Positions 1-64,000 of a DNA stretch of 64,000 nucleotides are shown here, one piece after another. The notes beneath the pieces were generated by a model. It had not been told where the DNA came from and searched no databases. It saw only the letters and a program-made list of their open reading frames with translations. The stretch comes from Dehalococcoidia bacterium (GTDB lineage Bacteria; Chloroflexota; Dehalococcoidia; Lucifugimonadales; Lucifugimonadaceae). The stretch's first letter is position 1. Each line of letters starts with the position of its first letter. The stretch covers positions 1-64,000 of the forward strand of contig SHXW01000010.1 in the NCBI GenBank assembly GCA_009693115.1, in the 5' to 3' direction. Position numbers and translations under genes: made by a program.

Positions 1-489
1 GCCCTGACCTTTGACGGTGAATACATCTGGACGGCGAGCCCTCTCGCGAACACAGTGACCAAGATCAGGAAGGACGGCTCAATCGCAGGGGTGTTCAACG
101 TCGGCAAGGCACCGGTGTCCCTCGCCCTCGAGCACGAGAACATCTGGGTGACCAATTCGGGCGACAACACCGTCACGAAGCTCAGACGGGAGGACGGGAA
201 GGAGATAGGCACCTACCGCGTCGGGGATACTCCCGTGGCGATAGTCTTCTCAGACTTCAATGCCACTGGCACCATGGCAGAGGGCCATACAGGCCACATG
301 TGGGTGGCCAATCTTGCGGACAACACAGTCATGAAACTGACCTTGGACGGACACCGCCTCGCTGTGGCCCGCACGGGCGATAGGCCTGCGGCGTTGGCCG
401 TTTTCGGGGACACACTGGCAGTCGTCAACTCCGGATCCCACACGCTGAGCCGCATCCCATTAGGCACCGGCGGAGAGGGAATGATGTGA
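1..489 (+). CDS. Beta-propeller (YncE/Vgb-like) protein, 5' end cut by window
   Basis: The frame is open from the first base, so the N-terminus lies outside the window; the GTG at 55 is an internal Val, not a start. The visible 162 residues hold repeats of the type 'hxIWVTNSGDNTVTKLR..DG' (IWTASPLANTVTKI, IWVTNSGDNTVTKL, MWVANLADNTVMKL), each about 45 residues apart. This pattern is typical of blades of seven-bladed YncE/NHL/virginiamycin-B-lyase-like propellers. These are usually secreted or surface proteins; ligand and function cannot be read from the sequence. The end at ATGATGTGA is clean. Whether it is a lyase cannot be judged from the fragment. Confidence 0.75.
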   Translation, partial: ALTFDGEYIWTASPLANTVTKIRKDGSIAGVFNVGKAPVSLALEHENIWVTNSGDNTVTKLRREDGKEIGTYRVGDTPVAIVFSDFNATGTMAEGHTGHMWVANLADNTVMKLTLDGHRLAVARTGDRPAALAVFGDTLAVVNSGSHTLSRIPLGTGGEGMM

Positions 490-565
490 CCGCGCCCACG
501 CCTTCACCCGGCCCTTGCCGGAATTTGGGGCGCCATTGGACTCCCTTGCATACGAGGCCGTCCAA

Positions 566-1330
566 TTGAAGCTGCCCAACCAGTCCACACACATCAGGGC
601 GCTAGTCGCGGGCGTCGCGGCAACCCCGTCTCTCTTGACTCTGGCATCATGCGAGTCCGACGGCGACGCCCCGGCGTCCGCGATCGATCAAGCTCCTGTG
701 CCCGAGACAAGCACCCGCGTCTACACAATGGACAGCCTCGCTTCGCTTGGCTGGAAGCGCAAGGGCGGCTTCGAAAGACAATTCGAAGCCGCGTCCGAAA
801 CTGCATGGGGCTTCCACGAGGCCAGAGAGGTGGCAGCCATCCTCTATGCCTCCCCGGAGCAGGCGCGGCTGCACGGCCCGTCCGCTGGAAAGAGCCAAAC
901 AGCATTGACAGCCGAAGGTCGCTTCGAACCTGGTGTGGAACGCACAAAGTGCGGAGGGTTCGGCAACTACCGCACTCCCTACAAACTAGCAATGCCTGAG
1001 CCGGGCACCGGCTGTGGATCGCCTGCCCGACCCGGTCGCCATGCGACCGGGTCGAAGTGCACTCTGTTCTTCGGTCATGCTGGCTCAATCGGCAGCTTGA
1101 CGGACGGTAGCCGACAGGCCGGGGCTGAGGCTCTGGCGCCAACCTTGATCGAAGGACTGGCTGATGGGGGAGGCGCTGAAGATATCCACTTCCAGAGAGA
1201 ATGCCCCCAACGCATACCTGTATACGCAGACTTCGTGATCGAAGGCAACCTTGTGTTCATGTGCGAGCCAAAGAACGCGGGTGACTTGGACGCGTGCCGC
1301 ACCCTCGTAATACAACTCCGTGCGCAATAG
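566..1330 (+). CDS. Putative lipoprotein of unknown function, possibly degraded
   Basis: I do not recognise this protein. The frame is open from TTG 515, but TTG 566 is the better start: GAGG at 554-557 lies 8 bases upstream and the product then begins Met-Lys-Leu-Pro with a hydrophobic stretch ending in a lipobox-like LTLASC. That would make a lipoprotein with Cys near residue 29. The C-terminal 50 residues look like real protein (VYADFVIEGNLVFMCEP). The middle (around 940-1110) is rich in Gly, Pro, Arg and Cys and may hold compensating frameshifts. It sits between a beta-propeller gene and a permease on the same strand. Existence as an intact gene is uncertain. Confidence 0.4.
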   Translation: MKLPNQSTHIRALVAGVAATPSLLTLASCESDGDAPASAIDQAPVPETSTRVYTMDSLASLGWKRKGGFERQFEAASETAWGFHEAREVAAILYASPEQARLHGPSAGKSQTALTAEGRFEPGVERTKCGGFGNYRTPYKLAMPEPGTGCGSPARPGRHATGSKCTLFFGHAGSIGSLTDGSRQAGAEALAPTLIEGLADGGGAEDIHFQRECPQRIPVYADFVIEGNLVFMCEPKNAGDLDACRTLVIQLRAQ

Positions 1331-1460
1331 GCCCCCGCAGCGCGATGTCTGTGATGCCACCAGACCGGTGGATCCAACCAGTTCGAAAACTCCTATTGAA
1401 AGCCCCCCCGCAAGCTGCTCTGATGGGCGGCTCGGGCCTGTCGCCCGATATGCGTTGGCC

Positions 1461-2474
1461 GTGTCAGGTTTTTTCGCGGGCAGCTACATCGTCAGGCGCT
1501 TCCTGCTCATGGTGGTCATCATCTGGGCAGCGAGCAGCCTCATCTTCTTCCTTCCGCGGCTCACGGGGGAGGACGCTATCCAGCAACGCTTCAAGTCGGA
1601 TGAGGATCGTGTCAGCCGGATGCCTGCGGACCGCCGCCTGGCTTACGAGCAGTTCCGCGACGCCTTCGGCTTCGAGAAGCCGGTGTGGCGGCAGTACGTG
1701 GTCTACATCGGGAAGCTCGCCCGGTTCAACCTCGGCTACTCGATGAGCTACTACCCGGTCACAGTCAACAAGATCGTGGCGGACTCCATCCTGTGGACCA
1801 TAGGACTCCTTGGAGTGGCGATCGTTGTCGCGTTCGCAGCCGGGACCGTCATAGGGGGGCTGCTCGGGTGGCAGGGGACGGGCGCGTGGGTCAGGCTCGC
1901 CGGCCTGCTGGTCTTTGCGCTGGCGGCGGTGCCTTACTACCTTTTGGGGCTCATCCTGGTCTTTCTCTTCGGCTTCCGCCTGGGCTGGTTCCCGCTATTC
2001 GGCGGCTATTCGATCGGCACATTCCCTGAGCACAGCCTCAAGTTTGCCTTCGACGTCATCCACCACTCCATCCTGCCGGCCCTCACCGTAGTCCTGGCTT
2101 CCACGGGATTCTGGGCGCTTCAGATGCGCGGCATGGTGGTTACAGTCATGGGTGAGGACTTCATGACCCTCGCGCAGTCGAAGGGTCTGACCAGGACGAG
2201 GCTCTTCTTCAGGTACGCCGTCCGCAATGCGCTGCTGCCGCAGACCACCGGGCTCGCCATCTCACTGGGGACGGTCCTGACAGGCGTCATGCTCGTCGAG
2301 ATTGTGTTCAACTACCCCGGCCTGGGGTACGTCCTGCGCCTCGCCATACGGCGGAGTGACTACTTCGTCATCACCGGACTGGTATACACCGTCATCGTGT
2401 CCCTGTCCGCCGCGACGTTCTTAATGGACGTGCTATATCCGAAACTCGACCCGCGCATCAGGGGTAGGGCGTAG
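1461..2474 (+). CDS. ABC transporter permease, dipeptide/oligopeptide (DppB) type
   Basis: This is an inner-membrane permease of the DppB/OppB family (peptide or nickel import). After an N-terminal membrane segment (YIVRRFLLMVVIIWAASSLIFFL) come a periplasmic loop with the family pattern FGFEKPVWRQYVVYIGKL and about five further membrane segments. The EAA loop is ALAQSKGLTRTRLFFRYAVRNALLP-like, close to the end, and the C-terminus LDPRIRG is typical of the family. The frame is open from GTG 1320, but those first 47 residues are polar and unlike the family, so I place the start near GTG 1461; no clear ribosome site decides it. No DppA, DppC or ATPase follows: the next gene is on the other strand. 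It may depend on partners outside the window or be a relic. Confidence 0.8.
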   Translation: MSGFFAGSYIVRRFLLMVVIIWAASSLIFFLPRLTGEDAIQQRFKSDEDRVSRMPADRRLAYEQFRDAFGFEKPVWRQYVVYIGKLARFNLGYSMSYYPVTVNKIVADSILWTIGLLGVAIVVAFAAGTVIGGLLGWQGTGAWVRLAGLLVFALAAVPYYLLGLILVFLFGFRLGWFPLFGGYSIGTFPEHSLKFAFDVIHHSILPALTVVLASTGFWALQMRGMVVTVMGEDFMTLAQSKGLTRTRLFFRYAVRNALLPQTTGLAISLGTVLTGVMLVEIVFNYPGLGYVLRLAIRRSDYFVITGLVYTVIVSLSAATFLMDVLYPKLDPRIRGRA

Positions 2475-2556
2475 GCGAGAGGGCCGTCTGGCGTTCGTCA
2501 TGTGATTCTCACCAACGGCTCAAGCCCGCTCCGGCAGAGGCGATCCCAGAAGGCCT

Positions 2557-3582
2557 CTAGTTCCGGCGCCCCAACAGGTAGGCTGTCAATTCCTTGAGGC
2601 ACTCAAGCTCCTGCGATGGCCGCTGCGCCGAGAGGGCGATCATGGCCTTGTGGGAAAAGTCCTCAGCTATAGACCGCGCTTCAGGCAGTGCTCCACACGA
2701 TCTGATCGCACCCACCGTCCCGGCAAGGAGAGCGGGGCGCTGCGCTGGCTCGGCTCCCAGATAGTCGAACAACGGCTGGCGGCCCGATCCGCCTTCCAGA
2801 GCGATGATCGCCGGGAGGGTTAGGATGCCTGAGGGCAGGTCATGTCCCGCTGGCTTGCCCAGCGTCTGCGATGTGGATTCCAAATCCAGCAGATCGTCGT
2901 ACACCTGGTAGGCCATACCCAGGCTATGCCCAAAGCTGCGGAGACGCTGCACATCCTCCTCGTCCGCTTCGCCAAGGATCGCACCGCTCTCGGCGGCTGT
3001 CGCGAATAGCGACGCCGTCTTGTCGAAGATGCGCTCGTAATAGGCGTCGCGGGTCGCGGATGGCTGCCATGCCCCGGCCAGTTCCTTTAGCTCGCCCCGC
3101 GCCAACTCTGCGATCGTCTCCGCGAAACGCCTGATGAGGCGGACGCTGTTTGTCTCACAGACGAATATGGCGGAGGACGCGAACACATAATCCCCGAGCA
3201 GCACGGCCACTGTCCCGCCCCATAATTTGCTCGCCGTAGCCCTGCCCCTGCGGGTCGCCGCCCTGTCCACTGTGTCATCGTGAACAAGCGTGGCGATGTG
3301 CAAGAGCTCTACGGCCGTCGCCATGTTGACCGAGCGTGCGTCGGAAGGTCGGCCCCACAGACGCTGTGCCAGGAGTGTGATCGCGGGACGCACGCGCTTG
3401 CCCGGAGCCGACAGGACGTGCTCCAATCGTTTCTCTATTTCAGGATGCTGCTGCGTTTCATCACGGCCTGCCGCGACTGACCCGATATTCAGGATGACCT
3501 GATCCAGCTCGCCCGCAACCGGCGCGTAAATGCGCTCTCTTGCATCCTCTACAGATTCCGGGAGTCCGTCGCGAGTGATCAT
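2557..3582 (-). CDS. Trans-polyprenyl diphosphate synthase
   Basis: The protein condenses isopentenyl diphosphate with an allylic diphosphate to make the prenyl chain of quinones or related lipids; it is cytosolic and Mg-dependent. The 341 residues hold both aspartate-rich motifs: first DDTVD at about 102-106 in LVHDDTVDRAATRRG, second DDLLD at about 229-233 in AYQVYDDLLD. GKRVRP near residue 61 binds isopentenyl diphosphate. The small residues before the first motif fit a medium or long chain product, as in HepT/IspB, but the chain length cannot be fixed. It starts 9 bases after the stop of metG on the same strand, so the two are probably co-transcribed. Confidence 0.92.
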   Translation of the reverse strand: MITRDGLPESVEDARERIYAPVAGELDQVILNIGSVAAGRDETQQHPEIEKRLEHVLSAPGKRVRPAITLLAQRLWGRPSDARSVNMATAVELLHIATLVHDDTVDRAATRRGRATASKLWGGTVAVLLGDYVFASSAIFVCETNSVRLIRRFAETIAELARGELKELAGAWQPSATRDAYYERIFDKTASLFATAAESGAILGEADEEDVQRLRSFGHSLGMAYQVYDDLLDLESTSQTLGKPAGHDLPSGILTLPAIIALEGGSGRQPLFDYLGAEPAQRPALLAGTVGAIRSCGALPEARSIAEDFSHKAMIALSAQRPSQELECLKELTAYLLGRRN

Positions 3583-3591
3583 CCGAAAAGG

Positions 3592-5373
3592 CTAACCCTT
3601 CTTTCGCGTCGACGCGGAACGACCACCGTCTGCCAGTGTGCCCTGTGCAGGGCCGGAAGGCACGATGCCCAGCCGGGCGTTCTCTTCTTCCACTATCAAA
3701 TCGTCCAGTTTCTTGAAGAGCGGCACCGGTTCGCCCAACTTTGTGCCAGGCCTGATCTCAACTCGTTTCCACCCGGCGTCACCTACGGCGCCACTGAACC
3801 CAAGCATGGTGTGCGTCTTCTGCGCTGAAAACGGGAGGTACGGGCACATGACGGTGCGGAGAGTGGCGGCTATGTTGAGGGCGGTCCAGAGCGTCGTCGC
3901 TGCGCCAGCGCGGTCAGATTTGACCGCGACCCATGGTGCCTTGCCGTCCACGTAGCGATTGCCGTGCTGAGCCAGGGCCATGACAGCTCGCAGGCCGTCG
4001 CGCAGCTTGCGTGCTTCTATGGCGACGGACACATCCCTGAGCGCAGCGTCGCACGCCGCCAGCGCGGTGGTTTCGGCGTCTTCAAGCTGGCCCGGCTGAG
4101 GCGTTTCACCATTGAAATCGCGGTACGTGATCGTCAGCACGCGGTGGATGAAGTTGCCCAGTGTGGCGACCAGTTCATTGTTATTGGCGGCGAGGAAACC
4201 CTGCCATGAAAACTCCGTGTCGGAAGTCTCAGGAGACACTGACGTCAGGTAGTAGCGCAGCGGCTCCGGATCGTAGCGCTTTAGAAAGTCCGGCAGCCAG
4301 ACAGCGTTGCCCTTTGACTTGGAGAATTTTCCACCACCAAGGTTCAGGAACTCCGCCGAGACCACGTCCGTGGGCAGGTTCAGCGGCCCTTCCCCGCCTA
4401 TGTATCCTGCGCGTTTCTTCCCGGCAGTGGCGTCATTAAAGCCCATGATCATGGCTGGCCAGATGATGGTGTGGAACGGAATGTTGTCCTTGCCCAAGAA
4501 GTAGTACGACTCGGCTTCCGGATCCAGCCAGTACTCCTTCCATAGGTCGGGATTGCCCTGCCGCTGGCCCAGTTCAACAGCGGCGGAAAGGTATCCCATC
4601 ACTGCCTCGAACCACACATAGACCCGCTTGCCCTCGAAGCCGGTGAGCGGCACGGGCACTCCCCATTCCATATCGCGAGTGACGGCACGATCGTGCAGGC
4701 CCTCTGCCAGCATGCCCAGCGTCACGTTTTTCACGTTTGGCCGCCAGTCCGTCTTCGCCTCCATCCATGCCTTGAGCCGGTCCTGGAAGGCTGGCAAACG
4801 AAACATCTGGTGGACGGTGTCCCTAAACTCCGGCTTCGACCCGTCGCTCTTGGACCTGATGTCTATGAGGTCGATCGGGTCAAGAGTCCGTCCGCAAGAG
4901 TCACACTGGTCACCACGGGCAGACTTGTTCCCGCAGTGCGGGCACGTGCCCTCTACGAAACGGTCGGACAGAAACCGCTGCTCAGTGAGGGAATAAGGCA
5001 TCTTCTGTGTGCCCTCGTGCAGGTAGCCCCTGCCCAGGAGAGCGCTGAAGAGGTCATGGACGACCGTTTCGTGGTTCGCCGTATGCGTGGACGTGTAAAT
5101 GTCATACGAGATGCCCATCTTCTCGTACGTGTCCTTGTGGATCTCGTGATAGCGGCTGGCGACTACGAGCGGCTCCACGCCCTCGTCACGGGCGCGGAGG
5201 GCCGTTGGAGTGCCGTGCATGTCACTCCCTGAAACCATTGCGACCTGATGCCCGGCAAGCCTGTGATACCGCGCGAAGATGTCCGGCGGCAGGGACGCGC
5301 CTGCTATGTGGCCCAGGTGCGGTTCGTTATTGACGTACGGCCACGCCACGCAGACAAGGATCTTTCGGGCCAC
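3592..5373 (-). CDS. metG: Methionyl-tRNA synthetase
   Basis: This class I synthetase charges tRNA-Met and initiator tRNA. The HIGH signature reads HLGH at about residue 19, the KMSKS loop reads KFSKSKG, and the connective-peptide zinc knuckle has CPHCG...CDSCG. The anticodon-binding helical domain follows. The 593-residue product lacks the C-terminal EMAP/Trbp111 tRNA-binding domain. The open frame reaches 5439, but I choose GTG 5373: AGGA lies 8 bases upstream and the product begins at VARKILVCVAWPYVNNEPHLG, as expected for the family. The prenyl synthase gene follows at once on the same strand. Confidence 0.96.
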   Translation of the reverse strand: MARKILVCVAWPYVNNEPHLGHIAGASLPPDIFARYHRLAGHQVAMVSGSDMHGTPTALRARDEGVEPLVVASRYHEIHKDTYEKMGISYDIYTSTHTANHETVVHDLFSALLGRGYLHEGTQKMPYSLTEQRFLSDRFVEGTCPHCGNKSARGDQCDSCGRTLDPIDLIDIRSKSDGSKPEFRDTVHQMFRLPAFQDRLKAWMEAKTDWRPNVKNVTLGMLAEGLHDRAVTRDMEWGVPVPLTGFEGKRVYVWFEAVMGYLSAAVELGQRQGNPDLWKEYWLDPEAESYYFLGKDNIPFHTIIWPAMIMGFNDATAGKKRAGYIGGEGPLNLPTDVVSAEFLNLGGGKFSKSKGNAVWLPDFLKRYDPEPLRYYLTSVSPETSDTEFSWQGFLAANNNELVATLGNFIHRVLTITYRDFNGETPQPGQLEDAETTALAACDAALRDVSVAIEARKLRDGLRAVMALAQHGNRYVDGKAPWVAVKSDRAGAATTLWTALNIAATLRTVMCPYLPFSAQKTHTMLGFSGAVGDAGWKRVEIRPGTKLGEPVPLFKKLDDLIVEEENARLGIVPSGPAQGTLADGGRSASTRKKG

Positions 5374-5521
5374 GAGTGTGTCCTGACTGTCCGGGCAGAA
5401 CCCGCTCTCCCGACGGGAGATGGCGGGCACCCGCCACAAGCTGGTGACGAAGGAGAACCTTCCGACTATAACGAGACTGTCTTCAGGAAGCTGGTTCGGG
5501 AATTATATCTGCGGCCAGGCA

Positions 5522-6367
5522 CTACCCGGTGCGCCCGTCAGTGGGCTTTTGGTCTGCCGGCTTCAAAGACAGGCGGTAAACACGGCTGCGCGCCGCGCCA
5601 GTTTCCGCAGCCGCCTGCTCCACGAGAGTGCGTCCGGACAGGCCTTCCCCCCTTAGCCGTATGAGCGTGGCCGACACCTCTTCGTCGCCCGCCTCCGCCG
5701 TGCGCTCGGGAGCGCCCTCGATGGCAATGACGAACTCCCCGCGTGGCTCTGCGAAATGTAGTAGGGCTTGTTCAGCCGTACCGCGAAAAATCTCCTCGTA
5801 CAGCTTCGTCAACTCGCGGCCTATGACTATCCGGCGTCCGCCGAAGACCTGACCAAGATCCTCAAGCGCGTCCCGTAGCCGGTGGGGTGCTTCGAAGCAG
5901 ACGACTGTCCCGGTCTCCTGCGCAGCGGAGCGCAGCAGCTTCGTCCGTTCAGACTGTGTGCGCGGGAGGAAACCCAGAAAGAGGAACCTCCCTCCCGGTA
6001 GCCCCGAGACCGAGAGCAGCGCGGCGGCGGCTGAAGGTCCGGGTACAGGCACGACCGTGTGACCGCGGGCCGCTGCTTCTCTGACAATTTCAGCCCCGGG
6101 GTCGCTGAGTCCGGGCGTACCGGCGTCAGTAACGAGCGCAGCATCGCCTTCGTCCAAAACTGCCAGTGCCTCTTCAAGGCGCCGCTTCGGGCTGTCTTCG
6201 TGGTAGCCGATGAGCCTCGGCCTGGCCCCGATATGCACCAATAGCTTCTGTGTGACGCGCGTGTCCTCGGCAAAGACGACGGCGACCGCGCGCAGGGTCT
6301 CGGCAGCACGCGTCGTCATATCGGAAAGGTTGCCTATGGGCGTGGCGATGACGTAGAGCGTACTCAT
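5522..6367 (-). CDS. rsmI: 16S rRNA (cytidine1402-2'-O)-methyltransferase
   Basis: RsmI uses S-adenosylmethionine to methylate the ribose of C1402 in the decoding site of 16S rRNA. It belongs to the tetrapyrrole-methylase fold, seen here in TPIGNLSDMTTRAAETL near the N-terminus, FAEDTR, and the loop DAGTPGLSDPG at about 81-91. VPGPSAAAALLSVSGLP and FLGFLP are also family landmarks. The length of 281 residues is normal and the start MSTLYVIATPIGNLSD is canonical. It lies between lipA and metG on the same strand with gaps of about 150-185 bases, so it may have its own promoter. Confidence 0.96.
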   Translation of the reverse strand: MSTLYVIATPIGNLSDMTTRAAETLRAVAVVFAEDTRVTQKLLVHIGARPRLIGYHEDSPKRRLEEALAVLDEGDAALVTDAGTPGLSDPGAEIVREAAARGHTVVPVPGPSAAAALLSVSGLPGGRFLFLGFLPRTQSERTKLLRSAAQETGTVVCFEAPHRLRDALEDLGQVFGGRRIVIGRELTKLYEEIFRGTAEQALLHFAEPRGEFVIAIEGAPERTAEAGDEEVSATLIRLRGEGLSGRTLVEQAAAETGAARSRVYRLSLKPADQKPTDGRTG

Positions 6368-6552
6368 AAGATCCGGCCACCAAATCCCCTCTCCCGCCTG
6401 GGCGCCTTATTCGGCGCGGGGCAGAGCGGGGGCGCAGACCAGCACCTTCTTGCCCACTCTTAAATCGCTTCAAGACTATCGAAATACCGGCGAAGCGGGC
6501 TCAGTGACTCACCCCTCCTCCTGACCTGGGAAGGGACTTTCGGAGTTGGCTC

Positions 6553-7521
6553 CTAGTCCTCTGCCACCGGGCTGGCCGCGGCGTTCGACATCCGGCGTAC
6601 CTCCGGACCAGTCGCCGCCTCGTGCTGCTCATCTGCGTGATAGGACGAGCGGACAAGCGGCCCCGAGGCCACGTGCTTAAAGCCCATCTTCAGGCCTTCG
6701 TCCGCAAGTTTTTTGAAGTCGTCCGGATGATAGAACCTGATCAGCGGGTGGTGGTTCTTCGTCGGCCTCAGGTACTGGCCAATGGTCAGTAGATCAACAC
6801 CGGCGGATCGCAGGTCCCCCATCGTCTCCAGCAACTCATCTCGCGTCTCGCCGAGCCCCACCATCATGCCTGACTTCGTTGGCACGTCAGGCCGCATCTC
6901 TCGCGCGAGCCGCAGGAGTTCGAGCGAGCGGCCATAGTCGCCCTTCGCCCTGACCTTCACGAAGACCCGCCGCACTGTCTCGATATTGTGGTTCAGCACT
7001 TCAGGCATGGCGTCCATCACGAGTTTGAGCGAATCACGGCTGCCTGCGAAGTCGCCGATGAGAACCTCCACTTTGCAGTCTGGGGCAAATCTGTGGATGA
7101 GCCGGATGCTCTGCGCGAAAATGCCTGCTCCGCCGTCCGGCAGGTCATCCCGGTCAACCGAGGTGATTACCGCGTACTTCAGCCCCATTTCCTGCACCGT
7201 CTGTGCCAGACGCATCGGCTCGCCCACGTCCAGCGTGCCCGGCCAGCCGGTTTTTACGTTGCAGTAGGAGCAGGCCCGCGTGCAGGTGTCGCCCAGGATC
7301 ATGAACGTGGCAGTCTTGCGGCCCCAGCACTCGCCTATGTTCGGACAGGCGGCTTCCTCACAGACTGTGTGGAGTTTCGAGTCCCGGAAGCGACGCTTGA
7401 GATCCAGATAGCCCTCATTGCCTGGAGCAGGCACCTTGAACCACTCGGGGAGCCTGCGCTCCACGGGGGGCGGTGCATAGGGAATCTGGGATGAGGGATA
7501 TGACATAGCAACTCGGGCCAC
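6553..7521 (-). CDS. lipA: Lipoyl synthase
   Basis: LipA is a radical-SAM enzyme that inserts two sulfurs into octanoyl groups on lipoyl domains of 2-oxoacid dehydrogenases. The auxiliary cluster Cys are at about 54, 59 and 65 (CEEAACPNIGEC) and the radical-SAM cluster Cys at about 80, 84 and 87 (CTRACSYC). The C-terminal Arg-Ser-Ser-Tyr (VRSSYHADE) supplies the serine ligand of the auxiliary cluster. Length (322) is normal. MARVAMSY offers two Met starts five codons apart; either is possible. No lipB or lipoate ligase lies next to it, but a PDH-E1-like gene is present in the window at 57.5-60 kb. Confidence 0.97.
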   Translation of the reverse strand: MARVAMSYPSSQIPYAPPPVERRLPEWFKVPAPGNEGYLDLKRRFRDSKLHTVCEEAACPNIGECWGRKTATFMILGDTCTRACSYCNVKTGWPGTLDVGEPMRLAQTVQEMGLKYAVITSVDRDDLPDGGAGIFAQSIRLIHRFAPDCKVEVLIGDFAGSRDSLKLVMDAMPEVLNHNIETVRRVFVKVRAKGDYGRSLELLRLAREMRPDVPTKSGMMVGLGETRDELLETMGDLRSAGVDLLTIGQYLRPTKNHHPLIRFYHPDDFKKLADEGLKMGFKHVASGPLVRSSYHADEQHEAATGPEVRRMSNAAASPVAED

Positions 7522-7649
7522 TGGGAACCTGATCTTCGCTGCAGAATAGCAGACGAAGGTACGCAGACTTGAGGCCGCCCGCCATCACCTCGTCAGGATC
7601 CGGTTGGCGCCCTCGTTCTCTCCCGCATGGAGAGAGGATTGGAGTTTGA

Positions 7650-8960
7650 TTGAGCAGCAGGGCAAACAGAAAGCGCCGGTCAAGAGGGCCGTCCCTGACG
7701 GAGCACCTTGACCTCAAGCCGGGCGACCGGATCACATTGAGGCTCGGGCCGCTGAACGACGCGGGTGATGCCACAGCGCATCTAGACGGAGCGCCCGTGG
7801 AGGTCGCGGGCGGCCTCCCAGGCGAGGATGTCATTGCAGAAGTCATCCGCGCCTTCCCAGAGCGCGTCGCGGCAAAGGTAGCCTTGGCCGCCTCCCCTTC
7901 TCCAGACCGTGTCGCGCCGCCCTGCCCGTACTACCTCCAGTGCACCGGCTGCCAGCTCCAGCATATGCGGTATGAGGCACAGCTTGAGTTCAAACGCGGC
8001 CGGCTCGCCGCTGAACTCGCAAAGTGGCCCGCTCTCGCAGGCGCAACAGTATTGCCTACACTCGCCAGCCCCCGCCAGTTGGGGTACCGCAACCACGCCC
8101 GCTTCTCCGTGGGCAAGGGCAACGATGTCGCTTCCGGCACAGGCCGCGGCGATGTTGGCTATGTAAATGCCGTCACACGACGGTTGGTCCGAGTTGACCG
8201 TTGCCTGCTCATGGATGACAGGGTAAATGCCGCTCTCGCCGCCATGCAGGGCCGTCTCGCCGGAATGAGCCAGCTGTCTGTGCGCGTGGGCTCTGCCGTC
8301 GAGGATGGAGCGCAAGCAGGGACGGAATCTGAACACCCCTTTGGAAGCTACCTCATCCAGCCAGAACTCGTCTCCCCTGATGTCCCTTTCCCGTCCGGCC
8401 AGACCCACTATCAGGAAGAGGCGCTTGGGCGGCGGTTCCGGGTCGCCGGATCTTCGTTCTTCCAGGTCAACACACAGCAACTGGAAAATGTGGTCGGGCT
8501 GCTCAAGAACCGACTGGGGCTGACAGGCGCGGAGACGGTCGTTGACGCCTACTGCGGCGTCGGCACATTTGCTGTCCTGCTCGCGCCGTACGCGCGGCGG
8601 GTGATCGGGATTGAGGACTCCGTCACAGCTGTCGAGGACGCCCGTGCGAATGCGAAAGGGTTGTCAAACGTGGAGTTCGTTTCCGGACGCTCAGAAGACG
8701 CGATGGGGAGAATCGAAGGGGGAGTCGATGCCGTCGTGCTGGACCCGCCACGGGCCGGTTGCCACCCGGGGGCCATCGAAGCAGTGAAGCGGCTCAGGCC
8801 GGCACAGGTTGCGCTCGTCTCCTGTGAGCCGTCTGCCATGGCAAGGGACTTGGACGGCTTGCTGAAAGGCCCGTTTTCCCTCGCGTCAGTTCAGCCCGTG
8901 GACATGTTCCCGCAGACGCGCCATGTTGAAGCCGTGGCTTTCCTGAGGCTCTCCTCTTGA
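7650..8960 (+). CDS. RNA 5-methyluridine methyltransferase, RlmD/RlmCD (TrmA) family
   Basis: This SAM-dependent enzyme methylates C5 of uridine in RNA, in most relatives 23S rRNA U1939 and/or U747. An N-terminal TRAM domain (residues about 20-80, LKPGDRITLRLGPLNDAGD) is followed by the iron-sulfur cysteines CPYYLQCTGC (C92, C98, C101) with the fourth in VDRCLLMD. The SAM motif is DAYCGVGTF, the catalytic site is LDPPRAGC, and VSCEP follows. The start is TTG 7650: GGAG at 7641-7644 gives a spacing of 5, and no better ATG is present. Its last bases overlap the start of maf by 4 nt, so they are translationally coupled. The target uridine cannot be assigned without comparison. Confidence 0.93.
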   Translation: MSSRANRKRRSRGPSLTEHLDLKPGDRITLRLGPLNDAGDATAHLDGAPVEVAGGLPGEDVIAEVIRAFPERVAAKVALAASPSPDRVAPPCPYYLQCTGCQLQHMRYEAQLEFKRGRLAAELAKWPALAGATVLPTLASPRQLGYRNHARFSVGKGNDVASGTGRGDVGYVNAVTRRLVRVDRCLLMDDRVNAALAAMQGRLAGMSQLSVRVGSAVEDGAQAGTESEHPFGSYLIQPELVSPDVPFPSGQTHYQEEALGRRFRVAGSSFFQVNTQQLENVVGLLKNRLGLTGAETVVDAYCGVGTFAVLLAPYARRVIGIEDSVTAVEDARANAKGLSNVEFVSGRSEDAMGRIEGGVDAVVLDPPRAGCHPGAIEAVKRLRPAQVALVSCEPSAMARDLDGLLKGPFSLASVQPVDMFPQTRHVEAVAFLRLSS

Positions 8961-9634
8961 GCAAGACCTCTCGCCCTCCACACTCCTCCCCTCGCTCCGG
9001 TCAAGAGGGCGGTGCGGCGCCCTTAGTGCTGGCGTCCGCTTCGCCGAGGCGCGCCAATATCCTGACATCTGCCGGGTTCAGATTCGAATCATTCCCGGCC
9101 GACATTGATGAGTCATCCGCCCTGAAAAGCCGTGACGCGCAGACGGCAGCGACCTCGCTCGCAGAAGGCAAGGCCCGGTCTGTGGCAAATGTGCGCCCTG
9201 CCGCGGTCGTCATCGGGGCGGACACGATCGTAGTGCTGGACGGCAGGGCCCTCGGAAAGCCCGCCGGGCCAGAGCAGGCGCTGGAAATGCTCCGGGCCCT
9301 CCGCGGGCGAGAGCATGTGGTTGTTACGGGGGTGGCTGTGTGCTGGCCGGGCGGAATGGTCTCGGGAACCGAGAAAACCATGGTCACATTTCGGCGCTAT
9401 TCGGAAGAAGAGATCGCAGCGTATATCGCGACCGGTTCTCCTTTGGACAAGGCAGGGGCCTACGGTATTCAGGACCGCCCGTTTTCACCAGCGCGGCGTT
9501 ACGATGGCTGTTATCTGAATGTGGTAGGCCTGCCGCTGTGCCTGGTTGCAAATTTGCTGCGAAGCGCTTGTGCGCCAGCCGATCTTGATGTTGAAGTTGC
9601 GTGTCCTGGGCATTCAGTACCACGAGCCGGATGA
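8957..9634 (+). CDS. maf: Maf-like nucleoside triphosphate pyrophosphatase
   Basis: Maf proteins hydrolyse non-canonical or UTP/dTTP-type nucleotides to monophosphates. The N-terminal signature LASASPRRANIL is at about residues 26-37, followed by the usual FESFPADIDES; VVIGADTIVVLDG and LGKP supply the catalytic Asp and Lys. The DKAGAYGIQ stretch fits the dTTP/UTP group (YhdE-like). The start is TTG 8957, overlapping the previous stop as TTGA; the first 20 residues are poorly conserved and a later start is possible. A short C-terminal tail after LVANLLRSA is unremarkable. Confidence 0.92.
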   Translation: MSKTSRPPHSSPRSGQEGGAAPLVLASASPRRANILTSAGFRFESFPADIDESSALKSRDAQTAATSLAEGKARSVANVRPAAVVIGADTIVVLDGRALGKPAGPEQALEMLRALRGREHVVVTGVAVCWPGGMVSGTEKTMVTFRRYSEEEIAAYIATGSPLDKAGAYGIQDRPFSPARRYDGCYLNVVGLPLCLVANLLRSACAPADLDVEVACPGHSVPRAG

Positions 9635-9682
9635 CGCACTCAGGCGCTGATGGAAGCTGGATCCCTCGACAGAGGCAATGAC

Positions 9683-10063
9683 ATGAATTTCATGGGCATG
9701 GGCGCACCCGAACTGATAGTGATCGGCCTGATCGCTTTCCTCCTGTTCGGGGCGAAAGGCATGCAGGACGGCGTAAAGACCGTCGGGAAGGCCGTCCGGG
9801 ACCTGAAGGGCCAGGGCAACGAATTCAAGAAGATCGTTCAGGAAGCGGTGGATGCGGCGGATGCCGAGGCGAATAGCATTAGCGCAGTACCGCCTGACGG
9901 AGCGGTGGCGCGTCCCACCGGCGCACGGCCAGTAGAGCCAAAGTCAGACGCTCCTTCTCCCGCTACAGCCGTTACCGTCCCCGAAACTGGCTCATCCCCG
10001 GCATCGTCCGGCCTGGCTGGCGCTGCCACTGGCTCGTCGCCGGCAGATGGGCGCCCGGCGTGA
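9683..10063 (+). CDS. Twin-arginine translocase subunit, TatB/TatA-like
   Basis: This is a single-span Tat component that recognises twin-arginine substrates together with TatC. From ATG 9683 the product begins MNFMGMGAPELIVIGLIAFLLFGAKGMQD: a short N-tail, one membrane helix, a hinge and the amphipathic helix VKTVGKAVRDLKGQGNEFKKI, then an acidic, Ala/Pro-rich tail. AGAGG at 9670-9674 lies 8 bases before 9683, which favours it over the upstream start at 9650. The Glu after Pro in APEL fits both TatA and TatB; the position just before tatC (4-base overlap) argues for TatB function. A second, clearer TatA is encoded convergently at 10984-11220. Confidence 0.87.
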   Translation: MNFMGMGAPELIVIGLIAFLLFGAKGMQDGVKTVGKAVRDLKGQGNEFKKIVQEAVDAADAEANSISAVPPDGAVARPTGARPVEPKSDAPSPATAVTVPETGSSPASSGLAGAATGSSPADGRPA

Positions 10064-10833
10064 ACAGAGATCGGCCTCAGCCGATCCTGAGCCATATCCG
10101 GGAGATCAGGCGGCGCGCGACATGGGCAGTTCTGTTCACCATCGGGACGACGGTCGCATCGCTCTTCTTTTACCGGCAGATATTCGACATCCTGAAACGC
10201 CCGGCCGGTGACAAGCTGAACCCCACGCTCGGTGGGGAGTTCGCTCAATTCAATGTGACGGAAACATGGGCCGCCATAGCCAAGGTCGGCTTCATGGTCG
10301 GCATCATGGCCGCGTTGCCGTTCATCCTCTACCAGTTCGTAGCTTTCATCAGTCCGGGCCTCAAGCCGCACGAACGCCGCTGGCTATACGCCCTCATACC
10401 GGCAGCGCTGTTGTCGTTCGGGCTGGGCGCTGCCTTCGGCTACTTCGTGCTGATCCCGCCTGCGATGAAGTTCCTTCTTGGCTTCGACATCGCAGTGCCA
10501 TTGATCAGCATCAGCAGCTATGTGAACCTCGTAACCATGCTCATGCTCGTCATGGGAGTCATATTCGAGCTCCCGCTGGTCATGTTCCTACTTTCAATGC
10601 TCGGCATATTGAAGCCCCGCTGGCTTGCCAAACAAAGAAAATGGGCGGTAATACTGGCCTTGGTGCTGGGAGCGGTGATCACGCCTACCGCAGACCCGGT
10701 TAACCAGACACTGGTCGCTGGCCCCTTGCTAGTGATGTTTGAACTGGGGCTCTGGCTCTCCAAACTCGCTGAGTGGATACGAAAACGCAAGCAGGCACGC
10801 AAGTTCGCTGCCTCACAACCGACGGGAACTTGA
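10060..10833 (+). CDS. tatC: Sec-independent protein translocase TatC
   Basis: TatC is the six-helix membrane core that binds twin-arginine signal peptides. Family marks are the N-terminal LSHIREIRRRATWAV, the second-loop Phe-Glu-type segment (FNVTETWAAIAKVGFMVGIMAALPFILYQF), FISPGLKPHERRW, and the pattern RKWAVILALVLGAVITPTADPVNQ near the end. The GTG start at 10060 overlaps the stop of the TatB-like gene (GTGA), so coupling is likely. The length (257) is normal. A strong hairpin lies about 90 bases after the stop. Confidence 0.95.
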   Translation: MNRDRPQPILSHIREIRRRATWAVLFTIGTTVASLFFYRQIFDILKRPAGDKLNPTLGGEFAQFNVTETWAAIAKVGFMVGIMAALPFILYQFVAFISPGLKPHERRWLYALIPAALLSFGLGAAFGYFVLIPPAMKFLLGFDIAVPLISISSYVNLVTMLMLVMGVIFELPLVMFLLSMLGILKPRWLAKQRKWAVILALVLGAVITPTADPVNQTLVAGPLLVMFELGLWLSKLAEWIRKRKQARKFAASQPTGT

Positions 10834-10920
10834 GCCCAAGGAATGGTCTCCAGAAGGTTGTCGTTAAAACCGGATAATCCCTGATCTGTTCCGGATTGCT
10901 GCTCTATCGCGCAAAACCAA

Positions 10921-10948
10921 AGCGGCCACCGAACGATCGGTGGCCGCT
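10921..10948. terminator. Perfect 12-bp hairpin between tatC and tatA, likely bidirectional terminator
   Basis: The arms AGCGGCCACCGA and TCGGTGGCCGCT pair perfectly around the loop ACGA. The gene ends converge here: tatC stops at 10833 on plus and tatA stops at 10984 on minus. On the minus strand the hairpin is followed by TTGGTTTTG, a modest U-tract, so it fits best as the tatA terminator; on the plus strand the tail is only TCTCATG. Confidence 0.8.
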
Positions 10949-10983
10949 TCTCATGTCAGAACAGATGCTGTTCCCGGCTGAGG

Positions 10984-11220
10984 TCAGGCAGATTTCTTGG
11001 TCTCTTCAGGCTGAACGGGCGCCGTGGTGCTGGCAGATATGGCGGTCTTCACAGAATCCTTTTTGTTGTCGTCTTTGCCCGTCATTGCGTCCTTGAATCC
11101 ACGGATGGACGAACCCAGTCCCTTACCGATCTCAGGAAGGCGTCCAGCACCGAAGATTACGAGCACGATCAATAGGACAAGGAACAGTTCGAGCGGGCCA
11201 AAGCTCTTAAGAAACCCCAT
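10984..11220 (-). CDS. tatA: Sec-independent protein translocase TatA
   Basis: TatA forms the pore-like oligomer of the twin-arginine translocase. From ATG 11220 the 78-residue product begins MGFLKSFGPLELFLVLLIVLVIFGAGRLPEIGK, with the classic Glu in the N-terminal half of the helix, the FGAGRLPEIGKGLG hinge and the amphipathic helix, then a charged tail. The open frame extends 12 codons further upstream, but Met13 gives the standard TatA N-terminus. It is convergent with the tatB-like/tatC pair, so the three Tat parts are linked but in two transcripts. Confidence 0.93.
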   Translation of the reverse strand: MGFLKSFGPLELFLVLLIVLVIFGAGRLPEIGKGLGSSIRGFKDAMTGKDDNKKDSVKTAISASTTAPVQPEETKKSA

Positions 11221-11382
11221 GTGTGCGCTCCAGTCCAGTGATGGCGCGAACTGCACCGAAGTTCAGAATACGAGCGCAGAACGGCGGGTGTCAAACTGCG
11301 AGCGCGCCGCTGCGCCTCCATGCTCCGGGCTGGCGCGGTTCAGAGCAAGAATATATTCAGGCCTGTGATTTCGCGATCGCTT

Positions 11383-12024
11383 TTAGCCTAGGTACCGCCA
11401 GACGGCCACAAGTCGGCTAAGCACCTGTACCCGTCCGGCAGGCACGAAGATCGGCTGCATCTGGCTGTTGGCGGGCTGGAGCCTGACGATCGCGCCTTCT
11501 GCAAAGAAAAATTTGAGCGTGGTTTCCTCGTCAGGAGTGATCCGCACAGCCGCCATCTGCCCGTTACCGACATGGTCGGTCTGCTCCATGATCACCAGGT
11601 CGCCGTCGCCGATCAACGCGTCGATCATCGAGTCACCCTTGACCCGCAACGCATAAACCTTCTCGGACGGGCCGACAATTGCCTGCGGCAGGTCCACCAT
11701 GTCCTTGTCCTGCACATCCGACCACGACTCTGCGACCGGCAGCGGGAAGGGCGCGCCTGCGGCAATGGCACCCAAAAGAGGCACGGACACCGTGTCCCGC
11801 CTGCGAGCGGACGGCCCTGCCAGCCGAAGGCCACGAGAGACTCCCACAATCCGGTCGAGGTAGCCCTCTTTCTTCAGCACCTCCAGGTTGTAGGCCACGA
11901 CCGAAGTCGAACTGACCCCGCACCCTTGCTGGATGTCGCGCACTGTCGGCGGGTAACCGTTTTCCTCGTGGAAGCTGCCTATGAAGTCAAGGATCTCCTG
12001 CTGCCTGTCAGAGAGCTTCTTCAC
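11383..12024 (-). CDS. lexA: LexA repressor (SOS regulator, S24 autopeptidase)
   Basis: LexA represses SOS genes and cleaves itself when RecA filaments form. The N-terminal winged-helix domain (about 1-65, LSDRQQEILDFIGSFHEENGYPPTVRDI) is followed by the self-cleavage bond Ala89-Gly90 in AIAAGAPF, catalytic Ser132 in GDSM and Lys171 in EETTLKFFF. The open frame runs to 12126, but I place the start at GTG 12024: AGGAGG lies about 10 bases upstream and the product then begins VKKLSDRQQE, matching the family at 213 residues. A TTGACA promoter and a GAAC-type repeat lie about 100 bases upstream and fit autoregulation. Confidence 0.95.
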   Translation of the reverse strand: MKKLSDRQQEILDFIGSFHEENGYPPTVRDIQQGCGVSSTSVVAYNLEVLKKEGYLDRIVGVSRGLRLAGPSARRRDTVSVPLLGAIAAGAPFPLPVAESWSDVQDKDMVDLPQAIVGPSEKVYALRVKGDSMIDALIGDGDLVIMEQTDHVGNGQMAAVRITPDEETTLKFFFAEGAIVRLQPANSQMQPIFVPAGRVQVLSRLVAVWRYLG

Positions 12025-12118
12025 TCTGCTATCTCCTCCTGAAGATCGCGCGACACTCCACTCTAGTGGTCTGGTTAGCCTGACGCCCCAGACCCGCTTC
12101 TGTCCATGGATCACGGGT

Positions 12119-12167
12119 GTTCGCACTAATGTTCTGGACGCTAGCAGACCGCATGTGCTGATGTCAA
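12119..12167 (-). promoter_or_regulatory. Candidate lexA promoter and operator
   Basis: On the minus strand a perfect -35 TTGACA (12167-12162) is followed after 18 bases by TAGCGT (12143-12138). GAACATTAGTGCGAAC (12134-12119) begins 3 bases after the -10 box, across the expected transcript start. It holds two GAAC half-sites 8 bases apart in direct orientation. GAAC/GTTC half-sites are the core of several bacterial LexA boxes, and the position fits repression of lexA by its own product. The spacing does not match exactly any box I can name, so the operator is inferred. Confidence 0.45.
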
Positions 12168-12223
12168 TGAGAGCGTGTCACTCTCCGCGCACAGACTGGA
12201 TTTTCACCAGACACTATCCGCTT

Positions 12224-13453
12224 CTAGCATCCCGGCGATTTCGCGTAGCTCAGCTGGCTGACCAGGTTTCCCGCGGGGTCAAACAGACCAGCTGTATCAG
12301 GCACGCAGTTGTTCCAGATCGCGGTCCCGCTATTGAACGAATACCCACCAGATTCAAGGTTGACCTGTTTCGTATAGACCCTGATTTCCTGCCCGGGCTG
12401 TACCATCCCGGCCGGGAATGTGAATGATGGCGTGTTGTCCGATGTGTCCCTGAGCTTCCAACCTACAAGGTTGATTGCGGTCGCCGAGTTGTTTTTGATC
12501 ACAACGTACTCGTCTGGCTCTTGGGAACTCACGATGCCGTCAGCAAATATGAACGTGATGACCAGACCTGCCGGCGCGGGCATCGAGGTAGGCGTAGGCG
12601 TCATAGTCGGCGTGGGGACAGGGGTGGCTGTCGGCGAGGGCGTCACAGTTGCAGTCGCCATCGGGTACGGCGTCGAAGTAGGCACAGGTGTGGGCGATGA
12701 TGTCGGAGCCGTGGTGCTGGTAGGGGTAGAGGTGGGCGATGGAGTAGCTGTACGGGTGGCCGTAGGGAACCAAGTGGGGGTAGGTGAAGCAGTCGCTGTC
12801 GGGGCCAGAGTGGCTGTCGGCGCAACGACAGGTGTGGCGGGCGGCGAGAACGTCACAGTTGCAATCGCCGTCGGAGATGGCGTGGCAGTAGGCGCAGGTG
12901 CCGGTGTCATAGTCGGCGCAGGGACAGGAGTGGCTGTTGGCGCACCGACAGGTGTGCCAGACGGCGAGGGCGTCACAGTTGCAGTCGCCATCTGTGATGG
13001 TATTAGGGTGGCAGTGGGCGAAAGCGTAGGCGAACGCGATGGAGTCAATGTTGCGGTGGCGAAGGCGGCGGTAACGGGAGAAGGAGACGGGGTCAGGGTT
13101 GGCGACGGCGAGTCAGTCTCTGGAAGCAGCGTCGGTGCAGGAGTCATGACCGAAGCGGTGGCGGGCTGCACAGTGGAAGACGCTGCCGGAGAGGGAACCG
13201 TGGTCGCAACCTCCGACGGAGGAATCACCGAGGCGGGAGTCGCCGAATAGGTTGCCTGAGGCGCAGATGTGTCAGTTGTGACAGCGACGGCGGATCCGGA
13301 AGGAGGTGCCTGTGCCCTCAGATCGTTCCCGCAAGCCATCAGGGGCAGCAGTACATTCAAGAACACCAGAGCGCACACCAGAGGCCGCCTACCTACCGGC
13401 CTGGTGACCTTCTCCGTGTCCCTGGTGGCCCTGATGAAGCGGTGGGTGGTCAT
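12224..13453 (-). CDS. Lipoprotein with long Thr/Pro-rich stalk and C-terminal lamin-tail (LTD) domain
   Basis: The product is a surface lipoprotein of unknown role. From ATG 13453 it has a basic N-terminus, a hydrophobic segment and the lipobox LLPLMAC (Cys41). Residues about 75-290 are a Pro/Thr/Ala stalk of 'ATPTPxP' type. The last 120 residues are an LTD fold: ITFIFADGIVSSQEPDEYVVIKNNSATAINLVGWKLRDTSDNTPSFTFP, ending GTAIWNNCVPDTAGLFDPAGNLVSQLSY. LTD domains occur in many secreted bacterial proteins and may bind nucleic acid or the surface. The signal peptide needs the 13453 start, which makes the gene overlap the previous gene on this strand by 65 bases. Confidence 0.8.
   Translation of the reverse strand: MTTHRFIRATRDTEKVTRPVGRRPLVCALVFLNVLLPLMACGNDLRAQAPPSGSAVAVTTDTSAPQATYSATPASVIPPSEVATTVPSPAASSTVQPATASVMTPAPTLLPETDSPSPTLTPSPSPVTAAFATATLTPSRSPTLSPTATLIPSQMATATVTPSPSGTPVGAPTATPVPAPTMTPAPAPTATPSPTAIATVTFSPPATPVVAPTATLAPTATASPTPTWFPTATRTATPSPTSTPTSTTAPTSSPTPVPTSTPYPMATATVTPSPTATPVPTPTMTPTPTSMPAPAGLVITFIFADGIVSSQEPDEYVVIKNNSATAINLVGWKLRDTSDNTPSFTFPAGMVQPGQEIRVYTKQVNLESGGYSFNSGTAIWNNCVPDTAGLFDPAGNLVSQLSYAKSPGC
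12585..13180. repeat. Minisatellite encoding the Thr/Pro stalk
   Basis: The stalk of the LTD lipoprotein is encoded by imperfect repeats. A stretch of about 30 bases starting CGGCGAGGGCGTCACAGTTG is identical at 12632-12661 and 12962-12991, with a diverged copy at 12842-12870. Other units based on GGTGTGGCTGTCGGCG recur between them. Repeats of this type change copy number by slippage or recombination, so stalk length may vary between strains. Confidence 0.75.
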
Positions 13454-14018
13454 GGGCTGAGAAGGTGATCCCTTCAAGCCTGAGAGGCGGCCCGCCGGGT
13501 TCGTCAGCCTCTCCGAAAGCAAGGTAGTGGGGGGGGTCCCCCTCAAACACGAGGTACGCGCTCAGCCGTGACGATAGCGTCTCGTGGCCGCCGAACCATA
13601 CCACAGCCGGCCCGTTGACCAATTGTGTCGGACCGCTTTCGACGGGGCGCTTCACTTCAACGTTCAGCGGCCCGCCGCCTGGCGCGCCTACGCCCCAGGC
13701 CTTGACGCCCTCGTAGCCTTGAGGGACGACGAACCGCCAGCGGGCTATCAGGCCGCGGCGAGGGGAGACTTCCACAGCGGCGCGCTGCGGCACATCTTCA
13801 AACGGGTGGTAAACCTTCCAGTCATAAGCAGACGGCGTCTCGTCCGTCGTGTGTGGGACGTGCTCGTGTGAGTGGCGGCCATGTCCTTCTTCCACATGCT
13901 CCACACCGCCCGGACCTTGATGTCCACCACGCCTGCTGCCCTGCCCGTGACCGCTTGGAACCGCGGCTCGACCTCCCGGTTCAACCGGGTACGAGTCTTG
14001 GAGATCCTGACCGGGCAC
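13389..14018 (-). CDS. Hypothetical protein with His-rich ends
   Basis: I do not recognise this 209-residue protein. Both ends are rich in His and Gly: residues about 33-55 (HQGPGGVEHVEEGHGRHSHEHVPH) in two halves, and the tail AHDHPPLHQGHQGHGEGHQ. The middle (about 62-180) reads like a folded beta-rich domain, with YDWKVYHPFEDVP, ARWRFVVPQGYEGVKAWGVG and LSSRLSAYLVFEGDPPHYLAFGEADEP. His clusters at both ends suggest metal binding, but that is inference. No signal peptide is visible. It overlaps the LTD lipoprotein by 65 bases and ends downstream of rpsT on the same strand. A frameshift in the first 60 residues cannot be excluded because another frame there is also open (13748-13984). Confidence 0.5.
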   Translation of the reverse strand: MPGQDLQDSYPVEPGGRAAVPSGHGQGSRRGGHQGPGGVEHVEEGHGRHSHEHVPHTTDETPSAYDWKVYHPFEDVPQRAAVEVSPRRGLIARWRFVVPQGYEGVKAWGVGAPGGGPLNVEVKRPVESGPTQLVNGPAVVWFGGHETLSSRLSAYLVFEGDPPHYLAFGEADEPGGPPLRLEGITFSAHDHPPLHQGHQGHGEGHQAGR

Positions 14019-14038
14019 AGAGAATAACCCGGGACTTG

Positions 14039-14299
14039 CTAAGAAGCCGCCGCTTTGTTAAGTCGCAGCGCCAGCCGGGACTTGCGCCGGGCGGCGTTAT
14101 TCGGGTGGATCACACCCTTCGATGCAGCGCGGTCAAGCTCGCGTATCGCCTGCTTAACGGCGTCAGCAGTCTCGGGCGCCTTCGCGTTTGACTCTACGGC
14201 AGCGCGCGCTTTCGCCACGCGGGAACGCGTCGTAGTGCGGATGGACTTGTTGTATTCAGCCAGCTTTTCCTGGCGGCGGCGGGTCTTCTCAGCAGGCAT
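14039..14299 (-). CDS. rpsT: 30S ribosomal protein S20
   Basis: S20 binds 16S rRNA early in 30S assembly. The 86-residue basic, helical protein begins MPAEKTRRRQEKLAEYNKSIRTTTRS and holds the S20 core AVKQAIRELDRAASKGVIHPNNAARRKSRLALRLNK, with the conserved KGVIHxNxAARRKSRL segment. It stands alone, as rpsT usually does, between relA/spoT and the His-rich ORF. Confidence 0.97.
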   Translation of the reverse strand: MPAEKTRRRQEKLAEYNKSIRTTTRSRVAKARAAVESNAKAPETADAVKQAIRELDRAASKGVIHPNNAARRKSRLALRLNKAAAS

Positions 14300-14453
14300 T
14301 GCGTACTCCGGTGCAGCGCTCAGTGCGCCCTGTAAGTGACTATCTCAAGCTTCCCTCTCCAAGCGGGAGGGGGCGGGTGATCCGGGAGGATCCTCCGTCA
14401 CCATTGAGATGGTTCCCAAGACTCAACGCCAGAATTCGGCGCTGACGTCCCGA

Positions 14454-16685
14454 TCAACTCCCCGGCGTTTTCACAGTCACAGCAGTCCTCTGCACACTGC
14501 GCACACCGGGTATCGCCCCTATCTTGGAAAAGAGGCGGCTCAACTGCTCAACACCAGTAGTATAAACGGTGAACGACACTATGCTCACGCTGGCGTTCAG
14601 GTTTTCCGCCGTCGCCATTGAGTGGATGTTCACGTTTTCCGCTGCTATGACGTTCGTTATGTCTTTCAGCAGGCCCACGCGGTCATAGCCCTCCACGACG
14701 ATGCGCGTCGGGTGGGCGGCCTCCGAATGGCCCCAGGCCGTCTGGATCAAACGGTCCGTATCTGAACTTGCGAGGATCGTCGGGCAGTTACGGCGGTGCA
14801 CGGTCACGCCGCGGCCCCGTGTTATGTATCCGGCGATCTCGTCCCCGTACACAGGGCTGCAGCACAGCGCTACACGCGTCAGCATATTCGCCGTGCCCAT
14901 CACGACGACTCCCGTACCGGAACCCCTGTCAGGAGGCGGCAGAGGCTTTGGTGGGAGTGCCTCCGCCTCCTTGTCCGGGGCCTGCGGGTGCGCCGCGAGC
15001 ATTTCGATGATCTGTTCCGTGCCAAGATCCCCCGAACCGATCGCCGCCACGAGGTCATCCACGGCCTTGAAGCCGAACATCAGGGCGACTGCCTCGTCTG
15101 TAACAGACACGTTCAGGCGGCGTGTGTCTTTACGGAGTTGCTCCCGGCCGCGCTCTATGTTCGCAGCGCGCTCCTGGCGGCGGAACCAGGCCCGCACCTT
15201 CGCCTTGGCGCTGCCCGTCACGACATAACCCAGATTGGAGTTCAGCCAGTCAAGGCTCGGCCCGCGTGGGGACTTGGACTTCTTGATCTCCACAGTGTCG
15301 CCGTTGCGGAGTTGCGTGTTCAGAGACACCAACTTGCCGTTGACTACTGCGCCGGAGCAGTTGTAGCCGAGGTCCGTGTGGATGCGGAAAGCGAAGTCAA
15401 GGGGCGTGGCGCCCGCAGGCAGGTCGATGACGTCCCCCTTGGGTGTGTTCACGAAGACCTGATCGCGCAGGATGTCCGTCTTGACGGAGTCCAGGTACTC
15501 TTCGTCCCCGCTCATCTCCCGCTGCCAGTCCAGGAGTTGCTTCAGCCATGACATCTTCTGCTCGAAGCGGGCGTCCAGCTCTTCATCACCCTCCTTGTAC
15601 GCCCAGTGCGCGGCCACGCCCTCCTCGGCCACGCGGTGCATCTCCTTTGTGCGTATCTGCACCTCCACCGGGTAGCCGCCCTCGCAGATGACTGAGGTGT
15701 GGAGCGACTGGTAAAAGTTGTTTTTGGGGTTGGCGATATAGTCGTCTACCTGGCCCTGCACCGGCTTCCACAGTGTGTGGACGACACCCAGAGCGGCGTA
15801 GCAACTGGCGACGGTGTCTGTCATGACGCGCAACCCGGTCAGGTCATATATTTCGTCAAACTTGCGGCCCTGCTCCCCATAGCGCAGCATCTTGTTGTAA
15901 GTGCTGTACAGGTGCTTGGGTCGGCCGGTGACGAGCGCGTTGACGCCCTGTTCCTTGAGCGCTCCGTCCAGCACTTGCGAGACGTGCGCGGCGTACTCCT
16001 CCCGCTCCTGCCGCTTGCGGTTGACCAGGCGCGATACCGCCTTGTACTCCTTCGGCATCAGGTACCGGAAGGCGGCGTCTTCAAGCTGCCACCTCATGTC
16101 CGCCATGCCCAGCCTGTGCGCCAGAGGCGCGTATATTTCGAGCGTCTCTCGGGCTATCCGCTGCTGCCGGTCAGGGGGCAGGTGCGAAAGTGTCCGCATG
16201 TTGTGCAGCCGGTCTGACAGTTTGATGAGGACTACCCGGATATCCTCTGCCGTGGCGACAAGCATTTTGCGCAGAGTGGCAACGCGGGCAGCCTCTGTAT
16301 TGGAAAGGGGCCTGCGCCCGTTCTCAATGGCCGCCGCCGCACCGTTATCACCGTCATCCTTGATTTCGTCCAGCTTCTTCAGCTTTGTCACACCGTCAAC
16401 CAGACGCGCCACTTCCGCCCCGAACTTGCTCGACAACTCGCCGAATGTGACTCCACAGTCCTCCATCGTGTCGTGCAGGAGAGCCGCGGCAAGGGTCGTG
16501 GCATCCAGGCGCATCTCGGCGAGGTGCTGCGCCGTGGCGATGGGGTGCTCTATGTAAGGCTCGCCGGACTCCCTGCGCTGGTTGGCGTGGGCGGCTTTGG
16601 CGAATTCGAGCGCGTCTTCCACGAACCTTGCCCGGTCAGGCGGAAGGTATGTCTTGATGGTGGTAAGAAGAGGTATGACTGGCAC
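14454..16685 (-). CDS. Bifunctional (p)ppGpp synthetase/hydrolase, RelA/SpoT (Rsh) family
   Basis: This long Rsh protein makes and degrades the alarmone (p)ppGpp. The N-terminal HD hydrolase is intact: conserved RRxSGEPYIEHPI and HDTMED with His71-Asp72. The synthetase domain has EIYDLTGLRVMTDT and the family YQSLHT, with the HTxVI loop that follows. A TGS domain (VFVNTPKGDVIDLPAGATPLDFAF) and a C-terminal ACT domain (about 660-740, EGYDRVGLLKDITNVIAAENVNIHSM) complete the standard order at 743 residues. With both active sites apparently present, it is probably the sole Rsh in this strain, though that needs the genome. The gene lies between the AIR-synthase-like gene and rpsT. Confidence 0.95.
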   Translation of the reverse strand: MPVIPLLTTIKTYLPPDRARFVEDALEFAKAAHANQRRESGEPYIEHPIATAQHLAEMRLDATTLAAALLHDTMEDCGVTFGELSSKFGAEVARLVDGVTKLKKLDEIKDDGDNGAAAAIENGRRPLSNTEAARVATLRKMLVATAEDIRVVLIKLSDRLHNMRTLSHLPPDRQQRIARETLEIYAPLAHRLGMADMRWQLEDAAFRYLMPKEYKAVSRLVNRKRQEREEYAAHVSQVLDGALKEQGVNALVTGRPKHLYSTYNKMLRYGEQGRKFDEIYDLTGLRVMTDTVASCYAALGVVHTLWKPVQGQVDDYIANPKNNFYQSLHTSVICEGGYPVEVQIRTKEMHRVAEEGVAAHWAYKEGDEELDARFEQKMSWLKQLLDWQREMSGDEEYLDSVKTDILRDQVFVNTPKGDVIDLPAGATPLDFAFRIHTDLGYNCSGAVVNGKLVSLNTQLRNGDTVEIKKSKSPRGPSLDWLNSNLGYVVTGSAKAKVRAWFRRQERAANIERGREQLRKDTRRLNVSVTDEAVALMFGFKAVDDLVAAIGSGDLGTEQIIEMLAAHPQAPDKEAEALPPKPLPPPDRGSGTGVVVMGTANMLTRVALCCSPVYGDEIAGYITRGRGVTVHRRNCPTILASSDTDRLIQTAWGHSEAAHPTRIVVEGYDRVGLLKDITNVIAAENVNIHSMATAENLNASVSIVSFTVYTTGVEQLSRLFSKIGAIPGVRSVQRTAVTVKTPGS

Positions 16686-16782
16686 TTGTTGCGAGTATGC
16701 GCCCTCTAGATATTGTGCGTTAGATGCCCTTCGATTTTAACGCGCTGTGCCACGGGCATCCGGATTGTGATCTGTCACCGTT

Positions 16783-17823
16783 TCACCCCTGTTCCAGCAG
16801 GCGGGCCATCTCATCCCTCTCAAAACGTGGCAGAACTCCCCGCTTCCCACCCTTTACGAGCACAAGACCCTCTGCCAGAGGCGTGAGTCGGCCTATCACA
16901 GCCCCGGAAATACCCACCGACTCAAGGCTTGCGAGCACTCCACTTTCATCCCCTGGTGTCACGGAAATAAGTAGTGCACCCGATGAGATCAGGCCCCACG
17001 GGTCGGCCCCCAGCGCGGCGCAAAAGGCCAGCGTCTCCGGGAATACTGGCACGGCGTCTGCATCCACCTCAAGCCCGCACTTCGCCGCGGCCGCCACCTC
17101 TGCCAGCGCCGTGGCAAGGCCGCCCTCCGTCGGGTCGTGCATGGCATTCACCCCGCCAGCGGCCAGAGCGGCGCGGGCGTCCGCCACCACGGAGATGCCA
17201 GGTTCGAACAGGAACTCCCTGGCCGCCTCTATACGGTCGGCCCCGACGCCGGCCTTCGCGAGCCTGTCAGCGGCCTCCCTCGCCAGAAGCGCCGTGCCTT
17301 CAATTGCGATGCCCTTCGTCAGGACCAGCACGTCGCCGACGCTCGCTTCTGAAGTTGAGATGGCTCTGCTTGCGGGCGCCTCGCCGAGCATGAAGCCCAC
17401 GACTATGGGCCTGGGCAGTCCGATCGTGACCTCAGTATGGCCACCTACCAACTCGACTCCCAGATTCCCCGCCGCGTTCTTGATTTGCTCAAAGATTCCC
17501 TCGGCCAGTTCAGGAGAGGCGCCTTCAGGCAGCAGCACTGTGGCGAGGAACCACTTTGGGACACCGCCGCAAACAGCGATGTCGTTGGCGTTGACCTGCA
17601 CGGCGTACCAACCCGCCAGGTCGGTGGCGAAGGTGACAGGATCGGTCTTGGCGATAAGCGTGCTTGCGCCAAATGAGATCAGCGCAGCGTCTTCGCCTAT
17701 TCCGGGACCGGTGAGGACGCGTGGGTCCCGCCGTTGGATACGCGAAAGGAGTCTGGCGAGCAGGGGCGCAGGCAGCTTGCCAGCCTTGAGCCTACCCGGG
17801 ACGGAGTAACCATGTTCTTGCAT
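16783..17823 (-). CDS. AIR synthase/HypE-related ATP-binding protein
   Basis: The protein belongs to the PurM/HypE/SelD/ThiL superfamily of ATP-using dimeric enzymes. Marks are GPGIGEDAALISFG (the glycine-rich acid patch), KTDPVTFATDLAGWYAVQVNANDIAVCGGVPKWFL, VGGHTEVT, GDVLVLTKGIAIEGTALLA and HDPTEGGLATALAEVA. The C-terminal HypE-type thiocarbamoyl Cys is absent and no hyp or hydrogenase genes are near, so it is not a true HypE; the closest known group is the uncharacterised 'AIR synthase related' proteins. The frame is open to 18075, but ATG 17823 (MQEHGYSVPGRLKAGKLP) gives a family-like N-terminus and avoids overlapping the next gene. Confidence 0.8.
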   Translation of the reverse strand: MQEHGYSVPGRLKAGKLPAPLLARLLSRIQRRDPRVLTGPGIGEDAALISFGASTLIAKTDPVTFATDLAGWYAVQVNANDIAVCGGVPKWFLATVLLPEGASPELAEGIFEQIKNAAGNLGVELVGGHTEVTIGLPRPIVVGFMLGEAPASRAISTSEASVGDVLVLTKGIAIEGTALLAREAADRLAKAGVGADRIEAAREFLFEPGISVVADARAALAAGGVNAMHDPTEGGLATALAEVAAAAKCGLEVDADAVPVFPETLAFCAALGADPWGLISSGALLISVTPGDESGVLASLESVGISGAVIGRLTPLAEGLVLVKGGKRGVLPRFERDEMARLLEQG

Positions 17824-17936
17824 GTGTGACACGCACCTGAACGAGGGGCTATCCAAGAGCCCCGCCCGAAGCCTCGCTGTCGACGGGAGATGGCGCAGGG
17901 TGAGGGAGAAGCCTACGCCTTCATGGAGATGGTTTT

Positions 17937-18833
17937 TTATTGCCCTGGCAGACCGGGGAATGGCACACGGCCGGCGTATTTGCCGATCAGGTCCCCGAAC
18001 TCGGCAGGTGCCCGCCCCTGTTTGCCTCCCCAGTAATTCTGAACGCCGCGGAGCATCTGGAAGTCTTCCGCACAAATGAATTCGAACTCTTGCGCCCCCC
18101 CCGGCGTCTTAAACAGAACCTTGAAGATGGCCTGACAGTCTTTCCTTGGGACGAGGGGAACTGGCTGATCCAGCGCTCGCGTGAACAGGGCTACTTCTGC
18201 TGCTGCTGAAAGTTGCTCGATCTCATTGAAGAGCCCCGTGGTTGCGTCCCTCCTGAGCAGGGCCACCTCGGTCGCGCCCTTCAGGCCAGCCTTCTCGGCC
18301 ACGTTCACCGTGTCGCCTGCCTTCACCTTCAGCGCGGTGCAGTTAATGAAGAGCCGTCCGTGCCAATCCGTATGGAACTCGTACACTTCCGCCCGCCGGC
18401 CTACCAAGATCTTCCAACCCGGCGTAATGACCTGGGCGTAGGACGTGCCCGGTACCGGGCAACCGAGCGAGGCGTCGGGCCAATCCACGAGGGCATAGGA
18501 CAGCAGCTTGAACTCGGCGACAGGGACGCCCATTTCGCTGGCGAGGATGGCCATAACCATCGCCGCTGCGTCGGGAGGCACTGGTATCGGCATGGTCACA
18601 GGGACGGGTGTGGCTGTTGCAGGGGCAGGCGATGCAGGCAGGCGCGTCGCTGTCACTTCCGGGGTGGGCGAGGCGGTCGAAACGGCAGGAGATGCAGGAG
18701 CAGCAGTTGCGGACGGCGGGGTCGCGACGGGCGTGGCAGCGGCTTCGTTTGGGCCCCGGCATGCGAGCGTCAGAACCGCGCCCAAGACAGCGGCCGCAAA
18801 CAAAGGGCGTCTGAAGAGTCTGATCACGTCCAC
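17937..18833 (-). CDS. Lipoprotein with Thr/Pro linker, unknown function
   Basis: The signal peptide ends in the lipobox LTLAC (Cys25), followed by a Pro/Ala/Thr linker to about residue 85. The folded part contains WPDASLGCPVPGTSYAQVITPGWKILV, a segment I know from other Chloroflexota and cyanobacterial envelope proteins without a set function. Cys residues at GCPVP, NCTAL, KDCQAI and FICAED could form disulfides outside the cell. The C-terminal half (DQPVPLVPRKDCQAIFKVLFKT) resembles no catalytic domain I recognise. The gene stops about 115 bases before the AIR-synthase-like start on the same strand. Confidence 0.75.
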   Translation of the reverse strand: MDVIRLFRRPLFAAAVLGAVLTLACRGPNEAAATPVATPPSATAAPASPAVSTASPTPEVTATRLPASPAPATATPVPVTMPIPVPPDAAAMVMAILASEMGVPVAEFKLLSYALVDWPDASLGCPVPGTSYAQVITPGWKILVGRRAEVYEFHTDWHGRLFINCTALKVKAGDTVNVAEKAGLKGATEVALLRRDATTGLFNEIEQLSAAAEVALFTRALDQPVPLVPRKDCQAIFKVLFKTPGGAQEFEFICAEDFQMLRGVQNYWGGKQGRAPAEFGDLIGKYAGRVPFPGLPGQ

Positions 18834-19050
18834 TCCTGGCAGGTTGCCATGCCTCCACAGTTGCCACGGCCGACAGTTCCTGTCCAGACGATTCTAGTAC
18901 CCACCCAGTACCCACGGTGCCCGAAGCCACAGCATGGCATTGGTTAAATGTGAATTCCCTCATTCTGGGAGCACTCGGGGCGAGAAGGATCAGGGTCAGG
19001 GCTGAAGTTTCGAACCGCCCCATCACTCACAAGGCTGGCGCCGACGTGAT

Positions 19051-19075
19051 TACGAATCAGAATATTCGTATATTC
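19051..19075. promoter_or_regulatory. Candidate operator upstream of the iron ABC importer
   Basis: TACGAATCAGAATATTCGTA (19051-19070) is a perfect inverted repeat of TACGAAT/ATTCGTA about a 6-base centre. A second inverted repeat overlaps it, GAATAT-TCGT-ATATTC (19060-19075), and ATTCGAATTCGAT continues to 19084. It lies about 60 bases before the promoter. This is not a classical Fur, IdeR or MntR box as I know them; a metal-responsive repressor or an activator is inferred from position only. Confidence 0.5.
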
Positions 19076-19129
19076 GAATTCGATCATGCCTGAGATGGAA
19101 CACCGAGAATAAACTCAGATCTCTTGCGG

Positions 19130-19157
19130 TTGACCACGGCTCGACCGGGGCTATAAT
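19130..19157 (+). promoter_or_regulatory. Sigma-70-type promoter of the iron ABC operon
   Basis: TTGACC (19130-19135), a 16-base spacer and a perfect TATAAT (19152-19157) form a strong consensus promoter. The predicted transcript starts near 19164, about 110 bases before the chosen start of the binding-protein gene. The palindrome CCTGATCAGG covers the start point. Confidence 0.7.
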
Positions 19158-19276
19158 TCCTGATCAGGTTGGTCAGGATCTGCTCCGCCTAACTTTTCTT
19201 GCGTCCATACGAATCAGTGTCTGTGTCCGCACGAAACCACCGTTTGCGAGATATCCACATCAGGAGACCATCAGGC

Positions 19277-20368
19277 GTGAGGCAATTCCTAATCCACAGA
19301 AAAACGATCGGCATCGCGCTAGCCGCCTTGTTCTTGACAGTCATTGGCAGCGCGTGCGGCGATGAAGGCAAACCAAAGGCCCAGCCCACGGATGTCGCGG
19401 CCCCGACATCCGCTCCCTCCGCGACACCGGTCTCAGCGCAAAAACGGACCCTTGTCGTCTATTCGGGGCGGAGTGAGAGCCTCATCGCACCGGTCATCAA
19501 ACAGTTTTCCGAGGCCACGGGCATAGAAGTTCAGGTCAAATATGGCGCGACAAGCGCGCTGGCTGCCACGCTCCTCGAAGAGGGAGCGAAAAGCCCTGCG
19601 GATATCTATTTCGCTCAGGATCCGGGCGACCTGGGGGTTGTGAAGGGTATGCTCACCGCCCTGCCGATTGACGTGCTCAATGCCGTCCCTGCATGGGCGC
19701 GGTCACCTGAAGGCAGATGGGTGGGCATATCAGGCCGGGCCCGCGTTGTTGTCTATAACACCGACAGGCTGACCGAGGCAGACTTGCCCGACTCGGTTGC
19801 AGGATTCACCGAACCCAGGTGGAAGGACAAAATCGGCTGGGCGCCAACCAATGCTTCATTTCAGGCCATGATCAGTGCCATGCGCATCGCCTGGGGTGAA
19901 CAGAAAACACTGGCCTGGGTAAAAGGCATACAGGCCAACCAGCCCAAAGTCTTGCCCAATAACACCAGCATCGTCCAGGCGGTTGCCAGAGGCGAGATCG
20001 AGGTGGGGTTCGCCAATCACTACTACCTACATCAACTGATGGCCCAACAAGGGGAAGATATCAAGGCCCGCAATTACTTCACTCGGGACGCCGACCCAGG
20101 GTCCATAGTGCTCGTCGCCGGCGCCGGTGTGCTAGCCACGTCCCAGAGCAAAGAGTCGGCGGAAATGTTCCTGCGGTTCATGCTTTCGGCACCGGCACAA
20201 CAGTATTTCGTCAGCCAGACGCACGAGTATCCCCTGGTTGTCGGCGTGGCGAAGGACAGGCTGCTGCCAGAGTTGGACAAACTGCAGAAGCCGGATATAG
20301 ATCTGGCACGACTGGATGACGTGAAAGGCACCCAGGCCCTTCTCAGACAGGCAGGCGCGATACCGTAG
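19277..20368 (+). CDS. Iron(III) ABC transporter substrate-binding lipoprotein (FbpA/FutA type)
   Basis: This extracytoplasmic protein captures ferric iron for the permease and ATPase that follow. From GTG 19277 (AGGAG at 19262-19266) the signal peptide ends in the lipobox VIGSAC (Cys27), then a short Pro/Thr linker. The mature domain is the FbpA fold: LVVYSGRSESLIAPVIKQFSEATGIEVQVKYG, DIYFAQDPGDLG, RARVVVYNTD and FANHYYLHQLM, where the paired Tyr are the family's iron ligands. The longer start at 19199 would add 26 residues of non-signal sequence. A strong promoter and AT-rich palindrome precede it. Confidence 0.92.
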   Translation: MRQFLIHRKTIGIALAALFLTVIGSACGDEGKPKAQPTDVAAPTSAPSATPVSAQKRTLVVYSGRSESLIAPVIKQFSEATGIEVQVKYGATSALAATLLEEGAKSPADIYFAQDPGDLGVVKGMLTALPIDVLNAVPAWARSPEGRWVGISGRARVVVYNTDRLTEADLPDSVAGFTEPRWKDKIGWAPTNASFQAMISAMRIAWGEQKTLAWVKGIQANQPKVLPNNTSIVQAVARGEIEVGFANHYYLHQLMAQQGEDIKARNYFTRDADPGSIVLVAGAGVLATSQSKESAEMFLRFMLSAPAQQYFVSQTHEYPLVVGVAKDRLLPELDKLQKPDIDLARLDDVKGTQALLRQAGAIP

Positions 20369-20447
20369 CCTGCTCCCGACGCTCGATAGTGACCGCACCT
20401 GGCCCGGTCGGCGGCAGGGAGAGGGGCGGCGCGGGGTCAATGAGGCT

Positions 20448-22121
20448 TTGGCATTGGCAAACCTGGCAGAACTAGGGCGTATACAGACGGGCGTGGCTGT
20501 CAAGAAACAGCGCCCGCATATCGCGTTATGGGTGGCGGGAGGCATCGTAGGCACCGCGGCCGTACTCCCTGTCATCTACCTCGTGATCCGCACAGCAGGC
20601 GCGGGACAGGAGGCGTGGGATCTGGTTTTCAGGGCTCGGACAGCGGCTGTCTTGGGTCGCACCGCACTGCTCATCGCCACCGTCACGTTCTTTTCAACGT
20701 TGGTAGCTGTCCCTGTGGCGTGGCTGACCTTGCGTACAGATCTTCCCTTCAAGCGGACCCTCGCCGTCGGTGCCGCGTTGCCTTTGGTCGTGCCGAGCTA
20801 CGTCATGGCGATGACGCTCATAGAGGCCTTCGGGCCGCGGGGCATATTGCAGCAGCTTCTGGAAGGCCCAATCGGCCTGCACCGCCTCCACGACATCTAT
20901 GGATTGGGAGGGGCGACACTGGCGGTCGTACTCGTCACCTACCCCTACGTACTGCTGACCGCCCGAGGGGCGCTGCGCCGTGTGGATCCTGCCCTTGAGG
21001 AGGCGGCGCGCAGCATGGGGTACGGGCCAGTGGCCACATTCCGGCGTGTGACGTTGCCCGCCCTGAGGCCAGCCATTACGGCAGGCGTGCTGCTGGCGGC
21101 GTTGTATACGCTCAGTGAATTCGGCGCTGTGGCCCTGTTGCGGTACGAGACGTTCACTGCGGCCGTATACGCGCAGTACTCATCGGCGCTCGACAGGTCA
21201 GTCGCTGCTTCGCTCGCTCTCGTACTCGCGGTGGTGGCCGTCGTCATCCTGATCGCGGAGGATTTTTCGCGCGGCCACGCTGCCTACCACCGGAGTTCGG
21301 CGGGAGCGGCGCGGCCAGCAAAGAACGTCAAATTGGGCGCGTGGCGGTGGCCTGCTTTCATGTTCGTTCTGCTGCCGATCATCGTGGGGCTACTCATCCC
21401 TCTCACGGTACTGGGCTACTGGCTGGCGCAGGGGCTGGCACACGGTCGGGGGGCCGGCCCGGTCTGGGAACCTGTGCGCCACTCCGTTTTCATATCACTC
21501 CTTGCAGCGCTGGCGACTCTCGTCGCTGCGGCGCCGGTGGCTGTACTGGCGGTCAGGCACCGAAACATCTTGAGCAGGACCATTGAACGGCTCACGTACA
21601 TTGGCTTCGGGCTGCCCGGGATCGCTGTCGCCCTGTCTCTTGTATTCTTTGGCATTAACATCGCCACGCCGCTTTACCAGACAGTCTGGTTACTGCTTTT
21701 CGCGTATGTTGTCCTCTTTCTCCCGGCAGCTGTGGGCGCTCTGCGTTCCTCCCTTGTCCAAGTCAGCCCCCGTATTGAAGAGGCGGCACAGGCGCTGGGC
21801 AGGACGCCCGTAAAGATCATGACATCTGTCACTTTGCCTCTTGTCGCGCCCGGCATCCTCTCAGGTGCAGCAATGGTGTTCCTCATGACAATGAAGGAGT
21901 TGCCGGCGACACTGGTCCTGAGCCCGATCGGGTCCGAAACTCTCGCAACGTCGGTCTGGTCATCAGCATCCGAGGCTCTATTTGCCCGCGCCGCCCTGCC
22001 GGCCATACTGCTCGTCACAGTGGCCGGGGTGCCCACAGCGTTCTTCGTCCTGCGCGACCCGGCCAGACGCAGCATGCCCGAAGCTGGCCCCATCCGGCCT
22101 GAGCGGACCGGAGCGGGCTAG
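20448..22121 (+). CDS. Iron(III) ABC transporter permease, fused double domain (FbpB type)
   Basis: The protein is an inner-membrane permease with two transmembrane halves in one chain (about 12 helices, 557 residues), as in FbpB/CysTW-like iron importers. Each half carries an EAA loop that docks the ATPase: EEAARSMGYGPVATFRRVTLP in the first and EEAAQALGRTPVKIMTSVTLP in the second. The TTG start at 20448 is the longest choice; GTG 20493 (VAVKKQRPHIALWVAGG) would bring the basic segment to the N-terminus and is equally likely, because neither has a convincing ribosome site. The ATPase gene starts 14 bases after its stop. Confidence 0.92.
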   Translation: MALANLAELGRIQTGVAVKKQRPHIALWVAGGIVGTAAVLPVIYLVIRTAGAGQEAWDLVFRARTAAVLGRTALLIATVTFFSTLVAVPVAWLTLRTDLPFKRTLAVGAALPLVVPSYVMAMTLIEAFGPRGILQQLLEGPIGLHRLHDIYGLGGATLAVVLVTYPYVLLTARGALRRVDPALEEAARSMGYGPVATFRRVTLPALRPAITAGVLLAALYTLSEFGAVALLRYETFTAAVYAQYSSALDRSVAASLALVLAVVAVVILIAEDFSRGHAAYHRSSAGAARPAKNVKLGAWRWPAFMFVLLPIIVGLLIPLTVLGYWLAQGLAHGRGAGPVWEPVRHSVFISLLAALATLVAAAPVAVLAVRHRNILSRTIERLTYIGFGLPGIAVALSLVFFGINIATPLYQTVWLLLFAYVVLFLPAAVGALRSSLVQVSPRIEEAAQALGRTPVKIMTSVTLPLVAPGILSGAAMVFLMTMKELPATLVLSPIGSETLATSVWSSASEALFARAALPAILLVTVAGVPTAFFVLRDPARRSMPEAGPIRPERTGAG

Positions 22122-22135
22122 GCCCACCTTTTCAC

Positions 22136-23257
22136 ATGCGCTTCCCACGGCCATTTACGAGTACGCCACGGCCTCCCGCCAGCACGGAGACCGGCGTCAT
22201 CCACGTGCAAGAAGTGAGCGTCGACTACGGTGGCGCCCCTGTCCTGAATGGGTTCTCTCTCCTAGTGAGGGCTGGAGAGTTTGTCAGTGTCCTGGGCAGG
22301 AGCGGCGTGGGCAAGACGACCGCGCTGCGCGTGATTGCGGGGTTCGAACATGTGAACGCCGGTTACGTGCGGCTCGGCGGCCTGCTTGTTGGCTCCTCAT
22401 TCATCCACGTGCCGCCAGACCGCAGGCGCGTTGGCATCGTGTTTCAGGACTACGCTCTGTTCCCGCACCTGACCGTGGCCGAAAACGTTGCCTTCGGCCT
22501 GCAGGGCATTGACAGGCGGGAGCGCGAGGCGCGGGTACGCCCAGTTATTGACATGACCGGCCTCACCGGGCTGGAGCGGCGCTACCCACATGAAATGTCA
22601 GGAGGCCAGCAACAGCGCGTCGCTCTCGCCCGCGCTCTCGCGCCCCGGCCCGTCGCCCTCCTCCTCGACGAGCCGTTCAGCAACCTGGACCGTAACTTGC
22701 GCTCCACTCTACGGAGGGAGGTGCGTGACATAGTAAAACGCGCCGGGGCGACGACGGTGCTTGTCACCCACGACAGGGAGGAGGCACTGGCCCTCGCTGA
22801 TCGGGTGGCGGTGATGGGCAACGGTCGTGTAGAGCAGTTCGGCACGCCGGAAGACGTGTATGAGCGGCCTGTTTCTCCGGAAGTGGCCCGCATGACCGGC
22901 CCCTGTGAGGTCATCCCAGGCACAATGCGCGGCAGCGTTGTCATCACCGAGGCCGGGGAGTTCCCCGTGGTGCAAGGCCAGTTGGCAGTTTCAGAATCGA
23001 GCGTGCAGGTGCTGATGAGAGCGGCGGACCTGGAGCTGGGACTGGCTGACCCGGAGACGGCTGAAGCCGGAGCATTCGTCGTTTACAGGGAGTTCCGTGG
23101 CGAGTTCACGCAATACGGGGTGCGTCTGCCCTCCGGGATGACGCTAAGAGTGCAAGGGCGGTCCGTAGCGAGGCTGCCCGACGGAGCACGGGTAACGGTC
23201 AGGACGCGGCCCGGAGCGAAGGTCCTAGTCTTCCCCAAGACCGCAGGGACGGGCTGA
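22136..23257 (+). CDS. Iron(III) ABC transporter ATP-binding protein (FbpC type)
   Basis: This ATPase drives the importer encoded by the two genes before it. Walker A is LGRSGVGKTTAL, the Q-loop FQDYALFPHL, the signature MSGGQQQRVALARAL, Walker B ALLLDEPFSNLD and the switch His in VTHDREEALALADRV. A C-terminal TOBE-like regulatory domain (about 250-370) completes the 373 residues. FPHLTVAENVAFGL is typical of the iron/sulfate/spermidine group; linkage to an FbpA-type binding protein argues for ferric iron. Confidence 0.94.
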   Translation: MRFPRPFTSTPRPPASTETGVIHVQEVSVDYGGAPVLNGFSLLVRAGEFVSVLGRSGVGKTTALRVIAGFEHVNAGYVRLGGLLVGSSFIHVPPDRRRVGIVFQDYALFPHLTVAENVAFGLQGIDRREREARVRPVIDMTGLTGLERRYPHEMSGGQQQRVALARALAPRPVALLLDEPFSNLDRNLRSTLRREVRDIVKRAGATTVLVTHDREEALALADRVAVMGNGRVEQFGTPEDVYERPVSPEVARMTGPCEVIPGTMRGSVVITEAGEFPVVQGQLAVSESSVQVLMRAADLELGLADPETAEAGAFVVYREFRGEFTQYGVRLPSGMTLRVQGRSVARLPDGARVTVRTRPGAKVLVFPKTAGTG

Positions 23258-23284
23258 GCGCAAGGTTGGGCAACTCCCCCACTG

Positions 23285-23923
23285 TCATGGGTTAACGGTC
23301 CTGATTTCATGCGCGAGACTCTTTGCCGCCTGCTGCCTGTCCACCGCGCCCAACACTGCGCTGATCACAGCGACTCCACATGCTCCCGCCTTGATGACAT
23401 CCCTGGCGTTCTGAACCGCGATCCCACCGATGGCGATGATGGGATCACGCACTGCGCTTGTGACGATCCGCACGCCATCAACGCCTATCGTCTCTCCGGC
23501 GGGGTGGGTCTTCGATGGAAATACGGTGCCCAGAATCAGAAAGTCCGCTCCTGCCCGCTGCGCCTTCAGCGCGCCCGTCAGAGAGTGAACCGAGCAGCCG
23601 ATGAGGGCATCGTAACCCATTATCGCCCGCGCTTCGGTTACGCTCTGGCCACCTTCAGGCAGTTGTACCCCGTCTGCGCCCCCGACAAGCGCGGCCCGGG
23701 CATCGCCATTGACGATGATGAGTGCCTTTCCCCCTATCGCAACCCTTAGCCGCCGAGCGAGCCGCGTCAGGTCAGCGTGAGCAAGATCCTTTTCGCGTAA
23801 CTGGACCATGTTGACTCCGCCCTCGACTGCGCGCTGGACGGCTATCACGAGGCCGTCCTCGCCGCCGGTCAGCGACCGATCTGTGACGAGGCAGAGGATT
23901 TTTGCAGGGAGTTTTGGGGACAT
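23285..23923 (-). CDS. thiE: Thiamine-phosphate synthase
   Basis: ThiE joins the hydroxymethylpyrimidine and thiazole halves of thiamine. The TIM-barrel marks are LCLVTDRSLTGG, VNMVQLREKDL, IIVNGDARAALVGGADGVQLPEG, IGCSVHSL, ADFLILGTVFPSKTHPAG and IIAIGGI. I start it at ATG 23923 (MSPKLPAKILCLVTD), because the 31 codons before it are unlike the family. It is third in the minus-strand run thiG-GNAT-thiE, so the TPP riboswitch before thiG may control it, although the gap to the GNAT gene is 210 bases. Confidence 0.94.
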   Translation of the reverse strand: MSPKLPAKILCLVTDRSLTGGEDGLVIAVQRAVEGGVNMVQLREKDLAHADLTRLARRLRVAIGGKALIIVNGDARAALVGGADGVQLPEGGQSVTEARAIMGYDALIGCSVHSLTGALKAQRAGADFLILGTVFPSKTHPAGETIGVDGVRIVTSAVRDPIIAIGGIAVQNARDVIKAGACGVAVISAVLGAVDRQQAAKSLAHEIRTVNP

Positions 23924-24133
23924 ACGGCTCCGCTTACTGGCAGCAGAAAGGCCCTCTCCCGCCCGGGTGCCTTTTGGGCGCTGGTCAGGTCCGACGGCAA
24001 GGCCGTCGAGACCCACGATTTATCGGGGTAGGGGTGAGGGAAAGTCGGTTTGAGTGCCTTCAGGTGGTGCTGGGCAGGCGACCAGGGAAGCGGCGCACGC
24101 CGGCAACGGCGGCGCGACTTTCATCGCGTATAC

Positions 24134-24652
24134 CTATTCCAGTCCGTCTTCGTCGTCCATGCGCTCGCCGACCTTCAAGAACCCCAGCTTGGCGGCCAAT
24201 CTGATCGACGGGATGTTTGCAGGGGAGATCGACACGGCGAAGTTGCGGATGCGGTGCTCCTGCGAGGCCCAGCCAATCAGCCCACGGACGGCTTCCTCAG
24301 CGAACCCTTGCCGCCGGTACGCGGTGAAGATCCCGTAGCCGAGCTCGATACCATCTGGCACGTAGGGCAACAAGTATTCAGGGTTCGGCCGCGAATGGAA
24401 CCCGACGGTGCCGATCACCGTCTTCGACGTTGCGAGGCCGACAGCGCGCAATGACCACGGCCGGTATTCCGGGTCTGTCCTTAGGTCGTCCAGCCGGATA
24501 GCCATCCATTTTGTTTGGTACCGCAACTCCTCCGAAAGTCTGAGGCCGATCAACTCCTCGGCCCTCGCGAGGTTCCCGGACACATACGCTTCCAAGAACT
24601 GCACAGACATGAGCCGCAGAATCAGGCGGGTTGTCTGGACCTCGTCATTCAC
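24134..24652 (-). CDS. GNAT acetyltransferase, RimJ/RimL type
   Basis: The protein is a GNAT-fold N-acetyltransferase. It has the N-terminal pattern VQTTRLILRLMS, a central strand TVIGTVGFH, the acetyl-CoA motif YRRQGFAEEAVRGLIGWA, and the C-terminal INIxPANIPSIRLAAKLGFLKVGER arrangement typical of RimJ/RimL relatives. GTG 24652 gives the usual N-terminus; the frame is open to 24703. The substrate is unknown. It starts just after thiG and precedes thiE, but there is no known link between this family and thiamine synthesis, so the placement may be incidental. Confidence 0.85.
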   Translation of the reverse strand: MNDEVQTTRLILRLMSVQFLEAYVSGNLARAEELIGLRLSEELRYQTKWMAIRLDDLRTDPEYRPWSLRAVGLATSKTVIGTVGFHSRPNPEYLLPYVPDGIELGYGIFTAYRRQGFAEEAVRGLIGWASQEHRIRNFAVSISPANIPSIRLAAKLGFLKVGERMDDEDGLE

Positions 24653-24715
24653 CGATGCCCGCCCTTCTTCGATCACGCTTTCGCAGCGATGCCCTGTCAG
24701 CATCTGCGGCCGACC

Positions 24716-25507
24716 TCACCGCGCTGTGCCCGTGGAGACCGGGATGCCTTCCTGTGGGCTGGAGGCCTGCGCGTACTGCTTCTTAGTCATGCGGCCAGCG
24801 AGGTATGCCTTGCGCCCCGCCTCGACGCCCAACTTGAATGCCTCGCCCATCAGGCCGGGGTCCCCCGCCTGGGCGATGGCCGTGTTCACAAGCACCGCGT
24901 CCGCGCCGAGTTCCATCACGGATGATGCGTCAGATGGCACACCGAGGCCGGCATCAACGACGACAGGCACCCTGGCCTGCTCAATGATGATGGAGATCTC
25001 TTCGCGGGTGAGCACACCCTGCCCCGAACCGATCGGCGACCCTAGCGGCATGACCGTGGCGCACCCGATCTCTTCCAGCCTCTTCGCCAGCACCGCGTCC
25101 GCGCCGATGTACGGCAGCACAACAAAACCCTCTTTGACTAGCTGCTTCGACGCCTCATAGGTGCCGATCGGGTCCGGCAGCAGGTACTTGGCATCAGGTA
25201 TGACCTCCACCTTTATCCAATTCGACCCTGTCACCTGCCGGGCGAGGCGCGCCGTGAACAGGCACTGCTCGACGGTCTTGGACCCTGCCGTGTTGGGCAG
25301 TATTTGGAACTTCGACCAGTCGATGTGGTCCAGAATCGTCTTCTCGTCAGGGTTGCCGAGATTGAGCCTCCCTATTGCCACCGTGATGATCTGCGTACCG
25401 GACATCTTGATGGCAGCCTGCAGATCTTCCACCGACCTGTGCTTGCCCGTGCCGGTCATCAGGCGGGACTTGAAGGACTTCCCTGCGATTACGAGTTCGT
25501 CGGCCAT
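24716..25507 (-). CDS. thiG: Thiazole synthase
   Basis: ThiG forms the thiazole phosphate of thiamine from deoxyxylulose phosphate, glycine imine (or dehydroglycine) and ThiS-thiocarboxylate. The TIM-barrel product begins MADELVIAGKSFKSRLMTGTGKH, and carries the Schiff-base Lys region NWIKVEVIPD, LPYIGADAVLAKRLEEIGCATVMPLGSPIGSGQG and VVVDAGLGVPSDASSVMELGADAVLVNTAIA. I start it at ATG 25507, with GGGAG upstream; the longer frame to 25711 is the riboswitch leader. ThiS, ThiF and ThiO or ThiH are not in the window. Confidence 0.96.
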   Translation of the reverse strand: MADELVIAGKSFKSRLMTGTGKHRSVEDLQAAIKMSGTQIITVAIGRLNLGNPDEKTILDHIDWSKFQILPNTAGSKTVEQCLFTARLARQVTGSNWIKVEVIPDAKYLLPDPIGTYEASKQLVKEGFVVLPYIGADAVLAKRLEEIGCATVMPLGSPIGSGQGVLTREEISIIIEQARVPVVVDAGLGVPSDASSVMELGADAVLVNTAIAQAGDPGLMGEAFKLGVEAGRKAYLAGRMTKKQYAQASSPQEGIPVSTGTAR

Positions 25508-25522
25508 GTTTCGCTCCCTACG

Positions 25523-25559
25523 CCAAAAGAAAAAGCACCGCCAGTCAGGGCGATGCTTT
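25523..25559 (-). terminator. Rho-independent terminator in the thiG leader
   Basis: On the minus strand AAAGCATCGCC and GGCGGTGCTTT pair (one mismatch) around CTGACT, followed by TTTTTCTTTT. It lies between the TPP aptamer and the thiG start codon, the arrangement of a transcription-attenuating riboswitch that switches thiG off when thiamine pyrophosphate is plentiful. Confidence 0.85.
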
Positions 25560-25569
25560 GAAGCTCCCG

Positions 25570-25660
25570 GCGCACTCCCTTCGCTGGCATTACCCAGATC
25601 AGGTATAAGGGGTCGCCCCACAGTGAGGCCTCTCAGCCTGGCAACCCAGGCTCCCCCGCG
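25570..25660 (-). promoter_or_regulatory. TPP riboswitch (THI element)
   Basis: The minus strand shows the thi-box landmarks in order: GGGGAGCC, GCTGAGAGG with its pyrimidine-sensing CUGAGA, then ACCCCTTATACCTGATCTGG and GTAATGCCAGCG. The 3' core ACCTGATCTGG-TAATGCCAGCG is nearly consensus. It is 65 bases upstream of thiG and is followed by an intrinsic terminator, so TPP binding should lower expression of thiG and perhaps the genes after it. Confidence 0.93.
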
Positions 25661-25861
25661 GCCCCAAACGGGCCTCTTCAGCCATTGTAGCCGCGCCGAA
25701 TTGGGCGTCAATTGGGTCTGCCTCCGCCAGATCGCGCCCGGTGACAGTCGCGCTCATTCGAGGACAGCAGACATGTACGATTCTGTGCCAGGAGACGAGT
25801 ACTCCCTGAGACCCAGTCGTCCCGACCATGGCTACGGCGCGCCGAGGCGGTGCGGAGATGA

Positions 25862-26698
25862 ATGACACTTGAGCCGGGACCGGGATGCTTTGCTCCGCTC
25901 AGATTGACATCCATGCCAACACCTCCCTCAAAAACGGCACATCCGTTCAGGCCTACAGGCCTGCTGCTAGACCTGGACGGAACCCTCATTGACCACGAGT
26001 CAAGGATGTCCCCGCGTGTGGCAAGGGCCGTGCGACTGGCCGCGCAACACATACCAGTCGCCATCGCATCAGGCCGCGAACCGGACGATGTGGCCCTCTT
26101 CGCGCGGATGCTCGGCCTTACTCACCCGCAAATAGCCGATAATGGCGCACGCTTCGTTGACCCTCAGACAGGCCGCACCCTGCATGATCTGCCCATGCGG
26201 CGTGCCGATTCGCAGCGCGTGGTGCGCGGCCTGGAAGAAGGCATGGTGAAGTACTACGCAGTTGATGACGGCAAAGTGGCCCGCTCCTGGGTGGAGTTCA
26301 CGACGTGGAAGGTGACCGTAATCGCCGCGCACGCCGTGAACCGCGAGTTTTGCCACCGGCTGATCTCGGGCCTCAGTGACGCCGCCGTACAGGCTGTCCC
26401 GTCCACCGACGCCACCGGTAGCTACTGGTACGCCAACTTCACCCGCGCTGGAGTCTCGAAGGGCTCCGGAACGCGGTACTTCGCACAGGTCACAGGGGCG
26501 GATCTCGGAGGGATCGTCGCGGTCGGCGACAGCCCTAACGACCTGCCGATGTTCTCCGAAGTCGGCATGCCTGTGGCGATGGGCCATGCGCGGGACGAGG
26601 TCAAGGCGGCGGCCAAGAATGTGGTTGGCAGCGTTGGCGAGGACGGCGCCGCGGAGGCTGTGGAGCGGTTCGTGCTGGGACCGCTCGGCGTGGCATGA
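25862..26698 (+). CDS. HAD-superfamily hydrolase, Cof-type phosphatase
   Basis: The protein is a HAD phosphatase with a C2B cap (Cof/YbiV group), likely acting on sugar phosphates or phosphorylated cofactors. Motif I is LLLDLDGTLID, motif II lies in VAIASGREPDD, the Lys of motif III is in VSKGSGTRYF, and motif IV is AVGDSPNDLPMF. The start at ATG 25862 has GGAG 5 bases upstream; ATG 25913 is an alternative. It is divergent from the thiG leader. Some Cof proteins hydrolyse HMP-PP in thiamine synthesis, but nothing here shows that activity. Confidence 0.88.
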   Translation: MTLEPGPGCFAPLRLTSMPTPPSKTAHPFRPTGLLLDLDGTLIDHESRMSPRVARAVRLAAQHIPVAIASGREPDDVALFARMLGLTHPQIADNGARFVDPQTGRTLHDLPMRRADSQRVVRGLEEGMVKYYAVDDGKVARSWVEFTTWKVTVIAAHAVNREFCHRLISGLSDAAVQAVPSTDATGSYWYANFTRAGVSKGSGTRYFAQVTGADLGGIVAVGDSPNDLPMFSEVGMPVAMGHARDEVKAAAKNVVGSVGEDGAAEAVERFVLGPLGVA

Positions 26699-26874
26699 TG
26701 GCGAGCCAGCGCCATCCTGGAAGCGATGCCTTCACCCGTTGCGGAACGAACTGCCCCCGAAAGCGGATCGCGGAAAGATGGCTCACAGACTACGCCGCCC
26801 CAGATCCACCTTCGTGATCCGCACAGTGTCGGAACAACATACATGCGCAGTTTGCGAACGGAGCCGGCGAACCC

Positions 26875-29001
26875 TTAGCCGTCCCCACCTGGCGCCGCTT
26901 TGCTTTTTGAGGCTTTCGTCTCGTCTATGGTTTGCTTTACCTCGGTGGACTTGCGTTCTGAGCGCCTTGCCCCGCGCCTGAACACTGACCGCAGGCCTCT
27001 CCTGCGCGTCTGAGGCCGCGCCGCGCCCTCATCCTTCTTTGCTACCGCTGGCGGGGCGCCATTCACCGGCAGGGCTGTCGAGACCGGCTTCGCCGAGGTT
27101 TCTGTCTTGCCGGACACAGCGGGCTCGACCGGTTTTCCAGCTTCTGCCGCGCCGGACGCAGTCTTGATGTCTTTTGGCCGCTTGGGCCTGTGGAACATGG
27201 CCGAACGCCAGGTCCTCATTTCATTACGCGCCTCATCGCGGGAGCGGTGGCTCAACTCGCCCATGGTCCGGTACTTGTTCCGACGCCGCTTGACGAGGCC
27301 AGACACCTTCACTTCGTGTAATTCAATCAGCTCCCGCATTAGAGTACGGCGGAGCATCCGCGCCGCCTCCTCAGGCGACCCGTGCGCCCCCTCGGGAGGC
27401 TCCGGCACGACGGCATCTATGACCTGCATCTCAAGACAGTCAGCAGAGGTCAGCCTGAGGGCCCTTGCCATGTCCCTGGCCGCGCGCTCTTGGCCGCCTG
27501 TGTGCTCGGACGCTGCTCCGCCCTCGGGCGAGATTGGCGTGTAGATGGCGTTCTGGAGCATCAGCACGCGGTCGGCCACGCCAAAAGCCAGCGCTGCCTC
27601 CGAGCCACCTTCGCCTATGAGCACTGAGATGGTCGGGGTTTCGGCCTGCATCATCGACGTGATCATGCCCGCAATGGCATTCGCGAGGCCGCGCTGCTCC
27701 ATCCTTAGGCCGAGCATTGGGCCGGGCGTGTCCACAAGTGAGATGACGGGGAGTTTGAACCGCGCCGCCATGTGCACGGCGCGGGCTGCTTTGCGGAACC
27801 CTTCTGGCGTAATCTCGCCGCGCAGCTCCGCGGGCAGTCCCCGTTCTGCCCCTTCATGCCCGTCCGCACCTTGAACAGGGCGCGACTTCTGCTGGCCTAT
27901 CACGACAACTGATTCTGCACCAAGCCTGCCAAGGCCCATGATCACCGACGAGTCATCGCCGAACAGGCGATCTCCGTGCAGTTCTATGAACGATGAGAAG
28001 ACCTTGTCGATATAGTCGGCGGCTCTGGGGCGGTCGGACCTCCGTGCGAGTTGCACCATTTCCCACGGCTCGCGCGAGTTCAGCCTTGGCCGGGTGACGC
28101 GCACCTTTCGCGCCGCCTCCTGCTTGAACTCTGGGGCAAGCACCTCCAGCAGCGAGGCCAGCTCGTGTTTCAGGCGGTCGCGGTCAACTATGCGGTCCAC
28201 CTGGCCGTGCTCAAAGAAGTTCTCCGACGCGTATTCCTGGTCAGGCTTGCCTTCTGTCGCCCTTGAGGTTTCCTGGATCGCCCGGTAGGGCGCGAAGCCA
28301 ATGTGCGCGCCCGGTTCCGCAAGGATGATGTCGGCCAGCGACCCAAAGCTCGCCAGCACCTGGCCCGTCGCCGGGTTGCCGAGCACGGAAATCAGGGGCA
28401 CGCCCTCTTCATGCAGGGCGTTGACAGCAAGCACAGTCTTCGCCATTTGCATCAGAGAGAGCACTCCCTCCTGGATGCGCGCTCCACCACTGGTGATGAT
28501 GGCAATGGCTGGCAGGTGCTTCTTGGCCGCGAGTTCAAGGGCCAGAGCGACTTTCTCGCCCACGACGAGGCCCATGCTGCCGCCAAGAAACCCGAAGTCC
28601 AGGACTATGACTACCGCCGACGTGCCGCCGATCAGGCATGTGCCCGTGACCGCCGCTTCCTGCAGGCCTGTACGGCTCTGGTCCTGCGCAACACGGGACT
28701 TGTAAGGGACACTGGCTGAAAATTCGAGCGGGTCGAGCGATTCGATATGCGTCGAAGTCTCTTCGAAGGTCCCCTCATCGGCGAGGACATCTATACGGGA
28801 CCGGGCAGGCATGTTGTAGTGGAACCGGCACCGCGGGCAGACGCGCTGGCGGCGGTAAAGTTCCGAACCGACGAGTTTTGCGCCGCACGCGAAGCAGTTC
28901 AGCCGCGCGCCCTCGAGATCAATTGCAGGGTTTTCGCGGACGGGCAGCGCCGGTTGCTCCGGCTGCTCCTCTGATTTTGTTACGTCTGCGTCGTCGCTCA
29001 C
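26875..29001 (-). CDS. accDA: Acetyl-CoA carboxylase carboxyltransferase, fused beta and alpha subunits (AccD-AccA)
   Basis: The enzyme moves CO2 from carboxybiotin to acetyl-CoA, making malonyl-CoA for fatty acids. The N-terminal half is AccD: zinc finger Cys36, 39, 55, 58 (CFACG...CPRC), then IITSGGARIQEGVLSLMQMAKT and HIGFAPYRAIQET. From about residue 310 the AccA half follows: SRPRAADYIDKVFSSFIELHGDRLFGDD, SLVDTPGPMLGLRMEQRGL, IGEGGSEAALAFGVADRVLML and ISPEGGAA. The last 100 residues are a basic, Ala/Pro/Lys-rich tail with no domain I know. In most bacteria these are two proteins; no frameshift joins them here. AccB and AccC are not in the window. Confidence 0.93.
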   Translation of the reverse strand: MSDDADVTKSEEQPEQPALPVRENPAIDLEGARLNCFACGAKLVGSELYRRQRVCPRCRFHYNMPARSRIDVLADEGTFEETSTHIESLDPLEFSASVPYKSRVAQDQSRTGLQEAAVTGTCLIGGTSAVVIVLDFGFLGGSMGLVVGEKVALALELAAKKHLPAIAIITSGGARIQEGVLSLMQMAKTVLAVNALHEEGVPLISVLGNPATGQVLASFGSLADIILAEPGAHIGFAPYRAIQETSRATEGKPDQEYASENFFEHGQVDRIVDRDRLKHELASLLEVLAPEFKQEAARKVRVTRPRLNSREPWEMVQLARRSDRPRAADYIDKVFSSFIELHGDRLFGDDSSVIMGLGRLGAESVVVIGQQKSRPVQGADGHEGAERGLPAELRGEITPEGFRKAARAVHMAARFKLPVISLVDTPGPMLGLRMEQRGLANAIAGMITSMMQAETPTISVLIGEGGSEAALAFGVADRVLMLQNAIYTPISPEGGAASEHTGGQERAARDMARALRLTSADCLEMQVIDAVVPEPPEGAHGSPEEAARMLRRTLMRELIELHEVKVSGLVKRRRNKYRTMGELSHRSRDEARNEMRTWRSAMFHRPKRPKDIKTASGAAEAGKPVEPAVSGKTETSAKPVSTALPVNGAPPAVAKKDEGAARPQTRRRGLRSVFRRGARRSERKSTEVKQTIDETKASKSKAAPGGDG

Positions 29002-29338
29002 GGCACGGCCCTCTCTGGAGGCCGAACAAACACTTCAATTCCTGGTACAGGGCCCCAGGCTCAGCTACCGACTCGTCCAGCGCCCCCGGACCAGTAACAC
29101 ATCTGACCTGAACATTCTTTAGTTTGGCACAGGTCTATTACGGCGGTGTGACCCGCTGGCATTGATTCGGGTTGCGGGTGAGCCAAATCCACATTACGGC
29201 CTGCACTGGAGGGTGGCCCGGCGGGCCGTTTCGCGCTTGATAGCCGGCATGCAGAATGCTGCCTGGTTCACTGGGATACAAAGAGTGCGGCCCGCCGGTC
29301 TCCTGGCGCGAGGGCCAGAGCATGGGAATCCGAAGCTG
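29002..29338. other. Intergenic region between ftsK and accDA
   Basis: These 337 bases separate the accDA start from the ftsK stop, both on the minus strand. They must hold the accDA promoter, but I see no convincing -35/-10 pair. The small ORFs here are shadows without ribosome sites. No hairpin strong enough to call a terminator for the upstream accDA orientation was found, and no RNA gene is apparent. Confidence 0.4.
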
Positions 29339-31801
29339 CTACTGGTTCGCCAGCACATGGCGCGGCTTGCCCGGCTCTCCCGGGCCCACCACACCCATTT
29401 CTTCGAGCTCATCCATGAGCCGGGCGGCGCGGGGGTAACCGATCCGCAAGCGGCGCTGTAGAAGTGATGTGGAAAGCGTCCGTTGCGTCTTAGCCAGGTT
29501 GGAGGCCTTGATCACAAGCCCCTCATCGTCATTGCCGCCATCCCCGCTCACATCGCCGTCCATGCCGCCCTCTTCGTCAAGCTTCACTTCCAGTTGCTGC
29601 AGGGCTGGCCCCCCGGCCGCCCTCCAGTGCGCAATCACAGACTCGGTTTCGCCGTCGGACAGGAACGCTCCCTGAACGCGTTGCGGCATGGGTTTTTCCA
29701 CCGGCAGGTACAGCATGTCCCCCCGTCCGAGCAGCTTTTCAGCGCCCACGTGGTCGATGATCGTGCGGGAGTCCACCTGCGATGAAACCGAGAAGCTGAT
29801 CCGGCTCGGGAAGTTGGCCTTGATCAAGCCCGTCACCACATCCACCGAAGGCCGTTGAGTCGCCACGATGAGATGTATTCCCGTCGCGCGGCCCATCTGC
29901 GCCAGACGCACCAGGACGCGCTCGATTTCAGCGGAGCCGGTCATCATCAGGTCCGCCAGTTCATCCACAAGAGTGACGATATACGGCATCTTGTTGACTG
30001 ACTTCTGGTTGAAGGCGGCGATGTTCTTGGTTCCCGACTGCTCCATTTTTCGGTAACGCTCCATCATCACGTTGATCAGGCCCTTCAGGATGGGCACTGC
30101 GCGTGTAGGCTCCACAACCACCGGCGTGTACAAGTGAGGGATGCCCGAATAGGGCGTGAGTTCAACGCGCTTGGGGTCGATCATGATCAGGCGCACCTGA
30201 TAAGGCGTGCGCGTGAGCAGCAGCCCGGTGATGATGGCGTTCATGCAGACGCTCTTGCCTGAGCCCGTCGCGCCCGCCACTAGTAGATGCGGCATCTTTG
30301 CCAGGTCCGTGAAGACAGGTTCACCCCCTGTCGAAAGGCCGAGCGGGATGGGCAGAGCGGCGGTGGAGGCGAACCTCTTAAACTCATCCGTGTCCATCAC
30401 TGACCGCATCGTCACCATCGCCGGCCTCTGGTTCGGGACTTCTATACCGACCACCGCCTCGCCCGGCACAGGCGCCTCGAAGCGCAGGCTGGGCGACTTC
30501 AGGGCGAGGGCAAGGTCCTTTTCGCGGTTGAGGATCGTATCCACGCGCACGCGCTTGGCGGCATTGGGGTCGGAGGTGTTGCCTTGCCAACCGGGGTTCA
30601 GGCCATACATGGTGACCGTCGGCCCGCTTTTCACCATAGCCACTGAGACGTCTATGCCGTGCTGTGACAACGTCTCGACTATGAGCTGGCTCGTTGCCTG
30701 TATCTCCGCTGGCTTGACTCCGCCAGGGGGCGCAACCTTGAGAGTGTCGACTCTGGGCATCTTCCATACGAAATTCTGCGGCGGCTCTGGCATGGCCGCA
30801 GGGACAGGCTTCGCGGAACCGGCAAGCACACCAGGATGGGCAGTCGGTATTTGTCCATGAGCGATGCTCGTGGCAACCGGCAGCGGCCTCGCGGGCTGTG
30901 CAGGGACAGGAATCGTCCCGGCCCGGGGAGCCTGAACCGCCCCGACGACGTTAATGCTGGTCGCCGCTGGAGCGTTCTGTCCCTCGGACGCGGCGGGTGC
31001 TGGTCTGCCAGTAACAACCGTCTGAGCGGATGTCTTCACCCCCTCGTCCGGTCCACCTTCTACGCCAACCCCTGCGCCCGTGTGTCGAGGGCCTGTCGCT
31101 CCGGCACTCTTCTCGATCTTCTGGGCGCGCCGGAACCTGAACGTGTCGTAGCGGTTCCAGAGCTTCACAGCGGTGGCGGCAAGCCAGCCGTATACGCCCA
31201 TCGCTGCATTGCCCGCCAGGATGGACGCCTTGTACGCGGTCGGCGGCGAGAAGAGGGACAACCCGATCGCACCCACGACCCCCACACGGAGGGCTGCGAG
31301 TGTGTACTGCCCTGCCGTCACGTTGAACCAGTCCCACTCGTCCGGCGCGCTCGCTATGAGAGTCCCCAGGTTGCCGCCCAGCGAATGTCCTGTCGGGCTG
31401 CCCACTGGCGCGCCGATCATGCCCAACAGTCCAGTGGTGGCAAAGCTCAGCCCCAGCGTCCCGGCGAAGACGCGCCACCGGGAAGCCAGAACCTCAGGCC
31501 TGGTGCTAAGGAACCAGACAGCCAGCGCCGCCCAAACGAAGAAGAGGGGTGCGCCCCAACCAGCGGCTCGCTCCGTCACGTCGCGCAACACAAATCCGAA
31601 CACCACCGCCGACAGCACGATGACGACCGACGCCCTGCCCTTTGGGGTCGTATAGAGCGGCTTAAGCCTTTGCAGGCCCGCAACCACCCAGCGCATGACG
31701 ACGCCATCGCGCTCACCTGGTGCGCTGGGATTATTTCGCAGTGGCGGCGGCAAAGGCCGCGGCTCGGGGGATGTGTGGGCGGCGCGAAGCCTAGATTTCA
31801 A
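29339..31801 (-). CDS. ftsK: DNA translocase FtsK/SpoIIIE
   Basis: FtsK pumps chromosome termini through the septum and aids dimer resolution. Order: four to five membrane segments (about 50-220), a Pro/Ala/Gly linker (about 230-330), the alpha domain (VETLSQHGIDVSVAMVKSGPTVTMY), the motor with Walker A VAGATGSGKSVCMNAI and Walker B-type VTLVDELADLMM, and a C-terminal gamma winged helix (STSLLQRRLRIGYPRAARLMDELEEMGVVG) that would read KOPS-like DNA sites. At 820 residues the linker is short, as in SpoIIIE. The start overlaps the end of the RNase J gene by 11 bases. Met36 (MRWVVAG) is an alternative start. Confidence 0.95.
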   Translation of the reverse strand: MKSRLRAAHTSPEPRPLPPPLRNNPSAPGERDGVVMRWVVAGLQRLKPLYTTPKGRASVVIVLSAVVFGFVLRDVTERAAGWGAPLFFVWAALAVWFLSTRPEVLASRWRVFAGTLGLSFATTGLLGMIGAPVGSPTGHSLGGNLGTLIASAPDEWDWFNVTAGQYTLAALRVGVVGAIGLSLFSPPTAYKASILAGNAAMGVYGWLAATAVKLWNRYDTFRFRRAQKIEKSAGATGPRHTGAGVGVEGGPDEGVKTSAQTVVTGRPAPAASEGQNAPAATSINVVGAVQAPRAGTIPVPAQPARPLPVATSIAHGQIPTAHPGVLAGSAKPVPAAMPEPPQNFVWKMPRVDTLKVAPPGGVKPAEIQATSQLIVETLSQHGIDVSVAMVKSGPTVTMYGLNPGWQGNTSDPNAAKRVRVDTILNREKDLALALKSPSLRFEAPVPGEAVVGIEVPNQRPAMVTMRSVMDTDEFKRFASTAALPIPLGLSTGGEPVFTDLAKMPHLLVAGATGSGKSVCMNAIITGLLLTRTPYQVRLIMIDPKRVELTPYSGIPHLYTPVVVEPTRAVPILKGLINVMMERYRKMEQSGTKNIAAFNQKSVNKMPYIVTLVDELADLMMTGSAEIERVLVRLAQMGRATGIHLIVATQRPSVDVVTGLIKANFPSRISFSVSSQVDSRTIIDHVGAEKLLGRGDMLYLPVEKPMPQRVQGAFLSDGETESVIAHWRAAGGPALQQLEVKLDEEGGMDGDVSGDGGNDDEGLVIKASNLAKTQRTLSTSLLQRRLRIGYPRAARLMDELEEMGVVGPGEPGKPRHVLANQ

Positions 31802-33470
31802 TAGAAACGGTGTATATGAGTGGTTTACGGCGTGTCCGCTTCGACAGGAAGCGGGCCACTGTGTTCCGAACCAGCTCCTCCAGTTCCTCCCACTTTATGG
31901 CTTTGCGCCTCGCGTCTTCTAGCTTTGTTTCGAGGTCTTCCAGCGTGTCTTTGAAAAGTCTGGGCGCGTCCTCGGTGTGAACAAAGCCCGTCGAGATGAT
32001 GCGCGGCTTCCCAACCACCCTCCCCGTCTTGTCGTCCCTGGCGAGTGCGATGGTGACGATGCCGTCCCGCGCAAGCGCCTTGCGCTCTACCACAACGTTG
32101 CCAGATTCGTCCCACACTCCATACCCGTGGACGAAGATATGGCCGGCGGGAAGCTTGTCCACAATCTTGCCGCTGTTGGCAGAAAGCTCCAGCTGGTCGC
32201 CGTTTTCGATCAGGAAAACGTTTTCAGGGTGCACTCCCGAGTCCGCTGCCAAGTCCGCATGTGCCCTGAGCATCCGGTACTCGCCGTGCACCGGCACGAA
32301 GTATTGGGGCCGGGCGATGTTGAAAAGTATGCGCATCTCTTCGCGCCGGGCGTGGCCTGAGACGTGCGTGTGCTGGTGGCGGTTCGTGATGACCTTCGCT
32401 CCCAGCCGGACAAGGTCGTCTATGGACTCGAACACCGCTGTCTCGTTGCCGGGGATGATGTTCGAGGACAGGATTACCGTATCGCCCTCGCGGATGTCCA
32501 ACTCCGGGTGCTCATTGCGGGACATGCGCACGAGCGCGGACGACGGCTCGCCCTGGCTGCCCGTCGTCATGTAGGCGACCTTGCGGTCAGGCAGGCTGGC
32601 CGCTTCGCCGGCGGAGATTACAAGGCCCTCCGGCAGATCAAGGTGCTTTAGCTCACGGGCTATTTTGACGTTGTTCTGCATGCTCCGCCCCATCAACGCC
32701 AGCTTGCGCCCCGCAGCTCTGGCGGCGTCCGCAGCGATCTGCACGCGGGCGATCTGCGAAGCAAAACTCACTATGAAGACGCGGCCTTCTGCCTCTTGCA
32801 CCAGCCGGAAGAGGCTCTCCGCCACCGTGCGGTCTGAGCCAGAAAAGCCCTCTTCCTCGGCATATGTCGAGTCGGAAAGAAGCAGGAAAACGCCCTTGCC
32901 GCAGATGGCGGCGAGGCGTCCATAGTCCGTTGGGTAGCCGATGATCGGGTCCTGGTCGAACTTGAAGTCGCCGGAGTGGATGACGACTCCAAGAGGCGTC
33001 TTTATCGCAATTCCGCAGGCGTCAGGGATGCTGTGGCACACCGGGAACCACTCGACCTCCAACTTGCCCAGGCGCAGACTGCTGCCCGGCTTCACCGAGG
33101 TCATGTCTGTCTGGTCGAGAAGCTTGTGCTCCCTCAACTTCAGTCGCATGATCTCAACCGCCATCGGCGGCGCATACACCGGCACCTGTATCCGCTTGAG
33201 CAGGTGTGGCACCGCGCCAATGTGGTCCTCATGCCCGTGCGTGATGAGTAGACCGCGGAACTTGTCCTTGCGTTCGACTATGTAGTCGAAGTTGGGTATG
33301 ACAACTTCGATCCCGGGCATGTCCACTTCCGGGAACAGGACACCGGCGTCTATCACCACCATGTCGTCCTCTGTCTCAAGGACGAGCATGTTCTTCCCAA
33401 TCTCGCCGAGGCCGCCGAGGGGAAGGATCCGTATCGAGTTCTTGTTGGAGGGGGCTCTTCGTGATGGCAT
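31791..33470 (-). CDS. rnj: Ribonuclease J
   Basis: RNase J is a zinc-dependent 5'-3' exo- and endoribonuclease that replaces RNase E in many phyla. The metallo-beta-lactamase motif is THGHEDHIGAVPHLL; further ligands lie in FKFDQDPI (HSGDF before it) and the beta-CASP HQHTHVSGHARREE. The start is placed at ATG 33470 (MPSRRAPSNKNSIRILPLGGLGEIGKN), the usual N-terminus, rather than 33518. The product of 559 residues is full length. The gene precedes ftsK on the same strand, an order also seen in other Gram-positive-like genomes. Confidence 0.96.
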   Translation of the reverse strand: MPSRRAPSNKNSIRILPLGGLGEIGKNMLVLETEDDMVVIDAGVLFPEVDMPGIEVVIPNFDYIVERKDKFRGLLITHGHEDHIGAVPHLLKRIQVPVYAPPMAVEIMRLKLREHKLLDQTDMTSVKPGSSLRLGKLEVEWFPVCHSIPDACGIAIKTPLGVVIHSGDFKFDQDPIIGYPTDYGRLAAICGKGVFLLLSDSTYAEEEGFSGSDRTVAESLFRLVQEAEGRVFIVSFASQIARVQIAADAARAAGRKLALMGRSMQNNVKIARELKHLDLPEGLVISAGEAASLPDRKVAYMTTGSQGEPSSALVRMSRNEHPELDIREGDTVILSSNIIPGNETAVFESIDDLVRLGAKVITNRHQHTHVSGHARREEMRILFNIARPQYFVPVHGEYRMLRAHADLAADSGVHPENVFLIENGDQLELSANSGKIVDKLPAGHIFVHGYGVWDESGNVVVERKALARDGIVTIALARDDKTGRVVGKPRIISTGFVHTEDAPRLFKDTLEDLETKLEDARRKAIKWEELEELVRNTVARFLSKRTRRKPLIYTVSIEI

Positions 33471-33755
33471 AGGAACAGAGTTTATGCGCTTCCAGACCGC
33501 CACGGGGCCAGACAGCAACGCAGGACAACGGAAACGTTCCCCAGGGAACCCTCTCCCGGCGGGACACGTAAGTGTCAGCGAGGCACTATCTCAAACAGCA
33601 AACTTGAGAGGTCCGGTGTCCTGGTCCAGAGATGGTTCCTGCAGATCAGAATGTTCCGGACAGACCCGCCATCAGACCACAGCGAGACGGCTCGATTCGC
33701 CCCGCACCAGAAGGAGAGCGCCGTCGCTCGGGCAGGCCTGCGGCATGGTCATTAT

Positions 33756-34460
33756 TCAGAACAAGGAGATCTGGCGTGTTTCCTCTGGCGGTTGATCAGC
33801 TTGCGGCCTTGCACCTCCGACAGGGGCGCCCGTCGCTGAGACGACGGCAGGTGCTCCGGGCCCGGGCTGCACGGGCTCGTTCCTGAGTGACTCCACTACC
33901 GCCTCTGGCAGCCTCTTGAAATCGGCCGCCAGGGCCTCCATCACGGCCCGAGACCTCAACGCCGCTGCGGGGTGATAGAGCGGAAAAACCACCATGTCCC
34001 GCCATTTCAAGATGCGGCCGTGGTCTCTTGAAATCTTCCCATCCGGGAAGAACCTCTCCATCGAGTGTCTTCCGAGCGTGGCTATGACCCGCGGCCGTAT
34101 CAGCGCTATCTGCGCCTCAAGGTACGGCCGGCAGGCGGCTACTTCATCGGGTTCAGGGTCGCGGTTATCAGGCGGGCGGCATTTCACGACATTGGTGATA
34201 TAGACGTCAGCCCGTTTCAGAGGCACAGTCTCCAGCATTTCGCCCAGGAGTTTTCCGGCGCGACCCACGAACGGCCTGCCCTGCTGGTCCTCATTGAACC
34301 CCGGGCCTTCGCCAATGAACATGATCGCCGCCGCTGACGGCCCTTCGCCCGGCACAGCATTGGTGCGGCCTTCGCACAGGCGGCATTTCCTGCATGTGCG
34401 CACGACTGCTTCCACAGCTTCAAGGCTTGGCCATTCAGAGGCGCCGGAGTGGGTCGTCAT
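33756..34460 (-). CDS. Uracil-DNA glycosylase, iron-sulfur family (type 4/UdgA-like)
   Basis: This enzyme removes uracil from DNA. From ATG 34460 (MTTHSGASEWPSLEAV) it carries CRKCRLCEGR (Cys23, 26 and neighbours), with the other cluster Cys in VVKCRPP and AACRPYL. Motif A is GEGPGFNEDQQGRPFVGRAGKLL, which is the family-4 pattern GExPGxxED, and the second motif is VFPLYHPAAAL. The C-terminal 40 residues are Pro/Gln-rich and end in QISLF, which resembles clamp-binding motifs (QxxLF). The frame is open to 34622, but the added residues derive from repeat-like intergenic DNA. Confidence 0.93.
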   Translation of the reverse strand: MTTHSGASEWPSLEAVEAVVRTCRKCRLCEGRTNAVPGEGPSAAAIMFIGEGPGFNEDQQGRPFVGRAGKLLGEMLETVPLKRADVYITNVVKCRPPDNRDPEPDEVAACRPYLEAQIALIRPRVIATLGRHSMERFFPDGKISRDHGRILKWRDMVVFPLYHPAAALRSRAVMEALAADFKRLPEAVVESLRNEPVQPGPGAPAVVSATGAPVGGARPQADQPPEETRQISLF

Positions 34461-34693
34461 TGACAAGAATCGGCCCTCTCTGAGGAGGCTGGGCTGGCAG
34501 CCTGGCTCGGCGCCACGGTACCACACAGCGCGACAGCACGAAATCCCAACTCCCGAAGGTCGTCCGCCCGACGCATGGCGCTGTCGTACCAGTATCACAA
34601 AGGGCGAAATCCCAACTCCCAAAGGGAGAGGGATCAGGGTACGGGAGGAGTTTCAGTCGATATCGAGACCGCCCCACCACTGCTTAAACTGAA

Positions 34694-34716
34694 GGCCCCG
34701 CCTCGTAGGCGGGGCC
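34694..34716 (-). terminator. Terminator of the acpP-nusB-fabD operon
   Basis: GGCCCCGCCT and AGGCGGGGCC pair perfectly around a 3-base loop, 44 bases after the acpP stop. On the minus strand the hairpin is followed by TTCAGTTT. The stem is very GC-rich and the U-tract is weak. Confidence 0.75.
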
Positions 34717-34759
34717 GTATTCACCATTTTGCTTGCGGCCCGTAAGGCGCTGGCGCCAT

Positions 34760-35017
34760 CTAATCCGTGATGCCGCGGCCTTTGATATACGTCACCGCAT
34801 CCGTGACCGTCTTGATCTTTTCAGCGTCCTCGTCTGAGATTTCGAGAGGTTTGTCGCCCGTGCCAAACTCTTCCTCGATCGCCATGATCAACTCGACCAC
34901 GTCCAGCGAGTCTGCATTAAGGTCCTCGGTGAAAGAAGCCGCTGGCGTGACCTTCACCAGGTCCACGCTGAGCTTCTCCGCCGCGATCTTCTGTACCCGT
35001 TCCAGAACGGTTGCCAT
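34760..35017 (-). CDS. acpP: Acyl carrier protein
   Basis: ACP carries growing fatty acids as thioesters. The 85 residues contain [17 protein letters not shown] with Ser37, the 4'-phosphopantetheine site, and typical helices on both sides. GGAGG lies 8 bases before ATG 35017. The start lies inside the nusB frame (101-base overlap). It is last in the run DUF177-rpmF-fabD-nusB-acpP and is followed by a hairpin. Other fab genes are not in the window. Confidence 0.97.
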
Positions 35018-35624
35018 TCCCTGTTACCTCCACGCGTCCCGCCTCGGGAAAGACTCTTTCGGCCTTGCGGCCCTGCCTACTCTGGACTTCCGCCGAATGC
35101 TTTGCAGCCGTCCGGCGCGTAACGACACAATATCCTAGCAAAGCCGCCAGCACAGCGTTGATGAACGACGGTGAGGATTCGCCCCCGAAAAGCCGTGCAA
35201 TTTCCACCGCTTCGCTCACGATAACGCCTTTGGGCGTTCCGGGGCGGGCCTCAGCCTCGGCCAGCGCGGCCCGCAGGACGTTCCTCTCAACAGCAGCGAT
35301 GTGCGCCACAGGATAGGCCGTCGCAGCCGTTGCGATACGGGCATCGAGCTCCGCACGGTGCTTTTCGACGTGATCGATTATCGCGCTGGCGATTTCGATG
35401 TTCTCTTGTGACAGGTCCGCGTCCGCAGCCAGCCGACCCACAGACACCCGGACCGGGTGGCCGGTCAGGTCGGCTTCGTACAGCGCCTGCACAGCCACGG
35501 CTCTGGCTCCGCGCCTGCCGCCCGGCAACCGCGGCACGCGTTCGCCAGCGGGCTCGCCGCCTGCGATCTCTGCGAGCTTGTCGCGCTTCGCATTTTCCGG
35601 GCGCGATTCAATTTCCAATGGCAT
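34917..35624 (-). CDS. nusB: Transcription antitermination protein NusB, with out-of-frame C-terminal run into acpP
   Basis: NusB with S10 (NusE) binds boxA RNA and aids rRNA antitermination. The core is [79 protein letters not shown] normal NusB would stop soon after LAAL (about residue 165). Here the frame continues for some 70 residues through the acpP ribosome site and the first 100 bases of acpP, giving Arg/Gly-rich sequence. Either the stop was lost or there is an indel near 35100. The N-terminal 40 residues are also longer than usual; a start at residue 32-40 is possible. Confidence 0.85.
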
Positions 35625-35715
35625 GACTCAGTACTTCCGTCATAGAACCCGCCGGGTGCGGTTTCCAATGGTCAACCCCGTCCCCCTTGAAAGCCGGGCG
35701 GGGTTCGCGGGAACT

Positions 35716-35734
35716 CCTCTCCCGATCGGAGAGG
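35716..35734. repeat. Palindromic CCTCTCC/GGAGAGG element between fabD and nusB
   Basis: CCTCTCC and GGAGAGG pair around a short CGATC centre. It is one of many copies of this palindrome in the intergenic DNA of the window (also near 7617, 14352, 34612, 38986, 40512, 58015-58122 and 62915). Confidence 0.6.
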
Positions 35735-35748
35735 GTCGGGGGCACCGC

Positions 35749-36723
35749 CTACGCCGCTGCGTACTCCAGCACCGCCCCATAGTCACTTACACACGCCACC
35801 TCGGCGTTGCGTTCGATGCGCTTGATCAGGCCAGAGAGCACCCGGCCGGGGCCAACTTCGACGAACCGCTGCACCCCACCCCTGACCATGGTGTCCACCG
35901 ACCGCTTCCACTGCACACATGACATGAGTTGGAGGCGCAACTCTTCCTTGACTTCAGCAGCTGTCGTGAGAGGCATGGCGTCTACGTTCCCGACGATCTT
36001 GGCGATGGGGTCGTTGAACCTGATGGACTCCATGACCACGTTCAGGCCGTGCTGCGCCGGTTCCATCAGGCCGGAGTGAAAGGCACCTCCCACGGAAAGA
36101 GGGATCGCCTTGCGGGCGCCACGGGCGGCTGCGAGGTCCATGGCCCTGGCTAGGCTCATGTGGTCACCGCTGATGATGATCTGCTCGCCGCTATTAATGT
36201 TCGAAATGTATGCGCCCGTCTGACGGCAGACGTCCTCGGCAGCCGCCTCGTCAATACCGATGAGCGCCGCCATTCCTCCGGGCCGCTCGTCACAGGCGCG
36301 TTGCATGACGCGCCCGCGCTCAACAACGAGACGCGCGCTGTCGGCAATGGACAGCACGCCAGCCACGGCCAACGCAGAGTACTCGCCGAGGCTGTGACCG
36401 GCTACGAAGCCCGGCACCTGCGGTGCTCCCACCGCCTCGCCCATGGCCTTCCACGCGGCCAGTGAAACGGCCGTAATGGCCGGCTGGGCGTTCTCGGTAC
36501 GGGTCAACTCATCACAGGGGCCATCAAAGATCATGCCGCTGAGTTTGCGTCCGAGGGTATCGTCAATTTCTTCAAACACCAGGCGGGCGGCGGGCGACTT
36601 TTCGTAAAGGTCCTTGCCCATTCCGACGATCTGTGAGCCCTGTCCTGGAAAGACAAACGCCGCACGCGCGAGTGAACTGGGAGACACGAACGTCTTCTCC
36701 TCCCTGCTATTAGCTGGCGCCAA
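35749..36723 (-). CDS. fabD: Malonyl-CoA:ACP transacylase
   Basis: FabD loads malonate onto ACP for fatty acid elongation. FVFPGQGSQIVGMG opens the fold, the nucleophile is Ser111 in GHSLGEYSALA, an Arg lies in VERGRVMQRA, and His216 in GGAFHSGLM completes the active site. It begins at the base next to the rpmF stop and is followed by nusB and acpP, its own substrate carrier. The length of 324 is slightly longer than average because of about 17 N-terminal residues before LARAAFVF. Confidence 0.96.
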   Translation of the reverse strand: MAPANSREEKTFVSPSSLARAAFVFPGQGSQIVGMGKDLYEKSPAARLVFEEIDDTLGRKLSGMIFDGPCDELTRTENAQPAITAVSLAAWKAMGEAVGAPQVPGFVAGHSLGEYSALAVAGVLSIADSARLVVERGRVMQRACDERPGGMAALIGIDEAAAEDVCRQTGAYISNINSGEQIIISGDHMSLARAMDLAAARGARKAIPLSVGGAFHSGLMEPAQHGLNVVMESIRFNDPIAKIVGNVDAMPLTTAAEVKEELRLQLMSCVQWKRSVDTMVRGGVQRFVEVGPGRVLSGLIKRIERNAEVACVSDYGAVLEYAAA

Positions 36724-36957
36724 TCAGGCCTGCTGGCCGGCCTGGCCCTCGGGCTTACCCGCGGGCTGTTCGCCCTGGGCACCAGCTCCGCGATAGTAAC
36801 GGCCCTGGTAGTAGCCGCAATCGGGACAGGCGCGATGGGGCATCGCCGGTGCTTTGCACGCCGGGCAGGAGGAAATGCTGGCCGGTGTGAGGAAGTGGTG
36901 GGCCGAGCGTCCGCCTTTGCGTGCGCGCGTGTGCTTCTTTTTGGGTAGCGGTGGCAT
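36724..36957 (-). CDS. rpmF: 50S ribosomal protein L32
   Basis: L32 lies near the peptide exit side of the 50S subunit. The product begins MPPLPKKKHTRARKGGRSAHH, the usual L32 start, and has a zinc ribbon CPACK...CPDCGYYQGR. It has a Gly/Pro/Gln tail of about 20 residues beyond the normal end. The order DUF177-rpmF-fatty-acid genes is conserved widely in bacteria. It abuts fabD with no gap. Confidence 0.95.
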   Translation of the reverse strand: MPPLPKKKHTRARKGGRSAHHFLTPASISSCPACKAPAMPHRACPDCGYYQGRYYRGAGAQGEQPAGKPEGQAGQQA

Positions 36958-37033
36958 ATGTTATCTCCGGATTTGCCTGCGGTACGAATCTCCGGGTGTC
37001 TACCCGGCGTGCAGGCTCTTCTGGCACTCCCGG

Positions 37034-37585
37034 CTAGTTGTCGGCAGAGTGTGCCTTAAGTGACCCCAGTTCGGCAAGACCCGCAAGCCGCGGGTCTGAA
37101 GTGTTTTGCCGGCAGTGGCACGGCGTCTTGTTCCGGTCCTTCCAACACACCGGACACAGGCCCCGGCATTCAGGCTGGCATAGCGGCGCTATGGGCATCG
37201 CACCCGCCAGTAACTCCAGGACAACCTGTGATAGGTCGAGGTCGTTCCGGTCATCTATTAGAAGCACGGGATCGAGCGAGTCCTCTTCGAAGCGGCTGTC
37301 CCGCTGGGTCCCGCCGAGATCCGTGTTGGCCGGGTGGTACTCCTCTTCTATTTCGGCCTCGAGATTGAGGACCGCCGGCTCAAGGCACCGGCTGCATGTG
37401 CGGTGCGTCACCGCTGCAAGCCTGCCCGTCACCATGATGGTGCGATCTGTGCGCATCAAGGTGATCATGCCGGAGATGAGCTCGAAGCTGCCTTGCTCCT
37501 CCGAACTCAGTTCCTCGCCTTCCAGGCTGTATTTCTTGGCGCCCCCTGATGTCCCTTTTAATAGCCCGGCTACGTTGAAGATCAT
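37034..37585 (-). CDS. DUF177 (YceD-like) protein
   Basis: YceD/DUF177 proteins are needed for 23S rRNA accumulation in plants and enteric bacteria and almost always sit before rpmF, as here. From ATG 37585 (GGAGG upstream) the 183-residue product begins MIFNVAGLLKG. It has HRTCSRCLEPAVLNLEAEIEEEY, the central cysteine pair, and LCQPECRGLCPVCWKDRNKTPCHC, the conserved zinc-like knuckle near the end. The frame extends to 37660 without a better start. Confidence 0.93.
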   Translation of the reverse strand: MIFNVAGLLKGTSGGAKKYSLEGEELSSEEQGSFELISGMITLMRTDRTIMVTGRLAAVTHRTCSRCLEPAVLNLEAEIEEEYHPANTDLGGTQRDSRFEEDSLDPVLLIDDRNDLDLSQVVLELLAGAMPIAPLCQPECRGLCPVCWKDRNKTPCHCRQNTSDPRLAGLAELGSLKAHSADN

Positions 37586-38108
37586 TTTTGACCCTCCACT
37601 CCGGCCCGTTCGCCCGCTGGCAGTCGAAACCGCCTCATGCAGGCTTCCCTCACCAAACAAGCGCTTTCATTATCAGAACCTTCCCTCTTTTAAAGAAGGC
37701 TCAGGGCCGGTCGGACGCCAAGAGTCCCACTGCGAGGTCATCGCAGATCGCGCCAACAAACGAGGCTATTCGCGAGGGAGCGCTTGTGTCAAGTATCACT
37801 GAAGCGCATCGCTAGACGCCGCCCTCCTTCCCATGGCACTTTGCCCCTGGCCTGCCGACCGGAAGAGGGCGGGTAACCGTAACAGGAAGGTCATAACTGA
37901 GGACCCCGGCCCTCGCCGAACCAACCTGCCACGTCCCGCTTTAACTAGCCACAACCGCCTTAACTGGCAACGTTATTCGTCGCAGCGACCGTACGGTGAT
38001 TTCCCCGGTGCCAATCCATTCTGGCATAATATTCCATGAGCCCCACGGCATTTCTGGCATCCATGCCATCTCATACCAGACACCGCCTGACTCCGAGGCC
38101 GTACCCAT
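37586..38108. other. Divergent intergenic region, DUF177 operon and DUF5343 gene
   Basis: Besides the minus-strand promoter candidate, this 523-base gap shows no gene. On the plus strand GGCATAATATTCC (about 38021-38033) could hold a -10 box for the DUF5343 gene, but I see no good -35. The sequence from 37870 on is lower in GC than the surroundings, as is the gene that follows. Confidence 0.4.
37763..37792 (-). promoter_or_regulatory. Candidate promoter of the DUF177-rpmF-fabD-nusB-acpP operon
   Basis: A perfect TTGACA (37792-37787 on minus) is followed after 18 bases by TAGCCT (37768-37763). The form matches the lexA promoter candidate (TTGACA, 18 bases, TAGCGT). The transcript would start about 170 bases before DUF177. 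The weak -10 keeps confidence low. Confidence 0.4.
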
Positions 38109-38831
38109 ATGACTACCGATCCACGGCCCGCTGGCGTCCCCCCATACGTCTCCTTTGGCACACTCATGGGCCAGATCGAGAAGATGGAATCGAGCGGTAT
38201 GCCAGAGAAGGTTAACCGCTCCTTCCTGGCTGGGCTTTCGCCCGCATACCAATCCCAGGTATTGAACGCCCTGCAGTTCCTTGGTCTGGCAGACGATACC
38301 GGAACCCCGATGCCACGGCTGCACGATCTGGTATCCCGCCCAGGCGACCGGCCTGGCATTATGCGAAATCTCCTGAGCCGGTTCTATCCAGTGCAGGTCG
38401 AATTAGCTTCTGTTAACGCCACACATAGCCGTTTAGAGGACGTATTTCGTATACACGGTCTGTCGGGTGACACACTCCGCAAGGCAACGATGTTTTTCCT
38501 CCACGCTGCGGCCTACTCTGGCCTCCCGGTCAGCCCGCACTTCCGGGCAGGGCGAGGTCCAAACGGGACGACGCGTGCCACCCCGGCCCGGCCTCCTGTT
38601 GCCCGGAAGAAGAGTGTTAACGTTGATAGCAAACCGTCGTTAACGACGCCGATTCAAGGCGCATTACATGCAAACCCGCACGCCAAAACGGTGGCTCTAA
38701 CTAACGGCGGGGTAGTCACTCTATCGGTAAACGTTGACATCTTCAGCCTGTCGCCTGCTGACCGCGAGTTCGTCCTTGACCTCGTGGACCGGGTCAATGC
38801 CTTCGCGTCAAAACTTCGTCCCGACGAATAA
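38109..38831 (+). CDS. DUF5343 family protein
   Basis: The N-terminal 130 residues match the DUF5343 pattern: PPYVSFGTLMGQIEKMESSGMPEKVNRSFL, YQSQVLNALQFLGLADDTGTPMPRL and GDTLRKATMFFLHAAAYSGLPVSP. Such domains look like winged-helix DNA-binding modules and occur in accessory regions of many genomes, but no function is set. A linker with several GTTAAC-rich codons precedes a C-terminal segment, VTLSVNVDIFSLSPADREFVLDLVDRVNAF, which also reads as a regular short domain. Base use is less GC-rich than in the neighbours, suggesting transfer. It is alone on its strand. Confidence 0.75.
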   Translation: MTTDPRPAGVPPYVSFGTLMGQIEKMESSGMPEKVNRSFLAGLSPAYQSQVLNALQFLGLADDTGTPMPRLHDLVSRPGDRPGIMRNLLSRFYPVQVELASVNATHSRLEDVFRIHGLSGDTLRKATMFFLHAAAYSGLPVSPHFRAGRGPNGTTRATPARPPVARKKSVNVDSKPSLTTPIQGALHANPHAKTVALTNGGVVTLSVNVDIFSLSPADREFVLDLVDRVNAFASKLRPDE

Positions 38832-38847
38832 AAAGTCATTCCAAAAA

Positions 38848-38930
38848 CCCTCTCCCTCGATGGGACAGGACTCAGGAGAAGGTGCGGGAACGAGACTCTT
38901 CGCTGCGCCCAGAATGACATAGCGGGGCCC
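38848..38930. repeat. Dispersed intergenic repeat (CCCTCTCCC arm and GACTCTTCGCTGCGCCCAGAATGACA core)
   Basis: The stretch holds CCCTCTCCCTCGATGGGA followed by GAGACTCTTCGCTGCG and CCAGAATGACA. A diverged copy of the second part lies at about 57398-57433 (GGGACTCTTCTCGCGCTG..CAGAATGACA). This 'CTTCGCTGCGCxCAGAATGACA' motif is a common scattered repeat of unknown role in environmental bacterial genomes. Confidence 0.6.
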
Positions 38931-39017
38931 TTAGACAGGCGCAGGGCGTGCAGTACCGGGGATTCGGGACCCACCACCCTAAACCCACTCCCTTGCAGGG
39001 AGAGGGCACACCTCCCA

Positions 39018-40169
39018 CTACCCCTCCAGCTTGCCGATGAGGCTGCGGGCGATGACGAGGCGCTGGATTTCGGAGGTGCCCTCGTATATCTCGGTGACGC
39101 GCTGGTCCCGGTAGATGCGTTCGACGGCGCTGGGCCTGAAGTAGCCCACGCCCCCGTGGACCTGAAGCGCCTTGTGCGCCACCCGGTGCGCAGCCTCAGA
39201 CGCGAATACCTTCGCCATCGCAGCCTCGGCGGTGTGCGGCATATGGGCGTCGTAAAGCGAAGCCGCCCGCCACGTCATCAGGCGCGCCGCATCCACGTCC
39301 ATCGCCATATCGGCGAGCATGAACTGCACCGCCTGGTGCCCGGCGATCGGCCCGCCAAACGCCTTGCGCTTGCGGGAGTAGTCAAGAGCGGCATCGAGCG
39401 CGCCGCGGGCGAGCCCCACGCACTGCGCGGCTATCGAGATGCGGCTGGAGTCGAGGATATTGAGAGCAATGCGGTAGCCCTGTCCTTCCCCGCCGAGCCG
39501 GTTGGCCCTGGGCACCCGGCTGTCCTGGAAGACCAATTCAGCCGTGGCGCAGCCCTTCATCCCCATCTTGCCGTGCTGCGGGTTGACGGTGAACCCCGGC
39601 GTGCCGCGCTCGACGACTATCGCGCTGATGCCCTTGTGACCCAGGCCGCGCCCATGAGTGACGAAAACGACGAATATGTCCGCCGCGGCGCCGTTGGTGC
39701 AGAAAAGCTTTGTCCCGTTCAGGATGTAGTTTTCGCCATCTGGCCGGGCCGTCGTTTCAAGGCCCAGAGCATCGGAACCTGTCCCCGGCTCCGTCAGAGC
39801 AAACGCCGCGATTTTCTTCCCATCTGCGATATCAGGCACCCAGCGGCGTTTTTGTTCAGGGCTGCCGTGCCGGGAGATGGCGGACCCGCCGAGGGAGACG
39901 TGCGTGATGAGGACGGTGCTGGACGAGCCGCAGGCGGCTGCGACCTCTTCGATGACGACCATCTGGTCCCGGTATCCGCCGCCTGAGCCACCGAACTCCT
40001 CATCAAGCGCCATCCCGGTGAAACCGAGCGCGGCCATGCCCTTGAACTGGGCGCGCGGGAACTCTTCGCGCTCGTCCACTTCCGCGGCCTTCGGCGCGAG
40101 TTCCCTGCGGGCAAAGTCGCGTGCGGTCTGGCGGAGCATTTCCTGCTGTTCTGTAAAAAAGGGTTGCAT
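39018..40169 (-). CDS. Acyl-CoA dehydrogenase
   Basis: This flavoenzyme makes trans-2-enoyl-CoA from acyl-CoA and passes electrons to ETF. From ATG 40169 ([24 protein letters not shown]) the 383 residues hold the FAD-binding signature [27 protein letters not shown], and CDAARLMT-like [18 protein letters not shown]. The catalytic base Glu is in [14 protein letters not shown] at the end, the short-chain/butyryl type position. The frame is open to 40343, but those residues come from a duplicated intergenic element. It stands alone, with no ETF or thiolase nearby. Confidence 0.93.
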
Positions 40170-40220
40170 GGTGATGTCTGTCTCTTTCGCGGGTGAACTC
40201 CCTCCGGGCAGGGGGAGGGG

Positions 40221-40312
40221 GTTCTCCCCGCATACGGCAGCACAATCATCAACGATGACTATCTGCCCGATGGATGGATGGGGTTTCTCCCCGCACGCGG
40301 CAGCACGATGAT
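40221..40312. repeat. Imperfect 29-base direct repeat, 63-base period
   Basis: The copies at 40221-40249 and 40284-40312 share TTCTCCCCGCA and CGGCAGCAC, with 5 differences in 29 positions. They lie upstream of the acyl-CoA dehydrogenase and encode 'CGExPxP' when read in the extended frame, which argues for a mobile or duplicated element rather than coding sequence. Confidence 0.6.
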
Positions 40313-40634
40313 ATGCGCGACAGGCCAGGCTGGCAGCAGACACATGGCGTCTCCAATGCCGGGCGCCGCGGACGAACTCGTCCTGAAATCCGTCTCAGGG
40401 AAAGGAAACGGTAGGACCTGTCCCGCCACGCGTACGATGAACGTCTGAAGAACATCTGTTGAAACCGGGCTCCCCCCTCATTTCTCACCCGCCCCCACTC
40501 TTTCGGGCACGCTTCTCCCCGTGGGAGAGGAGTTGTGAGGCCAAAGCCTCCGTGCCACCAGAGGGGATATCTGGATGACCATGGCGCGGGCGGACTATCC
40601 ACACACACACCCGGCCCAATTCCCACCTTGAGGC

Positions 40635-40663
40635 TCGACTGGGGATGTGGTGCGCGCTATATT
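40635..40663 (+). promoter_or_regulatory. Candidate dnaE promoter
   Basis: TCGACT (40635-40640), a 17-base spacer and TATATT (40658-40663) resemble a sigma-70 promoter. The transcript would start about 107 bases before the chosen GTG start of dnaE. Confidence 0.45.
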
Positions 40664-40776
40664 GCGGACTGTCCCGCATCGTTTCACCGGAGCAGTGTCT
40701 ATCTTACGGCTCCGCCCGTTCCAGTCTCTTTTTCGCCCCGTCCCTTCTCCGGACGGGATGGGTCAGTGGCCCTGCC

Positions 40777-43700
40777 GTGTTCGTCCACCTCCACAACCAC
40801 TCCGAATACAGCCTCCTGGATGGCTTAAGCCGCATCCCGGACATGGTTGGGCGCGCCGCCGAACTGACGATGCCCGCGATAGGCCTGACAGACCACGGAA
40901 ACGTGCACGGCGCGGTGGACTTCTACAAGGCGGCAAAGGCCGCCGGGATAAAGGGCATAGTCGGCGTCGAAGGGTACGTCGCCAGCGGGAGCCGGCAGAC
41001 AAAAGACCCGAGCGAGCGACAGCCCTACCACATCACCATGCTCGCCCAGACGCAGGCCGGATACCGCAACCTGCTGAAGCTCGTCACAATCGGACACCTG
41101 GAGGGCTTCTACTATCGGCCAAGGGTGGACCGGGAGACCCTGGAAAAGTACAGCGAAGGGATCATCGTCCTTTCCGGCTGCCCGTCGGCAGAGGTATCCC
41201 GCCGCATCCAGGACGGCCGGATGCAGGACGCCCGCGAAGCTATCGGCTGGTACAGAGACGTCTTTAAGGACCGCTACTACCTGGAACTGATGGCCCACGA
41301 CAAGGTGCCGGGACTGACAGAGGTCAACAAGACGCTGGTGCAACTCAGCAAGGAGACCGGCGTCCCGCTCGCTGTCACCCATGACACCCACTACGTCCGC
41401 CGTGAGGACGCCCCACTGCAGGACATCCTCACCTGCATCCAGACCAACACGAACATAAACGACCCGAAACGTCTGAAGTTCGACGACGACTCTTTCTATC
41501 TCAAGACGCCCGCGGAGATGGCCGCGCTGTGGCCGGAACTGCCGCAGGCGCTGAAGAACACACTCGTCATTGCCGAGCAGTGCAACGCCGGCCCCGAACT
41601 CGGCAAGACTTACGTCCCGCGCTACCCCTCGCCTGACGGGCTGACCAGCATGGCGTACCTCCGCAAGATTTGCGCCGAAGGGGCGCTGCGGCGTTTCGGA
41701 ACCAGGCCGGAAAAGAAGTACGCGGACCGGCTCGCATATGAACTTGAGGTCATAGAGAAGACCAACTTCGCAGACTACTTCCTCGTCGTCTGGGACATCT
41801 TCAGGTTCGTCAACCGCAAGGGCATCCTCTCCGCCGTGCGCGGGAGCGCAGCCGCCAGCCTGGTCCTCTACTGCCTGGACGTGACCCAGATAGATCCGGT
41901 CGCCACCAAGCTCGTCTTCGAACGCTTCCTGAACGTGGAGCGCAAGGAGATGCCGGACATAGACATGGACTTCCAGGACGACCGACGCGAGGAGGTCATA
42001 CGCTACTGCGTGGAGCGTTACACCCGTGAGCACGTCGCCCAGATAATCACATTCGGCACGCTCGGCGCCAAGGCCGCGGTGCGCGACGTGGCGCGCGCGC
42101 TTAACTTTGACACGACTGTCGGCGACAGACTGGCGCGGCGCATCCCCCCACGCCTCCACATGACGCTGGAACAGGCGCTGCTGGAAAGCACTGACCTGGC
42201 GGGGCTCGTCAACACGGACGACAAGAGCCGACAGGTGATGGAGATCGCCCGTAAGTTGGAAGGCGCTGTGAGGCACGCCAGCACGCACGCCGCGGGGGTG
42301 GTCATTTCCGACCAACCCCTGACCAACCATGTCGCGCTCCAGCGTTCCACCAGTGAGAATGAGGACGCTCCACCCACCACTCAGTTCGCAATGGGCCCTG
42401 TCGCTGACGTGGGCCTGCTGAAGATGGACTTTCTGGGCCTGAAGAACCTGACGATCCTGGACCGGGTACTCAAGCTCATCGAGCATCGGCGCGGAGAAAA
42501 ACTCTCGCTGACTGATGTCCCCACCGACGAAATGGACCCGCAGGCCCGCGCCGCTTACGACGTGCTGTCAGCCGCCGAAACGTTTGGCGTCTTCCAGCTT
42601 GAAAGCGCCGGGATGCGGCGGTACATCAAGGAACTGAAGCCATCGTCCGTCAATGACATCGCGGCCATGATCGCACTCTTCCGCCCCGGGCCCATGGACC
42701 ACATCAGCAGCTTCATAGACTCCAAACACGGCCGGCGTCCCGTCACATACCCGCATCCCGCTCTCAAGGACATCCTTGATGAGACATACGGGATCATCGT
42801 CTATCAGGACCAGGTGCTCCTCATCGCCCGCGAATTTGGTGGTTACACGCTCGGCGAGGCGGACATCCTTCGGAAGGCGATGGGGAAGAAGGTCCCGGAG
42901 ATCATGGCGGCGCAGCGGGAGAAGTTCACATCAGGCGCAGTGGCCAAGGGGTACTCGCAAGAACTCGCCACGACGATGTTCAACCTGATAGAGCCGTTCG
43001 CAGGGTACGCGTTCAACAAGGCGCACAGCATGAGCTACGCCATGATCGCCTACTGGACTGCCTATTTCAAAGCGAACTACCCGGTCGAATACTTCACCGC
43101 AGTCTTGAACACCTTCCAGGACGAGATAGAGAAGGTGGGCGAGGCTGTGGTCGATGCGCGGCGGCAGAAGATAGACGTACTGCCCCCCGACCTCAACTAC
43201 AGCAGCACCGAGTTCACAATCGAGACAGATGGGTCCGGAGGCGCGGCGATCAGGTTCGGCCTCGGCGCCATCAAGAACGTCGGCGTGCCAGCTGTAGGGC
43301 CGGTCATCGCAACACGGGAGTCCGGCGGCAGGTTCGCATCGCTCGAAGACTTCTGCGCCCGCATGGATTTCAAGGGCATGAACCGCCGGACCATCGAGAG
43401 CCTCATAAAGGTCGGCGCGCTGGACTGCTTTGAACTGCCGCGTGGAGCCCTGCTGGACGCAGCAGAACGCATCATCACCGCAGGCCAGCGACAGGCCAGA
43501 CTGCGCGACTCTGGCCAGACGACCATGTTTGACCTCTTCGGCCAGTCCGTTCAGTCGCCCGCGCCTGAGATCAGGGTGGATGCTTCCATCAAAGAGCCGG
43601 AGCACGAACGGTCCATCTGGGAAAAGGAACTGCTCGGCGTCGAACTTACTCAGAGCGCCTTCACCCGAGACATGTACGCCCAGCCAGAGGGCGTGATCGT

Positions 43701-44601
43701 CTTCGGTTCGCTCCTGACTCCAGAGCGCGCCGGTGAGCGGGTTTCCGCTCTCGGACAGGTGGCCGCCATCCGGGAACTCTCAACACGCAAAGGTGACAGG
43801 TTCATCTCTGTGAACCTTGCCCTGCTGGACAGCCAGATAGAACTCGTCGTCTGGCCGGGCGTCCTGGAGACGACGGCCGACCTGTGGACGGCGGGCCGTT
43901 ACGTTACGCTTACAGGACAGGTCAGAGAGCGTGACGGCCGCGTCTCAATCTCTGTTGAAACGGCACGCGAGTACGTCCTGCCGGATGCTCACGCCATGGA
44001 AACCACTGCCCCTGCCGCGCCGCCTGCAGTTCGCCCGTCTAATCCGACAACGAAGGCGCCCGTCAGCGCGTCAACAAAACAACCCACCCCGCACGTTCCA
44101 TCTCCCACGGCAGCCTCCACTGCCCCGCGCATCAACAACCACCCGGCGGAAGGGCCATTGGTAAGCCTCGACAAGTCTGCTGGGAACGGCCACTCTTCGG
44201 TTCCTGTCCCACACGTTTTTCACCCGCCTGCGCCCGTCGCCGGCGATGACCCTTTGGAATTATCTTTGAATACATATCCTGCCACTGCGCAACACTCCAC
44301 GCCGGTCCACTCCTCCGACCACGCATCAGTAGTCGAGTTTCTCCCTGCGGGCGGCATCGTCGTGCGCGTACGCGAGACGGGCCAGGCCACCGAGGACCGA
44401 CACAGGTTCGAAGACCTCATACGCCTCCTGCTCGAGTTCCGCGGGACCCAGCCTGTCAGGCTTGAGGTGTCTACGAAGGGCCGCATCGTAAAGCTGGATC
44501 TGCCCTTCGTCTCTGTGAACCCGATCCCTGAATTGCACGCGCGCCTGGCCGACCTGCTGGGTACGGGCGGCGGGGCCGTGTCCGCGGCCAGCGCATCATA
44601 G
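40777..44601 (+). CDS. dnaE: DNA polymerase III alpha subunit
   Basis: This is the replicative polymerase. The N-terminal PHP domain begins VFVHLHNHSEYSLLDGLSRI, with His/Asp metal ligands kept (HLHNHSEYS, LTDHGN), so it may retain proofreading or phosphatase activity. The catalytic Asp are in PDIDMDFQDDRREEVI, and the finger Lys/Gly motifs in ISFIDSKHG and FQLESAGMRRY. An OB domain follows at about 980-1090 (VIVFGSLLTPERAGERV). The last 200 residues are a Pro/Thr-rich linker and a small terminal domain. GTG 40777 is chosen because earlier residues are unlike the family; the frame is open from 40645. Confidence 0.95.
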   Translation: MFVHLHNHSEYSLLDGLSRIPDMVGRAAELTMPAIGLTDHGNVHGAVDFYKAAKAAGIKGIVGVEGYVASGSRQTKDPSERQPYHITMLAQTQAGYRNLLKLVTIGHLEGFYYRPRVDRETLEKYSEGIIVLSGCPSAEVSRRIQDGRMQDAREAIGWYRDVFKDRYYLELMAHDKVPGLTEVNKTLVQLSKETGVPLAVTHDTHYVRREDAPLQDILTCIQTNTNINDPKRLKFDDDSFYLKTPAEMAALWPELPQALKNTLVIAEQCNAGPELGKTYVPRYPSPDGLTSMAYLRKICAEGALRRFGTRPEKKYADRLAYELEVIEKTNFADYFLVVWDIFRFVNRKGILSAVRGSAAASLVLYCLDVTQIDPVATKLVFERFLNVERKEMPDIDMDFQDDRREEVIRYCVERYTREHVAQIITFGTLGAKAAVRDVARALNFDTTVGDRLARRIPPRLHMTLEQALLESTDLAGLVNTDDKSRQVMEIARKLEGAVRHASTHAAGVVISDQPLTNHVALQRSTSENEDAPPTTQFAMGPVADVGLLKMDFLGLKNLTILDRVLKLIEHRRGEKLSLTDVPTDEMDPQARAAYDVLSAAETFGVFQLESAGMRRYIKELKPSSVNDIAAMIALFRPGPMDHISSFIDSKHGRRPVTYPHPALKDILDETYGIIVYQDQVLLIAREFGGYTLGEADILRKAMGKKVPEIMAAQREKFTSGAVAKGYSQELATTMFNLIEPFAGYAFNKAHSMSYAMIAYWTAYFKANYPVEYFTAVLNTFQDEIEKVGEAVVDARRQKIDVLPPDLNYSSTEFTIETDGSGGAAIRFGLGAIKNVGVPAVGPVIATRESGGRFASLEDFCARMDFKGMNRRTIESLIKVGALDCFELPRGALLDAAERIITAGQRQARLRDSGQTTMFDLFGQSVQSPAPEIRVDASIKEPEHERSIWEKELLGVELTQSAFTRDMYAQPEGVIVFGSLLTPERAGERVSALGQVAAIRELSTRKGDRFISVNLALLDSQIELVVWPGVLETTADLWTAGRYVTLTGQVRERDGRVSISVETAREYVLPDAHAMETTAPAAPPAVRPSNPTTKAPVSASTKQPTPHVPSPTAASTAPRINNHPAEGPLVSLDKSAGNGHSSVPVPHVFHPPAPVAGDDPLELSLNTYPATAQHSTPVHSSDHASVVEFLPAGGIVVRVRETGQATEDRHRFEDLIRLLLEFRGTQPVRLEVSTKGRIVKLDLPFVSVNPIPELHARLADLLGTGGGAVSAASAS

Positions 44602-44853
44602 CCAGCCACCGCCTTTCGCCCCGACGAAGTCGAGGGGCCCTGTCACTCCCCTCTCCATTCAGGGGACGGGTACCCGCGAAAGCGTGTCGCAGGGCGTGCG
44701 TCGCGATATGATTCGCCCTGCTGGCAATCCAGGACGCCGTGTGAATTCAGGCTTCTCCCTCACCCGGACCCGCGCCCATGGAACATCCGGCCGGGTTGGG
44801 AGCCCCGGACCCTGCTGATCCGTCGCAGTGAAATGACCCGGAGGAGTTAACCC

Positions 44854-45489
44854 ATGCCGCAGTACCAGTTCCAGGACATCTTGAGCGACCCCGACGAACT
44901 GCGAACGATCATCGGGTCCCCTTCCGAAAACGCCGTCAAGAAACAACTACCGGCGCTGGACAAACACTGCCGGGACTTCATCTCGCGGTCGCCCTTCCTC
45001 CTCCTCGGCACTACGGGAGCAGGGGGACGCGGCGATGTTTCGCCGAAAGGCGACAGGCCAGGCTTCACGATGGTGTGTGACGACCGGACGCTGGTAATCC
45101 CTGATCGCCCCGGCAACCGCAGGGTTGACTCTCTGACAAACATTCTGGAAAACCCTAACGTGGGCGTGCTGTTCATGGTCCCGGGCATGGGCGAGACGTT
45201 GCGGGTGAACGGCACTGCGAAGATTGTGCGGGACTCCGATCTCCTCGAACGCATGGCGGTCAATGGCAAACGCCCTATCCTGGGAATAGCCGTTGAAGTG
45301 CACGAGGCCTACATCCACTGCGCGAAGGCGATCATCAGGTCATCGCTCTGGCAACCGGAAACGTGGCAGCCAGTTGGTGACTTCCCGACGCTCGGGCAGA
45401 TGCTGCTCGACCAGACACGGCGGACGGACTGCACGGTCGAGGAGCTTGACGCTCAAGTGAAGGAGTCATACGCGCACAGGCTGTACTGA
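44854..45489 (+). CDS. FMN-binding PPOX-fold protein, MSMEG_1061 family
   Basis: The protein belongs to the pyridoxamine-phosphate-oxidase-like split-barrel flavoproteins of the MSMEG_1061 type. ATG 44854 has GGAGGAG 9 bases upstream. Landmarks are IGSPSENAVKKQLPALDKHCRDFISRSPFLLLGT, GDVSPKGDRPGF, IPDRPGNRRVDSLTNILENPNVGVLFMVPGMGETLRVNG and VHEAYIHCAKAIIRSSLW. Relatives bind FMN or F420 and are thought to reduce or oxidise small molecules; the substrate is unknown. Length 211 is normal. It follows dnaE after 250 bases without clear linkage. Confidence 0.88.
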   Translation: MPQYQFQDILSDPDELRTIIGSPSENAVKKQLPALDKHCRDFISRSPFLLLGTTGAGGRGDVSPKGDRPGFTMVCDDRTLVIPDRPGNRRVDSLTNILENPNVGVLFMVPGMGETLRVNGTAKIVRDSDLLERMAVNGKRPILGIAVEVHEAYIHCAKAIIRSSLWQPETWQPVGDFPTLGQMLLDQTRRTDCTVEELDAQVKESYAHRLY

Positions 45490-45717
45490 CGGCGGTTGTG
45501 CGTCTTGTTCTGATGGACGTGATCTTGCCGGAAGGCACTGTCCTGTGACGCGACGACGCCCCGGACGAGGGCCCTTCCACTCTCCGCGCATCGGGCGGCG
45601 TCCGGGGCATCAGGCCAGGAACGACCGCGAGGAACTCGGCGTTCTCCGCGCATCACGCCGCTCCCCGGCATGCCCCGCGAGGCCGGACATGGGTGAATAC
45701 CGCGAGAGGAGTCGCTC

Positions 45718-45951
45718 TTGAAGTGGACCGTGTTCGCCACTGCGCCGGACCAGATGACGGCGGAGATGTGGGTCGAACTCCTGCGCCATGACGGGATACG
45801 GTGCGAAATCAGGCCGGGCGACACCAGCCGCTTCATGGGTGTCGGGACTCTGCCGGTGAGGCTCGTCGCTCCAGAAGACCAGGCGGCCACGGCTAAAACG
45901 GCGCTTGACCTGCTGTTGCAAAACACTGGCGCTGATGATTCCGGCGAATGA
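45718..45951 (+). CDS. Small DUF2007-like protein
   Basis: The 77-residue product reads WTVFATAPDQMTAEMWVELLRHDGIRCEI and LPVRLVAPEDQAATAKTALDLLL. This is the pattern of the DUF2007 'putative signal-transducing' fold, which resembles a P-II-like alpha/beta module: one helix choosing a subunit, then a short strand with the conserved 'L.V...D...A...L'. GAGAGGAG at 45704-45711 lies 6 bases before the TTG start. Function is unknown. It precedes ogt, which is on the opposite strand. Confidence 0.7.
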   Translation: MKWTVFATAPDQMTAEMWVELLRHDGIRCEIRPGDTSRFMGVGTLPVRLVAPEDQAATAKTALDLLLQNTGADDSGE

Positions 45952-45998
45952 CCGCAGATCTCTTCCGTAAAAGCACTGCGCGCCGCCAAGTCGAGGCG

Positions 45999-46562
45999 CT
46001 ACGCGTGGACAATCTGGCGACTGGACCACGCCGCGGACTCCATGTTAAGCAGGCGCTGCTTCAGTGGCAGGCCCACCGACCCGCCAAAACCGTGCAGCCC
46101 GCCGTCCGAACCGACGACCCGGTGACAAGGCACCAGCAGCGGCACAGGGTTTCGGGCCATTGCCTGCCCTGCGCCGCGCGCCGCTCTCGGGCTCCCCGCT
46201 TCACCGGCCAGCCATGCATATGTGCGCGTCTCGCCCGGAGGGATCCCCCGGCAGGCCCGTCTCGCACGCTGGAAGAACTCCGGCCAGCCTGACATGTCCA
46301 CCGGCACACTCGAAAGGTCAACCGGTTCACCGGCGCAGTAACGAATGATCAAGTCCCGCACACTTTTCAGGGCGGCTGGTTCATGCAAAGCGGGAGATGA
46401 GCCGCCAGACAGGCCTGCTGCGGATCTTGCCTCTTCCGGCGACGGCTCAGGCAGACTCGTCTGCCTGACACCCTGCTTCGAAGCGACGACGGCCACCCAC
46501 CCGAGGGCGGTCTCAAAAACGTCGTACTTCAAGTCCGCGAGATGTGCGGTTGCAGCGAGCAT
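45999..46562 (-). CDS. ogt: Methylated-DNA-protein cysteine methyltransferase
   Basis: The enzyme moves alkyl groups from O6-alkylguanine to its own cysteine and is used once. The active site is VPCHRVVGSDG, preceded by the DNA-binding helix FFQRARRACRGIPPGETRTYAWLAGEAGSPRAARGAGQAMARNP. The C-terminal GLPLKQRLLNME is usual. ATG 46562 has GGAGG 5 bases upstream and is preferred to 46607. The N-terminal domain is slightly longer than average and Ser/Pro-rich at about 55-75. The symbol reflects the family; which of Ogt or Ada-C type it is cannot be fixed. Confidence 0.93.
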   Translation of the reverse strand: MLAATAHLADLKYDVFETALGWVAVVASKQGVRQTSLPEPSPEEARSAAGLSGGSSPALHEPAALKSVRDLIIRYCAGEPVDLSSVPVDMSGWPEFFQRARRACRGIPPGETRTYAWLAGEAGSPRAARGAGQAMARNPVPLLVPCHRVVGSDGGLHGFGGSVGLPLKQRLLNMESAAWSSRQIVHA

Positions 46563-46720
46563 GGGTGCCTCCGGTGCCTCGTACGGCGACTGAAATCCGC
46601 CGGACACACCAGAGATTCTATCGTCGCAGACACTTCATGGCCCACCACCCGTCACAGCCTCAGGCATTGCTGGTACTGGTCAGGCAAGGCACTTCCTGCA
46701 TGCGCTCCGGACCCGGCGTT

Positions 46721-49348
46721 TCAGCGAGCGCGCCTGCGCCGCCCCGCCCGACTGGCCAGGCTCCCCAGCCTGTAAATGATCATGGAGCGCAGGACCCTGT
46801 TCCATGCCCAGCCGAGGGCGGAGGCATTGTCGCGGTCCGTCTGCCTCCGGGCATAGACAAGCCGCGCGTATTCGGACGATATGTGCAGGGCCTGCTCAGC
46901 GGCGCGCGGAGCCGCTGCACCCACAGCCAGGGCGAACTCGCCTGGCGTCTGGTCTTTGGAGCGCCGGATTCCAAAGAGCCACCCCGCCCTGACCATCTGT
47001 GTGTAGGAACGGGTCGCGGGATCCATGCCGCGGTGGGCTCCCCACCAGGCAGCGTAAGCGGCAAGCAAAAGAGCGCCGAAGGCTGCCAGACCGTACCAAA
47101 CTCCGGGCGGAATACGGAACCGGGACGCTGCCCCTCCGGCCCCCGGCAGGCCCATGGCAGCGAGCGCCGCGCTCTGGGCTTCATCAATGTCCTGCTGTCT
47201 GAGCAGCATGTCTTCATCGAAGGCCCCGCCGCCTATGAGGCGGGTCAGGTCCAAGCCGGGCGACGTTGACACCTCCACGCCACGCGGGTCTATGCGGCGG
47301 CCCGGGGTGACCTCGATGTCTATCCAGCCGTATTCCGGAAAGTAAACTTGGCTCCACCCATGCCTGTCGCGGTCACGAACGATGAACGCCCCCTGATCCG
47401 GCACGTACTCGCCAGATGCCCACCCGGCAACCATGCGTGACGGGACTCCCACTGCCCTGAGCAACACAGTGGCGGCGGAGCCGTAGTACTGCGAGTAACC
47501 CTTGATGGCGCCAGCGTTGCATTCAGGGATTCTGGCAGGACAGGGTTCAGAGCGGGTCCCGAACAGAAAGTAGTCAACACCGTCAGCGTCCGGGGCCGGG
47601 CCTGCAATATCCTGGCTGTAAACCTGTGAACGCAGGAACCCCGCTATCGCGAGCGCCTTTTCGTAGGGCGTCTGGGCGTTGGCGGTTATTTCCTGGGCCA
47701 TCGCCCGCACCCTCGGCGCAAGAGTCGCAGGGAGCTGAAGGTAGCGGTCAGTCACCCACGCCGGGTAGTTGGACCCGGCTGCGGCAAGGTCCTCGTCGTC
47801 AGCCAGCGAAATGTTGATCGTCACGTTGTACGAATCATTGGGGTCGATGTCTTCAGATAACTTCACACCCACCTGCTCGAATGGCGCGTCGCGCTCGAGG
47901 ACGACCGAGGACGGAGCCTCCGTGTCAGCGTTGACGAGCAGGGTGGCGTGCAGTCCATCCGGCGTGATGGCGGCGAGCACCCGGTCAAGCTGCTGGGCGA
48001 TGTCCTGCGGGACATTCGGGCTGGCGGTCCGGTCCCGGTATTCCAGCCGTATCTGCCGCGCCACCTGCCTCACGTCGGCAGGCAGCGCCTGGATACCCGT
48101 AGCCGGCCCGGCGAGCGAAATGACATAACGCGGCGGCTCCAGCACCTCGACCGAGACATCCCTGTCCATGGATACGACCGATCCCACGGGCAGGACGGTC
48201 GTTGTCTTGAAAAGTGGCTGAAAGCGCTGCTCAACACGCTCGCGAGACCTGTCAGAGGGGATCAGACCTGACGGCGCGTGCGCAGGGACGGTGTTCACAG
48301 TGCGCGGGCCTGCGAGCCAGCCCTGCGGCGCGTAGTACTGATAGACGCGCGCCGGGTAAAGCGTCGAATAGCGGGACGTGACCCACATGATGGGGTCGTC
48401 GGTCAGGTTGATGGGGCCATGAAACGCCAGAACGTCCCCCGGCGCGGTGAGCGGCAGCCTCTTGTCCCTGTTGTGCACCCCCGAAAGGAGCCTCGTCGCC
48501 GGCTCACGCAGGCCGTCTATCGGCTTGCGGAGGACCTTCCATTGCTCCGTGAGTTGCCCGGAGCGCACTTCGAAGACCGGTATCAGCGCGGCGACCGCCA
48601 CGACGATGCCGCCGAGGATCAGGCCGTCACGCGCCGACTGCAAGCGGATACTCGCCGGGAACGACGTGCCTGCCTTCTGCCACAGCCTCGCCTTGCGGAC
48701 GGCCATCAGGTGGGCAAAGAGCGCCACGGCCGCAAGGATGAACAGGAAGAACGTCTGCTCGTGCCTGCCCTGACGGTAGCTGAGGTCTGTCAGCAGGCCC
48801 ATCCCGAGCAGGACCGCCGGCACCCATGGGTTGCGGAATTCGAACGTGACCCACGAGACGGTATAGGCGGATACCCATGTCACCGCGATCATCATCAGGG
48901 CGAACGGGACAGAGTCCGTGCTGATGCCGCCGGTTTTCGCCGCGTTGACCCACAGGAACATGCGCTCCCAGGCGTCCCGTGCACGCGTCGCGGGGTCGCC
49001 GCCGACGGCGGGGATGGACCCCTGCCACATGATGATGGCAAACCCGATCACCAGAAATGCGAAAGGCTGAGAGATGTACCAAGGGACCCGCGTGCGGGAT
49101 ACCCAGTAGGCGATTCCTCCCGCCATGAGGGCGGTGGGGACCAGTGACGGAAGGTCTCCCCAGCCGGACAGATGCACAGCCCACGAGACCGCAATGAGCA
49201 TTGCGCCAAGCAGACCGGCGGTTATCCAGTCATCAAGGCTCGTGCCCTTGAGCCATGCGGCGGGCCTCCGCCACAGAGCGGAAGTATTCTGGCGCTGCTC
49301 CGCCCCGGCAATTTGGTCCGTGCCCCTCCGGGCGACCATGTCGCTCAT
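46721..49348 (-). CDS. Transglutaminase-like membrane protein (TgpA type) with Ser in place of the catalytic Cys
   Basis: The protein has about six N-terminal membrane helices, a large extracytoplasmic transglutaminase-like domain and a C-terminal helix with a cytoplasmic tail (DUF4129-like). The expected nucleophile position in 'GxCxYYxSA' is GYSQYYGSA, with TCG (Ser619) instead of Cys; His663 in RDRHGWSQVYF and Asp677 in GWIDIEVTP remain. Just before it, SEPCPARIPEC inserts two Cys absent from the standard motif. Either the protein is inactive and structural, or it uses another nucleophile. It overlaps the DUF58 gene by 4 bases and follows moxR: this trio is common and membrane-linked. Confidence 0.88.
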   Translation of the reverse strand: MSDMVARRGTDQIAGAEQRQNTSALWRRPAAWLKGTSLDDWITAGLLGAMLIAVSWAVHLSGWGDLPSLVPTALMAGGIAYWVSRTRVPWYISQPFAFLVIGFAIIMWQGSIPAVGGDPATRARDAWERMFLWVNAAKTGGISTDSVPFALMMIAVTWVSAYTVSWVTFEFRNPWVPAVLLGMGLLTDLSYRQGRHEQTFFLFILAAVALFAHLMAVRKARLWQKAGTSFPASIRLQSARDGLILGGIVVAVAALIPVFEVRSGQLTEQWKVLRKPIDGLREPATRLLSGVHNRDKRLPLTAPGDVLAFHGPINLTDDPIMWVTSRYSTLYPARVYQYYAPQGWLAGPRTVNTVPAHAPSGLIPSDRSRERVEQRFQPLFKTTTVLPVGSVVSMDRDVSVEVLEPPRYVISLAGPATGIQALPADVRQVARQIRLEYRDRTASPNVPQDIAQQLDRVLAAITPDGLHATLLVNADTEAPSSVVLERDAPFEQVGVKLSEDIDPNDSYNVTINISLADDEDLAAAGSNYPAWVTDRYLQLPATLAPRVRAMAQEITANAQTPYEKALAIAGFLRSQVYSQDIAGPAPDADGVDYFLFGTRSEPCPARIPECNAGAIKGYSQYYGSAATVLLRAVGVPSRMVAGWASGEYVPDQGAFIVRDRDRHGWSQVYFPEYGWIDIEVTPGRRIDPRGVEVSTSPGLDLTRLIGGGAFDEDMLLRQQDIDEAQSAALAAMGLPGAGGAASRFRIPPGVWYGLAAFGALLLAAYAAWWGAHRGMDPATRSYTQMVRAGWLFGIRRSKDQTPGEFALAVGAAAPRAAEQALHISSEYARLVYARRQTDRDNASALGWAWNRVLRSMIIYRLGSLASRAGRRRRAR

Positions 49349-50730
49349 ATGGTGGCTGCTCCCGCCACGGGCGTCTTGGTGCGTTCCATCTCGTGCCTGA
49401 TGGCGGTGAGGTCAGGGCGGGCCGAACGTCCACCTCCTCTGATCGGCGCGGATAGCACGGCGGCTATCGAGTCTCCCTTGCGGACCCGGTACGTCGTGAC
49501 CCCACCCATGAGCAGGGAATGCACGGTGTTTTCATTCTGGGTGCCGCCAAAGGAGGCCCGGTTCAGGGCGACCGCAGTCACCCGGACGCCGCGGCGCTGC
49601 AGACCGGCGGCCGCCTTCGTCCACTCCTCGTCGCCGGAGCCGGTGATGACAACCAGAGAAGAACTCTGGCTGAACTCGCGCTCAAGTTCGGCCAGTATGT
49701 CGAGGAGCGGGATGTCGCCTGACGGGCGGCTCGCTGCGATGTGGCGCATGATCGCCTCCCGGTGCGCGGCGGACCTGTCGGGAGGGGCGATCAGCGACCG
49801 GCTGCCGTGGGCCGCGTAGCCAATTGGGAGGATGGTGCGGGCGTAGCGGTCAATGACGGAGGCGGCGATGGTTGCGCCGTACTCGTCAACGGACTCCTGC
49901 CCGTCCCCCGCCTGCGAGTCCCGGTGCTGGTCGAAGACGACCCACACATGCGAAGCTGCGCCGCGGTCGAACTGCTTGACAATCAGTTTGCCAGCGCGGG
50001 CGGTGGAGGGCCAGTGGATGCGGCTGACGGAGTCTCCCGGAACGTACTCGCGCACAGAGGACACATCTGTGCTCAGGATATTGGCCCGCAGCTGACGTGA
50101 GCTGTCACCTGCCTGGTGGATGGCAGGCGCGGCAAAGTCAGGGACGTGGATCACCCGCGGGTAGACCAGGAGTTTTTCCACTCCCTTGAATTCGATCTCG
50201 CGGGGGAAGAGGGCGAACGGATCCGACGCCCGCACTACAAGCGGCCCAATGTTGAACTCGCCGCGGCGACCAAGCTGCACGGAGGCTCGCATGCGGCTGA
50301 AGCCCACCATCACCCCGAGCGATGTGACGTGGCGGATGGTGAGTCCCGGGATGTCGGTCTTGTCTTCCACCTCTACGAAGGCCTTGGGCGCCCGTCCCGT
50401 GTTTTCGAGGACTATCTCCTCCTCCATCATGTCGCCCACGGAAAACGGGCCGCGAGGCCGGTTGACCTTCGCAGATATCTGGCTCGCGCCCACCTTCGAC
50501 CAGATGTAGGAGATGACAAGGATCATCGCCAGGACATAGTTGAGCTTGACCATGAGGTCAAAGCCCGTCGCCGCGCCCGATATGAATGCGACAACCATGA
50601 TGAAGATCACGGCGTACAGGACGGGGTGCCTGCGAAGGGCCCGGACCACACGCACACCCTGCCCGCCAGATGCCGTGGCCGGGCCGGACTGCCCGCCTGC
50701 CGGGCTTGATTTGGACCGGGGTTCCTGCAT
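49345..50730 (-). CDS. DUF58 domain protein
   Basis: After two membrane helices (VVRALRRHPVLYAVIFIMVVAF and NYVLAMILVISYIW) comes the DUF58 module with a von-Willebrand-like region: VREYVPGDSVSRIHWPSTARAGKLIVKQFDRGAASHVWVVFDQHRD, the family core. Such proteins partner with MoxR AAA ATPases and transglutaminase-like proteins at the cell envelope. I use ATG 50730 (MQEPRSKSSP); the frame is open to 50781. Its end overlaps the start of the transglutaminase-like gene. Confidence 0.88.
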   Translation of the reverse strand: MQEPRSKSSPAGGQSGPATASGGQGVRVVRALRRHPVLYAVIFIMVVAFISGAATGFDLMVKLNYVLAMILVISYIWSKVGASQISAKVNRPRGPFSVGDMMEEEIVLENTGRAPKAFVEVEDKTDIPGLTIRHVTSLGVMVGFSRMRASVQLGRRGEFNIGPLVVRASDPFALFPREIEFKGVEKLLVYPRVIHVPDFAAPAIHQAGDSSRQLRANILSTDVSSVREYVPGDSVSRIHWPSTARAGKLIVKQFDRGAASHVWVVFDQHRDSQAGDGQESVDEYGATIAASVIDRYARTILPIGYAAHGSRSLIAPPDRSAAHREAIMRHIAASRPSGDIPLLDILAELEREFSQSSSLVVITGSGDEEWTKAAAGLQRRGVRVTAVALNRASFGGTQNENTVHSLLMGGVTTYRVRKGDSIAAVLSAPIRGGGRSARPDLTAIRHEMERTKTPVAGAATI

Positions 50731-50837
50731 TGCCACGCGGTTGCGCACTCCGTCAAATGGCTGGCATGTGGCTGGACACAATCAATGCGGGCTTGCTGTC
50801 ATGCCGTCTGGCCAGGTGTTCGAGGGCTGCTCTGCTC

Positions 50838-51818
50838 TCAGGCAGTTGCCGTTGCGGGCTGCCGCCCCCCGCCGCCACCGGGCACGGGCGTCTCCGCCAG
50901 CACCTCTTCGACGACCGACTCCTGGCTCACCCCCCTCATCCGGGCGGAGGGCGAGAGGAGCACGCGGTGGGCCATGACGGAGACGGCGATGCCCTTGATG
51001 TCATCAGGGACAACATAGTCCCGGCCTTGCAGCAGAGCGAATGCCTTGGCGCCCTTCATCAGGCTCAGCGAAGCGCGAGGAGACACACCCAGGGCTGCCT
51101 CACGGTGAGTGCGCGTGGCGTTCGCCATGTCCACTATGTACTGCTTGACCAGCGGGTCTATGTAGACGCGGTCGGCCAGGTCCTGGAGGTGGATGATGTC
51201 GGCGGGTTTGCAGGCAGCCCGTATCTGGTCTATGGGGTCGGTCTGCTCGCGGCGATCCAGGATGGCGATCTCCTCATCGCGCGTCGGGTATCCGAGCGAG
51301 ATGCGCATGAAGAAACGGTCAAGCTGGGCCTCGGGCAAAGGGAAGGTGCCCTCGTACTCGATGGGATTCTGCGTCGCCAGGACCATGAATGGCTCCGGCA
51401 GCTTGTACGTGATGCCCTCGACAGTGACCTGTCGCTCGCCCATCGCTTCCAGGAGCGCTGACTGTGTCTTGGGCGTGGCCCGGTTGATCTCGTCGGCCAG
51501 CACTACCTGGGCGATTACGGGGCCGGCCCTGAACTCAAAGTTCTCTGTCTTCTGGTTGTATATGGAAACGCCCGTCACATCTGAGGGAAGCAGGTCAGGT
51601 GTGAACTGGAGGCGCCGAAACTCACACCCTGTGGTCACTGCGATGGACCGCGCGAGCATCGTTTTGCCAACGCCTGGCACGTCCTCGATGAGGATGTGGC
51701 CCTTGCTTATGAGGGCGACGAGAGAAAGTTCGATGACTCTGCGCTTGCCGACAATGACCGTGGAGATGTTGCCCACAAGGCTCTGGGTAAGGGCTCTGGG
51801 GTCAGATGCCTGCGTCAT
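50838..51818 (-). CDS. MoxR-family AAA+ ATPase
   Basis: MoxR ATPases act as chaperones for the maturation of membrane and metal-linked complexes, here presumably with the DUF58 and transglutaminase proteins that follow. Walker A is VPGVGKTMLARS, Walker B VLADEINRATPKTQSALLEAM, sensor ATQNPIEYEGTFPLPEAQLDRFFMRI, and the arginine finger and lid follow (VSPRASLSLMKGAKAFALLQGRDYVVPDDIK). The MIDAS-like tail is short. Length 326 is normal and the start MTQASDPRALTQSLVGNISTVIVGK is family-like. Confidence 0.96.
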   Translation of the reverse strand: MTQASDPRALTQSLVGNISTVIVGKRRVIELSLVALISKGHILIEDVPGVGKTMLARSIAVTTGCEFRRLQFTPDLLPSDVTGVSIYNQKTENFEFRAGPVIAQVVLADEINRATPKTQSALLEAMGERQVTVEGITYKLPEPFMVLATQNPIEYEGTFPLPEAQLDRFFMRISLGYPTRDEEIAILDRREQTDPIDQIRAACKPADIIHLQDLADRVYIDPLVKQYIVDMANATRTHREAALGVSPRASLSLMKGAKAFALLQGRDYVVPDDIKGIAVSVMAHRVLLSPSARMRGVSQESVVEEVLAETPVPGGGGGRQPATATA

Positions 51819-52021
51819 GTCCTGCTCCAGTGAATTGGCCTGTCACAGTCCCACCTCTGCCTGCAGGCGCCATCCGAGCGTGGAAAGCGATGAGGAAGAA
51901 GGCCCCGCCATTACCGAAAAGGTGTCTTGATCCCCATCTCCCCACAGGCTGACCGCCAATCGTGTCAGCATGATGTCTGGCCCGGAATACAGTGCATGCG
52001 CCAGCGCCTGTTGCCAGCGTC

Positions 52022-52053
52022 TGATATTGGTGGGCGCCTGATGTTGGTGGGCG
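52022..52053. repeat. Partial tandem copy of the tRNA-Val 3' end
   Basis: TGATATTGGTGGGCG (52022-52036) repeats as TGATGTTGGTGGGCG (52040-52054) with one change. On the minus strand this is the tRNA-Val CGCCCACCA tail plus 6 flanking bases, doubled at an 18-base period. It could be a slipped duplication or a trace of integration; no integrase is near. Confidence 0.6.
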
Positions 52054-52121
52054 ATAGAGGGATCGAACCTCTGACCTTCTGTGTGTAAAACAGACGCTCT
52101 AACCAGCTGAGCTAATCGCCC
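52045..52121 (-). tRNA. tRNA-Val (anticodon TAC)
   Basis: GGGCGAT pairs with ATCGCCC; D-stem GCTC/GAGC; anticodon stem TCTGT/ACAGA around TTTACAC, giving anticodon TAC; T-arm AGAGG-TTCGATC-CCTCT. CCA is encoded at 52047-52045. Confidence 0.95.
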
Positions 52122-52428
52122 GATGCAGTCTCCGGTCCCCGTGGCCCCGTCCGTCGTATCTTCCTCAGGGTTTAGTTGCGCACAGGATCACGCCGCGCCT
52201 CACAAGTCAGGCCCAGCCATGGTCCGGCGGCATCCGGGCCTTATCCTATCTGCCCGCAGCGCCTTCGGGAAGTGGGAGCGATTTACCGAGGACGGCAGGG
52301 GATGGCGCAAGGCCGGCGAGAAGTGCTGGAGAAAACCGAGGGCATGGGAGATGAACGCCCCGATCCATGTCTGCCCATCAGCAGGCCAGACTCGGCGTCC
52401 ATGTTCATCTGCGGATCAGATGGTGGGG
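52122..52428. other. Gap between tRNA-Val and tRNA-Arg
   Basis: These 307 bases hold no further tRNA and no ORF with a ribosome site; the open frames crossing it (52123-52515 and 52176-52493 on plus) run through the tRNA gene antisense and are shadows. I see no promoter or terminator of note. Confidence 0.4.
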
Positions 52429-52504
52429 TGGCGCGCTTGGAGGGAATCGAACCCTCAGCCTCAGCCTTCGCAGGGCTGCGCTCTATCCGTTGAGCTACAA
52501 GCGC
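52429..52504 (-). tRNA. tRNA-Arg (anticodon GCG)
   Basis: GCGCTTG pairs with CAAGCGC; D-stem GCTC/GAGC; anticodon stem CAGCC/GGCTG around CTGCGAA, giving anticodon GCG; T-arm GAGGG-TTCGATT-CCCTC; discriminator G with encoded CCA. Anticodon GCG reads CGC and CGU directly; most bacteria use ACG (inosine) for these codons. Confidence 0.92.
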
Positions 52505-52605
52505 ACCGTTGTTGACCTCCCCGTCCGCTCTGACTTTCCTGTTTCTCAGTGCGCTGCGAACGCACCTGGCGGGACGAGGGTGACTGAATGGGGTGTTTTC
52601 TGTGG

Positions 52606-52692
52606 TGGTGCCGAGGGAGAGACTCGAACTCTCATACCCGTAATGGGTACTACGCCCTGAACGTAGCGCGTCTACCGTTTCGCCACCTCGGC
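52606..52692 (-). tRNA. tRNA-Leu (anticodon CAG)
   Basis: GCCGAGG pairs with CCTCGGC; long variable arm as in class II tRNAs; anticodon stem CTACG/CGTAG around TTCAGGG, giving CAG; T-arm GAGAG-TTCGAGT-CTCTC. CCA is encoded. Confidence 0.94.
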
Positions 52693-52795
52693 ATCGGGAT
52701 CCTCGCCGCAAATCAGTTTACATCGCCCCCAGTGCGGCCTCGAGGAGCGAGGTTGCGGGTTCGTCGCCTGCCCGGCCTGACGCCCCGCGATTGGG

Positions 52796-52872
52796 TGGTG
52801 GGCGGTACAGGGCTCGAACCTGTGACCTCGTCGGTGTGAACGACGCGCTCTAACCAGCTGAGCTAACCGCCC
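52796..52872 (-). tRNA. tRNA-Val (anticodon CAC)
   Basis: GGGCGGT pairs with ACCGCCC; D-stem GCTC/GAGC; anticodon stem CGTCG/CGACG around TTCACAC, giving CAC; T-arm ACAGG-TTCGAGC-CCTGT. CCA is encoded. Confidence 0.94.
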
Positions 52873-52930
52873 CTCATATTTCTTGCAGGCCCTGGCGCCT
52901 GCCTGTCCCGGCAGATTGGTGTGCGGCTGC

Positions 52931-53006
52931 TGGTGGCGACGACTGGATTCGAACCAGTGACCTAGCGCTTATGAAGCGCCCGCTCTTACCGCTGAGCTAC
53001 GCCGCC
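52931..53006 (-). tRNA. tRNA with anticodon CAT (elongator Met or Ile2)
   Basis: GGCGGCG pairs with CGTCGCC (one G-T); D-stem GCTC/GAGC; anticodon stem GGCGC/GCGCT around TTCATAA, giving CAT; T-arm ACTGG-TTCGAAT-CCAGT. CCA is encoded. The first pair is not the C-A mismatch of an initiator. The anticodon arm and the CGCTxGGTCxCTGG part resemble tRNA-Ile2 (lysidine) as much as elongator Met, so identity is open. Confidence 0.9.
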
Positions 53007-53050
53007 CCCGCCTGCCTGGCCGCCCGGCGTTGCGCGCCGTGCAACTTCAC

Positions 53051-53079
53051 ATGGTAGAGACAGAGGCAGGTCAGGTCAA
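53051..53079 (-). promoter_or_regulatory. Promoter upstream of the tRNA run
   Basis: On minus, TTGACC (53079-53074), 17 bases, TACCAT (53056-53051). The transcript would begin about 38 bases before the CAT tRNA and could carry all five tRNAs. Confidence 0.55.
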
Positions 53080-53148
53080 CGAAACGTGGGGACATGCCGG
53101 TGGGTCGGTTGAAGATTGAAACGCCACCCGCCCCGCCCGGGTCTGAGT

Positions 53149-53670
53149 TCATTTCCGCATGTGTATCAACAGCCCGGCAGGGTCGGCCCATTCCTTCGGG
53201 ACGCGGACGGCAAGGACCTTGCCGTCAACCGTGAGGTCGCCTTCACTTGAATAGAGAGAGGCATCGAGAAAGGTCTTGCGGCTGGAGACGAGTGTGACCC
53301 TGGCCCGGACGGTGACCGGGCCTTTGAGCGGAGTCGGCTTGCGGTAATTCACCTGCAATGACCCTGTGGCGTACCAGATCACCTCACCCTCGCCCACCTC
53401 CCTGCCCTCCCGGCGGTAGGCGTCGGCAATCGCGGTGCAGACGCTGTGGCAGTCTATTAACGCCGCCAGGATGCCGCCATTCACAATGTCCAACGGCATG
53501 GCTGAATGGTGCGGCTGCGGCTCGAAGCGGCAGACGGCTTCTTCGCCGTCCCAGTAGCTGTGGATGCGGAGGCCCTTGTCGTTCTCTGCCCCGCAGCCGA
53601 AGCAGTGGTTGCCGCGGAGCCTGTCCTGAAAGTAGAGCCGGTCACCTGTAGCCGTCATTCGATCCCCCAT
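53149..53670 (-). CDS. PaaI-like hotdog thioesterase
   Basis: The protein has the hotdog fold of acyl-CoA thioesterases. Landmarks are NHCFGCGAENDKGLRIHSY at the N-terminus, PLDIVNGGILAALIDCHSVCTA with the GG-to-D helix that forms the active site, YATGSLQVNYRKPTPL and DLTVDGKVLAVRVP. Length 173 is normal. The CFGCG motif is shared with a group of 'PaaI family' relatives often of unknown substrate. It sits between the tRNA run and uvrA, on the same strand. Met1 or Met5 could start it. Confidence 0.85.
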   Translation of the reverse strand: MGDRMTATGDRLYFQDRLRGNHCFGCGAENDKGLRIHSYWDGEEAVCRFEPQPHHSAMPLDIVNGGILAALIDCHSVCTAIADAYRREGREVGEGEVIWYATGSLQVNYRKPTPLKGPVTVRARVTLVSSRKTFLDASLYSSEGDLTVDGKVLAVRVPKEWADPAGLLIHMRK

Positions 53671-53841
53671 ATAGCGCAGCGTGCCTTCAACCTCCCTCAG
53701 GCCGACCGGGGGTCAGCGGGTACCCGCGGAGCGGGTGCGGGCCGCAGCGGAGGGATCTGACGCTGCCTCCCGCAGTCCCTCATCCTGATCATAGCTTGCC
53801 GGGATCGGGTTCCGTGGCGTGGACAGGAGTGCCCAGCCTCC

Positions 53842-56800
53842 TCAGCGTTTGGAGCGGCGCCGCCAGCGGGAGCGGCGGTCCTTTGGTGACTTGCCGTTAG
53901 TGGGGGCGCCGGGAGCGCGGGCCCCTGCGAGGTCATCAGGACGTTCGGGCAGCGCCCACCCGCCCCCTTCTTCCTTGCCCCGCGTGGCCGGTTTGCGGGG
54001 TTTTATCTCGCCGGTCTGGCCGTCGGCGTGCGGGTCAGGGCGGATGCCCGGCACTTCCTTGAGATACATGCCGGTGGCCGAACCCTCTACGGACGCTATG
54101 AATTCCGGCGTGCCTTCTGCGACAAGGTTGCCGCCGCGCTCGCCCGCACCGGGGCCGAGGTCCACTATCCAGTCAGCATTCTTGATGAGGTCCAGGTGGT
54201 GCTCGATCAGCACGACGGTGTTGCCTGCGTCCACGAGCTTGTGCAGCACCTGCATGAGCTTTGCGCAGTCCTCGAACGACAGTCCGGTCGTGGGTTCGTC
54301 AAGTATGTAGAGCGTGCGCCCGGTTGACCGGCGCGATAGTTCCGAGGCCAGCTTGATGCGTTGCGCCTCGCCTCCTGAGAGCGTGGTGGCCGGCTGACCG
54401 AGGCGGATATAGCCCAGGCCCACGTCCTGCAGCGTGCTCAGCTTGTTGCGCAGCGACGGGATGTTCTCGAATATCTCCGCCGCTTCCGACACGGTCATGT
54501 CCAGCACTTCGGAGATGGACTTCCCCTTGAACTTGATCTCCATCGCCTCGCGGTTATAACGTGCGCCGCGGCAAACCTCGCACGGCACCGTCACATCCGG
54601 CAGGAACTGCATCTCTATCTGGACGTAGCCTGCCCCTGCGCAGGACTCGCACCTGCCGCCCTTCACGTTGAAGGAGAAGCGTCCCGGCCCGTAGCCGCGC
54701 GCCTTTGACTCGGGCATGGTGGCGAAGAGGTCCCGTATATGGGTGAACGCCGCCGTGTACGTGGCCGGATTCGAGCGCGGCGTCCGCCCGATGGGCGACT
54801 GGTCTATGTTGATGACCTTGTCTATCTGGTGCAGTCCCTCAACGGCGTCATGCTCACCCGGCCGGTCTTTGGCGTGGTAGAAGACCTGCGCCAGCTTCTT
54901 CTGAAGGACCTCGGTCACGAGCGTGCTCTTGCCGGAGCCGGATACGCCCGTGACGCAGACCAGACGTCCCAGCGGGAAGCGGATGTCAACATCGTTCAAG
55001 TTGTTGGCGCGCGCACCCCGGATGACGATTTCACTCCCGTTGCCGGACCGGCGTTCGCTGGGCAGTGGGATCTCTTTGCGGCCTGAGAGGTATGCGCCTG
55101 TGACCGATTCAGCAGACGCAAGGATCGTCTCAATGGGGCCTTCAGCCACTATCCTGCCGCCGTGCTCACCAGCGCCGGGCCCCATGTCAATGATGTGGTC
55201 CGCGGCCCGCATCACGGCCTCGTCATGCTCGACGATCAACACCGTGTTGCCGACGTCCCGGAGCGACTTCAGAGTGTCTATCAGGCGTGAGTTGTCGGCG
55301 GGGTGAAGGCCCACAGAAGGCTCGTCGCAGACGTAGAGCACGCCCATGAGGCCGGAACCGATCTGCGTCGCGAGCCGGATGCGCTGGCCCTCGCCGCCTG
55401 AAAGCGTCGACGCCGCGCGGTCGAGGGTCAGGTAGTCGAGGCCGACGCGGGACAGGAAGCCAAGCCGCGAGTCAATCTCCTTGAATATCTGAGCGGCTAT
55501 GGCCTGCTCCCGGTCGGTGAGGGGCTCACTTGCCGCCTCGCCGCCCGGCCACTTGCCCATGCGGCAGGCGACCACCCACTGGACCGCCCTTTCGACGGAC
55601 TGGCCGGTCACATCCATGATGCTCATGCCCACGACGGTGGCAGCCAGGGCCTCCGGCTTAAGCCGCAACCCTTTGCATGTGGCGCACGGACGCTGGGCCA
55701 TGTACCGCTCAAGGTCCTCGCGGACAGACTCGGACTCTGTCTCCGAGTAGCGTTTTTCCAGGGAGGGGATCACGCCGTCGAACCTGGTGTCCCAGCGGTA
55801 AACCTTGCCCTTCTGCGTGGTGTGCACCACCTCGACGGAGCTGCCCCTGGTGCCATACAGGACGGCTTCCAGGTCGGCAGGGTCCATGTCCTTCACAGGC
55901 TCATCCATGGAGAAGCCACGGGAGCGCGCCAGGCCTTCCAGCGTCGAGGCGTACCAGGGCGACATTGCGCCGGCATCTGACCATGGGGCGATGGCGCCAC
56001 CGGATAGCGAGCGTTCCCGGTCAGGCACCGCAAGGTCCGGGTCCACCTCCAGCCGGAAGCCCAGCCCGGTGCAGGTGGGGCAGGCGCCATAGGGTGTGTT
56101 AAACGAAAAGTTGCGCGGTTCCAGCTCTGCGATCGAGAGGTCGCAATGGATGCAGGCGAACTTCTCCGAGTAGAGGATGTCGTTCGGGTTAAGGGTCTTC
56201 GCCCCTGTCTTCTTCGCCTTTCCCGCCCTTGCCCCCGTGTCTTTCAGAGGGCCAACCTCGTCGTCATTCGCCGCTGCGGCATCTGCGACATTCCTCTTTC
56301 CCGTGACAGGCTTTCTGACACTCTTTCCACCACCAGAGGCGGTGGTCGAAGGCACCGCGGCCATGGCCCTGCTGCTGCGTGACACCGCTCCCGAATCGGC
56401 CTGCGGGACTATCGAGGCGACCACCGTCCCACCCGCCTGTTTCAAAGCCGTTTCTACCGACTCCGTGAGCCGGTTGCGGTCTGTATCGGAGCGGATGACG
56501 ACGCGATCAACGACTATTTCGATGTCGTGCCATTTCTGCTTGTCCAACTTGATCTGCTCGGACAGGTCTTTCACATCGCCGTCCACGCGCACACGCACAA
56601 AGCCGTCGCGCTGGGCATTTTCCAAGATCCCGGCGTGCTCGCCCTTCATGTGAGTCACCACAGGCGCCAGAACCAAGAGCCTGGTGCCGTGCGGCAGCTT
56701 CATGATGGAGTCCACGATCTGCTGGACGGTCTGACGCTGCACCGGGCGGCCGCACTTCGGACAGTGGGGCCTGCCGGCGCGGGAGAAGAGCAGCCGGAGG

Positions 56801-57126
56801 TAGTCGTAGATCTCCGTGACGGTACCGACGGTTGAGCGCGGGTTTCTGGACACGCCCTTCTGGTCAATCGAGATTGCCGGTGAAAGGCCGTCTATGTGGT
56901 CAACGTCCGGCTTTTCCATCAGCCCCAGAAACTGCCGGGCGTAGGCAGAGAGGGACTCTACGTAGCGGCGCTGGCCCTCGGCGTAGATCGTGTCAAAGGC
57001 CAGGCTCGACTTGCCGGAGCCGGACACACCGGTGATAACGACGAGCCTGTCGCGCGGGATGTCCACGCTGACGTTCTTGAGGTTATGTTCGCGTGCGCCG
57101 ACGACGCTGATGAAGGATTCTGGCAT
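53842..57126 (-). CDS. uvrA: Excinuclease ABC subunit A, with an extra loop and C-terminal tail
   Basis: UvrA finds bulky DNA lesions and loads UvrB. Both ATPase heads are complete: Walker [17 protein letters not shown] and [15 protein letters not shown], with signatures [14 protein letters not shown] and [14 protein letters not shown]. The UvrB-binding and zinc module are present ([17 protein letters not shown]...[15 protein letters not shown]...CEVC). The 1094 residues exceed the usual 940-980. One addition is an Ala/Ser/Lys-rich loop at about 237-312, just before the signature zinc finger; the other is a basic tail after [20 protein letters not shown]. Neither looks like a known domain. 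No SOS box was recognised upstream. Confidence 0.95.
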
Positions 57127-57486
57127 GGCGGAGGGGAGGTACGTCCAAGAGGGTGGCTGAACAAGGTGCCGCCCCCGTCAGGAGGGGCTGATGCAATGGT
57201 GCGAATGTCCGTCATCCTGAGTCCACCGACGTCCGCCCCGGCGGGTCGCCTGGACGAAGAACCACGTCATCAGCGTCCCTGTCCCGCCGGGATGGGGCGA
57301 GGCACTTACCCGGACCCAATCCTCTGACTACATGATGGCTCTTTGCCACTCTGAGTGCAGGCCCAGATCAGGACGATGACGCCCACCGGCGATCACGCGG
57401 GACTCTTCTCGCGCTGAACGCAGAATGACAAGGGATGTCTGGAACCCGGATTCTAGCAGCGGTGGCTGTTCACAGTGAGAAGCCTG
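57127..57486. other. Gap between uvrA and the transketolase-like gene
   Basis: These 360 bases carry no gene. Near 57398-57433 lies a diverged copy of the dispersed GACTCTTC...CAGAATGACA repeat also seen at 38888-38920. Part of the region must be the uvrA leader, but no promoter is clear. Confidence 0.45.
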
Positions 57487-60063
57487 TCAGCTTCTCCTCC
57501 GCCTCTGCCTGTCCACGAGGCCCAGCGCGGCCGCGTACACCGCCTCGGCGTCGATGTCGAAGTGCCGGTACAGGTCGGCACGCGACCCCGACTGGCCGTA
57601 GTGATCCACTCCCAGGTTGACCGATGGGCAGTCGAGCGCAGCGCCCAGGAACGACATGGCGTGCGGATGGCCGTCCTGCACTGTCACCACAGGCAGGCCA
57701 ACCTCGTTGTCAGCGAGCAGCCCGGTCGGGTCAAACCTGCCCGTGCCCTGCGCGGCTCCCTCATCAGCTTCCGCAGCGCGCACTTTGCGGTAGAGCAGAT
57801 CGGGACTTGTCACGCAGAACAGGTTGACGCCGATGCCCTCTTTTTCGAGCATCGGCACGGCGTTCAGGGCTTCGGGAAGCATCCACCCCACGGCAAACAG
57901 GTTGATCCCAGAGGGCAGGCCGGGCGCCGCAGAGCGGTAACGCCAGCACCCGCCGAGGACCGCCTGACGCAGATCATCAGGGACCGGGTCTGCGGTTTTG
58001 CCGCGACCCGCACCCTGACCCTCTCCCTCCCAGGGAGAGGGCATTTCGTGCTGGCCTGCCCCCTGCCGGGTAGAGGGCATTACAGGCTGGCTCTCTCCCT
58101 GCCGGGGAGAGGGCAATGCCTGCGGAAAGAGGCTCTGGTCAACGGGCTTGGTGCTCAGGCGCAGCAGATACGACTCGCCTTCGCCGCGGCCGATCTTCCG
58201 CACCGCGTCGAGCATGATCCATTCGATCTCCCGCGCAAAGCACGGCTCGTAGTACGTGATCCCCGGCAGGCTGATGCCCAGTTCCGGCGTGATCACGCCC
58301 TGGTGCATGCCTCCCTCCGAGGACAGCGTGACACCAGACGGCGTGGCGACAAGGATGAACCTGGACCCCATGTACAAGCCGCTGTTCAACTGGTCAAGCC
58401 CGCGGGCGACGAACGGGTCATAAACGGTGCCGAAGGGTATGAGGCGGCGGCCCGAATGCTCCTCGGCCAGGCCCATCTGCCCCAGGAGAAGCAGCATGTT
58501 GCCCTCGGTCAGGCCAAGTTCGATGTGCCTCCCGCCTGGGCTGTAAACCCACTTCAGCGTGCGAAGGGCGAAGCCCAGGAAGTCCGGCAGATCGTTGTAC
58601 GACCAGACGCCGGCGCGGTTGATCCACGTCGCCAGGCCCGTGGACGTGGCAACATCCGCCGAGACCGTGACGATGCGTTGCGAAGGCTCAGGCGATGTGC
58701 GGTCGAGTTCGACAAGCATGCGCCCGAAGGCGTCCTGCGAAGAGCAGTGCGCCGGGAAGTTGAGGTTCGTATCTGCGAAGGTAAGCGCGGGTTCCATGGC
58801 TGCCCGCCCCGAAGCGCCGGGGTGCGAGCCGCTGCGCTTGCCGGCGCCTCCGCCGTTGACATCTCCAGGCGGGACAGCAGATTTCAGCCGTTCCGCCGCC
58901 GCATGGATATATTCGGCCTCCGGCGACCCCTGCTTGAACAAGGTCCAGGGGTGCCCGGCGTCCATGCCCATTGCCGACGCCAGTTGCTGGAACTGCTCGT
59001 TTGTCAGGAGCGCGGCGTGGTTCCGCGGGTCGGCTGCGCTCTGCAGGCCCCATCCCTTGACCGTATATGCGAACACGACCGCGGGGCCGGGTGAACTGGC
59101 AGCCTCGCGATAGTGCCGGACAAGCGCTCCCACGTCGTGTCCGCCAAGGTTGGCGATGCGGTTGTGAAGGCCGGCGTCATCCACCTCATCGATGCAGCGC
59201 GCCAGGTCACGCCGCAGGGACCCGGCGCCGTCCAGCAGCTTCTGCCGCACCGTGTCCGTGGGAGCAACGAGGATGCTCTGATACTCCTCGTTGGGCATGT
59301 CATCTATGCGGCGGCGCAGGGCATGGCCGCCGGGGCGCTCCATGAGCTCGGTCAGGGAGTCGCCGTACTTAACGACATGGATGGACCAGCCGTTGACCTC
59401 GAACATCTCCTTGAACCGCTGGACGCGGATGCCAGGGACGACCCGGTCCAGGCTCTGCCGGTTCAGGTCAACGATCCACACGCAGCGCGATAGCCCGTCC
59501 AGCGCAGGCTCGGCCACCGCCTCCCAGACCGAACCCTGGTCAAGCTCGGCATCACCGATGTGCGCGAAGAACCGGCCCGACGTGGGGTTCAGGTTATGCG
59601 TCCCCAGATAGTCCCGCACAAGCGCAGCAAAGGCCGCAGAAGGCCCCGCCATGCCGACCGACCCGGTCGAAAAATCAACGCTTTCGGGATCCTTCGTCCG
59701 GCTCGGATATGCCTGCAGGCCACCGAACGCCCGGAACTTCTCCATGTACGCCTCGGGCAGGTTGCCGAGCAGGTACTGGATGGCGTGGAACACTGGCGAC
59801 GCGTGCGGCTTGACGGCCACGCGGTCGCCGGGCTGGAGCGTCTCGAAGTAGAGCGCGCTCAACAGCGCCGCAGAAGAGGCCGAGGACGCTTGATGGCCTC
59901 CGACCTTGCCCCCGTCCGGGTTGGGCCTGACGTTGTTGGCCCAGTGAACCATCGCAGCCGACAGCCACAGGACGCGGTCACTGACGCTCTGACGCACCGC
60001 CTGAAGGTGGTCGAGCGCCGGCCCGTGCAACGGACGTGAGAAGGGTTCGCGTGTTATAGCCAT
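57487..60063 (-). CDS. Transketolase/pyruvate dehydrogenase E1-like thiamine-diphosphate enzyme with inserted repeats
   Basis: The protein is a full-length ThDP enzyme of the transketolase/AceE type (858 residues). Landmarks are KVGGHQASSASSAALLSALYF, the ThDP motif IGDAELDQGSVWEAV...LNRQSLDRVV, GWGLQSAADPRNHAALL, and the middle-domain FVTVSADVATSTGLATWINR and GNMLLLLGQMGLAEEHSGRRLIPFGTVYDPFVARGLDQLN. Homodimeric PDH-E1 is the best fit, but the reaction is not proven. Between residues about 647 and 682 three tandem 12-residue units are inserted in frame (see repeat feature). GAGGG lies 5 bases before ATG 60063. LipA in the window would serve a PDH complex. Confidence 0.88.
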   Translation of the reverse strand: MAITREPFSRPLHGPALDHLQAVRQSVSDRVLWLSAAMVHWANNVRPNPDGGKVGGHQASSASSAALLSALYFETLQPGDRVAVKPHASPVFHAIQYLLGNLPEAYMEKFRAFGGLQAYPSRTKDPESVDFSTGSVGMAGPSAAFAALVRDYLGTHNLNPTSGRFFAHIGDAELDQGSVWEAVAEPALDGLSRCVWIVDLNRQSLDRVVPGIRVQRFKEMFEVNGWSIHVVKYGDSLTELMERPGGHALRRRIDDMPNEEYQSILVAPTDTVRQKLLDGAGSLRRDLARCIDEVDDAGLHNRIANLGGHDVGALVRHYREAASSPGPAVVFAYTVKGWGLQSAADPRNHAALLTNEQFQQLASAMGMDAGHPWTLFKQGSPEAEYIHAAAERLKSAVPPGDVNGGGAGKRSGSHPGASGRAAMEPALTFADTNLNFPAHCSSQDAFGRMLVELDRTSPEPSQRIVTVSADVATSTGLATWINRAGVWSYNDLPDFLGFALRTLKWVYSPGGRHIELGLTEGNMLLLLGQMGLAEEHSGRRLIPFGTVYDPFVARGLDQLNSGLYMGSRFILVATPSGVTLSSEGGMHQGVITPELGISLPGITYYEPCFAREIEWIMLDAVRKIGRGEGESYLLRLSTKPVDQSLFPQALPSPRQGESQPVMPSTRQGAGQHEMPSPWEGEGQGAGRGKTADPVPDDLRQAVLGGCWRYRSAAPGLPSGINLFAVGWMLPEALNAVPMLEKEGIGVNLFCVTSPDLLYRKVRAAEADEGAAQGTGRFDPTGLLADNEVGLPVVTVQDGHPHAMSFLGAALDCPSVNLGVDHYGQSGSRADLYRHFDIDAEAVYAAALGLVDRQRRRRS
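58015..58122. repeat. Three tandem 36-bp palindromic units inside the transketolase-like gene
   Basis: Units occupy 58015-58050, 58051-58086 and 58087-58122, each exactly 36 bases, all in frame. They read QALPSPRQGESQ, PVMPSTRQGAGQ and HEMPSPWEGEGQ in the protein. The DNA of each carries a CCCTCTCCC/GGGAGAGGG-type inverted repeat (perfect in the first and third). The same palindrome recurs as an intergenic element elsewhere in the window. Confidence 0.9.
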
Positions 60064-60189
60064 CTTCGCCCTCTATCAGACGGTGACATCCGCCTGCATG
60101 GAACAGACCGGCGCACCGCGGGAGCGGTTGCAATGATGGCGGTACGCCGCCCGGCGCACAAGGGCCGGGACGCACGAGTCTCGCACACA

Positions 60190-60228
60190 CAGCCCATCCC
60201 ATCTCCTATTGGGAGATGGGATGGGCTG
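60190..60228. terminator. Perfect 17-bp hairpin downstream of the DUF4349 gene
   Basis: CAGCCCATCCCATCTCC pairs with GGAGATGGGATGGGCTG around TATTG. It lies 17 bases after the stop of the DUF4349 gene and about 130 bases before the transketolase start, both on minus. It lacks a U-tract on either strand, so it may be a terminator, a processing site or another palindromic repeat. Confidence 0.55.
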
Positions 60229-60244
60229 GATCTGGTGTCGCGCT

Positions 60245-61912
60245 CTACCGGCTGGCAGGCGGAGCTGTGTTCGCGTCGGCCGACGGCGTTAACGCCCGGA
60301 GCGCACGCGCTGCACGCGCCCTGCGTTCCCTTCGCAACAGCACCCACCCGATGCCCACCGCGGCAAGCCACAACGGACTCAACACGGCCAGCCAGATGCC
60401 AGCCACCAGAAGCCCCTGACCTGCTGCAGAGAGCGTGCGCACGGCGTCGCGGCCGGTGTCCGATGCGCTCCAGCCGCCTATCACCCACGCCTCTCCCTCA
60501 ATCACGCTCACCTGCACCCTGCCCTGCGCCCCTGCTGTGCCGGCATGGCTCTTTCCCTTGAGGGTGAGCACCGCGGTGTAAGGCGCTGGCCGGTGGTTCG
60601 GGTACACGTGCGCCGTCTTGACAGCCGTCACGCCCGCTGCGAGCACGCCTGTCTCAGACGCAGACCCATCGCCGAATTCCCATGTGTACTCCAGGCTGTC
60701 GAGGGCCTCCGGGCGGGTGAAGGCCGCCTCAAGCTCGACGATCTTTCCCTCTTCTGTCACCAGCGGCGAACTGACGAAGAGCTCGATGACCGGGATGCGC
60801 CCCACCGTGGCAATGAGCGTGTCCGTGCCCTCGATTACCCCTGCGCCGCCTGTGCCTGTGACCTTTACGGTCACGATGTATGGGGAATTGGCATCGTCGT
60901 AATAGTTGTAGCTGACAGGAGCCGAGACCCTGTCGCCGCTCCCGGCCCTCGGTGCGGTGCGCGTCACGGTGACCGGGCCCGAGCCATCTCCGAAGTCCCA
61001 CGTGACCTGCCAGGAGTCAATCTCCGGCACGTCCGGGAAGACTGCCTTGAACTGGACCCGGTCGCCCACACCCACGGCCACGTCCTGCCCGGCGTCTACC
61101 GCGATGGGACGGGACGCGGCGGTGAGCGTGATGTTGATGAGGGAGAAGGCCGCGCTCTGCGACAGGAAGTTCGTCCTGCCCTCGAGGTTCTCGATCTGGC
61201 CGGTCACTTTGCTGATCTCGGCCTGGACCCTGATGGCGTCCTCGATCTTCTCCGCCTTGAGGAAGAGCGCCCGCAGCGCACCCTCCTGGGCGCGCAGGTT
61301 CTTCAGCGCAGACTGGTTGTCAACGAACTCCTCGGTGAAGTCACGGCTTGTAGAGCTTTCAAACGCTGGTTCCACAGACATGCGCCGCAACTCTTCGGCC
61401 ACACTGTCCACCCGCCCCGCCGGGACGCGAACCGAAATGGCGCCGTTGCGGGGCGAGGTCACGGCAGAAGAGACAACCCAGCCGCCTGACGCCCCGGCAA
61501 GCCTGGAGATGGACTCCACCGCAGCCTGAACGCCCGAGACTGTGAGGCGCATGTCAACCGTGCGGATTATTACGCGGTCCTGTGCCGCTCCGGCTATCGC
61601 CTGATCCAGGGCTGACGCTGCTCCGATCTTCCCGTCGCTTGTCACGGCGCCTGGCAATGCGGGAGTGAACAGGTTCTTGCCCAGGGAGCCGCTGATTGGC
61701 GATATGAACTTTTCTGTCCGTGCGACCGCCGTTGCGGCAAGCGCGGGCGCGTTTGTCGGACGGGGAACGGCCCCAGAGCCAGACCTGTGCTCATCCGGCC
61801 TCGTGTTCAGATGGGAACCTTTCTCCGCTCCCGCGCACCCCACGACAACCGCAGCGGTAAGTGACAGCCCCGCAAACAGGGCCAGTGCCATGCATCTCAT
61901 CGCGGCCTCCAA
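60245..61912 (-). CDS. Lipoprotein with DUF4349 and two PKD-like domains
   Basis: The signal peptide ends in the lipobox VVVGC (Cys26). DUF4349 follows at about 90-260: RVIIRTVDMRLTVSGVQAAVESISRLAGASGGWV, then a helix pair with ALKNLRAQEGALRALFLKAEKIEDAIRVQAEISKVTGQIENLEGR. Two PKD-like beta-sandwiches come next (WQVTWDFGDGSGPVTVT and LEYTWEFGDGSASETGV), then a membrane helix near residue 500 (LVAGIWLAVLSPLWLAAVGIGWVLL) and a basic tail. DUF4349 proteins are membrane-anchored and of unknown role; PKD domains usually bind partners or polymers outside the cell. The combination is unusual. Confidence 0.88.
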   Translation of the reverse strand: MEAAMRCMALALFAGLSLTAAVVVGCAGAEKGSHLNTRPDEHRSGSGAVPRPTNAPALAATAVARTEKFISPISGSLGKNLFTPALPGAVTSDGKIGAASALDQAIAGAAQDRVIIRTVDMRLTVSGVQAAVESISRLAGASGGWVVSSAVTSPRNGAISVRVPAGRVDSVAEELRRMSVEPAFESSTSRDFTEEFVDNQSALKNLRAQEGALRALFLKAEKIEDAIRVQAEISKVTGQIENLEGRTNFLSQSAAFSLINITLTAASRPIAVDAGQDVAVGVGDRVQFKAVFPDVPEIDSWQVTWDFGDGSGPVTVTRTAPRAGSGDRVSAPVSYNYYDDANSPYIVTVKVTGTGGAGVIEGTDTLIATVGRIPVIELFVSSPLVTEEGKIVELEAAFTRPEALDSLEYTWEFGDGSASETGVLAAGVTAVKTAHVYPNHRPAPYTAVLTLKGKSHAGTAGAQGRVQVSVIEGEAWVIGGWSASDTGRDAVRTLSAAGQGLLVAGIWLAVLSPLWLAAVGIGWVLLRRERRARAARALRALTPSADANTAPPASR

Positions 61913-62199
61913 TACCTTTTCTGTGTTCTGGCGTGTGTCTGATTTGTGACCCTTATTCCTTCCAGACGGCTTTGACGGGCGATTTGTTCCCGCGACCGGG
62001 CCGCGGTGGGTTAGAGTGCTGCTATTCGCCGGGCCGCGACTTTAAGATCCACTGGTGGCACATATGGGCGCCCGGTATAGCCGGACGCGGGAGAGGGGCA
62101 CAGCACAAACCGGGCTGGCGATGTCTTGGACGGCAACAGGTAATTCAGTTGGACTTCTGAGGCAAGACCCGGCCTCAGAGCGGATAAAGGAATCACACC

Positions 62200-62895
62200 C
62201 TGGCGCAGTTTGAATCAGTGAAGGCGCTCGCGTTCGATGTCTTTGGCACCGTTCTGGATCTGGGCGCGGGCCTCACTCCCCCTCTCGCCCGGTTCCTTCA
62301 AGAGAAGGGGACTCGCAAATCCGCCACGCAACTTTGGGCGCAGTGGCGCCACCGCCAGCGTCTGGAGCAGTACCAGGACACGCTGCTCATGCTCGGACAC
62401 AGCGGATACCTTGAGGCGGCGCGGCGCGCCCTCGTGTACACGCTAAGGATGAACAGGGTGGAGGCTTCGCCAGCCGAGGTGCACCAGCTGATGGAGTCCT
62501 GGAAGGACCTGCTGCCGTACGCGGATGTAACCGAAGGCCTCAACCGCCTGAAGGGCCGCTATAGGATCGTCGCCCTTTCGAACGGGGACGCGTGGTTCCT
62601 GGACCACCTTGTCCACAACAGGATCAGGTTCGACTTCGACACCGTGATTTCGGTTGACAGTGTGGGAGTGTTCAAACCCCACCCTGCCGTGTACCGGCGC
62701 GCCGCTGCCGTCATGGCACTGGAGCCGCACGAGGTGATGATGGTGTCGTCGAACTCGTTCGACGTCATGGGAGCGCGTGCATGCGCCATGCGCGGCGCGT
62801 TCGTGAACCGCGAGGATCTGCCATTCGAGGACACCCGCTACCAGCCTGACATTACCGTGCGGGACTTTTCCGAACTCGCGGACGCGCTGACCTAG
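62200..62895 (+). CDS. Haloacid-dehalogenase-type HAD hydrolase
   Basis: The protein matches the 2-haloacid dehalogenase (type II) group of the HAD family. Motif I is ALAFDVFGTVLDLG (nucleophile Asp), with LSNGDAWFL, Lys in GVFKPHPAVYRRAA and the Asp/Ser motif VSSNSFDVMGARA. The pattern 'VSSNxFDVxGA' is typical of this group. The longest ATG/GTG frame begins at GTG 62218, but no ribosome site precedes it. CTG 62200 has AAGGA 8 bases upstream and gives (M)AQFESVKALAFDVFG, the usual family N-terminus, so I use it. Whether it dehalogenates is unproven. Confidence 0.85.
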   Translation: MAQFESVKALAFDVFGTVLDLGAGLTPPLARFLQEKGTRKSATQLWAQWRHRQRLEQYQDTLLMLGHSGYLEAARRALVYTLRMNRVEASPAEVHQLMESWKDLLPYADVTEGLNRLKGRYRIVALSNGDAWFLDHLVHNRIRFDFDTVISVDSVGVFKPHPAVYRRAAAVMALEPHEVMMVSSNSFDVMGARACAMRGAFVNREDLPFEDTRYQPDITVRDFSELADALT

Positions 62896-62914
62896 AAACG
62901 GTCCCAACTCCGTT

Positions 62915-62927
62915 CTCCCGGCGGGAG
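62915..62927. repeat. CTCCC/GGGAG palindrome after the HAD gene
   Basis: CTCCCGG and GGGAG pair around a short centre 20 bases after the HAD stop. It is a short copy of the window's recurring CTCTCCC/GGGAGAG element and could act as a weak terminator. Confidence 0.4.
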
Positions 62928-63144
62928 GGGGAGTGACGCAGGCCGCGGTGAACTCGTTTAGAAAATCAGGACCGCAGCCCGGCGGCGTAGCGCGCTCGGA
63001 CATCCCGACGGCGTCCGGGGCCGTCACTCCGGCGTTTGCTCCGGCCCCCCGCACGGACACAAAACACTGGCCGAGGCATGTGCTGCCGGAAATGCCGGAC
63101 CATGCAGAACCCGTGAAACCGGCACTGCTCTGCCACCCCGGGGC

Positions 63145-64000
63145 CTACCCGCCCTTGTCCACCTTCAACGTGTACTTCGCTGACCCCGCTACTCCCGCCG
63201 TGATTGGGCTGACGATGACGGCCAGCTTTTCATCCGGGGCCAGTCCCGAGACCGTGAACGCCCCTGACCCATCGACTTTGACTGGCATCTGGGACACCGA
63301 CGCTGGCCCGTTCCCAGGGATACGGATGATCTGGACCAGATAGTCCTGCGGTATGCGGTCGTTGACCCGCGCAAATCCCTCGGCTGTCCAATCGCCGGGT
63401 GTCTCGGCATCGTCCGCCCAACCGGTTTCGGGGACGGCGAAATCATCCAGGCACATGCCCCGCCCATGCACTGCGTCGTCCGTGATGTATTCGAACCTGA
63501 CCAGCGCCTCCCTGCCGACGTATGCCGAAAGGTCAACGGCCTCGCGCACCCAATCGCCGAGGCCGCTGTTTGCGGACGGCCTGCTCACCCCGGTATAGCC
63601 AGGGCCGTAGGAGTTCCCGTTCGGGTTGTCCTCTGTCGTAGTGCTGCCTGGAAGCGGCGTCCACGTCGAGCCGCCGTCGGTCGAGACCTCCACATACCCG
63701 TAGTCCCAATCCTCCTCGATGTCGTGCCAGACCGAGAACTTTAGCGACGCCGGCGAACCCGCCTTGAGCGAGCGCAGGTCCACTTTGCGCGTGAGGGTCG
63801 TGTCTATCGAGTCGCCTGCGTTGCCCCACCAGCAGGAACTGCCGCTCGCAGGCCGGACAGGGAACAGCACGGCCACCGGGTCACCCTGGAACTCAAGCCG
63901 GACCTCCTGCGACCCCAATGACACCGCAAAGTAGTTCGCTCCGAGGGGGGGCAGTGACTCCTCGATGACCGTGGGCGTGAGCACAAATTTGGTTGCGAGG
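63145..64000 (-). CDS. Immune-inhibitor-A-like secreted protein, C-terminal part, 5' end cut by window
   Basis: The frame is open to the window edge (LATKFVLTPTV before the GTG at 63984), so the N-terminus and any protease domain lie outside. The visible 285 residues hold the C-terminal region of M6-type immune inhibitor A proteins: GDSIDTTLTRKVDLRSL, LKFSVWHDIEEDWDYGYVEVSTDGGSTWTPLPGSTT, GPGYTGVSRPSANSGLGDWVREAVDLSAYVGREALVRFEYITDD and CLDDFAVPE, a MAM/jelly-roll-like fold. A final Ig-like segment (VKVDGSGAFTVSGLAPDEKLAVIVSP) follows. Whether a protease lies upstream cannot be seen. Confidence 0.82.
   Translation of the reverse strand, partial: LATKFVLTPTVIEESLPPLGANYFAVSLGSQEVRLEFQGDPVAVLFPVRPASGSSCWWGNAGDSIDTTLTRKVDLRSLKAGSPASLKFSVWHDIEEDWDYGYVEVSTDGGSTWTPLPGSTTTEDNPNGNSYGPGYTGVSRPSANSGLGDWVREAVDLSAYVGREALVRFEYITDDAVHGRGMCLDDFAVPETGWADDAETPGDWTAEGFARVNDRIPQDYLVQIIRIPGNGPASVSQMPVKVDGSGAFTVSGLAPDEKLAVIVSPITAGVAGSAKYTLKVDKGG

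Follow-up and report, generated by a model that had tools for sequence, protein, structure and literature searches.

Among the repeats described so far, the one closest in layout to the element considered here is TM_ECO, a G/C-rich intrastrand triplex motif of the form 5'-CCCTCNCCC N3-6 GGGNGAGGG N3 GGGNGAGGG (Holder et al. 2015, PMC4666352). It was formerly named PIT, and the earlier work on it is that of Hoyne and Maher, going by its citation in PMC4666352. The motif occurs 3610 times in 262 proteobacterial genomes; in E. coli its copies are always intergenic and have neither promoter nor terminator activity, and only copies from E. coli have been shown to form a triplex, in vitro, the authors reporting no in vivo evidence (PMC4666352). 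It has so far been regarded as a proteobacterial intergenic curiosity with no assigned function.

Palindromes inside genes belong to another line of work. Those of Rickettsia, the rickettsial palindromic elements (RPEs), keep the frame of the functional, mutually unrelated protein genes in which they lie (PMC10969869, PMC2229807), and a 2024 review regarded such protein evolution outside Rickettsia as conceivable (PMC10969869). GTAG/CGTC REPs located inside genes (recB, uvrA and those of tRNA synthetases) had been listed before that review (PMC3733652), and HT dimers are rare among REPs (PMC3733652).

The locus described here brings these two lines together. The window, that is, the whole stretch of 64,000 nucleotides that was analysed, comes from a draft genome of 2.02 Mb in 40 contigs that belongs to the Chloroflexota (Dehalococcoidia-like). 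It contains the gene of an 858-residue enzyme with Transketolase_N, Transket_pyr and Transketolase_C domains, whose top family model is homodimeric PDH E1 (aceE TIGR00759, E=2.7e-57, under the model's cut-off) and whose nearest solved structures are those of E. coli PDH E1 (1l8a); the three domains and the structure match agree with the earlier note on this DNA, which had called the protein transketolase/PDH-E1-like. The nearest named orthologs come from Dehalococcoidia/Chloroflexota MAGs and are 57-61% identical. On sequence comparison, a three-unit segment of this gene is a frame-preserving insert of a repeat family dispersed across the genome (Table 1).

Table 1. Features of the E1-like gene, of its insert and of neighbouring DNA (window positions)
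Feature	Position	Strand	Remarks
PDH-E1 (AceE)/transketolase-like enzyme, 858 aa	57487-60063	minus	ORF, domain models, structure matches
Inserted segment, ~120 bp/40 residues	58002-58121	minus	linker between pyrimidine-binding and C-terminal domains; lacking in 102/102 orthologs
Unit 1 (PSPRQGES)	58086-58121	minus	palindrome with one mismatch, tail decayed; 21.7 bits
Unit 2 (PSTRQGAG)	58050-58085	minus	most decayed unit, tail decayed
Unit 3 (PSPWEGEG)	58014-58049	minus	exact palindrome CCCTCTCCC-TGGGA-GGGAGAGGG at 58019-58041
Second G-rich 9-mer GGGTGCGGG, putative third strand	58007-58015	minus	after linker TCA; one mismatch to published motif
12-bp tail after unit 3	58013-58002	minus	
Sole additional clear copy within the window	38965-39006	minus	36.4 bits, E=3.6e-8
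Second insertion in the E1-like protein, ~20 residues at ~397-423	58792-58880		G/C-rich, hairpin-forming DNA
Adjoining UvrA gene	53842-57126	minus	
Gly/Ala/Lys-rich stretch of UvrA, ~90 residues (228-317)	56176-56445		insertion-like appearance

The evidence for insertion is the comparison with orthologs. Between anchors at residues 636-705 the protein has 69 residues, and all 102 orthologs of full coverage have 24-31; of these orthologs 22 are from the same family and order, and 80, obtained by an alignment-based contig search where a search with a single protein gave none, are from named genomes of several phyla. The earlier note had proposed residues ~647-682 as an insert absent elsewhere, and had named a segment shared with orthologs from distant taxa as the mark of an old loop. 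A segment of ~40 residues is indeed missing from 102 of 102 orthologs, and not one of them carries it. As the same note had stated, the frame is kept, the reading frame being open across the whole 858-aa ORF, and the conserved flanks are intact: residues invariant among 15 aligned homologs are present on either side. The insert is predicted to be an unstructured loop: residues 650-693 stay below a pLDDT of 50 and lack secondary structure in a model whose mean pLDDT is 70.

The three units stand head-to-tail at 58014-58121; Tandem Repeats Finder gives a period of 36 at 58021-58115, and their pairwise identities are 27/36, 28/36 and 25/36. Three tandem units of 36 bases had been claimed from the outset, and that description stands. 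The accompanying statement that every unit is a palindrome applies exactly to unit 3 alone, with its 9+9, unit 1 having one mismatch and unit 2 being more decayed; likewise, the three-unit segment is real, but the insert measures ~120 bp (40 residues, ~649-688) rather than 108 bp, because unit 3 retains the 3' tail of the family, GGGTGCGGGTCGCG. The full layout of this unit is CCCTCTCCC-TGGGA-GGGAGAGGG-TCA-GGGTGCGGG-TCGCG; units 1 and 2 are without the second G-rich 9-mer, and unit 3 retains TCA-GGGTGCGGG. For a transcript segment of 134 nt the predicted fold still has a hairpin for each of the three units (-72.6 kcal/mol, z = -3.6).

The exact palindrome occurs in 44 copies in the 2.0-Mb genome, compared with 0-1 for a reversed-pattern control. 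A covariance model trained on 12 copies, that of the E1-like gene among them, finds about 100 genome sites of at least 20 bits; unit 3, itself in the training set, ranks second with 64.4 bits and fits the family consensus across 40 nt, tail included. Close pairs of sites all have the same orientation, with starts 33-45 bp apart; the starts of the pair in the window are 85 bp apart, the middle unit being missed by the model. The earlier note had placed the palindrome in many intergenic gaps of the window, and this was overstated, for there is one other clear copy along with weak remnants. Rfam gave no match in 57000-60100. Of 60 relatives, 28 have the palindrome, copy numbers over the 60 ranging from 0 to 144, a range as expected, judging from these counts, of a dispersed repeat that is gained and lost. 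The tail in the relatives G041, G030 and G046 is AGGGTGAGGGT.

What, then, is this element? Its C-rich 9-mer, 3-6 nt loop and complementary G-rich 9-mer are those of TM_ECO, with an exact stem in unit 3, and the 3-nt linker and second G-rich 9-mer GGGNGAGGG are found in the same unit with one mismatch. Across the genome, 27 of 109 sites show the 9-loop-9-3-9 layout when no more than one change is allowed in each stem, and 9 of 109 match the published pattern strictly; with exact stems the layout was counted in 14 copies of the fetched loci, and the reversed control had 0. At the third-strand positions that face the two A's (4 and 6), 26/27 and 23/27 of the copies have A or T, and a purine triplex permits A or T opposite these A's. 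The element can be said to have the published TM_ECO/PIT layout, and like TM_ECO it is multicopy and patchy across relatives. There are also differences: the published copies are proteobacterial, and intergenic in E. coli, whereas these are in a member of the Chloroflexota and partly intragenic, a departure in location, which describes the motif without defining its sequence; the third strand here is often GGGTGTGGG; and E. coli pairs are inverted, whereas the close pairs here are head-to-tail. The earlier note knew of no report of the element, but its layout had already been published as TM_ECO/PIT (PMC4666352), and intragenic REPs had been described for several bacteria (PMC3733652). What is new is that three traits come together: the repeat is of the triplex-motif kind, its host belongs to the Chloroflexota, and some dozen protein genes carry it in frame.

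The count of intragenic copies comes from a genome-wide search of the kind that the earlier note had proposed. At least 13 in-frame copies lie inside 11 protein genes: besides the E1-like gene, these encode CarA (two copies), valyl-tRNA synthetase (ValRS), an AddA-like helicase-nuclease (two), glycerol kinase (GlpK), an MmgE/PrpD protein (inside PF03972), a mandelate racemase family enzyme (MR_MLE), a hydantoinase (HyuA), an MFS transporter, with the element in a loop, and a double 3-hydroxyacyl-CoA dehydrogenase (3HCDH) and a double short-chain dehydrogenase (SDR), with the element in their linkers. In-frame calls were made from codon usage scored on both sides of every site, together with Pfam matches, and the count is a lower bound, since the stretches around matches were read and the model would overlook strongly decayed copies. 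The ORFs L049, L072 and L075 were left out, as the element is near the predicted N-terminus and the true start may lie downstream. Two further candidates, initially taken as intragenic or frameshifted on 150-nt codon scores, were dropped: C10:3215, where an upstream stop puts the site between genes, and C7:9588. In four element-rich relatives examined, 0 of 37 distinct exact copies lie inside genes, and the intragenic habit of the repeat is shown, as far as the genomes compared can tell, for this genome only.

For several of these genes the relatives provide a measure of length. ValRS has 76 residues at its site, compared with 60-63 in 15 of 17 relatives, the exceptions being G019 (71) and G020 (101), both with other sequence there. 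The two sites of AddA have 65 residues as against 28-37 in relatives, and 73 as against 34-42, and GlpK has 53 as against 19-24, one relative having 36. The CarA linker, with 73 residues compared with 37-56 in most relatives, is weaker evidence for insertion because it is hypervariable, a few relatives being nearly as long or longer. Taken together, the alignments support insertion in five genes: E1-like, ValRS, AddA (twice), GlpK and, less cleanly, CarA. The calls for PrpD, MR_MLE, hydantoinase, MFS, 3HCDH and SDR were made from ORFs, codon scores and Pfam, and MR_MLE was compared with three paralogs only.

The ValRS and CarA sites have a story of their own. In the ValRS of G020 (L283) a different palindromic repeat, of the CCTGAGCTTGTCGAAGG type, is in frame at the same place as the element here, and in the CarA of G002 (L241) a palindrome related to that repeat is in frame in the loop that carries the element here. 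Both loops look permissive because other palindromic repeats occupy them in G020 and G002. The two copies in CarA (L184:970-2196) face opposite ways (PSRFEGEGRGAGR ... HPLTPSLATKG); no other inverted pair was observed within a gene.

With regard to the rickettsial palindromes, the likeness in principle suggested by the earlier note holds, as other genes of the genome carry the element too. The shared trait is in-frame insertion in conserved protein genes, which the comparisons of E1-like, ValRS, AddA and GlpK bear out here. The difference is in the unit: RPEs are ~150 bp long and the unit here is 36-40 bp with a TM_ECO-type sequence, the two being told apart by their descriptions. GTAG/CGTC REPs resemble the element as short hairpin repeats, some of them intragenic, including in recB-type genes and tRNA synthetases; they differ in the GTAG or CGTC tag, which is not conserved beside the stem here, and in their HT dimers, which are rare, whereas close pairs here are head-to-tail.

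How did the insert arise? In the account that we favour, and consider probable, a dispersed TM_ECO/PIT-type repeat was inserted in frame in the linker of the E1-like gene, multiplied there, decayed, and was tolerated as neutral or nearly neutral DNA. One copy of the triplex-type repeat would have entered the inter-domain linker with the frame kept; neighbouring units would have arisen through head-to-tail multiplication or repeated insertion, and the older ones would then have decayed. The 40 residues, rich in Pro, Ser, Gly and Gln, may be tolerated by the enzyme as an unstructured loop, so that the copy would persist as a selfish or neutral element in a disordered linker. Ten or more further genes of this genome would have taken the same course. 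The element presumably lands mostly between genes, and would survive inside them only in frame and in a loop. Such survival needs no special design because the element is not specially stop-free: it has 4.49 of 6 frames open, compared with 4.53 for random 40-mers in this GC-rich window, and the idea that it is unusually free of stops was rejected on these figures.

Might the peptide be useful instead? An insert selected because the element gives a flexible or hydrophilic linker in a favoured frame is an unlikely explanation. Seven of the 13 intragenic sites, whose frames were assigned by eye, are in the PSPxxGEGxG frame, which is not the one most often open among the copies (P about 0.001 relative to the proportion of open frames), and this uneven use may point to selection for a hydrophilic peptide. 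On the other side, the bias is post hoc, concerns a small set of 13 sites partly found by codon score, and is seen in target proteins that are unrelated, for an element whose frames are open no more often than those of random 40-mers.

An origin as a classical REP, moved by a RAYT (Y1) transposase, would fit the size, the palindrome, the multiple copies, their clustering and the intragenic copies (PMC3733652). The enzyme is what makes this origin improbable, along with the missing GTAG/CGTC tag: no gene of the RAYT/Y1 family (Y1_Tnp, PF01797) was found in this genome, nor PF01797 in 57 of the 60 relatives. The RAYT route is unlikely because the transposase was found neither here nor, among the five checked relatives that are richest in the element, in G046, G041, G018 or G009, G030 being the exception with one match. 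Spread by slippage or template switching at the hairpin or triplex may be envisaged in its place, and the close pairs of the same orientation fit slippage.

Slippage could also have acted alone, expanding a local low-complexity linker unrelated to any dispersed element. The tandem 36-bp period, the hypervariable CarA linkers of relatives and the second insertion of ~20 residues (397-423) in the E1-like protein, which is not a dispersed repeat, all suit such an event; but unit 3, tail included, agrees with the family consensus along 40 nt (64.4 bits) and the same element is in ten other genes, which leaves it very improbable. An old conserved loop of the enzyme, palindromic by chance, has practically no probability left, being already refuted by 102 orthologs of several phyla with 24-31 residues instead of 69 and by DNA that belongs to a family dispersed across the genome.

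Insertion and tolerance of the dispersed repeat, then, would mean that such a repeat can lengthen working proteins, and a triplex motif in frame in core enzymes of one Chloroflexota genome ties this motif to the in-frame palindromes of Rickettsia. The E1-like protein, ValRS, AddA and GlpK are defined cases in which the effect of the inserted repeat peptide is testable. A wider reading is doubtful: core enzymes of the lineage would generally gain new linker segments from triplex-type repeats that enter permissive loops with a preference for one frame, and different palindrome families would independently enter the same loops (ValRS, CarA) in related genera.

Other insertions were observed along the way. 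The second one in the E1-like protein gives 53 residues between anchors, compared with 30-41 in 102 of 102 orthologs; its DNA is not a dispersed repeat, the best other match having E=0.04. No clear palindrome was found in the Gly/Ala/Lys-rich stretch of UvrA. In the glycerol kinase (L208:504-2192), a further insertion at ~176-205, unrelated to the triplex-motif element, makes 48 residues where relatives have 17-25.
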